DNA of 43,808 nucleotides, from the NCBI GenBank assembly GCA_035946615.1, contig DASYZB010000128.1:1-43808 (forward strand). Reading direction: 5' to 3'. Every line of letters begins with the position of its first letter. Positions within the stretch are counted from its first letter, which is position 1. Source of the stretch: Verrucomicrobiia bacterium. GTDB lineage: Bacteria > Verrucomicrobiota > Verrucomicrobiia > Limisphaerales > UBA8199. Shown here in pieces: positions 1 through 43,808 of the stretch. A program made the translations under genes and the position numbers. Under the pieces are notes generated by a model. It did no database searches. It worked only from the letters and a program-made list of their open reading frames with translations, and was not told the origin of the DNA.

Positions 1-1
1 C

Positions 2-217
2 GAACTGCCGCCCGAAGAGTTGAAGAAGGTGCCCAATGTGGCGGGGAGCCTGGGTGAGGCCCTGGATTGCCTCGAGAAAGACCACGAGTTCCTGCTCAAG
101 GGCGACGTGTTCACGTCGGATTTTCTGGACATGTGGATAGCGGCCAAACGCAAGGAGCATGACGCCTTGCGCCTCCGGCCCCATCCATATGAGTTTTTCC
201 TCTACTATGACGTGTAG
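2..217 (+). CDS. glnA: Glutamine synthetase, C-terminal end (5' partial)
   Basis: The open frame enters from the left edge (first full codon at base 2) and gives about 71 residues ending in [11 protein letters not shown], the typical C-terminus of type I glutamine synthetase, preceded by the conserved [17 protein letters not shown] segment. The enzyme makes glutamine from glutamate, ammonia and ATP in the cytosol. Catalytic residues lie upstream of the window, so only family identity can be judged. A strong terminator follows 30 bases after the stop, and glutamate synthase genes gltB and gltD come next on the same strand, so the whole GS-GOGAT pathway is clustered here. A tandem second stop (TAG TAG) closes the frame. 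Confidence 0.95.
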
Positions 218-246
218 TAGAGGATGCTCGGGGGTAAAGCGGAACG

Positions 247-276
247 ACGGCGCGGACGAAAGTCCGCGCCGTTTTT
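247..276 (+). terminator. Rho-independent terminator after glnA
   Basis: A perfect 11-bp GC-rich stem (247-257 with 262-272) closes on a GAAA tetraloop and runs straight into a T tract (272-276). It lies 30 bases after the glnA stop and well before gltB, so glnA and gltB are probably separate transcripts. Confidence 0.9.
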
Positions 277-496
277 CGCCTCTCTGCCTGTGACGGTGGC
301 GAAACCCTGACCCAACTTTCGCCCCCGGTACGGCAAAGCGCGGCGCGCCGGCCCTGCCTCCCAAAAAGGGTTCAAGGCTGCCCAAAATTCCCAAAATGAA
401 GTATTGCATCCGGCAAGCAATTGGGTGAAAACTATTTAAATTTTAGTGTGATTCAGGCGGGGACGTGATTCCCTAAGAAATTCGGGCAAATCAGAT

Positions 497-3400
497 ATGA
501 ACGATGACGGCAGTCGGAGTTGGCGGAGCAAAGCCCCTGGGCGGCAGGGGCTGTATGACCCGCAATTCGAGCATGAGGCCTGCGGTGTAGGATTTGTGGT
601 CAACATCAAGGGCCGCAAGTCCCATGGCATTATTCAACAGGCCCTCAAGGTCCTGCTGAACCTGGACCATCGCGGGGCGTGCGGGTGTGAGGCCAACACC
701 GGGGACGGCGCCGGCATTCTCATCCAACCGCCGCACGAGTTTCTTAAGCTGGTTGCCAAAGAAGGGAAGGTCAAATTGCCTGGAGCAGGCGAGTACGGCG
801 TGGGCATGGTGTTTCTGCCGCCCGATAGCGCGCAGCGCGCCGAGTGCGAGAAGGTCTTTGCCGGGATTATCGCCGAGGAAGGCCAGCGCCTTCTGGGCTG
901 GCGCACGATTCCGACCAATAACAATTCCCTGGGGGCCACCGCTCGAACCTCGGAACCACTCATGCGCCAGGTCTTCATTGACCGTAACTCGAAGGTCTCG
1001 GACAACATGGCCTTCGAGCGCAAGCTGTATGTCATCCGCAAACGGGCCGAAAATGCCATCCGCTACTCGGGCAAGGTTGCTGGAGGCGAGTTCTTTTACA
1101 TTTCGAGCCTTTCCTTCAAAACGCTGGTCTATAAAGGGATGCTCCTGACCACGCAGCTCAGCGAGTATTATCCGGACCTGTCGCACCCGGCGATGGAATC
1201 GGCCTTGGCGCTGGTCCATTCGCGTTTCAGCACCAACACCTTCCCAAGTTGGAATCGGGCCCATCCTTACCGGTACATGGCTCACAATGGCGAGATCAAT
1301 ACCTTGCGCGGCAATACCAATTGGATGCACGCGCGCCAGGCCATGTTCGAGTCCGAGTTGTTCGGTGACGACATTAAAAAGGTCCTGCCCATTGTCTGCA
1401 CTGACGGCAGCGACTCCGCTATGTTCGACAATTGCCTCGAGTTGCTCGTTCTGTCCGGACGCTCGCTGCCCCACGCGATGATGATGATGATCCCGGAGCC
1501 TTGGACCAAGCACGAGAGCATGAGCCCGGAGAAGAAGGCCTTTTACGAGTACCACTCCTGCCTCATGGAGCCGTGGGACGGTCCCGCCTCAATCGCCTTC
1601 ACAGACGGCAAGAAGATCGGGGCGGTGCTGGACCGCAATGGCCTGCGCCCCTCGCGCTATTACGTCACCAAAGATGACCTGGTCATTATGGCCAGCGAAG
1701 TGGGCGTGCTGGATGTGCCGCCCGAACGGGTTCTTCAGAAAGGCCGATTACAGCCGGGCCGCATGTTCCTGATCGATACCGAGGAAGGTCGCATCGTTGC
1801 CGACGAAGAACTCAAGCACAAGATCGCCACCGAACAGCCCTATCGCGCCTGGCTCGATGAAAACCTGATTCGCCTGGCTGACGTGCCTGACCCCGGGATT
1901 CTTCCCGAACCGGATCACGAAAGTGTCACCCAGCGGCAATTGGCCTTTGGCTATACGTTTGAAGACTTGCGCATCCTGATGCTCCCCATGGCCCGCGATG
2001 GCAACGAAGCGGTTGGATCAATGGGAACCGATACGCCTCTGGCGGTTCTCTCCAATCAACCCCACCTGCTATTTAATTATTTCAAGCAGCTCTTCGCACA
2101 GGTCACCAACCCGCCCATTGATTGCATCCGCGAAGAGATCATCATGTCCACCGAGACCGCCATCGGCTCGGAGTGCAACCTGCTCAAACCGGGGCCCGAA
2201 CACGCCCGTCTCATCGAGCTCAAATCCCCTATCCTCACCAACGAGGAATTCGCCAAACTCAAACATTTGGACCTGCCCGGTTTCAAATCGATTACGCTGC
2301 CCATTCTTTTCAAAGTGGCCGAAGGCCCGGGCGGGCTGGAAAAGGCCATGAACGAGCTGTTCCTGAAGATTAACCAGGCTATCCGGGACGGTTATAATGT
2401 CGTGGTCCTTTCCGATCGCGGTGTCAATAAGGAGTGGGCGCCCATCCCGTCCCTGCTGGCCGTCGCTGGCGTGCATCATCATATGATCCGTGAAGGCACC
2501 CGCACCCGCGTGGGGCTGGTCCTTGAAACAGGCGAGCCGCGCGAGGTCCATCATTATTCGCTGCTGATCGGATTCGGTTGCGGCGCGATTAATCCGTACC
2601 TGGCCTTCGAAACGCTCGACGATATGCTGCGTCAGAAGCTGCTGACCGGGATGGACCACAAAACGGCATGCAAGAATTACCTCAAGGCCGCAGTCAAAGG
2701 CGTCGTCAAGGTCATCTCGAAGATGGGTATCTCGACTATCCAAAGCTATTGGGGCGCGCAGATATTCGAAGCCGTTGGGTTGAAAAAAGAATTTGTGGAC
2801 AAGTATTTCACCTGGACTCCTTCGCGCATCGAGGGCGTGGGCATTGAAGTGATTGCCCAGGAGGTCCTGCTCCGCCACAAGCGCGCCTTCCCCGATCGGT
2901 CCGTCAACGGGCATGTTTTGGAAACGGGCGGCCAGTACCAGTGGCGCGAAAGTGGCGAGTACCATCTGTTTAATCCACAGACCATCCATAAGCTTCAGGC
3001 CGCCGTCCGCACCGGCAGCTACAAGGTTTTCAAGGACTACTCGGCGCTGGTTAATGAGCAGAGCAAGAACCACTGCACCCTGCGCGGTTTGCTCGACCTC
3101 AAGAAGAGCAAGCCCATTCCCATCGAAGAGGTCGAGCCGGTCGAAACGATCATGAAGCGCTTCAAATCCGGCGCGATGAGTTACGGGTCGATCAGCCAGG
3201 AAGCCCACGAAACACTGGCTATCGCCATGAACCGGATTGGGGGCAAGAGCAACACCGGCGAAGGCGGCGAGGACGCTGCCCGTTACGTCCCTCTGCCCAA
3301 TGGCGACTCGAAAAACAGCGCCATTAAACAGGTCGCTTCTGGCCGTTTCGGCGTCACTAGCCTGTACCTGGTCAAAGCAAAAGAACTCCAGATCAAGATG

Positions 3401-5116
3401 GCCCAGGGCGCCAAACCCGGCGAAGGCGGCCAGTTGCCTGGCCAGAAGGTTTATCCGTGGATTGCCAAAGTGCGCCACTCCACGCCCGGGGTTGGCTTGA
3501 TTTCCCCACCGCCGCACCATGACATTTACTCCATCGAAGACCTGGCCGAGTTGATTCATGACCTCAAAAACGCCAATCACCACGCCCGCATCAGCGTCAA
3601 GTTGGTCGCCGAGGTAGGGGTGGGCACCATCGCCGCTGGAGTCGCCAAGGCGCATGCCGATGTGGTCCTCATTAGCGGCTATGACGGCGGCACCGGCGCC
3701 TCACCCCAAACAGGTATCAAACACGCCGGCATACCCTGGGAACTTGGTTTGGCCGAAACTCACCAGACTCTGGTGCTCAATGACCTGCGTTCGCGCATCA
3801 TTGTCGAAGCCGATGGCCAGTTGAAAACTGGCCGCGACGTCGTTATCGCCGCTCTGCTGGGCGCCGAAGAGTTTGGTTTTGCCACTGCGCCCCTGGTCGC
3901 CATGGGTTGCATCCTCATGCGCGTTTGCCACTTGAACACCTGCCCGGTCGGCGTGGCGACTCAGGACCCCGAGTTGCGCAAGAAGTTCGCCGGCCAGCCT
4001 GAGCATGTGGTCAATTTCATGCGCATGATTGCCCTCGAGGTCCGCGAATTGATGGCCCAACTCGGCTTCCGCCAAATGAACAAAATGATTGGCCGCGTCG
4101 ATCGACTCGAGGTCAAGAAAGCCCTCGAACATTGGAAAGCGCAAGGCTTGGACTTTTCGAAAATCCTCTTCCAACCCGAGGTGCCCACCGATGTGGGGCG
4201 CTTCTGCCAGGTCCCCCAGGACCACGGTCTGGAAAAAGCCCTCGATAATACCGTCCTGTTGCGCCTGTGCGCCCCCGCCATCGAGCGGCAGGAAAAAGTG
4301 GTTGCCGTGCTTCCTATTCGCAACGTCAATCGTGTCGTGGGAACTATCGTTGGCAGCGAAGTCACCCGCCGCTTTGGCGCCGAGGGCTTGCCCGAGGACA
4401 CCATCGAGATTCATTTTACCGGCAGCGCCGGCCAAAGCTTTGGCGCGTTCATGCCAAAGGGCATGACCTTTTTCCTCGAAGGCGATTCAAACGATTACCT
4501 GGGCAAAGGCCTGTCTGGCGGCAAAATTATCGTGTACCCGCCCCAGAGCGCAACCTTCGTGCCGGAAGAGAACATCATCATCGGCAACGTTGCCTTGTAT
4601 GGGGCGACCGGTGGCGAGGCCTACATTCGCGGCATGGCCGGGGAACGTTTCTGCGTGCGCAACAGCGGTGTGACAGCGGTAGTTGAATCCATCGGCGACC
4701 ATGGTTGCGAATACATGACCGGTGGCCGAGTCCTGGTGCTGGGCCCGACCGGGCGCAATTTCGCCGCCGGCATGTCGGGTGGAGTGGCTTACGTGCTGGA
4801 TGAGAAAGGCGATTTCGCCCGCCGGTGCAATCCCCAGATGGTCTCACTCGAAAAACTGGAAGCCCCAGACGAAATCGAGCAGGTCTGGAAGATGATTCAA
4901 CGGCACCAAACCTATACCCGCAGCGAACGGGCGGCGATGCTGCTGGCCAAATGGCCTCAAGTCATCCCGCAATTCGTCAAAGTCATGCCCAAAGATTACA
5001 AACGCGTACTCCAATCCCTGAAGCGCATCGAGGATTCCGGCCTGAGTGGCGAACAGGCCATCATGGCTGCTTTCGAGGAGAACGCCCATGATACCGCGCG
5101 CATCGGCGGCGGCTGA
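497..5116 (+). CDS. gltB: Glutamate synthase (GOGAT), large subunit
   Basis: This 1539-residue protein is the alpha subunit of glutamate synthase. It transfers the amide of glutamine to 2-oxoglutarate to give two glutamates. Visible domains: a class II glutamine amidotransferase from Cys29 (HEACGVGF; the 28 residues before it would be the removed propeptide) to about 430, a central domain at about 480-770, the FMN/2-oxoglutarate synthase domain at about 880-1230, and the C-terminal GXGXG beta-helix from about 1300. The [3Fe-4S] cysteines are C1138, C1144 and C1149 in a C-x5-C-x4-C pattern. Length is normal for bacterial GltB. gltD follows after 49 bases, consistent with a two-gene operon. No strong ribosome binding site is seen at the ATG. 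No frameshift or missing key residue was found. Confidence 0.98.
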
Positions 5117-5165
5117 GCCCCGATTTCTCTCCCCCTCGAACCCTTGATTTGCTAAGAAACACACG

Positions 5166-6650
5166 ATGGGCAAACCGACCGGATTTATCGAGTATTTGCG
5201 CGAACTGCCGCTGGACCGCGCCGCCACCGAACGCATTCGCGATTGGAATGAATTCCACCTCCACATGGAGGAAAGCAAACTTCGCGAACAAGGGGCCCGC
5301 TGCATGGATTGCGGCATTCCCTTCTGTCACACGGGCACCTTGCTCAGCGGGATGGCCTCGGGATGCCCGATTCACAACCTGATTCCAGAATGGAATGATT
5401 TAGTCTATCGCGGTCTTTGGAAGGAAGCCCTCGAGCGGCTGCACAAGACCAACAATTTCCCCGAGTTCACTGGCCGTGTCTGTCCGGCCCCTTGCGAAGG
5501 TTCTTGCGTCCTGGGCATTAACGCGCCCCCCGTCACAATCAAGAATTTGGAGTGCGCTATCATCGATAGGGGCTGGGAGCAGGGTTGGGTTGCCCCTAAA
5601 ATGCCAAGGGTGCGCACGGGGAAGAACGTGGCCGTCATCGGGTCGGGGCCGGCGGGCCTGTGCGCTGCCATGCAGCTTAATCGGGTCGGCCACGGCGTCA
5701 CCGTGTTCGAACGCGCCGACCGGGTCGGGGGGTTGCTCACCTACGGGATTCCCAACATGAAGCTGGATAAGGAACAAGTCGTGTTCCGGCGCATCCGGCA
5801 AATGGAAGCCGAAGGGGTCAAGTTTGCCCCCAACACGGAAGTTGGCGTTAATTATCCTGCCGAGAATCTGTTGAGGCAATTCGACGCGGTCATCCTCTGC
5901 ACCGGCGCCACAAAGGCCCGCGACCTGCCTGTCGAGGGGCGCCAGCTCAAGGGCATTCATCTCGCCATGGAATTCCTGACCGGCAATACCCGCAGCCTGC
6001 TGGACCGCCACCGCAACGGCAACTTCATCTCGGCTGAAGGCAAAGATGTCATCGTGATTGGCGGAGGCGATACCGGCACCGACTGCGTCGGCACTGCTCT
6101 GCGCCAAGGTTGCCGCAGCCTGGTCCAGCTCGAAATCCTGCCGCGCCCGCCCATGGAGCGGGCTGCGGATAATCCCTGGCCCGAATGGCCAAAGGTCTAT
6201 CGCCTGGATTATGGGCAGGAGGAAGCGGCCGCCAAATTCGGCGCCGACCCGCGTGTCTATCTCACCACGGCCAAGCAGTTCATCGGCGATGAGAATGGCT
6301 GGGTCAAGGCCATCCGCACCGTACAAATTGCCTGGGAACGAAACGACAAAGGCCAGTTCGTGCCTAAAGAAGTCCCCGGAACCGAGCAGGATCGCCCCGC
6401 GCAACTGGTCCTCCTGGCGATGGGTTTTCTCGGCCCGGAACAGCGGCTGCTGGATGCCCTCAAGATCGAGCGAGACGCTCGGACCAATATTAAAGCCGAA
6501 TTCGAAAAGTACGCCACCAGCGTCAAAGGCGTCTTCGCTGCGGGAGATTGTCGCCGTGGCCAGAGCCTTGTGGTTTGGGCTTTCAACGAAGGCCGCGGCG
6601 CCGCCCGCGAATGCGACCGCTACCTCATGGGCGAAACCAGCCTCCCGTAG
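5166..6650 (+). CDS. gltD: Glutamate synthase, small (NADPH) subunit
   Basis: This 494-residue beta subunit of glutamate synthase passes electrons from NAD(P)H through FAD and Fe-S clusters to GltB. The N-terminal cysteine-rich part carries C46, C49, C54 and a second group C106, C110, C114 (CPAPCEGSC), the usual ligands for two [4Fe-4S] clusters. An FAD-binding Rossmann motif (VIGSGPAG) lies near residue 155, and a second nucleotide-binding motif ([11 protein letters not shown]) near 295. The C-terminal [18 protein letters not shown] segment is the conserved FAD-contacting end. Length matches the family. It follows gltB closely and is probably cotranscribed with it. The ATG at 5166 has only a weak purine-rich leader. 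Confidence 0.97.
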
Positions 6651-6679
6651 TTTAGGCTGGACGGTGTCTTCCTCCCAAT

Positions 6680-6745
6680 CTTGCTCTTGCTCGTACCCAT
6701 TTCAACCGCATCGAGTAAGAGTAGGAGCAAGAGCAAGGGTAAGAG
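6680..6745. repeat. Intergenic purine/pyrimidine hexamer repeat with inverted arms
   Basis: Between the convergent gltD and htrA ends is a pyrimidine tract CTTGCTCTTGCTC (6680-6692) and its exact inverse GAGCAAGAGCAAG (6725-6737), embedded in a purine run of GAGTAA/GAGCAA-like hexamers (6714-6745). The 13-bp arms could pair around a 32-base loop. No gene or promoter is visible. It may be a dispersed intergenic repeat, which cannot be tested from one window. Confidence 0.6.
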
Positions 6746-6766
6746 TTCCTGTTCATCCCTCCCCAA

Positions 6767-6807
6767 TAAAAAGCCCTCCCGCATTCCACCAGGAACGCGG
6801 GAGGGCT
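6767..6807 (-). terminator. Rho-independent terminator of the htrA-like gene
   Basis: An 11-bp perfect stem (6772-6782 with 6797-6807) encloses a 14-base loop. Read on the minus strand it is followed by a T-rich run (the complement of AATAAAAA at 6765-6772). It lies about 28 bases after the minus-strand protease stop. On the plus strand no T tract follows, so it serves the minus-strand gene. Confidence 0.85.
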
Positions 6808-6834
6808 GCCGTATGAACAGAGGTTCTAATTAAG

Positions 6835-8337
6835 CTAGCCAGTCTGGCTTTCGTCCACTACCACGTAGTGGCTGCCCCCGTCACTCCAGACCCGCAACAA
6901 GGTATGTTTGTCTTTTGCATTTTCGGTCAACTGCACCGCCTGCTCAGCATCCTTTACCGGATGACGATTTATCGATTCGATGACGTCGCCCGTCTTGAGA
7001 CCCGCTTGAGAGGCTGCCGAATTGGGCTGCACCTGGGTCACAACAGCGCCATGAACCGTCTCGGGGATTTTGAACTGCTGGCGGGCCTGGCTGTTGAGAT
7101 CGCTCACGCCGACACCCTGCAGAGTGCCGGTGTCGCGGCTGTTGTTCTGGGCAAGCTTTTGGCTGCCGGGCAATTGGCCAACAGTGACGTCGATTGTTTT
7201 CGTCGAGCCATTGCGGATGATTTCAACCGGCACTTTGGAGCCAGGTTTAGTCTCGGCTACCGTCAGCTTAAGGTCACGGCCAGTAGGCACTTTCTTGCCG
7301 TTGAATTCCAGCACGACGTCGCCGTCTTTGAGGCCGGACTTCTCAGCAGGACCGTTGGGTAGCACGTCTCCCACCAGGGCGCCTGTGTTTTGCTTCAGGT
7401 TGAATTCCTTGGCCAGGCTGGGGGTGACATCCTGGATCATTACTCCCAGGTAACCTCGCGTCACATGACCATACTCGACCAGGCTCGTCATCACCGAGCG
7501 GGCCAGGTCTGACGGAATGGCAAACCCGATGCCCTGGTTGCCTCCGGAACGGCTCAGGATGGCGGTATTGATGCCGATCAGCCGTCCATCCGCATCTACT
7601 AACGCGCCACCGGAGTTGCCCGGATTGATGGCGGCGTCAGTCTGGATAAAGTCTTCGTAGTCCTCAATCCCCATGCCGCCGCGGTCTGTCGCGCTAACAA
7701 TGCCGTGGGTAACCGTCTGGCCGACGCCAAATGGATTGCCAATCGCCAGCACGATGTCGCCCACCTGCACCTTCTGGCTGTCCGCGAATCGAACGGTGGG
7801 CAAATTGTCTGCATCAATTTTGATGACCGCGATATCGCTCTTGGAATCCCGGCCAATGACTTTGGCGGTAAACTCGCGCCCGTCCTGCAGGGTCACCTGC
7901 ACGTCCTTGGCGCCATCGACGACGTGATTATTGGTCAGGATATAACCGTCTTTGGTCACGATGACCCCTGAACCGAGGCCGTGTTCGAGCGGAGCAGGCA
8001 TCTGGCGCTGGGGCATCATCGGCCCGCCAAAGAAATGGCGCCAGAACGGATCGTCAAAGCCGGGCCATTGCTGGTCCGGCAGGTTGGCCGCGCACGATGC
8101 CGTGACGACGACTTTCACCACGGCTGGCGCCACCTTTTTGACTATCGGCGCGAAGCTTTCATAAGGACCCGCCGAGCGCGGCACAGCAGTTTCATCCATT
8201 GGCACATTCAGTGTTTTGCCATTGCCTTCGGTTGCGGGTTTGTGCTCGAAGCCCCAAACCGAACCGGTGAGTAACAGCGCCCCGCCCAATGCCAGAATGG
8301 GCAGCGGCTTGCCTATACGCGTAAAAATCCGTTTCAT
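6835..8337 (-). CDS. htrA: DegP/HtrA-family periplasmic serine protease (Do-like), two PDZ domains
   Basis: A trypsin-like protease and chaperone of the cell envelope. From the ATG at 8337 (preceded by GGAGAAA at good spacing) the product is 500 residues. The frame stays open further upstream, but that start would run into the divergent gene. An N-terminal hydrophobic segment (about 12-28) is a signal peptide or anchor. The catalytic triad is H138 (LTNNHVV), D168 (SDIAVIKID) and S242 (NPGNSGGAL). PDZ1 lies at about 295-388 and PDZ2 at about 405-490. Length and layout match Do/DegQ proteases. The HFFGG segment near 101 fits the Q-linker/LA-loop region of the family. It ends in its own terminator and faces the flavoprotein-rhodanese gene across a 148-bp shared promoter region. 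Confidence 0.95.
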   Translation of the reverse strand: MKRIFTRIGKPLPILALGGALLLTGSVWGFEHKPATEGNGKTLNVPMDETAVPRSAGPYESFAPIVKKVAPAVVKVVVTASCAANLPDQQWPGFDDPFWRHFFGGPMMPQRQMPAPLEHGLGSGVIVTKDGYILTNNHVVDGAKDVQVTLQDGREFTAKVIGRDSKSDIAVIKIDADNLPTVRFADSQKVQVGDIVLAIGNPFGVGQTVTHGIVSATDRGGMGIEDYEDFIQTDAAINPGNSGGALVDADGRLIGINTAILSRSGGNQGIGFAIPSDLARSVMTSLVEYGHVTRGYLGVMIQDVTPSLAKEFNLKQNTGALVGDVLPNGPAEKSGLKDGDVVLEFNGKKVPTGRDLKLTVAETKPGSKVPVEIIRNGSTKTIDVTVGQLPGSQKLAQNNSRDTGTLQGVGVSDLNSQARQQFKIPETVHGAVVTQVQPNSAASQAGLKTGDVIESINRHPVKDAEQAVQLTENAKDKHTLLRVWSDGGSHYVVVDESQTG

Positions 8338-8425
8338 GTTCGCTTTCTCCAATATGTGTTCTGTTCTAGTTTCTCCAACTGAATCAATAGACACCCAGGG
8401 CCATGACGGGAGCCTTTCCGGGAGA

Positions 8426-8451
8426 TTACACGTTTGTAAGGGGCGCTGTAA
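8426..8451. promoter_or_regulatory. TTACA-N4-TGTAA inverted motif plus extra TGTAA half-site
   Basis: The divergent intergenic region of htrA and the flavoprotein gene contains TTACA (8426-8430), four bases, TGTAA (8435-8439), and another TGTAA at 8447-8451, a 12-base step. Paired pentamer half-sites of this kind are typical of response-regulator operators; in enterobacteria degP is controlled by CpxR through GTAAA repeats (established). That this site acts on htrA here is inference. Confidence 0.4.
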
Positions 8452-8485
8452 CTTTCCGTTGCCATCCGGCTCCATCTCTTTAGAA

Positions 8486-10153
8486 ATGAGCGCAAAGCGA
8501 ATCGTGATTATTGGTGGAGTGGCCGGCGGCGCCAGCGCGGCGGCCAGGGCCAGGCGGTTGTCTGAAGAGGCGGAGATCATCCTTTTCGAGCGCGGGCCGC
8601 ATGTCTCGTTTGCCAATTGCGGCCTGCCGTACTATGTCGGGGGAGAAATCACCCATGCGCAGGACCTTTTATTGAGAACGCCGGCTAGTTTGCGGGCCCG
8701 ATTTAACCTGGATGTGCGCGTCGAGTCGGAGATTGTGCAAATCGATCGGCGGACAAAACAGGTGAAGGCGCGCGAGTTGGCCGCCGGCAGGGAATACCAC
8801 CAGGCTTATGACTCGCTGATATTGGCGCCCGGGGCCTCGCCGCTCAAGCCGCCCATCCAGGGTATCGAGCGCGCCGGACACTTTGTCGTGCGCAATATCC
8901 CGGATGTGGAGAAAATAAGGGCGTGGATTAAAGCCGGCCCGGTGCGCCGGGCGGTGGTTGTTGGGGGCGGGTATATCGGACTGGAAATGGCTGAACAACT
9001 CAAACAACGCGGGTTGGCCGTCACGGTAGTCGAGGCGCTGCCGCAGGTTATGGCCTCTCTGGACCCGGAAATGGCGGCGTGGTTGCACGCCGAATTGCGC
9101 GCCAACGGTGTCGAACTGGTTCTCCAGGATGCAGTGGCTGCCTTTGAAGCCCCTGGTCCAGCCGAGAAAAGCCTGGCCTCAGTCGTGGTGCTCAAGAGCG
9201 GCAAACGGTTTCCTGCCGACCTGGTTGTGCTAGGCTTGGGTGTGCGTCCAGAGACAACCCTGGCGAAACAAGCAGGGTTGGCTCTCGGGCATTCCGGAGG
9301 GATTCAAGTGGACCGCCACATGCAAACCAGTGATCCTTCTATTTGGGCCGTTGGAGACGCCGTCGAGGTGCAGGATGCCGTCACCCAAGGGCACAGCCTC
9401 ATCCCGCTGGCCGGCCCAGCTAACCGCCAAGGCCGAATTGCCGCTGATAATATTTTTGGCCGCGACTCAGTTTATGAATCGACCCTTGGCACCGCCATTG
9501 TGCGCTTGTTCAAGCTGACGGCCGCCTGCACGGGGGCCAACGAGAAGAACCTCAAAAAAGCCGGGATACTTTACCATTCAATCCATCTGCATCCAGGTTC
9601 GCACGCCGCTTATTATCCAGGCGCCTGGGCCATTGCTTTGAAGGTGCTCTTCGCCCCAAACACAGGGAAATTACTCGGCGCCCAGGCGATTGGCCGGGAC
9701 GGTGTGGATAAGCGCATCGATGTGCTGGCCACAGCCCTCAAGGCAGGCATGACGGTTCACGATCTGGCCGAGCTTGAATTGGCCTACGCTCCGCCCTATG
9801 GTTCGGCCAAGGACCCGGTGAACCTTGCCGGAATGGCAGCACAAAACGTCCTCAACGGAGATGTCCGGCTTGCACAGTGGACCGAGGTGGCCACCCTGGA
9901 CCCGGCGCAATCCCTCTTGTTGGATGTCCGGGAGGCTGACGAACGCGCCAAAGGTTTCATTCCAGGCTCGATCCATATCCCGCTGGACGAACTGCGCCAG
10001 CGCGCAGGTGAGCTGCCGCGCGACCATGAGATCATCGTGCATTGCCAGAGTGGGCAGCGTTCCTATTTTGCCTGCCGGATGTTGATGCAGCGGGGCTTTC
10101 GCGCCCGCAATCTCACCGGCTCCTATCGCACGTGGCAAATGGCAACGGCATGA
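8486..10153 (+). CDS. CoA-disulfide-reductase-like flavoprotein fused to rhodanese domain
   Basis: A 555-residue FAD/NAD(P)H oxidoreductase of the CoADR-Rhd type. Visible parts are an N-terminal FAD motif (VIIGGVAGGASAAARARR), the single redox cysteine C45 in SFANCGLPYY as in CoA disulfide reductases, a central NAD(P)H motif (VVVGGGYIGLEMAE) near residue 155, a second FAD segment (WAVGDAVE), a dimerisation domain, and a C-terminal rhodanese domain with C520 in the loop CQSGQRS. Family members reduce CoA disulfides, persulfides or polysulfides, and the fused rhodanese suggests sulfane-sulfur handling (inference). I chose the ATG at 8486 because the protein then begins with the Rossmann strand; the 90 extra upstream codons antisense to htrA look non-native. 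No clear ribosome binding site is seen. Confidence 0.93.
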   Translation: MSAKRIVIIGGVAGGASAAARARRLSEEAEIILFERGPHVSFANCGLPYYVGGEITHAQDLLLRTPASLRARFNLDVRVESEIVQIDRRTKQVKARELAAGREYHQAYDSLILAPGASPLKPPIQGIERAGHFVVRNIPDVEKIRAWIKAGPVRRAVVVGGGYIGLEMAEQLKQRGLAVTVVEALPQVMASLDPEMAAWLHAELRANGVELVLQDAVAAFEAPGPAEKSLASVVVLKSGKRFPADLVVLGLGVRPETTLAKQAGLALGHSGGIQVDRHMQTSDPSIWAVGDAVEVQDAVTQGHSLIPLAGPANRQGRIAADNIFGRDSVYESTLGTAIVRLFKLTAACTGANEKNLKKAGILYHSIHLHPGSHAAYYPGAWAIALKVLFAPNTGKLLGAQAIGRDGVDKRIDVLATALKAGMTVHDLAELELAYAPPYGSAKDPVNLAGMAAQNVLNGDVRLAQWTEVATLDPAQSLLLDVREADERAKGFIPGSIHIPLDELRQRAGELPRDHEIIVHCQSGQRSYFACRMLMQRGFRARNLTGSYRTWQMATA

Positions 10154-10308
10154 CCGCGAACCGCCTAGCAGTTCTCCCATCCTGCAACTGAACCGCATCA
10201 TTGCGACGAGTAGAGCCGTCAGGCGCCGCCCGCAACCACCAGCATACCGCACCACCGCGCTCGCGCCCTCGCTGGTTCCAATCCAGGAATCATACTTATA
10301 AGTTGGAA

Positions 10309-10337
10309 TTGACACACCAACCGGGCTTTCATAGAAT
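10309..10337 (+). promoter_or_regulatory. Sigma70-type promoter
   Basis: TTGACA (10309-10314), an exactly 17-base spacer and TAGAAT (10332-10337) make a near-consensus housekeeping promoter. It lies about 40 bases upstream of a short ORF with an AGGAG ribosome binding site, and upstream of the zinc-ribbon gene. Confidence 0.65.
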
Positions 10338-10377
10338 GTCTCTCAGCATTAAAGAAGAACAAACAGGAGAAAAACCT

Positions 10378-10461
10378 ATGAGGATACGGACACTCTCCAC
10401 GGCTGCGCTTTTGTTTGCCGCTTTTGGAGTCGCGCACCTTTCACTGCAACAAACAGCGTGA
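10378..10461 (+). CDS. 27-residue signal-peptide-like small ORF
   Basis: The ATG at 10378 follows AGGAG (about 7 bases) and a good promoter. It encodes a 27-residue peptide with a basic start (MRIR) and a hydrophobic core (AALLFAAFGVA), ending at a TGA. The A of that TGA begins another ATG (10461), opening a 23-codon ORF that stops at 10532. It could be a small exported or membrane peptide, a leader, or the broken start of a lost secreted protein; the sequence does not decide. The zinc-ribbon gene starts 88 bases further on. Confidence 0.35.
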   Translation: MRIRTLSTAALLFAAFGVAHLSLQQTA

Positions 10462-10549
10462 TGGATTATCAGCAGTATTTTGATGTAGGCGATTGGGCCC
10501 AACTCTTCTTCAGGGTGCAGGTTTCGCCTTAAACTCTGGACAGGCGTTC

Positions 10550-10729
10550 ATGAAGCCCGTCGAGCAGGGTAAGGAAAGCTGTCCGATTCCAAAGTCTCAA
10601 CAGGCTGAACAGGTTGAGGGTGAACCCTGGCGCTGGTGCCCCCGGTGTGGTCACGAACTGCATAACGAGAAATGCAAGCTGCGGTGTCCCCGCTGCCATT
10701 ATTTCATGAGCTGCTCGGATTTCGACTGA
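10550..10729 (+). CDS. Small zinc-ribbon protein
   Basis: A 59-residue protein with cysteine pairs CPRC (in WRWCPRCGHEL) and CPRC (in KLRCPRCHYF), plus an additional Cys in the NEKCKLRC and MSCSDF segments, a likely treble- or double-ribbon zinc site. Short proteins ending in a YF-x-SCSDF-like tail occur widely in environmental bacteria and have no assigned function to my knowledge. The frame is open to 10493, but the ATG at 10550 gives the most natural N-terminus. It is probably transcribed from the promoter at 10309. Cytosolic; it may bind nucleic acid or protein (inference). Confidence 0.7.
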   Translation: MKPVEQGKESCPIPKSQQAEQVEGEPWRWCPRCGHELHNEKCKLRCPRCHYFMSCSDFD

Positions 10730-10758
10730 AAAGCCCCCCGCAGTTTTAAAACAGGCCC

Positions 10759-12609
10759 TTAGCGGCTACTGGGCGCGACAAATTGGTGTCCGATCAGCTC
10801 ACTCGATATGGCCTGGGCCGTTCTCTGCGAGCAGGCATCCAGTTCCTGGCGGAATAGCTTGGCGTCTGACGCTGCCCAGTCTTTCAACTTTTTCGGCGAG
10901 CTTCGGTAGCAAATCCGTCGCGAATAGAGATCCTGGCCATCGGAGGTCCGCAGGACCGTTGCTTGGACCTCCACCGCCAAGGATCGAAACCGGCTGTTCT
11001 GATGTTTTCCAACCAATTTTGCATTCACTACCTGAATCTCGATCGCGATTTTGCTATTTACAGAGGCCTCCGCCGCGGTTGTTCCGCTCCCGTTTGCTTC
11101 GGCTGGAGTTGCGAATGCAAAGCTCAAAGGCTCTTCGCTCCGGTTGACCCGGGTGACCGCCTGCGAGCGCAGGCGCCGCGCGAGTTCATCCGCCAACGCG
11201 CCTTCCAGGTGGCCCCGGTCCGCGACGACGCTCAAGGATTTGGCCAGCTTCTGGGTCTTCTCCCGCGAATGCCTGCCAAACGCCCCCAGGGTTTGTTCCC
11301 ACAGGCCCAGCGGCACAGCCGCAAGGCAGGAAACAAATTGCACCACTGCATTACGGTCGTACTCCAATCCGTCCAGTGCCCACTTCGTATCGCTTGGAAG
11401 CCCCAAATTGTCGCCGGCGGAAGTGGGACTCTGAATGGAGAGGTTCTGATCGGCATTGCCGGTGCGAATCTCGATGGAAGTCGCCTTGTCCTGCTGGAGA
11501 CTAACAAACTGGAATACAGCGGTCCCCACTGAACGCTGTTCCCAGATTCTTTGAAGCCTCATACCGCGCAAGCCGCCATAGCCATTTGAGTTCCAAGGCC
11601 CGGTAGCATCCCGCAAAGCCAAATGGCTTCGAGTCCTGCCAAGGCGCATTGGCCGCAAAGAGCCAGGCACACGACTTGCCACAGAACCATCCGTTGGCAC
11701 GGCTTTGACCCGCAAGTGCTCCTGCCCGGGACCAATCAAGAGCGGCGGTTGAGAATCCGCCCGGAAGATGTCGTCCGTAATGTGGTCGGCAATGGATTGA
11801 TATCCAGTTTGAGCTACATTCTTCAGTCCCTCATACGAGGCCCAGTCGATGAACAAGGCCGTGCCGCTCTGGTAATGGTAGGTCCGATCGAGCAGAACCG
11901 CCCCATCCGTAGCCCTAAGCAGCCGCGCCCGCGCCTGGATGGCAAGGCAGTAATCCTTTTTGCCCTCTTTCACAGTCCTTAGCTGGAGTTGTTCGACTGC
12001 AACTTCAAGGATCACGCTCACCGGCGTATGGCCTACAGGCGCTGCAGAGGCTGACTTGCCACAAACTATCAGGCGATGGGTCTTTTGCCGGGCGGTTTCC
12101 CCCACCTTCTGGCACAGAGCCTCCGAACCCGCATTGGAATTCATGGCTTGCGCCAAGTCGCGCTGCGCATCCGAAAGCTTATCTGCTGGAAGCCGCTGAT
12201 GCCCGGCTTGTATTGCCCCATAGGCGGCAGCGAATGGGGCCAGGGCAAATTCGAAGGCCCCAACGGCAGCCTCGATCTGCGGATTGCCAAGGTTAGGGGT
12301 ATTCATCACTTTGCGCGCGGCATCACCGGCGCCTTCACGGGCGGATTGCAGCCGGCCATTAGGTGGGTCGAAGCTGATCGCCGCCGCACGTGCAACCGGG
12401 GTAATCAGGACGAGGCCGGGCTCGACCCCAGCCAGAGAGACTTTATCATCGGCAGTCCCGCTCACTGGTGGCGGCCTATGGCTGGCACACGCCACAAAAA
12501 AAGGCAGCACCCCGAGCCAGCAGAGAATATTGAGGTAAACCAAATGGCTCTCTTTCCAATCACCCTCTGAACCGGAGGATGCCTTATCAGGAGCGCGGGT
12601 TTCATCCAC
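10759..12609 (-). CDS. Putative lipoprotein with two homologous halves
   Basis: A 616-residue frame starting at GTG 12609. A hydrophobic stretch ending in FFVACASH resembles a lipoprotein signal with Cys at the cut. A TTG at about 12543 would give a shorter, more usual signal (start LVYLNILCWLG), so the true start is uncertain. Two regions resemble each other. One lies near residues 190-275 (ILEVAVEQLQL, LLRATDGAVLLDRTYHY, DWASYEGLKNV). The other is at the C-terminus (IEIQVVNAKLV, VLRTSDGQDLYSRRICY, DWAASDAKLFR). Each ends in a helix after a D-W-A motif. I do not recognise the family; the DW-A plus long helix pattern resembles envelope lipoproteins that accompany transport or capsule systems. 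The pseudopilin gene lies just upstream on the same strand, 30 bases away. Confidence 0.6.
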   Translation of the reverse strand: MDETRAPDKASSGSEGDWKESHLVYLNILCWLGVLPFFVACASHRPPPVSGTADDKVSLAGVEPGLVLITPVARAAAISFDPPNGRLQSAREGAGDAARKVMNTPNLGNPQIEAAVGAFEFALAPFAAAYGAIQAGHQRLPADKLSDAQRDLAQAMNSNAGSEALCQKVGETARQKTHRLIVCGKSASAAPVGHTPVSVILEVAVEQLQLRTVKEGKKDYCLAIQARARLLRATDGAVLLDRTYHYQSGTALFIDWASYEGLKNVAQTGYQSIADHITDDIFRADSQPPLLIGPGQEHLRVKAVPTDGSVASRVPGSLRPMRLGRTRSHLALRDATGPWNSNGYGGLRGMRLQRIWEQRSVGTAVFQFVSLQQDKATSIEIRTGNADQNLSIQSPTSAGDNLGLPSDTKWALDGLEYDRNAVVQFVSCLAAVPLGLWEQTLGAFGRHSREKTQKLAKSLSVVADRGHLEGALADELARRLRSQAVTRVNRSEEPLSFAFATPAEANGSGTTAAEASVNSKIAIEIQVVNAKLVGKHQNSRFRSLAVEVQATVLRTSDGQDLYSRRICYRSSPKKLKDWAASDAKLFRQELDACSQRTAQAISSELIGHQFVAPSSR

Positions 12610-12639
12610 CCTTGTTTGACCTTTTCAGGTCAATTGTGT

Positions 12640-13305
12640 TCACGGCACGGAAGGTAATACCAATTCCACGGGCGGGCGGGTGTTTGTCATCGCAAATAGT
12701 TCTTTGAGCTGCTCGACGTGCCGGTCCGCAAAAAGCACATTGCCTTTGTACCGGTGCAATTCCCGCGTCCATGTCAGCGTGTAGGTGCCGCCGAGATGAG
12801 CGATGCTCCCCGAGGCGGGCGTGACATTGCGGTCCCCAGCCAGAATAGAGTCCGGCTTGCCGCACTGAGGGACCGAGCCGGCGAAGTAGCTTAGGTTTGT
12901 ATTGCGCAAATCCCTGAAACTGGATGCTGCGGGGCGGTCGTCGGCGGGGCAGCGCAGGATTTTAGGGGTTTGGAGCACCGGTTCAAGAGGCAGAAAGTGG
13001 TGATAGGCAAAATAAAACTCGCCGTTGACCATCCGGCCCGCTTGCAGGAATTCGCCTGAGCCGCCGAGGTTGGTCGAAACCTGGACCGGGAACCTATCGT
13101 CGTGTTCGAGCGCGAAATCGACTTCTGCGATTCCGAGCTGGTGAAGATTGTTGATGCATTTCAACTGACGAACCTTGGCCTGGCCGCGGTCCAGCCCCGG
13201 CATGAGCATGGCGACCAGCATGCCGATGATGACCACCGAGCAGAGCAGCTCGATGAGGGTTGAACCTCGGCGGCAGGGCCTGGTAGAACCTGGTTTGCTG
13301 AACAT
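12640..13305 (-). CDS. Pseudopilin-like protein with prepilin-type N-terminal cleavage/methylation motif
   Basis: A 221-residue secreted pilin-like protein. The N-terminus RRG-STLIELL followed by a hydrophobic helix (SVVIIGMLVAMLMP) is a type IV prepilin/general secretion signal, with cleavage after G14 and the conserved glutamate E19 at +5. The mature residue 1 is Ser instead of the usual Phe. After the helix comes INNLHQLGIAEVDFALEHDDRFP, and near the end VLFADRHVE, a variant of the FADGHVE tail seen in H-x9-DG family pseudopilins abundant in Verrucomicrobia and Planctomycetes. It is likely inserted in the inner membrane or a pseudopilus; the function of this family is unknown. The lipoprotein gene follows after 30 bases. 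Confidence 0.88.
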   Translation of the reverse strand: MFSKPGSTRPCRRGSTLIELLCSVVIIGMLVAMLMPGLDRGQAKVRQLKCINNLHQLGIAEVDFALEHDDRFPVQVSTNLGGSGEFLQAGRMVNGEFYFAYHHFLPLEPVLQTPKILRCPADDRPAASSFRDLRNTNLSYFAGSVPQCGKPDSILAGDRNVTPASGSIAHLGGTYTLTWTRELHRYKGNVLFADRHVEQLKELFAMTNTRPPVELVLPSVP

Positions 13306-13404
13306 CGCCTGAGAGAGTGGCCTGTTCTCTTACATTGGTCAAGCGTCATACAATGACATACTAGTGGCGGATACGGAAAAGCTGTTCGGCAACCATGCTT
13401 GAGT

Positions 13405-13554
13405 TTAGCAAAGCAGGGCGGTTAAATTACGGACCATGGCAATGACGATTGAGCAGATGGAGAGGGCCACAAATTTATTCGCTCGAACGTAGCCCTGGTA
13501 TTCGGCCGACTCCTTTTCAGGGTCGGTGGCCAAGAGGGAGATTGGTGTTGACAC
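13405..13554 (-). CDS. 49-residue single-span membrane protein (possible)
   Basis: A short minus-strand frame from GTG 13554 to TAA 13405. The N-terminal half is polar (DPEKESAEYQGYVRANK) and is followed by a hydrophobic span (FVALSICSIVIAMV). Codon choice (gcc acc gac, gag tcg gcc gaa, ctc tcc atc) looks like its neighbours. A TAG lies two codons before the GTG, so no longer start exists. Its start touches the palindromic operator shared with the divergent membrane-protein gene at 13585, implying either leaderless or weak translation. The function is unknown; it could be a chance frame. Confidence 0.4.
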   Translation of the reverse strand: MSTPISLLATDPEKESAEYQGYVRANKFVALSICSIVIAMVRNLTALLC

Positions 13555-13583
13555 AAACTAGTTTGTGGTGCAAACTGGTTTGC
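13553..13583. promoter_or_regulatory. Twin palindromic operators at the start of the membrane protein/regulator pair
   Basis: ACAAACTAGTTTGT (13553-13566) is a perfect 14-bp palindrome. GCAAACTGGTTTGC (13570-13583) repeats it with perfect 6-bp arms. Their centres are 17 bp apart, and the second ends one base before the ATG at 13585. A TTGACA (13548-13553) abuts the first. Position and symmetry fit a dimeric winged-helix repressor; the regulator encoded at 14613 in the same operon is the natural candidate, implying autoregulation (inference). Confidence 0.7.
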
Positions 13584-13584
13584 T

Positions 13585-14616
13585 ATGAATGCCAACTCGG
13601 AACCCCTCTCCAACAGTCCCGAAGCCCGCGACCTCGCCGCCCTCCAAACCCAGATGCTCCGTCCTGCCCTCCGCGCCATCCAGGACGGTGGCCTTGAGCT
13701 GGGCTGGGCCGTATTCATCCTCCTTTCTGGCCTCGGCCCTTATTTGAACACTCTGCTGATCCAGTCCCGCTGGTTCTCGGTTTGGACCTCCTGGATTGGT
13801 TTTCTCCCGCTCCTGGCTGGGGCCTTTGCCGCGTACGCGGTCCCTAAGATGATCAAGAGGTTCATCACCTGGCCGCGGACCGGTTACGTCACCACTCCCA
13901 ACGAACCGAAGCTGGCCCACCTCGTTTTGCTCATAATCTTCGGCGGGGCACTCGGGTTCGCTATCAGCCTGACCTTCATACTGACATCGCAAATCCATCG
14001 CGCGCTCAACCAGAGCGGGGCGGGTGGGGACATCCACAGCATCGTGCTGAACGGCGTCAAACTACTCGTATGCGTCGCAGTGACAATTTACCTCGGCCCG
14101 AAAGTCATCTCGAAACCCAAGTCCGTATCGGCCGCTTATGACGCCAAGCTGATTACGGAGGGCCTCAAGCAAACGGCCTCGGGTCGCAGGCAGCTCCGCC
14201 TGGTGAAGGGCGCGTTGCTGGGCCTGTTCATTGGTCTGCCGCTGCTGGTATTCGGCGTCGTGTTCGGCCTGATGTATTGGAGCAAGAGGGCCACGCGCCA
14301 TGCGGAGATCCACTGGTCCCAATTGGGCATGCCATGTTTCCTGGTGGCGACGAATGTGGCCCTTTATTTCATGGGCAGCGGGGTGGTGCTCAAGCCGAAC
14401 CGATGGAAGTGGTGTGTCGTGCCCGCGATGCTCCTCGTGCCGGTCCTGGTTGCCCCCGCCATTCCCCAGCCAGTTATCCCAGGCTCGATGACCACGATAT
14501 TCAACCCAGTGCTCCCGGTCATGTTGTGCCTCGGCGGGGTGTGGCTACTGTCCGGCGCCATCACCCTGGCTCTCTTCATGCGGCGCAACCCGGTTCCTTC
14601 CGCTGACGCGCCATGA
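13585..14616 (+). CDS. Multi-pass membrane protein, function unknown
   Basis: A 343-residue protein with about eight hydrophobic spans, for example WAVFILLSGLGPYLNTLL, WIGFLPLLAGAFAAYAV, LVLLIIFGGALGFAISLTFI, GLFIGLPLLVFGVVFGLMYW and LCLGGVWLLSGAITLALFM, with a soluble N-terminal tail of about 35 residues. I do not recognise a transporter motif. The ATG sits one base after a palindromic operator, and the stop overlaps the next gene's start by four bases (ATGA), so it is translated together with a winged-helix regulator. Such regulator-plus-membrane-protein pairs often respond to a membrane stress or a transported compound (inference). Confidence 0.85.
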   Translation: MNANSEPLSNSPEARDLAALQTQMLRPALRAIQDGGLELGWAVFILLSGLGPYLNTLLIQSRWFSVWTSWIGFLPLLAGAFAAYAVPKMIKRFITWPRTGYVTTPNEPKLAHLVLLIIFGGALGFAISLTFILTSQIHRALNQSGAGGDIHSIVLNGVKLLVCVAVTIYLGPKVISKPKSVSAAYDAKLITEGLKQTASGRRQLRLVKGALLGLFIGLPLLVFGVVFGLMYWSKRATRHAEIHWSQLGMPCFLVATNVALYFMGSGVVLKPNRWKWCVVPAMLLVPVLVAPAIPQPVIPGSMTTIFNPVLPVMLCLGGVWLLSGAITLALFMRRNPVPSADAP

Positions 14617-14960
14617 ACGAACAACTGCGCGCCATAGCGGACCTGGACCGGGTGATTCACGAGCCGGGGCGGATGATGATCGTCGCGCTGCTGGCGGCGG
14701 TCGAAGAGTGCGACTTTCTGTACCTGCTGCGAGAGACCGGGCAAAGCAAGGGCAACCTCTCGAGCCATCTGGCTCGACTCGAGGAGGCCGGCCACGTGGA
14801 AATCGAGAAGACTTATCGCGGGAAAGTGCCGCAGACTCTGGTGCGGTTGACTCGCCCGGGCCGGGCCGCGTTCGAAGGGTACCGTAAGCGATTGAATGCG
14901 GCTTTGGCCGAGCAATTGAGACTGGCCCCGGCAACGAACAAATCCCCCAAACCGAAGTGA
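14613..14960 (+). CDS. Winged-helix transcriptional regulator (HTH_34/MarR-like)
   Basis: A 115-residue DNA-binding protein. It starts with an HxPGRMMIVALL helix, has a recognition helix in GQSKGNLSSHLARLEEAGHVE, then the wing (EIEKTYRGKVPQTLVRLT) and a C-terminal helix (GRAAFEGYRKRLNAAL). This is the one-domain winged helix family of about 100 residues (PF13601-like) that binds DNA as a dimer. It overlaps the upstream membrane gene by ATGA. Two palindromes of 14 bp lie directly before that gene and are likely its own binding sites. No ligand domain is present, so the signal is not evident. Confidence 0.9.
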   Translation: MNEQLRAIADLDRVIHEPGRMMIVALLAAVEECDFLYLLRETGQSKGNLSSHLARLEEAGHVEIEKTYRGKVPQTLVRLTRPGRAAFEGYRKRLNAALAEQLRLAPATNKSPKPK

Positions 14961-15035
14961 ACCTGGCCATCGGTCTGAGCTGGGATGGGATTGTCGGATT
15001 GTCTCTTGGGGCCTAATTTGCGGATCCTCTGGTTT

Positions 15036-15115
15036 GTCCCGGAGGGACATCAGAAAATAGCCCAACGCTTCAGCGTTGGGGAGGGATGTTGCAGCCCCAT
15101 TAGTCCCGAAGGGAT
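15036..15115. repeat. REP-like intergenic hairpin element
   Basis: The 418-base gap between the regulator and the next gene holds three clustered small palindromes: GTCCCGGAGGGAC (15036-15048), CCCAACGCTTCAGCGTTGGG (15061-15080, 8-bp stem with a TTCA loop) and GTCCCGAAGGGAT (15103-15115). The outer two are variants of the same GTCCC/GGGAC motif flanking the central hairpin. This looks like a dispersed extragenic element. No other copy is visible in this window. The rest of the gap shows no coding signal. Confidence 0.65.
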
Positions 15116-15378
15116 GGCTGAACCTGCCCCGCACATTCCAGCACCTCGATGTTTCCCTCGATTGTAGTAATCCCCTCTATTCCCAACTTCCCTGGGGTCC
15201 GGTTATGGCATTCCTTCCCGGCACAATCTGATTGGCTACTTCCATTAATTCGCACGACTGAAATCCTTGTGCGCTCTCATTTTTTTCTTTCAAAGTCACC
15301 GCTCTTTGCTATTCTACCCTGTGTGGGCCGCCGGGAGGCCTCTCCTGAGCCACGATCCGTTTCAACCATTAAAAGGAT

Positions 15379-16488
15379 ATGAAAACGAAGCTCTTTATCT
15401 TTCTATTTGGCCTGTGGGCAGCCACGTGGACCGCCCAGGCCTCCCAAACGGCCCTGCTCCGGCTGTATAACAATTCCCTCCGCATGTATCCGGGCAAATG
15501 CGATTGCGGCCTGGGTGGGAAGTTCTATTTGTATTTCTCGAGCTTTTACACCGAGGACATCCGGCAAGCCGACGGTGAGCTTCTGCCAGTCGCCCAGCCC
15601 GCCCCGGCCCCCTACGGCAGTTATCTCATCCTCGAGGACGTTTCGATGTCCACCTCGACTACCGTCATCTATCTCGATGTCCCCTCGCTCGATGACGCCA
15701 ACGGCGATGGTTTGAATGATTTCCTGAACTCCAGCCAGGCCGTATCGACAACGACCCACGGGAAATACCCTGACCCGTGGGGTGCTCGGGGCTACGATGA
15801 TGTGACCGCCGTCTGGTTCCGGATCGCCGGAGCCACCAGTGGGTCTTGCGATATTACCCTGGATGACCGCATGTTGGGGCCGCTCGGTCCGTTTCACCAT
15901 ACCTTCGAGTTGGTTGAATACACCGGCACGCTCTCCTATAGCCCCGGTTCAAGTTCGGTGGCGGGCTCAGTTTTGCTGGGCCAAACCGGCGGTGCGGCCG
16001 CCCAAATGCAGGGCGAGGCCCGGTTGGTTAAGTCAGACGCCGATCCCTTCAACGTGCTGACGCTCCAGGCCGGCAGTTGGAGCGCCGACAGTAACGCATC
16101 GCTGGACTTCTCCGCGAGCATTCTGACCAGGAACCCATCGCGTCCTTCGTGGTACACAGGGCAAATCCTCGCCAACAGCGCTGACTACCGGTCCTGGACT
16201 CTCACCATCCAGGATGTCAACGACTCGGACCATGATGGCATTCCTGATCTGAGCGATGCCCTTGCCCAACCCCGGCCCCCGCAACTCTCGCTGGTCTGCG
16301 CCGGTGCGAACTTGCGCCTGACCATCCGCGGCGACATAGGCCATGACCATATAATCCAACAAGCCGATTCCCCCAACGCCATCACCTGGACGACGCTCCA
16401 AACCCTGACCCTGGCCTCCGACCCGCAGGATATTTCGATTCCGCTGCCTGCTTCGGCCCCCAAGTTCTGGCGCGTCCTGGCCCAATAA
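15379..16488 (+). CDS. Secreted protein with calcium-loop motifs, function unknown
   Basis: A 369-residue protein with a clear Sec signal (MKTKLFIFLFGLWAATWTAQA). AAAGGAT precedes the ATG at short spacing. The mature part has a cysteine pair (KCDCGLGGKFYLYF), two thrombospondin type 3-like calcium loops (DDANGDGLNDF near residue 113; DSDHDGIPDLSD near 280) and a beta-rich C-terminus ending in SAPKFWRVLAQ, a tail style common in Verrucomicrobia secreted proteins. No catalytic motif was recognised. It stands alone between a regulator and a convergent PRC-barrel gene. Probably periplasmic or extracellular. Confidence 0.8.
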   Translation: MKTKLFIFLFGLWAATWTAQASQTALLRLYNNSLRMYPGKCDCGLGGKFYLYFSSFYTEDIRQADGELLPVAQPAPAPYGSYLILEDVSMSTSTTVIYLDVPSLDDANGDGLNDFLNSSQAVSTTTHGKYPDPWGARGYDDVTAVWFRIAGATSGSCDITLDDRMLGPLGPFHHTFELVEYTGTLSYSPGSSSVAGSVLLGQTGGAAAQMQGEARLVKSDADPFNVLTLQAGSWSADSNASLDFSASILTRNPSRPSWYTGQILANSADYRSWTLTIQDVNDSDHDGIPDLSDALAQPRPPQLSLVCAGANLRLTIRGDIGHDHIIQQADSPNAITWTTLQTLTLASDPQDISIPLPASAPKFWRVLAQ

Positions 16489-16516
16489 ACCAGCGGTTGG
16501 TTTCAGCGGGAAAGCT

Positions 16517-17044
16517 CTAAGGTTTGGTGGGGCTTTTGCTCGAGCCACTTTGGATGCCACCCGGGGTTTCGCTGCCGCCAACTGCAGACGGAGCGCCGGA
16601 ATAAAATTCCCGAACCTGGCTCTGGAACCCCGGCGTATTCAGATTCGAATAATCCCTCTCAAGCGTCGGCGCGCCCTTCAATTTTTGCGCATCCATGTTT
16701 AGCGCCAGTTCTTTTCCTGAAGCGGAAGAAATCGCATTCCATGGCACCGGCACCAGCTTCTCTCCTATCCCAAGAAAGCCGCCTTTGCCAATCACCGCGC
16801 ACTGAATCTTCCCGGTTCGCGGATTAACGAGCAAATCCTGCACTTTCCCAACGTCTTTTCCATCCTCCGATTTAACGGTCGCATCCCGCATTTGGCTGAA
16901 GCGTATCTCGCTTGTCGAACTCATCGCGTTCTGGCCAGCCGTGCTGGATTGGATTTGGCCGTGTGTGTTCTGGGCCAGGGCCAATGGCGCCGCCAGAGCC
17001 GCCGCCAGACCAAGAACGCTCACCTTCATTTTTGCTGTGTTCAT
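16517..17044 (-). CDS. Exported PRC-barrel domain protein
   Basis: A 175-residue protein from ATG 17044, which has AAAGGAAA upstream. The first 25 residues form a signal peptide (MKVSVLGLAAALAAPLALAQ). The following PRC-barrel core shows the usual pattern: ATVKSEDGKDVGKVQDLLVNP, then GKIQCAVIGKGGFLGIGEKLVPVPW. The tail is Gly/Ser/Pro-rich. PRC-barrel proteins bind RNA, metals or protein partners; exported single-domain ones occur in many Gram-negatives without a firm role. The frame extends to 17128, but that part lacks coding character. It diverges from the asparagine-synthetase-like gene, sharing a 156-base promoter region. Confidence 0.88.
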   Translation of the reverse strand: MNTAKMKVSVLGLAAALAAPLALAQNTHGQIQSSTAGQNAMSSTSEIRFSQMRDATVKSEDGKDVGKVQDLLVNPRTGKIQCAVIGKGGFLGIGEKLVPVPWNAISSASGKELALNMDAQKLKGAPTLERDYSNLNTPGFQSQVREFYSGAPSAVGGSETPGGIQSGSSKSPTKP

Positions 17045-17200
17045 AACTTTTCCTTTCACCACATAAGTTCTCGACCTTTGCGGCGAAACTGCAATGGGGA
17101 CACCACCTGCCAACTGAGCACGAGACACGAATTTTGTGAATTCACGCGACGTTTTGAAAATTTGCGCAATGGGGGCGGAGGGGTTAGTCTAGCTGCATCC

Positions 17201-18523
17201 ATGAAAAACGAATACCTGGAACGGGTGATTGATCTGCTCGACCCGGCAGCTAATCGCATTATCAACATGACCATCGATGAGGCGCGCGAGCGGGTCTTGC
17301 GCGAACCGGCTGCCGGCATCGGTGAGATTGAGGGTTCATTTGCTTTATTGGCGCGCGACGGCAAGAAGGTGCGCATGGCGCGCTCGCTGGACCGGCCAAT
17401 GCGCTATTTTTTGGCCAAGCGCCAGGAAGGCCCCGCGCTGATCGTTGCCGACCGTATCGATGCGATTTATCAACAACTCCAGGCCGATGGTCTGGCTGCC
17501 CAGTTTCATCCCAGTTACACCCGGATGGTGCCCGCCCATTATGTTGTCGAGATTCACCTGGTCGGCTGCCCCGACCCCGACCCAACCTACACCCGCTTCT
17601 TCACGCCGCGCCGCGATGCCTTGCCAACGGATTTGGACGAGATTGGCCGCCGTTACATCGGCGCCCTCATGGAAGAAATGACCAAGTGGCTGCGGCAAAT
17701 ACCCGAACGCGAACCAATCGGGGTCGCTTTTTCGGGTGGCATTGACAGTGGCTCGATTTTTCTGGCGGCATATCATGCATTGCGCCGCTTAGGGATGAAT
17801 CCAGGCCGGCTCAAGGCATTCACTTTGGATCTTGGCGGAGGCCCGGATTTGGGACAGGCGCGCGAATTCCTGAGCCGATTGGGGCTGGAGATGTTTTTTG
17901 AGCCAATCGAGGCGGACCTGGCGTCAATTGACACCGCTGAGACGTTGCGGGTGCTCGAAGACTACAAGGCGCTGGATGTCGAGTGCGCAACGATGGGATT
18001 GGCGCTCTGCCGTGGAATACGCAACCGCTACCCGAATTGGAAATTCCTGCTGGATGGAGATGGGGGAGACGAGAATCTCAAGGACTATCCGATTGAGGAG
18101 AACCCCGAGCTGACGATTCGCAGCGTGGTAAACAATTTGATGTTGTATCAGGAAGGCTGGGGGGTTGGGCGGATCAAACACTCGCTAACCTACAGCGGCG
18201 GCTTGAGCCGTAGTTACGCGCGCACTTACACACCCGGCAGACGCCACGGGTTCGAGGGCTTTAGCCCTTATACGCGTCCGCAGGTGATAGCCGTGGCCGA
18301 GGGCATTCCGTTCGCAGCGCTGACCGCCCTATCGGTGGATAAGCTCTACTCGCTTAAAGGAGACATTGTCGCCAGAGGAATAAAAGCAATCACCGGCTTG
18401 GACATGCCGGTTTATACCAAACGCCGGTTCCAGCATGGGGCGATTGCGGCCACGGCGTTGCGCGGCCAATTTTCGGGGCAGGAATCGGAGTACAGGAAGA
18501 AATTCTTGGCGATGTACAGTTAA
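17201..18523 (+). CDS. Asparagine-synthetase-like protein with inactive glutaminase half
   Basis: A 440-residue AsnB-related enzyme. The C-terminal half has the ATP pyrophosphatase P-loop SGGIDSGS (178-185) and a second conserved segment FLLDGDGGDENLKDYP, so adenylation of a carboxylate is likely. The N-terminal half retains the glutaminase fold signature (GEIEGSFALLARDGKKVRMARSLDRPMRYF), but the protein begins MKNEY and has no Cys2 nucleophile, so glutamine cannot be the ammonia source by the usual route; free ammonia or another amine is implied. It is shorter than AsnB (about 550). A radical SAM gene follows 130 bases on after a hairpin. It may belong to a modification or small-molecule pathway and not to asparagine supply (inference). 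Confidence 0.85.
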   Translation: MKNEYLERVIDLLDPAANRIINMTIDEARERVLREPAAGIGEIEGSFALLARDGKKVRMARSLDRPMRYFLAKRQEGPALIVADRIDAIYQQLQADGLAAQFHPSYTRMVPAHYVVEIHLVGCPDPDPTYTRFFTPRRDALPTDLDEIGRRYIGALMEEMTKWLRQIPEREPIGVAFSGGIDSGSIFLAAYHALRRLGMNPGRLKAFTLDLGGGPDLGQAREFLSRLGLEMFFEPIEADLASIDTAETLRVLEDYKALDVECATMGLALCRGIRNRYPNWKFLLDGDGGDENLKDYPIEENPELTIRSVVNNLMLYQEGWGVGRIKHSLTYSGGLSRSYARTYTPGRRHGFEGFSPYTRPQVIAVAEGIPFAALTALSVDKLYSLKGDIVARGIKAITGLDMPVYTKRRFQHGAIAATALRGQFSGQESEYRKKFLAMYS

Positions 18524-18562
18524 GGATGAGGGATGAGAGCCGAAATCATCATTCCTCATCCT
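18523..18562 (+). terminator. Hairpin after the asparagine-synthetase-like gene
   Basis: AGGATGAGGGATGA (18523-18536) pairs with TCATTCCTCATCCT (18549-18562) over 14 bp with one mismatch and a 12-base loop. It begins at the last base of the stop codon and is followed by a modest T-rich stretch (CGTTTCTTG). Termination may be partial, allowing read-through to the radical SAM gene. Confidence 0.55.
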
Positions 18563-18652
18563 CGTTTCTTGTCCTCGAAAGTCCTGATAAATCCCTGAGT
18601 CATTTACCGGAGGACACAAACTCCTCGGCGCCGATTCCTTTTCCAACACGCA

Positions 18653-19621
18653 ATGAATGCAAGCCTGCCGCTTGATTCAGCATGGGTCCTCGGCCAACGG
18701 CCAGCAAGGAATGCGCCTATCGACCCCTTCAAGCCACGCGGAGTTTTTCTGGAAGAGGAATGCGCTGACTCGGGACGCGTCCGTTCCTCAGCGGTGATTT
18801 TGCTTGCCAATAAGGAGTGCCCCTGGCGCTGTCTGATGTGCGATCTATGGAAACAGTCACTCGACGGACCCACTCCCCCGGGGGCGATCCCAAAGCAAAT
18901 CGAGCTGGCCTTGGCTCAATTGGGCGCTGCGCCTGAGCAACTCAAGCTCTACAATAGTGGCAGTTTTTTCGACATGGCCGCTATTCCCGTGGCCGATTAT
19001 CCCGCCATCGCCGAAAAGATTGCAGCCGTTGACCATGTCGTTGTGGAGTCGCATCCGCGCTTAATTGGGGAGAGGTCCTTGAGGTTTCGGGACCTGCTGG
19101 ACGGCTCGCTCGAAGTGGCGATGGGGCTGGAAACCGTCCACCCCTTGGTCTTGCCTCGGTTAAATAAGCGATTCGACCTGGAACAATTCGCGCGCGCGGC
19201 GAGGTTCCTGGTCAAAGAAGGGATTTCGGCGCGCGCTTTTGTCCTGGTCAAGCCTCCGTTCCTTCCAGAAGAGGAGGCAGTAGAATGGGCGTTGAAAACC
19301 GCTGAATTCGCTTTTGATTGTGGCGTGAAGGTGGTCACGCTCATACCGACACGCGCTGGAAATGGGGCTATGGACGCCCTGATGCAAGACGGCGAATTCA
19401 GTCCACCGCGTCTGGCCACGCTCGAACAGGCGCTGGAACAGGTCCTGAAGCGCGCACAGGTCAGGGTTTTCGCCGATACATGGGACCTCGACCAGTTCTC
19501 GATCTGCCCGGTCTGCCTGCCGGAACGGCGCCAGCGCATCCATCAAATGAATCTGACCCAACGAATCCTACCCGCTGTGCAATGCGAGCATTGCAGTCCT
19601 GCATCCATCCTTCACCCGTAG
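18653..19621 (+). CDS. Radical SAM protein
   Basis: A 322-residue enzyme with the radical SAM cluster motif CPWRCLMC (C56, C60, C63), followed by DLW, then an Elp3/MiaB-like TIM barrel (KLYNSGSFFD, HVVVESHPRLI, VAMGLETVHPLVLPRLNKRF, ARAFVLVKPPF, VVTLIPTRAGNG). Two more cysteine pairs near the C-terminus (CPVC and CEHC) probably bind zinc or a second cluster. Composition and motif order resemble the TIGR01210/RaSEA-like group, which in archaea acts in archaeosine tRNA synthesis; that this protein modifies tRNA is only a suggestion. It lies downstream of the asparagine-synthetase-like gene and ends one base before the convergent giant gene's stop. Confidence 0.88.
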   Translation: MNASLPLDSAWVLGQRPARNAPIDPFKPRGVFLEEECADSGRVRSSAVILLANKECPWRCLMCDLWKQSLDGPTPPGAIPKQIELALAQLGAAPEQLKLYNSGSFFDMAAIPVADYPAIAEKIAAVDHVVVESHPRLIGERSLRFRDLLDGSLEVAMGLETVHPLVLPRLNKRFDLEQFARAARFLVKEGISARAFVLVKPPFLPEEEAVEWALKTAEFAFDCGVKVVTLIPTRAGNGAMDALMQDGEFSPPRLATLEQALEQVLKRAQVRVFADTWDLDQFSICPVCLPERRQRIHQMNLTQRILPAVQCEHCSPASILHP

Positions 19622-19622
19622 C

Positions 19623-21062
19623 TCACGGCCCCGCCCGGTAAAAAATGGCGGGGGGCCCGTTTGTCTGAGGATTCACAGTAAATGGGCTAACGGCGCCTGG
19701 AACGAGCGTGTAGGTCCCATTCACGGTGCCTGACGAGTAAAGGTTGCCCGTGTAAGTCAGCGTGAGGGTGCCATCGGCGTTCTTGAGGAAACTTAAAGTG
19801 GGATTTACCACGGCGGGAAAGGTATCGCCCCAATTGCGATAGATGACCCAGGCCTCGTAAGGCAGCCCGGTTGCGTTATTAATCCCATTCCCGTTTCCAA
19901 CTCCCGTGTGCGAGCAGGTGCCCAAGCCGACGTAACAAACCGACGGCCACGGCCCTGCGGCTGTGCCGGCGCTGGTCAGGAATCCTGCGTGAGCCGAATC
20001 GGTTAAGTCCACGTCCTCCCGCAGGTTCCAATTGGTGCCGTCACCGGAACTGTAGCCCATCATATGATCGCTGCTGCCATCGCTGCTTCGGACGCGGGCG
20101 ATGCGAATCCAGGCATTTGGATAGGGCACAGGGCTAGTGTTGCCCGCTCCGGTTCCACCCCAGGTATAAGTTTCGCCGGGCCCGCTATTGCCCGTCTCGC
20201 GTATCGTCGGGTCGCCCGGGGCGAGGCGGCAGTTGAACTCGTAGGTATTGGCGCCGCCGCCGCTACCATCCAGAGCCGTAGTTGGCCCACCGTAATCGAC
20301 CTTGCAGAAATAATGTCGCGCCAGTTCCCACCCGCCGCCATTGGTTGTTACCGGGCCTTCGCGCACCTCGATGGCGCCCGCAGACCAGTTGTCTATGCCT
20401 TGCACACTGAGAACGCGGACTTTCACATCAAAACTGTTGGTCTTGGGTTCCCAAAGGAAGTTAAATCCGTCGGCATTATTCCAGTAATCATTGCCGCCGC
20501 AATGGACATCAAAAGAGCCAGGACCCCAGTGTGTGACTGTTCCGGCCACTAGCGGGTCCGGCCCTCCAGGAACACCGCCAGGCGAACCGATATCGGTGTC
20601 TGTAAGCTGAATCAGGGTCCCTGCGATTGTCGTCAACGCCATCGCATTTCCAGAGAGGTCCTTTACGCCCGAAACGGTGACTGTAAAGGCGCCGTTGACA
20701 GCGGAGGCGGCTCTCAAGGAAACGAGGTTCTTTTCATTGGTCAACTCGTTGGCGACATTGGTTCGAATGATGACGGACGACACCGCTACGCCGTTGACCT
20801 TGTAATTGGCCGGATTTGAGGCGCTGACGGCATCGAGGTCCTTGTTGAAGGTCAGACCAACCTGGGTCGAGCCGGGGAAAGCGCCGACCGCTAAAACCAC
20901 GGGCGGGTTTGTATCGGCAATGACAGTGAGAGTGGCGATGCCGCTGTTGGTGTTGAAACCGACTGTGGCCAGAAGAGCCCTGAATTGCGAGCCGTTATCG
21001 CTCAATCCGAGGGGAGGAGTGCTAAAAGAGCTGCCGGTTGCATTGGGGATATTCGTGAACAC
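19623..21062 (-). CDS. C-terminal part of frameshifted giant secreted protein
   Basis: A 479-codon frame that continues, after a one-base shift, the protein encoded at 21002-23689. In this frame the sequence just upstream of its nominal start reads LEYQWQSAAPGSSV, a typical Ig-like strand, joining the earlier part in frame if the C tract had nine bases. Domains: the rest of the Ig-like domain, a bacterial Ig/Big_5-like domain (PPVVLAVGAFPGSTQVGLTFNKDLDAV; LVSLRAASAVNGAFTVTVSG), a lectin/DUF1349-like region (SFDVKVRVLSVQGIDNWSAG, REGPVTTNGGGWELARHYF), and a C-terminal beta segment ending in PAIFYRAGP. It is unlikely to be translated alone, as it has no signal peptide or ribosome binding site. 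Confidence 0.75.
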   Translation of the reverse strand: MFTNIPNATGSSFSTPPLGLSDNGSQFRALLATVGFNTNSGIATLTVIADTNPPVVLAVGAFPGSTQVGLTFNKDLDAVSASNPANYKVNGVAVSSVIIRTNVANELTNEKNLVSLRAASAVNGAFTVTVSGVKDLSGNAMALTTIAGTLIQLTDTDIGSPGGVPGGPDPLVAGTVTHWGPGSFDVHCGGNDYWNNADGFNFLWEPKTNSFDVKVRVLSVQGIDNWSAGAIEVREGPVTTNGGGWELARHYFCKVDYGGPTTALDGSGGGANTYEFNCRLAPGDPTIRETGNSGPGETYTWGGTGAGNTSPVPYPNAWIRIARVRSSDGSSDHMMGYSSGDGTNWNLREDVDLTDSAHAGFLTSAGTAAGPWPSVCYVGLGTCSHTGVGNGNGINNATGLPYEAWVIYRNWGDTFPAVVNPTLSFLKNADGTLTLTYTGNLYSSGTVNGTYTLVPGAVSPFTVNPQTNGPPAIFYRAGP

Positions 21063-23689
21063 ACTCGAGCCGGGGGCGGCCGATTGCCATTGGTACTCGA
21101 GGGGCGGGGGGGGCCGCCTGCGCCGCCGCCATAATACGCGGCGGCGGCATTCACGCTGAAGGTGGCGCTGCCCCCTTGGGACGCGGATGTGTTCTGAGGA
21201 GAAGCGGCAATGGTAACGTAGGCGTTATCGAATGAGAAACTGGCAATCTGCTGTCCTGTCAATTGGGGTGGAGAGCCGTTGACCGGGTCAGGCGCGCCGG
21301 CAAATTTGAATGTAGCAGCCAGATTGTCCCCACCGGTGCCCTGGTGATGGACCGCTTCGATATAATACATGGTTCCAGCGGTCAGGTGGATGGTGTTGCC
21401 GCCCGGCCAGGTTGTTCCGGTGAATTGGTCCGAGCGCTTGGAGGCCACCACGCTGCCACCGCCTGAACTGAGCCATTCCCGCGCATTTGACCAGGCAGTC
21501 TCCGCAGCGATTAAATGTTTGTTGGCCGCCGAACTGTCCGTGCTTAGAAATAAATCCGAGTCGTCATCCGAGCAGACAAAAAACACATAGTTCGTCGTTT
21601 GCGCAGGGATAAAAAACCCGCTCACGCGCTCGGCATAGTTGTCACCCTGCCCGGAGGGCGTTTCGAGCGCGGCCACGTAATTGGTAAAGGTGGGCGGAGA
21701 AGAAAAGGCCGGGTTTTCGAGATCGGCGCGGGTGGCGCCCGAGTAGAAATCCTGTTCGAAGAAGCCCGGGGCGATAGTCAATGAGGCGCTGTTGAGGAAA
21801 GTGGCGGCAACGACGGTGCTGGGGACAAAGCCGGTTTTGAATGCCTGCACCTTCACTACCGTGGTATTTGTAATGGTGAAGGGGCCTGAATACAAAGTGG
21901 AATTAGTCGAGGGAGTGGAGTTGTCGAGCGTATAATAAATCGCAGCGCCCGAGGTGGAGTCTGCCAGCGATACAGCGACGGAGTTGGTAAAAACGCCACC
22001 GTCAGGTGTGATGGTCGGCACGGCCAGGAAGTTTCCCAGGCCAAAAACCGAGAGGGAATATTGCGCGCCGGCATAAACCTTGCCATTAGCCACAATGGGG
22101 AGAGTGAATTTGACCGCCTTGCCCATGGTATCGCGCGTGGGATTCTGAGAGCTATTATAGAGTTCCTGGCTCAGATTGTAAGCATTATAGGCATGCAACA
22201 CGGCGGGGTTGCCAGGATACCCATCGCTTTGTATGACCCAGGCTATTGCCGTATTGGTGCCATTGGCGGAAAGGACCGGCGTGGCTCCCGGATAACCAAA
22301 AGAGGCGCCGGACTGGGAAACCGGCGAAGTGCTCATGAGGGCGTTGCTGATTGAAAAGCATTTCAATACATCACCGCTGCCTTGATAATAAATACGGTTA
22401 TTAAAATAGGCCCCGGAACTCCAGGTGCCACCCACTGCCCCGCCCAACTCCTGAACGATTTGAGAATTATTGGCCGAATTGAATTTGCCCATATTATCAC
22501 GGTCCAGGAGGTAAATGGTTCCTTCTTTGCCGCAACCCGCTATCAGATGCGGATGGGCGGTACTTCCGACGGAGTCCGGCAGTAAAAAGGGGCCGCCTGA
22601 GCCAAGATCGGTGTCGTTGGCGGCAAGCGTGGCTTGATTATAGGGCGTGAAATAATCGGCAACAGCCAATCCAGCCGAGCTGGAGAGCTTGACGAAACTG
22701 TCGCCATATTCGGTGCCGCCTGGGGTGTTTGCATTAAAGCTGCCGTTGCCTACCTCGAAATAGAGATTCCCCGAGGAATCGAATGAAGGGCCGTTGCCGC
22801 TCATCCAAAGACCACCTTCGCCGGCATTCTGTCCGAAAGCGGCTATTGTCGCGTTCGGGGTGGTATTGAACACAAAACCAGCCAGTTGTTGCAGATTCGC
22901 CGCATTGAACCCGACGACCCAGCCGTGATACGGGTCGGTATCCGCATAACCCGAGTAGCAGACGTATAAGACGCCTCCTTGGAGCGAGAGGGCTGGGCGT
23001 TGCAATGAAATTGGGTTGATAGTCACAACCCCTCCAACGCTATCGATACCTGTGCCGGTCACCGAGCCGGTCACCGTGACCGGACTGAACGCCCGTTCGG
23101 CGCCATTGGTAAGGGCGAGGGCATGGATGCTGTGATGATAGGCGCCCGGACCATCGTGAGTGAACGAATCGACGTAGATCGTGCCGGAGACCAGGTCGAT
23201 TACGGGCGTGCCGGTAATGCCCACCTCCGGATCGATGTCATGATAGGGGCCGTAACGGTTGCCAAAATCATTGTTCGGTGTCGCCGCCGAAGGGCCCAGG
23301 TTGACCTGCCAAAGCACGCCGCCAGTTGGCCCGGCATTGCTGTCGGCATCCAACGCATAAACGCTATTATGCTCCGTGGCGACGAAAGCGACGTTGTGCG
23401 CGCCTTGGCCCGGGATTACCAGGCCAGAAATATAGAGGGGCTGGGCGAACAAATAGCCATCGACCGTGTAGCTGAACAACTGGCCGAACGTGTTCACATT
23501 CACACTGGCCGGTGTGAGCACGTTTTCGTTCGTATTCTGCCCCGTTCGGGCGAAGTCCTCATGATACGTCAGGACATTGACCTGGGCGACGGCAGGGAGC
23601 AGCTCCAACAGGAATAACGCAAGGAAAATAAGGTGACGGGCTGACGGAAACGCAAATAGAGGGCGGCCGGGCAGATAAGTGACTTGCAT
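21002..23689 (-). CDS. N-terminal part of frameshifted giant secreted protein: beta-propeller, chitobiase-like and PA14-like domains
   Basis: An 895-codon frame. A signal peptide (HLIFLALFLLELLPAVAQ) is followed by a PQQ-like beta-propeller of roughly 500 residues, with blades such as FVATEHNSVYALDADSN, GITGTPVIDLVSGTIYVDSF, LIAGCGKEGTIYLLDRDN and VANGKVYAGAQYSLSVFG. Then come a chitobiase C-terminal-like domain (IYYTLDNSTPSTNSTLYSGP), a PA14-like domain (GFFIPAQTTNYVFFVCSDDDS; YYIEAVHHQGTGGDN), and the start of an Ig-like domain. About 30 codons before its stop the frame shifts at a run of eight C (21106-21113 as G), so the last residues are not native. With one more C the full protein would be 1355 residues. 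Secreted or surface attached; carbohydrate or matrix binding is inferred. Confidence 0.82.
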   Translation of the reverse strand: MQVTYLPGRPLFAFPSARHLIFLALFLLELLPAVAQVNVLTYHEDFARTGQNTNENVLTPASVNVNTFGQLFSYTVDGYLFAQPLYISGLVIPGQGAHNVAFVATEHNSVYALDADSNAGPTGGVLWQVNLGPSAATPNNDFGNRYGPYHDIDPEVGITGTPVIDLVSGTIYVDSFTHDGPGAYHHSIHALALTNGAERAFSPVTVTGSVTGTGIDSVGGVVTINPISLQRPALSLQGGVLYVCYSGYADTDPYHGWVVGFNAANLQQLAGFVFNTTPNATIAAFGQNAGEGGLWMSGNGPSFDSSGNLYFEVGNGSFNANTPGGTEYGDSFVKLSSSAGLAVADYFTPYNQATLAANDTDLGSGGPFLLPDSVGSTAHPHLIAGCGKEGTIYLLDRDNMGKFNSANNSQIVQELGGAVGGTWSSGAYFNNRIYYQGSGDVLKCFSISNALMSTSPVSQSGASFGYPGATPVLSANGTNTAIAWVIQSDGYPGNPAVLHAYNAYNLSQELYNSSQNPTRDTMGKAVKFTLPIVANGKVYAGAQYSLSVFGLGNFLAVPTITPDGGVFTNSVAVSLADSTSGAAIYYTLDNSTPSTNSTLYSGPFTITNTTVVKVQAFKTGFVPSTVVAATFLNSASLTIAPGFFEQDFYSGATRADLENPAFSSPPTFTNYVAALETPSGQGDNYAERVSGFFIPAQTTNYVFFVCSDDDSDLFLSTDSSAANKHLIAAETAWSNAREWLSSGGGSVVASKRSDQFTGTTWPGGNTIHLTAGTMYYIEAVHHQGTGGDNLAATFKFAGAPDPVNGSPPQLTGQQIASFSFDNAYVTIAASPQNTSASQGGSATFSVNAAAAYYGGGAGGPPRPSSTNGNRPPPARVCSRISPMQPAALLALLPSD
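21106..21113 (-). other. C8 homopolymer at the frameshift point
   Basis: Eight consecutive C on the coding (minus) strand lie in a GGC-GGC-CCC-CCC-CGC context. The 19623-23689 span is 4067 bases, two more than a multiple of three, and the two frames join perfectly if one C is added (C9). It could be a phase-variable tract, a real mutation, or a sequencing or assembly miscall. Confidence 0.8.
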
Positions 23690-23920
23690 AATAAGAGTAA
23701 AATAATCTTTCCCGCCCTATTGACAAGGGACAAAACAGCAGCGAGAGGGGATTTGCAATGGGTTGATTACCCCATTCCTGAGGGCCGAAGACTGGCCGAT
23801 AATGACCCCAGGTCCGAACGTGGTATTGGCCCTGCAATTTATTGGCTGGTCCTTGGTTGCGCCCAGTGGCGCAACGTGCGTATTTGTTGGCTTAATAGTT
23901 AAAATTAGATAAGGCGCCGA

Positions 23921-26900
23921 ATGAAAAAGCCCTCCATCGAAATGGAAGCCGCTGCTCCCGAAAGTCCCATCAACCAACCCATGTCCACCACCGCCAGTGG
24001 CCCGAACCAGAGACGCAAACGCCCCAGCCCTCCCGGTAAACGGAGTCTTGGTCCCGTCAACGGCAACTCCGGCCAAAGCAACGGGGATGGGGAGCTGGAT
24101 TCGGCAATGATGCTGGCGGCGTTGATGGCTATCAAACAAGGCGATTTTAACGCGCGACTTCCCATCGCCTGGACGGGGATCAATGGCAAAGTCGCCGATA
24201 CGTTCAACGATGTGGCCGAGTTGATGTCCCAATCCACCAGCGAGCTGAACCGCATCAGCCGTGTGGTGGGCCAGGAAGGGCGCATCCAGGAGCGTCTTAC
24301 CCTGGGCCATGTGCAAGGGGCATGGTCCGACCGGGTCAATTCCGTCAACCTGCTGATCGACTGCCTTGCCCATCCCGTGAGCGAAACCGCGCGGGTCATC
24401 GGCGCGGTAGCCAAGGGCGACCTCTCTCAAACCATGGCGCTCGAAATGGACGGAAGGAAGCTCGAAGGGGAATTCCTGCGGACGGCCAAGACAGTCAATA
24501 CGATGGTCAACCAGCTTGGGGCCTTTGCCTCGGAAGTCAACCGCGTGGCGCGTGAAGTGGGAACCGAAGGCAAGCTGGGCGGCCAGGCGAAAGTCAAAGG
24601 CGTTGCCGGCACGTGGAAGGACCTGACGGATAACGTGAACCTGATGGCCTCAAACCTGACCTCGCAGGTGCGCAATATTGCCACAGTCACCACGGCCGTT
24701 GCCAACGGGGACCTTACCAAGAAAATCACGGTCGATGTGCGCGGGGAGTTTCTCGAACTCAAGGACACGATCAATACGATGGTCGATCAGCTCCGCTCGT
24801 TTGCTTCCGAAGTGACGCGTGTGGCGCGCGAGGTCGGCACCGAAGGCAAACTGGGGGGCCAGGCCAAAGTCGAAGGTGTTTCGGGCACCTGGAAAGACCT
24901 GACGGACAATGTGAATTTCATGGCGGGCAACCTGACCTCGCAGGTGCGCAATATCGCCGCCGTCACCACCGCCGTGGCAACCGGGGACCTCTCCAAGAAG
25001 ATCACCGTGGATGTCAAAGGGGAAATCCTGGAACTCAAAAACACGATCAACACGATGGTGGATCAGCTTTCGTCGTTTGCGGCGGAAGTGACGCGCGTGG
25101 CGCGCGAGGTCGGCACCGAAGGCAAGCTGGGCGGCCAGGCGGAAGTCAAAGGGGTCGCCGGCACGTGGAAAGACCTCACGGATTCGGTCAACTCGATGGC
25201 AGGCAACCTGACCGCTCAGGTCCGCAATATCGCCGATGTCACCACGGCCGTTGCCAATGGCGACCTCTCGAAGAAAATTACCGTGGATGTCAAAGGCGAA
25301 ATCCTCCAGCTCAAGGACACCATCAATACGATGGTGGACCAACTCCGTTCGTTCGCCTCGGAAGTCACGCGCGTGGCGCGCGAGGTCGGCACCGAGGGCA
25401 AACTGGGCGGCCAGGCGGATGTCAAAGGGGTCGCGGGCACCTGGAAAGACCTGACGGACAACGTGAATTTCATGGCCAGCAACCTCACCGTCCAACTCCG
25501 GGACGTGTCGAAGGTGGCTACGGCCATTGCCAATGGCGACTTGACGCAAAAAATCACGGTGGATGTGCGCGGGGAGATTCTCCAGATCAAAAACGTCATC
25601 AATACGATGGTGGATCAGCTTTCGTCGTTTGCGGCGGAAGTGACGCGCGTGGCGCGTGAGGTAGGCACTGAAGGCAAACTGGGCGGGCAGGCGGAGGTCA
25701 AAGGGGTGGCCGGGACGTGGAAAGACCTGACGGATAACGTCAATTTCATGGCGGGCAATCTTACCTCGCAAGTGCGCAACATTGCCGAAGTGACGACCGC
25801 CGTGGCCACCGGGGATTTGTCCAAGAAGATCACCGTCAATGTGCGAGGTGAAATTCTCGAACTGAAGAACACGATCAATACGATGGTCGATCAGCTCTCG
25901 TCGTTTGCTGCGGAAGTGACGCGCGTGGCGCGGGAAGTGGGCACCGAAGGCAAGCTGGGCGGGCAGGCGGAGGTCAAAGGGGTGGCCGGGACGTGGAAAG
26001 ACCTGACGGATTCGGTTAACTCGATGGCCGGCAATCTGACGGGGCAGGTGCGCAATATTGCGGAGGTGACCACTGCGGTGGCCAACGGGGACCTCTCGAA
26101 GAAGATTACCGTAGATGTCAAAGGGGAAATCCTGGAACTCAAAGATACCATCAATACGATGGTCGATCAGCTCCGCTCGTTCGCTTCTGAGGTCACGCGC
26201 GTCGCGCGCGAGGTTGGCACGGAAGGTAAGCTCGGGGGCCAGGCAGATGTGAAGGGGGTCGCCGGCACCTGGAAAGACCTCACCGATTCGGTCAATTCGA
26301 TGGCGGGCAACCTGACAGCGCAGGTGCGCAACATTGCCGATGTGACGACCGCGGTCGCCAATGGCGACCTGTCCAAGAAGATCACTGTGGATGTCAAAGG
26401 GGAAATCCTGCAGCTCAAAGACACCATGAATACCATGGTCGATCAGCTCCGCTCGTTCGCCGCTGAAGTCACGCGCGTGGCGCGGGAAGTCGGCACGGAA
26501 GGCAAGCTAGGCGGCCAGGCCTTCGTGCGCGGCGTTGCCGGCACCTGGAAAGACCTGACCGACTCGGTCAATTCCATGGCCTCGAATCTCACCGCACAGG
26601 TGCGCAACATTGCGGATGTAACGACTGCCGTCGCCAATGGGGACCTCTCGAAGAAGATCACGGTGGATGTGCGGGGGGAAATCCTTCAACTCAAGGACAC
26701 GATCAATACGATGGTGGATCAACTCTCGTCGTTTGCAGCGGAAGTGACGCGCGTCGCGCGCGAGGTCGGCACCGAAGGCAAACTGGGCGGCCAGGCGGAA
26801 GTCAAAGGGGTTGCCGGCACATGGAAGGACCTCACCGATTCAGTCAATTCCATGGCATCGAACCTCACCGGGCAGGTCCGCAACATCGCAGCCGTCACGA

Positions 26901-29900
26901 CGGCGGTGGCCAACGGAGACCTCTCGAAGAAGATCACCGTGGACGTGAAAGGGGAAATCCTCGAGTTGAAGAACACGGTGAACACGATGGTGGATCAGCT
27001 CTCGTCGTTTGCGGCAGAGGTTACCCGCGTCGCGCGCGAGGTCGGCACGGAGGGCAAACTGGGCGGCCAGGCAGAAGTCAAAGGGGTAGCCGGCACCTGG
27101 AAGGACCTCACCGATTCGGTCAATTCCATGGCATCGAACCTCACCGGACAGGTCCGCAATATCGCTGCCGTCACGACTGCTGTTGCCACAGGCGACCTCT
27201 CGAAGAAGATCACCGTGGATGTCAAAGGCGAAATCCTCGAACTCAAGGACACGATCAATACGATGGTCGATCAGCTTCGCTCCTTCGCCTCCGAAGTGAC
27301 CCGCGTGGCGCGCGAGGTGGGCAGCGAAGGCAAACTCGGTGGGCAGGCGGACGTGCGTGGCCTGGCCGGTGTCTGGAAAGACCTCACCGATAACGTCAAT
27401 TTCATGGCGTCAAACCTCACGACACAGGTTCGCAATATCGCCGCCGTCACCACGGCCGTCGCCAACGGGGACCTCTCCAAGAAAATCACCGTAGATGTCA
27501 AAGGAGAAATCCTCGAACTGAAGAACACGGTGAATATCATGGTGGACCAGCTCTCGTCGTTTGCGGACGAGGTCACGCGCGTGGCGCGCGAGGTGGGCAC
27601 GGAAGGCAAGCTGGGCGGCCAGGCCCAGGTCAAAGGCGTCTCGGGGACATGGAAGGACCTGACGGATAATGTGAATTTCATGGCGTCGAACCTCACCAAC
27701 CAGGTGCGTGGGATAGCCAAAGTGGTTACCGCAGTTGCCAACGGGGACCTTAAGCGCAAGCTGCTTGTGGAGGCCAAAGGCGAAATCGCCGAGTTGGCTG
27801 ATACCATCAACAGCATGATCGATACGCTGGCCACCTTTGCCGACCAGGTCACCACGGTCGCGCGCGAAGTGGGCGTGGAAGGCAAGCTGGGGGGCCAGGC
27901 AAGCGTCCCGGGCGCCGCTGGCACCTGGAAGGACCTCACTGATAATGTCAACCAGCTTGCGGCCAATCTTACGACTCAGGTGCGCGCCATTGCCGAAGTC
28001 GCTACGGCCGTTACCCAGGGGGACCTGACCCGTTCGATCCAGGTCGATGTGAAGGGCGAAATCCTCCAGCTTAAGGACACCATCAACGAGATGATCCGGA
28101 ACCTGAAAGATACCACCATCAAGAATAACGAGCAGGACTGGCTTAAAACCAACCTCGCCAAGTTCACCCGGATGCTCCAAGGCCAAAAAGACATGCTCAC
28201 GGTCGGCAAGCTCATCCTCTCGGAGCTTGCCCCTGTTGTATCCGCCCAGCACGGGGTCTTTTATCTCATGGAAACTCCCAAGGAGGAGCCGGTCTCTGAG
28301 GAGAACCAGAACGATCCTTATCTGAAGCTGCTGGCCAGCTACGCTTTTCGCAGCCGCAAAAATATCGGCAATAAATTCTCCCTCGGCGAGGGGCTCGTCG
28401 GCCAGGCGGCCCTCGAAAAGGAACGCATATTGGTGACCAACGCCCCGGACGATTACGTGCAGGTCACCTCGGGCCTGGGCCAGGCAAAGCCGACAAATAT
28501 TATCGTGCTGCCGGTGCTTTTCGAAGGGCAGGTCAAGGCCGTCATGGAACTGTCCTCATTCGAGCGCTTCAGCCCCACGCACCAGGCCTTCCTGGACCAG
28601 TTGGTCGAATCGATCGGCATCGTCCTCAATACCATCGAGGCCAATAGCCGCACCGAAGACCTTCTTAAACAATCCCAATCGCTGGCCAAAGAACTCCAGA
28701 GCCGCCAGGAGGAACTCCAGCAAACCAACCTCGAACTGCAGGACAAAGCCAAGCTTCTTGCTGAGCAAAATGCCGAGGTGGAACGGAAGAATTCTGAAGT
28801 CGAACAGGCGCGCCAGGCGCTGGAAGAAAAAGCCGAGCAGCTTGCTGTCACCTCGCGATACAAATCGGAGTTCATGGCGAACATGTCGCACGAGCTGCGC
28901 ACGCCGCTGAACAGCCTGCTCATCCTGGCCGATCAGCTCGCGCATAATACCGAAGGCAACCTCACACCCAAACAGATCGAGTTCGCCCGCACCATCCACG
29001 CCTCCGGCCAGGACCTGCTCACGCTCATCAATGACATTCTCGATCTGTCCAAGATCGAATCGGGCACCGTCACGGTGGATGTTGCCGCGCTGCGGTTTCT
29101 GGACCTGCATGATTATGTCGAGCGCACCTTCCGCCATGTGGCGGAAGCCAAGGGCCTCGATTTCAAAATCGAGCTGGACCCCGACCTCCCCTCCAACATC
29201 TTCACCGATTCGCAGCGGCTCGAACAGGTCATCCGCAATCTCCTGTCCAACGCCTTCAAGTTCACAGAAAAGGGCCAGGTGGTTTTCTCTCTAGGTACCG
29301 CTACCGAGGGGTGGAACCCGGAAAACGAGTCGCTCAACCGCGCCCGCTCTGTCATTGCCTTCTCGGTCAGCGATTCAGGCATCGGCATCGCCCCGGAGAA
29401 GCAACAGATCATCTTCGAGCCCTTCACCCAGGCCGACGGCAGCACCAGCCGCAAATACGGGGGCACCGGCCTTGGGCTGGCTATCAGCCGCCAAATCGCC
29501 CGCCTGCTCGGCGGTGAAATCCGCCTCGCCAGCGCGGTCGGCCAGGGCAGCGTCTTTACACTGTTCCTGCCGCAAACGCATATCCCGATGCGCACGCCGC
29601 GCAGGGACCTCACGCACCGGCCGCAAACCGCCGGCGTGCCGGCGGTTGCTCAACTGGCCGAACAGCAGCCCGATGAGGCGGGTCCAGTTCAGCAGACCCT
29701 GGTCGAAGATGACCGCGCTCAAATCGGCCCGCGCGACCAGGTCCTGCTTATCGTCGAGGATGACCCTGCTTTTGCGCGCATCCTGCTGGATATGGCGCAC
29801 GAACAGGGGTTCAAGGCCATTATCACCACCCGGGGCGCCAATGCGCTGGCGATGGTCCGCGACCTCAAACCGGCGGCCGTCACTCTCGATCTGCACTTGC

Positions 29901-30901
29901 CCGACCTGGACGGCTGGCGGGTTCTGGACCACCTCAAAGTGGATTTGGCCACTCGCCATATCCCGGTTCACGTAATCTCTGTCGAACAAGACCCCGAGCC
30001 AACTCGCACGCAGGGCGCCTTGGGTTTTATTACCAAGTCCGAAACCAAGGACTCCTTGCGCGATGCTTTTGCCCAGCTCAAACAATTCGTCGAACGCCCG
30101 GTCAAAAACCTGCTGGTGGTTGAAGACGACGAAGTCCAAACCGGCAACATCCGCGAACTCATCGGCAACGGCGACGTGAAAACGACCGTCGTGGGCACCG
30201 GTAAGGATGCCCTCGCGGCGCTGCAGACCGAGAAGTACGATTGCATGGTGCTCGATCTGGGCCTGCCCGATATGCCCGGCACCGAGCTGCTCGAGCAAAT
30301 CAAAAACGCCCAAGGCACCCGCGCTCTGCCAGTCATCATTTATACCGCGCGGGATTTGTCGCCGGACGAGAAATCAAAACTCGCGCACCTGGCCGAATCC
30401 ATTGTGCTCAAGGACGTGCGGTCTCCCGATCGGCTGCTCGATGAAACGGCGCTGCTCCTCCACCGCAATGTGGCCAAATTGCCCGAGCGCCAGCGCAAAA
30501 TGCTCGAACACCTCCATCATGGGGTGCTGGAAGGGAAAAAAGTCCTGGTGGTCGATGACGACGTTCGCAACATCTTCGCCATGACCAGTGTCCTGGAACG
30601 TTTCAAAATGAACGTTCTTTCGGCTGAAAATGGGAAGGACGCCATTCAACTATTGATGGAGAATCGTGACATCGACGTTGTCCTCATGGACATCATGCTC
30701 CCCACGATGGATGGGTACACCACTATCCGCGCCATCCGGGACATCGCTGTCTTCAAGCAACTGCCCATTATCGCCGTCACCGCCAAGGCTATGAAAGGCG
30801 ACCGTGAAAAATGCATCGCGGCCGGCGCTTCGGATTATCTCTGCAAGCCTGTTGAATCCGAGCAACTCCGCTCGACCCTGCGCCTATGGCTGCATCATTG
30901 A
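23921..30901 (+). CDS. Giant hybrid histidine kinase: ~15 HAMP units, GAF, HisKA, HATPase, three receivers
   Basis: A 2326-residue soluble-looking sensor kinase. A basic, Pro/Ser-rich N-terminal tail is followed from about residue 60 by about 15 HAMP-type units of 92 residues. The first two are divergent; the rest carry GKLGGQA, [11 protein letters not shown] and [10 protein letters not shown] motifs. The array runs to about residue 1400. Then follow a GAF domain (about 1420-1580), a coiled coil of repeated EEL/QAR heptads, HisKA with H1657 ([10 protein letters not shown]), HATPase ([22 protein letters not shown]), and three receiver domains with phospho-acceptors D1990, D2112 and D2257. No membrane span is visible, so it is probably cytosolic. 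The tandem 92-residue HAMP plan matches group III (Nik1-type) kinases known from fungi. Two signalling genes follow directly. Confidence 0.96.
24541..28128 (+). repeat. Thirteen tandem 276-bp coding repeats (HAMP units)
   Basis: Near-identical 276-bp units begin at 24541 and recur at 24817, 25093, 25369 and so on to 27853, each encoding GKLGGQA...GTWKDLTD...NGDL...INTMVDQL. Adjacent units differ largely at synonymous sites, so protein sequence is held constant while DNA drifts. The last two units diverge more. Two less similar HAMP units precede the array. Such repeats are prone to recombination and to assembly collapse, so copy number should be treated with care. Confidence 0.93.
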
Positions 30902-30915
30902 TTGCGAGGCACCCC

Positions 30916-32586
30916 ATGAATGCAAACGAAGTCGTGCTGAGCGAACCGGCCTCCCCAGCCACCGAGTTTCCCTCCAACGGCTCGGTCCATAGCCCCGGCG
31001 CATCGGACCTCAAGGCCAGCATCCTGCTGGTCGATGATCGCCATGATAAGTTGCTGGCCGTCGAAACCATCCTCTCGACTTTGCACCAGAACATCGTCAC
31101 GGCCACCTCCGGCAAAGAGGCCCTGCGCCGGCTCCTCAAAGAGGATTTTGCGGTTATCCTGCTGGATGTTTCCATGCCCGGCATGGATGGCTTCGAGACC
31201 GCCGCCCTCATCCGGCAGCGCCCGCGCTGCGAGCATACCCCTATCATCTTTATCACCTCAATCGGCAATACCGAAAATCAAATCTCCCAGGGCTATGCCC
31301 TCGGCGCGGTCGATTACATGCTCACCCCGATCGTTCCCGAGGTCCTGCGCACCAAAGTCTCGGTTTTTGTCGAACTGCACAAGCAAACCCAGCTCATCAA
31401 GTTCCAGGCCGAACAGTTGCGCCAGTTCGAGCAGTACCGTTATCAGCAGGAATTGGCTTATGTCGCGGACCGTCTGGAAATCGAGACCCGGCGCAACCGG
31501 TTTTTCACGCTGGCCCAGGATATGTTGGCGATTGGCAATTTCGATGGAGGTCTTCTGCAGGTTAATGCGTCCTGGACTAAGACCATGGGCTACTCTGAAG
31601 AGGAACTTAAAGGCCTGACCGGATTCGATGTGGTTCACCCCGATGACCGGGAAAAACTAACGGCTGGGCTGACCGCTTTGAAAAGCGGCACAGCCCTGCC
31701 TACTTTTGAAGGCCGTTTCCGGCACAAAAACGGGTCCTACATTTGGCTCGAAGGAACCGCCACACCTTTTCTCGAGGAGAAGCTTATCTATATTTTCACC
31801 CGGGACATCACTCGCCGCAAGGAAGCCGAAGAGAAGATCGTCCATTTGAACCGCGAACTGGAACACCGGGTGGCGGCGCTCACGGAGGCCAACGCCGAAC
31901 TTGAGGCCTTCAACTACTCGATAGCGCATGATTTGCGAACCCCGCTTCGGTCAATGAGCGGCTTTGCCAGGGCGCTGCTTGAAGACGAAACCGCCAACCT
32001 CACTCCGCTCGGCCTCGAATACGCCACACGCGTCGCCCGGTCGGCCAAGTACATGGACTCTTTGCTGCTCGACCTGCTGGCTTATAGCCGGCTGGCCCGC
32101 GCGGAGATGGTTCCGGGGCCGGTCAATCTCGAAGAGCCGATCAACGAGCTCCTGACAGTTCTCGACCAGGAAATTCGCGAGCGCAAAGCCAAGGTCGAGG
32201 TCAACTCGCCTCTGGGCGAGGTGTGCGCCCACACCCCCACCCTCAAACAGATTCTCTCAAACCTCATCGGCAATAGCCTCAAGTTCACCGCCCAAGGGCG
32301 CCCCCCGCTCTTGAGCATCTTTACCAGCAAACATCCTGGCTTTGTCCGACTCTGGGTCGAAGACAATGGGATTGGGATTGCCCCTGAATATCACGAAAAG
32401 ATTTTCGGTTTGTTCCAACGCCTGCACGACTCCAATAATTACCCCGGCACCGGCATCGGCCTGGCCCTCGTGAAAAAAGGGGCTGAGCGCATGGGCGGGC
32501 GCGCTGGAGTCGAATCCGAGTTGGGCAAGGGCAGCCGCTTCTGGGTGGATTTGCCCGCCATAGAACCCTCCCATGACAGAAAATAG
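30916..32586 (+). CDS. Receiver-PAS-histidine kinase (hybrid sensor kinase)
   Basis: A 556-residue kinase. The N-terminal receiver (SILLVDDRHDKLLAVETIL) has phospho-acceptor D84 in LLDVSMPGMDGFE. A helical linker leads to a PAS/PAC domain (GYSEEELKGLTGFDVVHPDD; FRHKNGSYIWLEGTATP) at about 195-310. HisKA follows with H338 in YSIAHDLRTPLRSMSGF, then HATPase (LSNLIGNSLKFTAQG; GTGIGLALVKKGAERMGG). This kinase half is phytochrome/bacteriophytochrome-like. I chose ATG 30916 because GCGAGG precedes it; an ATG at 30886 would overlap the previous gene. The start is 15 bases after the giant kinase stop, and its end overlaps the next receiver gene, so the three form one operon. The leading receiver is a likely target of the giant kinase (inference). 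Confidence 0.95.
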   Translation: MNANEVVLSEPASPATEFPSNGSVHSPGASDLKASILLVDDRHDKLLAVETILSTLHQNIVTATSGKEALRRLLKEDFAVILLDVSMPGMDGFETAALIRQRPRCEHTPIIFITSIGNTENQISQGYALGAVDYMLTPIVPEVLRTKVSVFVELHKQTQLIKFQAEQLRQFEQYRYQQELAYVADRLEIETRRNRFFTLAQDMLAIGNFDGGLLQVNASWTKTMGYSEEELKGLTGFDVVHPDDREKLTAGLTALKSGTALPTFEGRFRHKNGSYIWLEGTATPFLEEKLIYIFTRDITRRKEAEEKIVHLNRELEHRVAALTEANAELEAFNYSIAHDLRTPLRSMSGFARALLEDETANLTPLGLEYATRVARSAKYMDSLLLDLLAYSRLARAEMVPGPVNLEEPINELLTVLDQEIRERKAKVEVNSPLGEVCAHTPTLKQILSNLIGNSLKFTAQGRPPLLSIFTSKHPGFVRLWVEDNGIGIAPEYHEKIFGLFQRLHDSNNYPGTGIGLALVKKGAERMGGRAGVESELGKGSRFWVDLPAIEPSHDRK

Positions 32587-33013
32587 AGTCTCAGAAAACA
32601 GAATCCTTCACGTCGAGGATAACCCGGACGATGTGCTCTTGACGGCGATGGCCTTTCGCAAGGCCGGGGCCGACGCAAAACTTGAGGTGGCCACTGATGG
32701 CGATAAAGCCATAGCTGCATTATCCAACGGCACTCCCCACCGCCTTCCGGTGTGCGTTCTGCTCGATATCAAGCTCCCCAGCAAGTCCGGTTTGGAGGTC
32801 CTCGCCTGGATACGTGGCCAGCCTCGGCTCAAACGCCTTCCGGTGATCATGCTCACCTCCTCGCTGATCCCGGACGACATCAAACGGGCATACGATCTCG
32901 GGGCCAATTCATATCTCCTCAAGCCTTCCGACCTGGATGGCCTCATCAGCCTCGCCAAAACAATCGACCACTACTGGCTCCGCACCAACACACCCCCGCC
33001 CCCGCCGGGATGA
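32573..33013 (+). CDS. Stand-alone response regulator (Rcp1-like receiver)
   Basis: A 146-residue single receiver domain without an output domain. It shows the acidic pair in ILHVEDNPDDVLL, the phospho-acceptor D65 in VLLDIKLPSKSG, the switch threonine in IMLTSS, and the lysine in LLKPSDLDG. This VEDNPDD type resembles Rcp1, the partner of phytochrome kinases. It overlaps the kinase gene by 14 bases, which indicates translational coupling and a cognate pairing. The tail is proline-rich (TPPPPPG). Output probably goes through protein contact, not DNA binding (inference). Confidence 0.95.
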   Translation: MTENRVSENRILHVEDNPDDVLLTAMAFRKAGADAKLEVATDGDKAIAALSNGTPHRLPVCVLLDIKLPSKSGLEVLAWIRGQPRLKRLPVIMLTSSLIPDDIKRAYDLGANSYLLKPSDLDGLISLAKTIDHYWLRTNTPPPPPG

Positions 33014-33055
33014 GGCCGCCGCTCTCCGGAGGGCACGTTTTAAAATAGATTGCCG

Positions 33056-33568
33056 CTACCCTCCTCCACCCTTGCTCTGTCTGCGGGGCAGCTTGATGAC
33101 CTTATCTTTTAGCCGTTCCCTTGTCTTACCCTCTTCAGGCAATCGGCAGCGGGTCAGCCAGAAATCTGCCACCTGTCGAAGGGCATTAATGAATTCTGTC
33201 AGTTCAAGAGGCTTAGTCAGAAAGGAGTTCGCTCCTAATTGATATGCCCGCCTCACATCCGGCGAATAGGTGGAAGTGGTCAGCACCACAGCGGGCAAAT
33301 GCCTCAAAGCCGGTTCCTGCCTCAACCACGTGAGCACCTCGAATCCGCTCATCCGGGGCATTCCAAGGTCCAGCAGGATCAGCTTGGGCAATGGATAATG
33401 CTCGCGGTCGCCATAGGGCCCTTGCCCGAGCAGGTAATGCTTGAGCAACTCGCCATCCGAGACAACGACCAGGCGTTCCTTAATCCCGAGTTTCTTGAAC
33501 GCCCGCTGTATAAACAGCGCGTCATCGGGATTATCTTCTGCCAGTAAAACTATGCCGCCATTTGCCAT
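33056..33568 (-). CDS. Stand-alone response regulator (Rcp1-like receiver)
   Basis: A 170-residue single receiver of the same VLLAEDNPDDALF type as the gene at 32573. The phospho-acceptor is D67 (LILLDLGMPRMSG), the switch residues VVLTTS, and the lysine is in FLTKPLELTEF. A basic C-terminal tail (KTRERLKDKVIKLPRRQSK) is distinctive and could bind nucleic acid or a partner. I place the start at ATG 33568, just before the receiver fold; the frame is open to 33616. It is convergent with the signalling operon, 42 bases from its end, so it is a paralogue under separate control. Confidence 0.92.
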   Translation of the reverse strand: MANGGIVLLAEDNPDDALFIQRAFKKLGIKERLVVVSDGELLKHYLLGQGPYGDREHYPLPKLILLDLGMPRMSGFEVLTWLRQEPALRHLPAVVLTTSTYSPDVRRAYQLGANSFLTKPLELTEFINALRQVADFWLTRCRLPEEGKTRERLKDKVIKLPRRQSKGGGG

Positions 33569-33908
33569 GTCGCTTATGCCCGCCCCAGTGTTTCGGCGCC
33601 CCTGGTCTGCGCGCATCAGTCTAAGACAGAATCCAAAAATCGCTAAAGAAATTTTTTTGAGCCTCGGATTACGCGCAACAAATCGGGTGATTTCCCAGGG
33701 CCAAGGACAAGGTCAGTTCCAAACCTTTGCAGGAGACGACGCAAGGAGTCGAGTCTCTGATCAAGATTGTCAGTCTGGCCACCTTTGTTCACCTGGGGCT
33801 AATGACAGAGTCGAAGCAACGAGCCGCCATCTGTTCTCTGTAGTGGCGTTTTGAGGCAAGCCATTATAAAACATAACTGTGCCTCGCAAAATCAGCATCA
33901 GCTTTGTA
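33569..33908. other. Intergenic region without a supported gene
   Basis: This 340-base gap separates the divergent receiver gene and the methyltransferase. Short frames cross it, but none has a start signal or coding character. It must hold the promoters of both neighbours; no clear -35/-10 pair, hairpin or repeat was recognised. Confidence 0.6.
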
Positions 33909-34670
33909 ATGGCTTTGCGCCGCCTTTGGCTCGTGCCTGCGCTTTGTCTGGCGCTTTGGCCGTCGCGCGCCAAGGCCCTCGATCAAACCTACCCGGCTGT
34001 CACTAATCGCTACGAGTTCCGCCGCGCGCACGACCCGGACGGGATTGGGAAGTTCTACATGGGCCGTGAGATAGCGCAAGTGATGGGCCACCAGGCGGCT
34101 GATTGGCTGGAGCGTCCGGAGCGCGAGCTGCAAGAGAATACTTCAGTGCTGATCGAACAACTGGGCGTCAAACCTGGGCAAGTGATGGCCGACATCGGGG
34201 CGGGCACCGGTTATTTAAGCCGGCGCTTGGCCCGTAAAACAGGTCCTTCCGGAAAAGTACTCGCCGAAGATATTCAACCCGAGATGCTGGAGTTGCTGTC
34301 TAAAAACATGGCGTCACGGGCCATCACCAATGTGGTCCCGATCCTGGGAACAGCGACCGACCCGCGGCTGCCGGCCAGGGCGGTGGACCTGGTTGTTCTG
34401 GTGGATGTATATCACGAATTCGATTTCCCATATGAAATGATGCAGGCCATTTGCCGGTCTCTAAAGCCCAATGGCCGGGTGGCGTTCGTCGAGTATCGGG
34501 CCGAGGACCCGGCTGTGCCAATCAAGCCTCTGCACAAGATGAGCCGGGCCCAGGTTAAAAAAGAGATGTCGGTCTTGCCGCTGCGCTGGGTCCGGACCAT
34601 CGAGATACTGCCCTGGCAACATATTTTGGTATTTCAGTTCAATGGCAGTTCGAGCCAGGCAAAAAGATGA
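33909..34670 (+). CDS. Class I SAM-dependent methyltransferase with N-terminal signal-like segment
   Basis: A methyltransferase of 253 residues from ATG 33909 (a GTG at 33879 gives 263; neither has a convincing ribosome binding site). SAM motif I is MADIGAGTGYLSRRLA near residues 93-108, motif II is KVLAEDIQPEML, and the acidic/post-I segment is DLVVLVDVYHEFDFPYEMM, followed by LKPNGRVAFVEYRAED. Unusually, the N-terminus reads as a Sec-type signal: ALRR, then LWLVPALCLALWPSRAKA. Methyltransferases with such leaders recur in Verrucomicrobia and Planctomycetes; whether the enzyme is exported or membrane tethered is unclear, since SAM is cytosolic. The substrate is unknown. It ends 7 bases from the convergent glycosidase stop. 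Confidence 0.88.
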   Translation: MALRRLWLVPALCLALWPSRAKALDQTYPAVTNRYEFRRAHDPDGIGKFYMGREIAQVMGHQAADWLERPERELQENTSVLIEQLGVKPGQVMADIGAGTGYLSRRLARKTGPSGKVLAEDIQPEMLELLSKNMASRAITNVVPILGTATDPRLPARAVDLVVLVDVYHEFDFPYEMMQAICRSLKPNGRVAFVEYRAEDPAVPIKPLHKMSRAQVKKEMSVLPLRWVRTIEILPWQHILVFQFNGSSSQAKR

Positions 34671-34677
34671 GCCGCAA

Positions 34678-36306
34678 CTATTTTTTCTTCAGCAGCAGCG
34701 CCCAATCCAGCCAGCCCGGGGTGTGCGGTGAGGTCCAAACCGGGCCTTGAATCGGCGGCAAGGGCGCGGTTTCTCCGGTAAAGGCGTTGAACCAGGTTCC
34801 TTCGTATGCGCCCGGTTCGAGGTGTATTGTGACGTCTCCTTCCCGAGGCAGGTACACGGCGTAAATCTCGCCCGGTTTGGCCAGGCAAAACGCGCCGTTG
34901 TTGACCAGTTCGTCATGGGGTTGGGTCTTCCACCAGTCGAAGCTCGTGAAGAAATCGACCATGTGCTCATACCCTTTGAGCATCACCATGGTGTCGTCGC
35001 CGCGCCCATTAATCCAGCCGCCGCCGGTGTCGGGCCAGATATTGACGCCGCGCCGCGCCGTCTCCCCGGCGGTGCCGTAAGCGCCGGCCATGGCGATTTC
35101 CCAGGCCATGTGACGCAAGGTCTCCGCCGAATCCCCGTGCGGGTAAGGTCCCCAATGAGGGTAGTGGTCTTCATAGCCGTATTCTTCATTGCATTGTGGG
35201 ATGATGCGGCCCGTTTTGAGCTGGATTTGCCTCTCATCGAGCATCAGGGCGTGCTGGCTTCGTGACCAATCCTGGATGGACGTAAACCCGAACCAAGCCG
35301 AGGCGCGGTCCTGGTGCTGGCGCTGAACCGGGTGGCTGGAGGCCAGGTGCCTGGCTTGGTCTAATCCAACCAGCATGGCGCCGGTCTGGTGCGCCCAGGC
35401 TTCATCGCGAAAACTGTCCAAATCATCCCCGAGGTCCCAGGTGATATTCGAAAATGCGCCCAGGCGCGCGGCGGCGTAGTGGATGTAGCGCCGCTCGTCC
35501 TGGCTGCCGGCGGGGGGTTGGGCGTGGTGAGTCGAGATGTCGAGAATCACCGAGATGATCATATCGCGCTGGCGGGCGAAGCGGAGCATGCGCTCCCATT
35601 TCTGCCAATAACCAACATTGAAGCGCGCGTAATCCAGGCCGGGGTGCTCGAAATCTCCAGGCGCCTTGCCGGCCCAGGGGCGCAGGGCCATGGTGAAGTT
35701 TTCGCCAGTCATCACCGGCTCGCCCCAATAAATGTTGGCATCGCCTGAGAGCAGCACACGCAGCCGATTGATCTTCAGCCGGTGCAGCCGCTCGATGGCG
35801 TTCTGGATGATTCGCTCATCCCGCCAACCCATCAGCCAGAACGCCGTCGTGCCATTGAAAAAATAGTGCTCCCCGGTCCCTTCCCAAATGAAATGCCACG
35901 GGTATTTTGGGTCCACGCGAATTGGGCCGCGGCGATGACCGGCGGTTGCGTGGAACGTGCCGGTGTTTGTTCGTGCGAAATCGCCCTCGCGGTAAATGAC
36001 CGAATAGGAATAGTCACCCGCAACGTCGGGCATAAAGCGGATGCGAAACAGACCGCCATCGGGTGAATCGCAGAAACCTTCCACCGGGACGCCGGTGCTT
36101 TCGCCGTTAGGGGCGAACGAGCCGCTCAGCGCGGCCTGGGTGAAAGGGTTTGAGGTGTCCGGTCCGTCCACGCGCGCGGACACTTCGGTAAAATCATAGA
36201 CCTCGACGTCCCTGGCGGGCTCGAACGAGACCCCCCGGGGCGCGGCAGAAAGCGGGTGTCCCACAGCCAAGGAGAGCAGGGCAATGAAGCCAATTCGATT
36301 GTTCAT
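34678..36306 (-). CDS. Secreted DUF5060/DUF4038 (apiosidase-like) glycoside hydrolase
   Basis: A 542-residue secreted enzyme. A signal peptide (MNNRIGFIALLSLAVGHPLSAA) leads to a DUF5060 beta-sandwich (residues about 25-120: VSFEPARDVEVYDFTEVSARV; FRIRFMPDVAGDYSYSV). Then comes a DUF4038-type TIM barrel (about 140-440: YFFNGTTAFWLMGW; RLKINRLRVLLSGD; AFSNITWDLGDDLD), with an acidic strand end PQCNEEYGYED that probably holds a catalytic Glu. A C-terminal collagen-binding-2-like beta domain ends in GWLDWALLLKKK (EIYAVYLPREGDVTIHLEPG; YEGTWFNAFTGE). Family members cleave plant cell-wall side chains such as apiose (known for some). It acts in the periplasm or outside the cell. The ATG lacks a clear ribosome binding site. 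Confidence 0.93.
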   Translation of the reverse strand: MNNRIGFIALLSLAVGHPLSAAPRGVSFEPARDVEVYDFTEVSARVDGPDTSNPFTQAALSGSFAPNGESTGVPVEGFCDSPDGGLFRIRFMPDVAGDYSYSVIYREGDFARTNTGTFHATAGHRRGPIRVDPKYPWHFIWEGTGEHYFFNGTTAFWLMGWRDERIIQNAIERLHRLKINRLRVLLSGDANIYWGEPVMTGENFTMALRPWAGKAPGDFEHPGLDYARFNVGYWQKWERMLRFARQRDMIISVILDISTHHAQPPAGSQDERRYIHYAAARLGAFSNITWDLGDDLDSFRDEAWAHQTGAMLVGLDQARHLASSHPVQRQHQDRASAWFGFTSIQDWSRSQHALMLDERQIQLKTGRIIPQCNEEYGYEDHYPHWGPYPHGDSAETLRHMAWEIAMAGAYGTAGETARRGVNIWPDTGGGWINGRGDDTMVMLKGYEHMVDFFTSFDWWKTQPHDELVNNGAFCLAKPGEIYAVYLPREGDVTIHLEPGAYEGTWFNAFTGETAPLPPIQGPVWTSPHTPGWLDWALLLKKK

Positions 36307-36358
36307 AGTGGGCGCGGCTACTTTAGCGCCGAGGGCAGGGGTGAGTCACGGGGAATTT

Positions 36359-36712
36359 CTATTGACCTATTGACTGCTTACTGCTTCGGTTGGCGGCGTT
36401 GTTGCTTGTGTTGGAGCCTTTTTGTTCAATACCGTGGGATCGAGCGCTTGCGCGCGGAGAATATTTCGCTCCTCTTAAGGGTCGCATTACGAAACCATTT
36501 TCCGTGAAAGCGGTTCTAACAGGGGCGGAATGGAAGCTAAGCACGTCGCCGCTAGGTGAAGGATGTCTTTGACCGTCCGGACGCACGACGTAGCAACGGC
36601 TGGTCGAATTTATTAGGACCGCTTCAGCGCCTCTCAATGCAATCGCCCGCCTGCCGGTTTCATGAGCCAGATGTGCGCGGGGATAAAAGACGGTGAAATC
36701 GTCATATTTCAT
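36359..36712 (-). CDS. Doubtful 117-codon ORF in the gap after the toxin-like locus
   Basis: The 432-base stretch 36307-36738 holds one frame starting ATG 36712, 27 bases after the third immunity remnant. Its product (MKYDDFTVFYPRAHLAHETG...) is rich in Arg and Ser and shows no domain, no membrane span and little codon bias; the last 40 residues look like translated non-coding DNA. It could be the remains of another gene. Nothing else is visible in this stretch. Confidence 0.2.
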   Translation of the reverse strand: MKYDDFTVFYPRAHLAHETGRRAIALRGAEAVLINSTSRCYVVRPDGQRHPSPSGDVLSFHSAPVRTAFTENGFVMRPLRGAKYSPRASARSHGIEQKGSNTSNNAANRSSKQSIGQ

Positions 36713-36738
36713 AATCTTAACATATTCTTCTCAGGGCC

Positions 36739-36915
36739 TCACTCAGGATCAATGCGCACAGGGTCCACATTGAGAGCAATCTTGTTCTTCAGGCAGTGCT
36801 GGTAAAACCGCTGGGAAATCACGAGAGCGGGGTGGGTCTCCATGTAGTGCTCCAGCGTCCTGGCGATGTCAAAGGGCCCCATTTGCACCAGGTCGCTTTG
36901 CCGGTAATGCACCTG
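36739..36915 (-). pseudogene. C-terminal remnant of a third immunity-like paralogue
   Basis: Read on the minus strand, this segment gives about 58 codons: VHYRQSDLVQMGPFDIART, then LVISQRFYQHCLKNKI, ending VDPVRIDPE and a TGA at 36739-36741. It matches the last 58 residues of the intact neighbour at 37126 (PHYRRSEL, FDIAQTFE, LVVSQRFYRYCLQNKI, RIDPE). No start and no N-terminal part are present; the frame is joined upstream to unrelated toxin-middle sequence. It is a recombination scar. Confidence 0.8.
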
Positions 36916-37125
36916 TCTCGGGTGACCGTCTTGATGTCCAGCCCCGGCCGTGGGGTGCCGCCGCAGCTAAATCCCAGCGGGGCGACGAACGTTTCGTAAC
37001 TGCCCGGGCCGTGCAAGAGGAGGTCCAACTCGATTTGAGGGTCGCAAGCAGGCGGGTTGGCGAGACCATTGTTCAAGGTTGGCCACGTAGTTGGCGCAGG
37101 GCCCTGGGTCGCTGGTCGACTGGAT
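36916..37125 (-). pseudogene. Fragment of the toxin-like giant protein's middle region
   Basis: Directly after the immunity gene stop at 37126, the minus strand reads IQSTSDPGPCANYVAN and, after a one-base shift, ANPPACDPQIELDLLLHG, SYETFVAPLGFSCGGTP and LDIKTV. These match the giant protein's own middle (QSTSDSQACANYVAN, CDPQIELDLVWH, GYETFVVPLGFSYGGNP) near 41850-42060. The fragment has lost frame and both ends. It then joins the third immunity remnant, so a toxin-immunity copy was deleted here, leaving about 210 bases. Confidence 0.8.
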
Positions 37126-37926
37126 TTACTCCGGGTCGATTCGAGCGGGCATGGCCTCGAGTCGGATTTTGTTCTGCAGGCAATACCGGTAAAACCGCTG
37201 GGAGACGACCAAGGCATGCTCTCGCATCCCCAGCCGCTCAAATGTCTGGGCGATGTCGAACGAGCCTACCTTCTCAAGTTCGCTCCGCCGGTAATGCGGC
37301 TCCCCGTAGCGGTAGGGCTCATCCTCGATGCCGTAAGTTTCGACGGGGCAGTCCCTAAAGGGAACCGAGTTGACCATCTTCGGCAAGCTCAGGTGGCTCT
37401 TTAGCTCCCAAAAGGGCTCTCGAGAGCCGTGTATTGACTTTCCTTTTATGCAGACCTCCCCGAAGGCCAAGGAGGCCAAGTTGCCACTCTCCAGGGTGCG
37501 ACGGACGCTATCCGATACCACGATCCACGGCTTTGGGTAGATCGAACCCACCTTCACGCTGCTTTTGGCCTTGGTAGCTGGAAGCCACAACCGGCCTGCA
37601 GCGTCCCGCTGGTCGGCGTCCTGGAACATCTTGCGCTGGATCAGCAGTAGAAGGAGAGGCGCCTCTTTTAGATCGACCGCATCATAAATGCGGACCAAAC
37701 CGTACACATAAGACCCGACCGTCTCTCCCCGGGTCTCTTTCAGGCCTTGCTCCTTGCAGAGCGCCAAAACACGCTCAACAAGGCGCCCCGATTCCTCGTC
37801 GCCCGGCTTGGCCTCCAGAAAGAAAAAGTCTGATTTTCGGCTCGTCGGGTACAAGCTGCAGATTGACTCATAGAGGTCTATAGGAGTTCGCCGTTGACTA
37901 ACTGAGATGCTGCGAAACAGTTTCAT
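37126..37926 (-). CDS. Putative immunity protein, paralogue 2
   Basis: A 266-residue soluble protein, family not recognised. It aligns along its length with the product at 38291: SYVYGLV/SYGYVLD, ADQRDAAGRLWL/DDNRDVEGRLRL, WIVVSDSVRRTLESG/WLVAADSTRQMLEQG, PFWELKSHLSLPK/PYWELGTSITLPK, FDIAQTFE, and a common RIDPE/RLDE end. Its ATG (37924-37926) overlaps as ATGA the TGA of a toxin C-terminal remnant, exactly as the intact pair at 39133. The two are diverged paralogues, not recent copies. An immunity role is inferred from position and duplication. A toxin fragment and a third paralogue tail follow. Confidence 0.7.
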   Translation of the reverse strand: MKLFRSISVSQRRTPIDLYESICSLYPTSRKSDFFFLEAKPGDEESGRLVERVLALCKEQGLKETRGETVGSYVYGLVRIYDAVDLKEAPLLLLLIQRKMFQDADQRDAAGRLWLPATKAKSSVKVGSIYPKPWIVVSDSVRRTLESGNLASLAFGEVCIKGKSIHGSREPFWELKSHLSLPKMVNSVPFRDCPVETYGIEDEPYRYGEPHYRRSELEKVGSFDIAQTFERLGMREHALVVSQRFYRYCLQNKIRLEAMPARIDPE

Positions 37927-38245
37927 TCGGTGATCGGTATGTAGTGGACTTTTGAAAACGCCCGGACTACCGGGACCATGTCAGCATATTCGGGGTAACT
38001 TTTGAGGAATCTGAGGTACTCATCAAGCACCTGATAGGCCTGTGCGTAACGGGCCGCTCGGCGTGGCCTTGATATCCGGCAAGTTCCAGTCGCTGAGGAT
38101 GTTTTCGTTCCGCATGCTCTATGGCACCTATCGTGCCCTGGGCTTCTTCTACGGCTCTGGCGTCGTGGTGGCGGGCTGCAAAACGGTCATTGGCGGACGC
38201 TGCAAGGGCTCCGGTATGCTCTGGTCCGAGCCCGGCTCACCTCAG
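37923..38245 (-). pseudogene. C-terminal remnant of a second toxin-like protein
   Basis: Minus-strand codons 38051-37923 read RYAQAYQVLDEYLRFLKSYP, then VHYIPITE and TGA. They match the end of the giant protein (PQELMDALLEFVDNNPNSD ... HNIPFTQ) with the same Q/L/F/P/D and IP-T positions. The stop overlaps the paralogue 2 start as ATGA. Upstream, another frame stays open from about 38245 (AARHHDARAVEEAQ, LAGYQGHAERPVT) and joins the tail at a one-base shift near 38045; this upstream part does not match the giant protein and may be a different toxin tip. It has no start and sits directly after the first immunity gene. Confidence 0.6.
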
Positions 38246-38290
38246 GGTGGCTGGTTTTGATTCGCCCGGTGACCCTCCTGCCAACGTCAA

Positions 38291-39136
38291 TCAACTGGCA
38301 CCCTCGTCAAGTCGTACTGGCCAAACAATCACCGGTACTCCGCGGCTGCGTAGAAGTTTGTACAATGCATTAGAGATTACGATGGATTGTTGTGGGATCC
38401 ATAGGTGCTCGAACGTTTGGGCGATATCAAACGGCCTCAGTCCCTGCAGGTCGCCTCGAGCGTAGTGGATCTCACCGATGGCGTATGGAGGGTCGTGGAT
38501 GAATACCATCCGGGAATAGTCGCCGTTGAATGGTTCCACCGTTCCCGCCGGCCCCCTTCCGTAACACATTAGTCTATTAGTGTTCGCGAGCTTCGGAAGT
38601 GTAATGGAAGTGCCCAACTCCCAATATGGGGCAGAGTGGGTTTCCGAGAGTGGGCCCTCGGTGACAACTTTGCGGAATTGGACTCCCCGGAAGCGCCCTT
38701 GCTCGAGCATTTGGCGGGTTGAATCCGCTGCAACAAGCCAGTGATTAAGCTCACCGAAATCCTGGAGCCGGCTAGCTTTCGCAGACTGCAGCCTGAGCCG
38801 GCCCTCAACATCGCGGTTATCGTCGGAGCGCACCTTCCGGTCCCTGACCTCAACGATCCTGAGAAGCTCGCAGGCGTCCAGATCACTCTCTTCGTATTCG
38901 CGGTCCAAAACGTAGCCATAACTTCCAGGATCACCAAAATTGGTCCGACCGAGACCAAACGACCGACACATGTTGACCAGCAGCGCGATTTTGAAACGTT
39001 TTGATGACTCGCCGCTGCGAGCCTCGAGTTTAACGTCCTCGGCACGGGCCCCGGACGGGGCAAGCATCCTGCATAAGCGATAAAGCCCAGGCGGCGAACC
39101 TCGCTGTCGGATTCGGAAGGCGATCTTGTATTTCAT
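38291..39136 (-). CDS. Putative immunity protein, paralogue 1
   Basis: A 281-residue protein from the ATG at 39136 (MKYKIAFRIRQRG), which overlaps the giant protein's TGA by ATGA; the frame is open upstream but inside the giant gene. Shared blocks with paralogue 2 include GSYGYVLD, RDVEGRLRL, YWELGTSITLPKLANT, HYARGDLQGLRPFDIAQTFEHL and IVISNALYKLLRSRGVPV. There is no signal peptide or membrane span, so it probably acts in the cytosol. The pattern SNALYKLLRS-x-G near the end recalls Imm11/DUF1629-like proteins, but I cannot confirm membership. The tight translational coupling to the giant gene is the main functional clue. Confidence 0.7.
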   Translation of the reverse strand: MKYKIAFRIRQRGSPPGLYRLCRMLAPSGARAEDVKLEARSGESSKRFKIALLVNMCRSFGLGRTNFGDPGSYGYVLDREYEESDLDACELLRIVEVRDRKVRSDDNRDVEGRLRLQSAKASRLQDFGELNHWLVAADSTRQMLEQGRFRGVQFRKVVTEGPLSETHSAPYWELGTSITLPKLANTNRLMCYGRGPAGTVEPFNGDYSRMVFIHDPPYAIGEIHYARGDLQGLRPFDIAQTFEHLWIPQQSIVISNALYKLLRSRGVPVIVWPVRLDEGAS

Positions 39137-42100
39137 TGCGTAAATGGAATATTGTGCTCCTGTGCCCACCCGCGCAATGGTTTCGAGAACTTTGTTACAT
39201 CACTGTTTGGATTGTTGTCGACAAATTCCAGCAGTGCATCCATTAACTCCTGCGGAGTAACGTATCGGCTAAGAGCATCCTGCGCTTCAGGAAAAGGTCC
39301 GCCGTTCATAAGGGTGTGAATACTGCCCGCCCTCCCCTTTGCATGCTCGAACACGGTCAATATCTGTACCGGGCAGTCATCTTTGTTGAGAATCTGCACG
39401 CCAAGCTCAATAAATCGGTCTTGGAGGTACTTCGGCGGCCAATGATGCCCAACGAGCCAATCATCGGGCATAAAGCCCTCAATCGAAGTGATTAGACCGA
39501 TGTCCTCTTCATCGGCCACAAGCACATGCGTCACGCCCTTTTGCGCCTTTAAGGAGTCAAAGTCGGCATATCTTAAAACGTCCTCATACTCGCCGGCTGA
39601 GGGAACCGTGGCGCATTTATCGACAACGGCTGCCTGGTACGTCCTTAGACGTGCGGCAATGTTGCGTTCGCCCGCGTTCGGCAGTTCATTCATCAGGCTT
39701 TCCAGCACTTTCGCTCGACGGCTCGCAACGCCATCACTAGCGAGCTTGATAGCCATCCCCCCAGAAAGCCGCTCCCCTGCAGCACCGATTTCCGTGCCCG
39801 TGCGCAGGGCCGGTACCTCAGATGCTCGCAAGCCAATAATTGGCGGAGTGGGTTTATTCCCTTTAGCCAACTCTATGACCTTCAGAATGATGTTCAGCAG
39901 TTGCGGATTTTCCTTGATCCACTGGACCTCGGAGAGTTTCGTGAGCACCGCCACTTTGCTCACTTGGGCCGCCTTGGTGACGGGCAAGATGATAAGGACT
40001 GCCTCAAGTGTGATCCGCCCTTTGACCTCGCCACGTTTGAAAGCGGAGCTCTCGATGTATTCATTATTGATGGCGACCATGGCCTCGACCATGTAGGCGG
40101 CCAAGAGGCGGACGGTCTCAGACTGGCGCCAGGCTTCCGGCCAGTCTCCACTCGCGGCGGCCTCCAAGCTGGCCAATTCACCGCGCTCGAGTGACGACCA
40201 TAAATCCCAGACTGCCTGGGCGGCACGAGAGGCTTGTTCCGTTTTGGTGTTGAGATTGATTACGAATTGCAAGTCCTGCTCGTTCGCTATACCAAGAGAT
40301 AAGTGCTGATAAGCGATGAAGTATTTCGCTTCGAGAACGGTGACTTTCGCGTTTATGACCGCAAATTGGAACAAGCCTTTCACGTCATCCATGCCCTGTA
40401 CCCCGATTCCGTAGAAGTACCCTGCGCTTTCCTCAAAACCGTCAAAGGGACCGGCAACTGCGGGCAGAAGGCGGGCGCTCTTCAGGGCGGTCAGAATCCG
40501 TGCTTCTGGGGTGCGGTCCGGACCGGCAGCGTAGAAATTATTGTCCGGTCCTTTCGCCACTTTCTCAGGATGGGCTGCGGAAAGGTTGGCAAGCACGTCG
40601 AACGGGCCTGTGAATCGGAGGTAGTAAGGGTGAATTTCTCCTCCTTCAGAGCCCGTGAGGAAGGTCGCTGGGGTGAATTGGAATATCCACCCGTCGAACG
40701 GACTGGCGTCGCTATCCAGCCCATCCAATGACGCGAGCGCAGGCGAGGCGAGGGGATTGGACGTTGCCAGCACGGTCCAGGAGTACTCGGCAGAGCCAGT
40801 CAAACCGACTCCCGGAACTTTGTCCGTCGCCGCCAGGCGCAGCCAATTCAGCCCGGTGGACACATCCACGTCGTTGAAAACCAAGTCAAATTCGGTGTAG
40901 GTGGCGTATGGTTTTGTGAACGATATATCTGCTGCGCTTTTAGGTTGGTTAAATGCGAAGATTGTGGGGTTAGGCAAGGGCTCGCCGTTAAGCGAGATGG
41001 AGATGTCCTGGAGGCTGCCATCCAATTTACTCCCAATCTTTCCCTCATCGCCTGGGGTCAAATCGCACAGGCTTGACCGAATCCTGCCGCTGATCTCGAA
41101 CGATCCCAGGAGCCTGGTGCCGTCCTCACTGGGATGCGGCTCGCCAAGAAACACGATACCGACATCCTCGAAGTAAGGCGCTGGGTGGGAATCTTTGAGT
41201 GAGGAGCGAACCTCCGCTGTCGAATCGCTTGTCGGCTCCACCGCCTCGACACCGATGACCGTTATACGGACTGCATCCTGCGTAATTTGGGATTGACCGT
41301 CCCCAGTGGGATCAAGCTCGACAGTGATCCGCTGGTCCGCCCTATAATAGCTGGGCGCAATTCCTTCCGCGTAGGCGGTAATAAGGTGGGTGGTATCGTT
41401 GAAGCCCAACTGTGCTGGTGTATAGACCCCCGGAGCAAGATAGTCGCCGGCAGTTGAGGGAGAGTTGGCGCTGTTCGGGTTTCGTGGTTGGTCGCCATCC
41501 TTAAGCCAAAGACGGAGATGCCCAGGGGCCGGCTGCCAGTTTCCAGCCTGGTCCCGGGTCACGCCCGTAGGATCGGAAGCGTCGTAGGCCAGAGTAACGC
41601 GGGCCGCGGAAAGGTTTAAGCCGTTGGGTATTTCCATCACCACAGGAACGAAGTGGTTCGGGCCAGCGCTGTCATCGTCGTTTCCAGCAATGCCATCGAG
41701 GTCGAAGCCGTCTGCGAAATCCGGAATGCCATCGAGGTCGGCGTCACCCGCATTGACGTAGATGATCTTGCCGGACCTGAGGGGATTGTCCTCGATGAAG
41801 TCCTCGTATGTACTGCGGTCGGCAGGATTGATGCCATTGTTGTTATCCGAATCAATGTCCACATCAATTCCGGTAGCTTGGGTTGGGTTTCCCCCGTAGC
41901 TGAACCCGAGGGGTACCACGAAGGTCTCGTAACCGCCTCCGCCGTTGGGGAGGGGATGCCAAACCAAGTCCAATTCGATCTGGGGGTCACAGGATGGGTG
42001 ATTGGCAGTGCCGCTGTTGCGGTTGGCGACGTAATTCGCGCAGGCTTGGGAATCGCTGGTGGATTGGTCCACACGGCCCATCCAGAGGGAGCCGTATTGG

Positions 42101-43808
42101 TCATCACAGGTGGCAGCCGGCATCGGAATGAATACTCCATTAGTGCAGTCCGCGCCGGGGGAGTTGGGCTGGACATAGACGGCGGGCTGGCAGCAGTCGT
42201 AATCGTAATGGATGGGCTGGCAGTTCATCCCGGACACCCACCATGAGCCGGGTCCGATGTAATACCTCTGGTCAGGATCGTTTGCAGGGTTGGTGATTGG
42301 CGTGAAACCGACCGGGGCGCACCCAGCCATTGCTGGACAGGTTGTCATAGAGTCGTTCCAGAATCTGGCAGCGGCCGTGCATTGGTAGCTCTCGATAAAG
42401 CTGCGGAAATCGAAATCCCAGTCTTTAAAGACAAAATCCATGCCGGGCGCGGCCGCAGAGTCGAGCGTTTCAGCCCACTTGCACTTGATCAGGCAGCCCG
42501 CGCCGTACCCGCCCTCCTCGTACTCTCCATCGGTATCAGTGATGTAGGGGCTTTTGAGCCGGAACATCAAATGGTCGCTGCCCTCAACAGAGGATCCATA
42601 GGCCCAAAAAGGCCCGCCGGGGAAAACGCGGGCCTGATCGGCGTCCACCCATTGTGTGGCATTGGGGAACGGGGATGCCGCGCCGTAGGACTGGATAAAA
42701 CCCTGGGGATGTCCGCGGTCGGTTTCCTCGAAGCCCCAGTTAATGTGATAAAAATTGAAATACGGCTCGTGTGTGTAGAGTTCGCCATTGGGACCGTGAA
42801 CCTCGAGTGGTGCGCCAAGCACAGCGCCCTCTGGCTGAGAAGGCCATGGGAGCGGCTTGGGCGGTGGGTCGCCGGACACCACTATTGGCGCGGTGGCGCC
42901 GAGTTCGTTGTACGTTACCAGCGGACCCGTGGTGATGGCGCCATCATTGCGCCACGGGTATTGGACATCGTCAAGGAGGTTCCATTGGGCGAGGAGGGCG
43001 TCGCAATCCTGGTTTACCTGATCGCTTGTGTATGGCTCTCCATACGTAATCGTAGCATCATGGTGAGCGGAAGAGTCGTTCCCGCTGTTGTCTGTGTATG
43101 TGTGGTCATAAGAGTACTGGGCGCCGGCGTCGGACAACAGCAACGACCAGTCGTAGATGTCGTTCGGTTGCAGGTCAGACTCCTGGTCCCGGCAGCCATC
43201 GAAGCTGTAGAGGCCCGAAAATACATCGTGGTGGTAGGTGACCGATCCACTGAGGAGATCGCATGTAATCGTGCCGATATCATGCCCGTAGTGTCTTACG
43301 ATGACGTCTGCGCAGTCTATAGATCCCTCATCTGTCCAATCCCATTGGAAATTCCATGAGCATTGGATGCTGCTGCCGAACCCGCTGTATGTCACGGGGA
43401 GGCTTCCCTGGCCTGGCACGTCGATTGTTCCGCCAGGTGGGAGAGCCCCGGAATAATAATCGATGATGTTCCCAAGATTGGCCTTCGCGGAAATGTCGAT
43501 TGCATCCCGTGCGTCACCGCTGTCCCCGGTCTCGCTGGTGCTCTCTGTGGTCCTGCCGCTAAATCGGCTGACACTGCAGGTGCTGGAGGCGGTACCTTCA
43601 AGTCGAGGGTAGGGAATCCCCCTGTAGCTCCCTTGACTCCAGCAATTCCCAACCGCTTGCAAATCCAGCGGCGGTTCCGAATTAGGGATTTTTCGGGTTC
43701 GTCCGAGTTGTAACTGTGCGCTGGCTGCTGGCGGTTGCCTAACAGTCGCCCCCTCTTTTCCCAGGAGCCCAGGATGTTTTTCTTCGGGTGGCGGTTTTCT
43801 GGACGGCT
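39133..43808 (-). CDS. Giant secreted toxin-like protein, 5' partial
   Basis: The frame is open from the right edge to TGA at 39133, more than 1550 codons, so the real start and any signal peptide lie outside the window. The N-terminal third is Cys/Trp/Tyr-rich (CQPIHYDYDCCQPAVYV, SCDPQIELDLVWH, ETFVVPLGFSYGG), suggesting a disulfide-bonded extracellular fold. Next is a calcium-loop segment (DSDNNNGINPADRSTYEDF; DADLDGIPDFADGFD) and then beta domains. A helical region (about 40300-39700) precedes a roughly 200-residue C-terminal module: EDVLRYADFDSLKAQKGVTH, VGHHWPPKYLQDRFIELGVQ, VFEHAKGRAGSIHTLMNG. The HH plus later H and N recall HHH/AHH-type HNH nucleases of polymorphic toxins, unproven. 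An immunity-like gene overlaps its stop by ATGA. Confidence 0.75.
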   Translation of the reverse strand, partial: PSRKPPPEEKHPGLLGKEGATVRQPPAASAQLQLGRTRKIPNSEPPLDLQAVGNCWSQGSYRGIPYPRLEGTASSTCSVSRFSGRTTESTSETGDSGDARDAIDISAKANLGNIIDYYSGALPPGGTIDVPGQGSLPVTYSGFGSSIQCSWNFQWDWTDEGSIDCADVIVRHYGHDIGTITCDLLSGSVTYHHDVFSGLYSFDGCRDQESDLQPNDIYDWSLLLSDAGAQYSYDHTYTDNSGNDSSAHHDATITYGEPYTSDQVNQDCDALLAQWNLLDDVQYPWRNDGAITTGPLVTYNELGATAPIVVSGDPPPKPLPWPSQPEGAVLGAPLEVHGPNGELYTHEPYFNFYHINWGFEETDRGHPQGFIQSYGAASPFPNATQWVDADQARVFPGGPFWAYGSSVEGSDHLMFRLKSPYITDTDGEYEEGGYGAGCLIKCKWAETLDSAAAPGMDFVFKDWDFDFRSFIESYQCTAAARFWNDSMTTCPAMAGCAPVGFTPITNPANDPDQRYYIGPGSWWVSGMNCQPIHYDYDCCQPAVYVQPNSPGADCTNGVFIPMPAATCDDQYGSLWMGRVDQSTSDSQACANYVANRNSGTANHPSCDPQIELDLVWHPLPNGGGGYETFVVPLGFSYGGNPTQATGIDVDIDSDNNNGINPADRSTYEDFIEDNPLRSGKIIYVNAGDADLDGIPDFADGFDLDGIAGNDDDSAGPNHFVPVVMEIPNGLNLSAARVTLAYDASDPTGVTRDQAGNWQPAPGHLRLWLKDGDQPRNPNSANSPSTAGDYLAPGVYTPAQLGFNDTTHLITAYAEGIAPSYYRADQRITVELDPTGDGQSQITQDAVRITVIGVEAVEPTSDSTAEVRSSLKDSHPAPYFEDVGIVFLGEPHPSEDGTRLLGSFEISGRIRSSLCDLTPGDEGKIGSKLDGSLQDISISLNGEPLPNPTIFAFNQPKSAADISFTKPYATYTEFDLVFNDVDVSTGLNWLRLAATDKVPGVGLTGSAEYSWTVLATSNPLASPALASLDGLDSDASPFDGWIFQFTPATFLTGSEGGEIHPYYLRFTGPFDVLANLSAAHPEKVAKGPDNNFYAAGPDRTPEARILTALKSARLLPAVAGPFDGFEESAGYFYGIGVQGMDDVKGLFQFAVINAKVTVLEAKYFIAYQHLSLGIANEQDLQFVINLNTKTEQASRAAQAVWDLWSSLERGELASLEAAASGDWPEAWRQSETVRLLAAYMVEAMVAINNEYIESSAFKRGEVKGRITLEAVLIILPVTKAAQVSKVAVLTKLSEVQWIKENPQLLNIILKVIELAKGNKPTPPIIGLRASEVPALRTGTEIGAAGERLSGGMAIKLASDGVASRRAKVLESLMNELPNAGERNIAARLRTYQAAVVDKCATVPSAGEYEDVLRYADFDSLKAQKGVTHVLVADEEDIGLITSIEGFMPDDWLVGHHWPPKYLQDRFIELGVQILNKDDCPVQILTVFEHAKGRAGSIHTLMNGGPFPEAQDALSRYVTPQELMDALLEFVDNNPNSDVTKFSKPLRGWAQEHNIPFTQ

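Follow-up and report, generated by a model that had tools for sequence, protein, structure and literature searches.

Two adjacent genes of a Verrucomicrobiia bacterium, encoding an asparagine synthetase (AS)-like amide ligase and a radical SAM enzyme, are a real unit, and the two enzymes together probably make a small molecule. Both genes lie on the forward strand of the window, i.e. the whole stretch of 43,808 nucleotides analyzed here. The ligase gene (440 aa) spans positions 17201..18523 and was delimited by its open reading frame, a Pfam match and structural alignment. The radical enzyme gene (322 aa) spans positions 18653..19621, based on its open reading frame, a profile match, alignment and a structure match. 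We read the pair, with confidence just short of even, as the constant core of a small-molecule pathway not described so far, in which a ligation is followed by a radical step and the product is used by propeller proteins and cytochromes. A full-text search of the open-licence PMC literature found no description of the pair.

We scanned genome contigs for relatives of the window's radical enzyme and kept 80 loci from 293 stretches that encode one. Relatives were picked by similarity to this protein, and distant branches may escape such a search. Of these 80 loci, 74 also carry a ligase relative. The six loci without it were L013, L019, L020, L025, L046 and L067, with L046 truncated where its contig ends; in all six cases the ligase is encoded elsewhere in the genome. 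In all, the ligase was present in 15 of 15 genomes tested, with one match each. In most relatives the two genes are tightly packed, with an overlap or a gap below 30 nt in 62 of the 73 loci measured. The 129-nt intergenic gap in the window (18524..18652, forward strand, from ORF coordinates) is unlike that of most relatives.

Co-occurrence of the two genes was then counted in whole genomes. An even sample of 194 genomes from the window's phylum contained 3 with both genes, and a sample of 296 genomes from Bacteroidota, the phylum of the genome labelled Lutibacter citreus that carries locus L066, contained 18. Not one of the 490 genomes contained only one of the two genes (thresholds 1e-30 and 1e-20; 1e-60 and 1e-30; Fisher 2.5e-37). 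The pair is thus sporadic, being present in 21 of the 490 sampled genomes. Loci carrying it are labelled Verrucomicrobia, Bacteroidetes, Acidobacteria, Planctomycetes, Armatimonadetes and Marinimicrobia, and the nearest relatives bear the labels Limisphaerales or Verrucomicrobia. Across phyla, relatives are 48–75% identical to the window's ligase and 46–67% identical to its radical enzyme. Absence of linkage in other genomes had been set beforehand as the result that refutes the original prediction, and the linkage and the perfect co-occurrence found here point the other way. The two enzymes might still serve separate pathways and be linked by chance or shared regulation only, as the six unlinked loci, one of them at a contig end, could suggest. 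Given the co-occurrence and the overlapping reading frames of most relatives, we consider this extremely improbable, and chance pairing is excluded because relatives of both genes stand side by side in several phyla.

Next, we analyzed the features of the ligase. It matches the Pfam family Asn_synthase (PF00733) with 48.6 bits (1.2e-12; gathering threshold 21). The ATP-pyrophosphatase loop SGGIDS (residues 178–183; 17732..17749, forward strand) was located by alignment, and residues S178, G180, D182 and S183 of the SGGxDS loop are invariant in 35 aligned ligase sequences. The motif GDGGDE (residues 286–291; 18056..18073, forward strand) aligns as the counterpart of GEGSDE in AsnB. Sequence and structural alignment identified residues 1–140 (17201..17620, forward strand) as a remnant of the Ntn glutaminase domain. 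The N-terminal nucleophilic Cys of this domain is absent from all 35 aligned sequences. In the predicted structure of the ligase (pLDDT 88.8), residue 3 or 5 aligns with residue 40 of beta-lactam synthetase or residue 39 of E. coli AsnB; relative to AsnB, the fold has lost its first ~38 residues, the nucleophilic Cys among them. Since the ligase enters the fold only at AsnB residue ~39, the Cys-bearing stretch is missing and not merely mutated. The score against the model of glutamine-hydrolysing enzymes (TIGR01536) is 34.6 bits and lies below the curated cut-off of 267.1. Judged from these sequence features, glutamine should not serve as the nitrogen donor of the ligase. The original prediction of an AsnB-like protein that keeps its ATP loop, lacks Cys2 and uses another nitrogen donor agrees with these results.

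Beta-lactam synthetase was the top structural match of the ligase model (Z 25.4, rmsd 4.0, 374 aligned residues), together with asparagine synthetase (Z 24.6). Beta-lactam synthetase and carbapenam synthetase have no working glutaminase. The window's ligase shares the AS fold and the ATP loop with both (Z 25.4 and 21.8), and amide formation with an amine is predicted for it from fold and motifs; however, identity is only 17% and 11%, respectively, and the N-terminal domain is shortened here. With asparagine synthetase B it shares the C-terminal synthetase domain, the PP-loop and the GxGxDE-type motif, but not the glutaminase nucleophile. PesC, an AS-like RiPP enzyme of the nitrilobacillins, resembles it as an AS-like ligase in a biosynthetic cluster but uses glutamine or ammonia, and the passages of PMC13060819 on which we draw describe no comparable radical partner. 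At two loci (L024 5868-7056 and L058 8497-9826) the ligase relative is in two pieces with its middle missing or shifted; these copies may be broken or misassembled. A plasmid origin was considered and rejected, as a search of plasmids yielded no ligase match at 1e-20.

The radical enzyme contains the cluster motif CPWRCLMC (CxxxCxxC; C56, C60 and C63; 18818..18841) and two C-terminal Cys pairs, CPVC (C285 and C288; 19505..19516) and CEHC (C311 and C314; 19583..19594), all on the forward strand and located by alignment. In 32 aligned sequences C314 is conserved in at least 90%, and the other six of these cysteines are invariant. With its CxxxCxxC motif and a partial TIM barrel, the protein is a member of the radical SAM superfamily. 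The only strong family match was to the RaSEA model TIGR01210, which all 32 aligned sequences also match, with 111.6 bits for the window's protein against a cut-off of 212.15. The score against Pfam PF04055 was 26.2 bits, just below the threshold of 29.5. The predicted structure (pLDDT 94.3) matches radical SAM enzymes with Z values of 14–16.6. Queuine lyase heads the VIA-align matches (Z 16.6), level with biotin synthase, Elp3 and HydE; the matches listed include no RaSEA structure, and this says nothing on a difference between the two. The Cys pairs and the likeness to RaSEA had both been predicted and were recovered here, the latter as the best match at a score below the cut-off.

In the passages of PMC11298593 that we cite, ArcS attaches lysine to preQ0, ammonia or glutamine not being used in the species cited there, and RaSEA, which forms a complex with ArcS, converts the resulting lysine adduct to archaeosine. 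By analogy, the pair may work in a similar way, with one enzyme making a nitrogen-bearing adduct and a radical SAM enzyme of the same subfamily reworking it. The two systems differ in that ArcS is homologous to TGT and has preQ0 in tRNA as its substrate. Their genomic partners appear to differ as well, the constant partner here being an AS-like ligase. More distant relatives of the radical enzyme (31–34% identity) are encoded on the Streptomyces plasmids pFRL3 and pFRL5 (L131 and L132) in clusters with genes for a P450, a serine hydroxymethyltransferase, a glycosyltransferase, a carbamoyltransferase and a heptose adenylyltransferase. These clusters are another setting of the subfamily outside tRNA modification. 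A selenocysteine was considered for the radical enzymes of G099 and G143, which carry one TGA, and rejected: we read the codon as the natural stop that ends the match, because L091 has a complete frame of 322 aa.

To describe the genomic surroundings of the pair, we grouped the ORFs of the 80 loci by clustering. A secreted FG-GAP/UnbV protein is encoded within 2.5 kb of the pair in 54 loci, either upstream (27 on the plus and 9 on the minus strand) or downstream (12 on the plus and 6 on the minus strand). It is absent from this interval in the other 26 loci, planctomycete loci included, many contigs being short. The assignment of one such neighbour, c2 of L048, was confirmed by matches to PF07593 (82.4 bits, threshold 23.4) and PF13517 (183.4 bits, threshold 26.9). 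Genome-wide, between 6 and 40 UnbV matches were found in each of the 19 pair genomes tested. At least one UnbV match was found in 19 of the 194 genomes sampled from the window's phylum, all three pair genomes included. At least five matches were counted by hand in 18 of 18 Bacteroidota genomes with the pair versus 33 of 278 without it (Fisher 1e-15). UnbV proteins without the pair are common, occurring in 123 of these 278 genomes. We know of no activity for the FG-GAP/UnbV propeller family. A single open frame of 6548 aa (G197, contig C179) has many UnbV_ASPIC matches.

Other recurrent neighbours are multihaem and dihaem c-type cytochromes, an HZS-alpha-like protein and periplasmic binding proteins, and SusC/TonB receptors are found in some pair loci. 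In G205, G206 and G207 the pair and its partners form a single same-strand run. The run starts with genes for a UnbV protein, an HZS-alpha-like protein, a propeller-cytochrome, a propeller and a chorismatase-like protein and ends with those for two binding proteins, a TPR-UnbV protein, a UnbV protein, the ligase and the radical enzyme. In 13 of the 80 loci, ORF comparison detected a chorismatase-like gene close to the pair, and L008 is a further case. The scores of two clusters against the chorismatase FkbO/Hyg5 model TIGR04444 (34 bits for c24 and 22.8 bits for c8) are below its cut-off of 325, and a chorismatase-like gene is also present in G091, a genome without the pair. DAHP synthase genes of two different clusters occur in 12 of the 80 loci, and the family of c9 was confirmed. 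At L122 (8437-13911) a chorismatase-like and a DAHP synthase gene are grouped at a distance from the pair; adjacent genes resemble, by eye, those of an EmrAB-type exporter.

A flavoenzyme gene, c6, lies directly downstream of the radical enzyme gene in 15 of the 80 loci and was found in 27 of 36 pair genomes versus none of 6 selected genomes that lack the pair. The best PDB match of c6 is the halogenase PltM (2.6e-45, residues 5–362), and its Trp_halogenase domain scores 48.1 bits (threshold 21). Flavin-dependent halogenases carry the motif WxWxIP. As in PltM-type enzymes, c6 retains the Lys of GxK, but in the aligned c6 sequences WxWxIP is altered to WxWxLK or similar, e.g. WIWVLKF, so that hydroxylation is as likely as halogenation. 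c6 also matches QhpG, GoxB and LodB, which are maturases of protein-derived quinones. In QhpD/QhpG and PQQ-type systems, a radical enzyme and a flavin enzyme serve secreted propeller or cytochrome proteins; they differ from the present case, where the constant partner is an AS-like ligase. Two further ideas about c6 were dropped. An apparent fusion with the radical enzyme in G213 is a 772-aa ORF in which the c6 frame is extended upstream, and the radical enzyme has its own frame of 410 aa. A strict complementarity of c6 and the chorismatase-like gene appeared in the first set of genomes, where a strong chorismatase-like match (E < 1e-30) was found in 8 of 9 pair genomes without c6 and in 2 of 27 with it. 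This either-or was undone by 29 further genomes, as the genomes of the c6 loci L005, L007, L031 and L037 have strong matches too.

The chemical steps, the substrate and the product that we infer for the pathway would be as follows. Judging from its fold and motifs, the ligase would adenylate a carboxylate and join it to an amine other than glutamine-derived ammonia, as beta-lactam synthetase does. The acid would most likely be aromatic and derived from chorismate; we propose an aromatic acid because of the chorismatase-like and DAHP synthase neighbours, the latter from two clusters. By analogy with archaeosine synthesis, the RaSEA-like enzyme would then break or rearrange a C–N or C–C bond of the adduct, and the two enzymes could thereby equip the acid with nitrogen or a new ring. 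In many lineages the PltM-like flavin enzyme may hydroxylate or halogenate the ring. The product would serve the neighbouring secreted FG-GAP/UnbV propellers and c-type cytochromes, in the simplest case as a ligand or redox cofactor that they bind. A bound redox group is suggested by cytochromes and propellers being encoded next door. A more specific version, which we consider doubtful, is that the product is a new chorismate-derived, nitrogen-bearing redox cofactor, made by ligation and subsequent cleavage like archaeosine and used extracytoplasmically by these propellers and cytochromes. Such a cofactor, if real, would be a counterpart of PQQ for the UnbV/FG-GAP family.

The same neighbours can be read differently. 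The pair could act on protein, so that the adjacent secreted UnbV/FG-GAP proteins acquire a protein-derived cofactor or a cross-link before their export. The frequent UnbV neighbours, present in 54 loci and in every orientation, are consistent with this, as is the match of c6 to QhpG, GoxB and LodB, and the cited part of PMC13060819 describes AS-like ligases that act on peptides in known pathways. In 30 UnbV proteins encoded directly upstream of the ligase, some of them truncated by contig ends or mis-started, which lowers N-terminal counts, no modifiable Cys reaches 93% conservation. The chorismate-supply genes also fit poorly with a purely protein-derived group, and no UnbV gene is nearby in 26 loci; we therefore hold protein modification to be rather unlikely. 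Alternatively, the product may be a diffusible natural product, such as a siderophore, pigment, antibiotic or signal, instead of a cofactor, with the UnbV proteins, SusC/D-like receptors and binding proteins sensing or recovering it. The sporadic distribution of the pair, the halogenase-like partner, the gene run of Bacteroidota with its periplasmic binding proteins, the SusC/TonB receptors at some loci and the EmrAB-like genes (by eye) beside the chorismatase-like and DAHP synthase genes of L122 would all agree with a diffusible compound. Yet the identity of both enzymes across phyla (ligase 48–75%, radical enzyme 46–67%) is unusually high for such pathways, the tie to cytochromes is strong, and no NRPS or PKS was seen among the recurrent neighbour clusters, whose representatives were judged by eye. 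This explanation, too, we consider unlikely.

An unassigned RNA-modification or small-molecule pathway had been predicted for the pair. The undescribed pathway stands, and an RNA role is unlikely, as the recurrent neighbours are UnbV/FG-GAP proteins, cytochromes and aromatic-acid genes and the pair is sporadic. An archaeosine-type modification of RNA or DNA in bacteria would be in line with RaSEA as the best model match of the radical enzyme and with queuine lyase as the top VIA-align match, tied with three other enzymes at Z 16.6. However, the score is half of the RaSEA cut-off, no more than 21 of the 490 genomes sampled carry the pair, and its recurrent neighbours include secreted proteins. 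Furthermore, no tRNA-modification family was found among the best 25 of 703 and the best 25 of 177 neighbour families (98 further neighbour ORFs). We thus regard this alternative as highly improbable. The small-molecule pathway with propeller and cytochrome users remains our preferred reading. A two-gene core that retains 46–75% identity across six phylum labels must have a specific role. In this core, a ligase no longer tied to glutamine is combined with a radical enzyme that has an archaeal relative acting on tRNA. The pair is also a starting point for finding out which ligands the UnbV/FG-GAP proteins, abundant in bacteria, may have. Its function is directly testable in cultured hosts, e.g. 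Lutibacter citreus and Maribacter luteus.

Finally, we looked for the partner genes in the window's own genome. None of them adjoins the pair within the window, where the pair stands alone, and no c6 relative was detected in this genome at E <= 1e-15. A chorismatase-like gene lies on another contig (C13:10718-11572, 3.4e-38). The genes for a sensor kinase, a regulator and a UnbV protein that neighbour the pair in L004–L007 are on contig C105 here, and this UnbV protein is 83% identical to that of L005. Near them on C105, a second UnbV gene is directly beside a gene for a 934-aa multihaem cytochrome (L129 5098-9782 for both), and the same two-gene block occurs near the pair in L002. Elsewhere in the window, all on the forward strand, we noted a glutamate synthase small subunit (5166-6650; TIGR01317, 794.7 bits), with a 1539-aa ORF, probably the large subunit, ahead of it (497-6650 for both), and a CoA-disulfide-reductase-like enzyme with a C-terminal rhodanese domain (8486-10153). 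A 2326-aa sensor (23921-30901) contains, by eye, near-identical HAMP-like repeats in a long array, after which come GAF, kinase and receiver domains.
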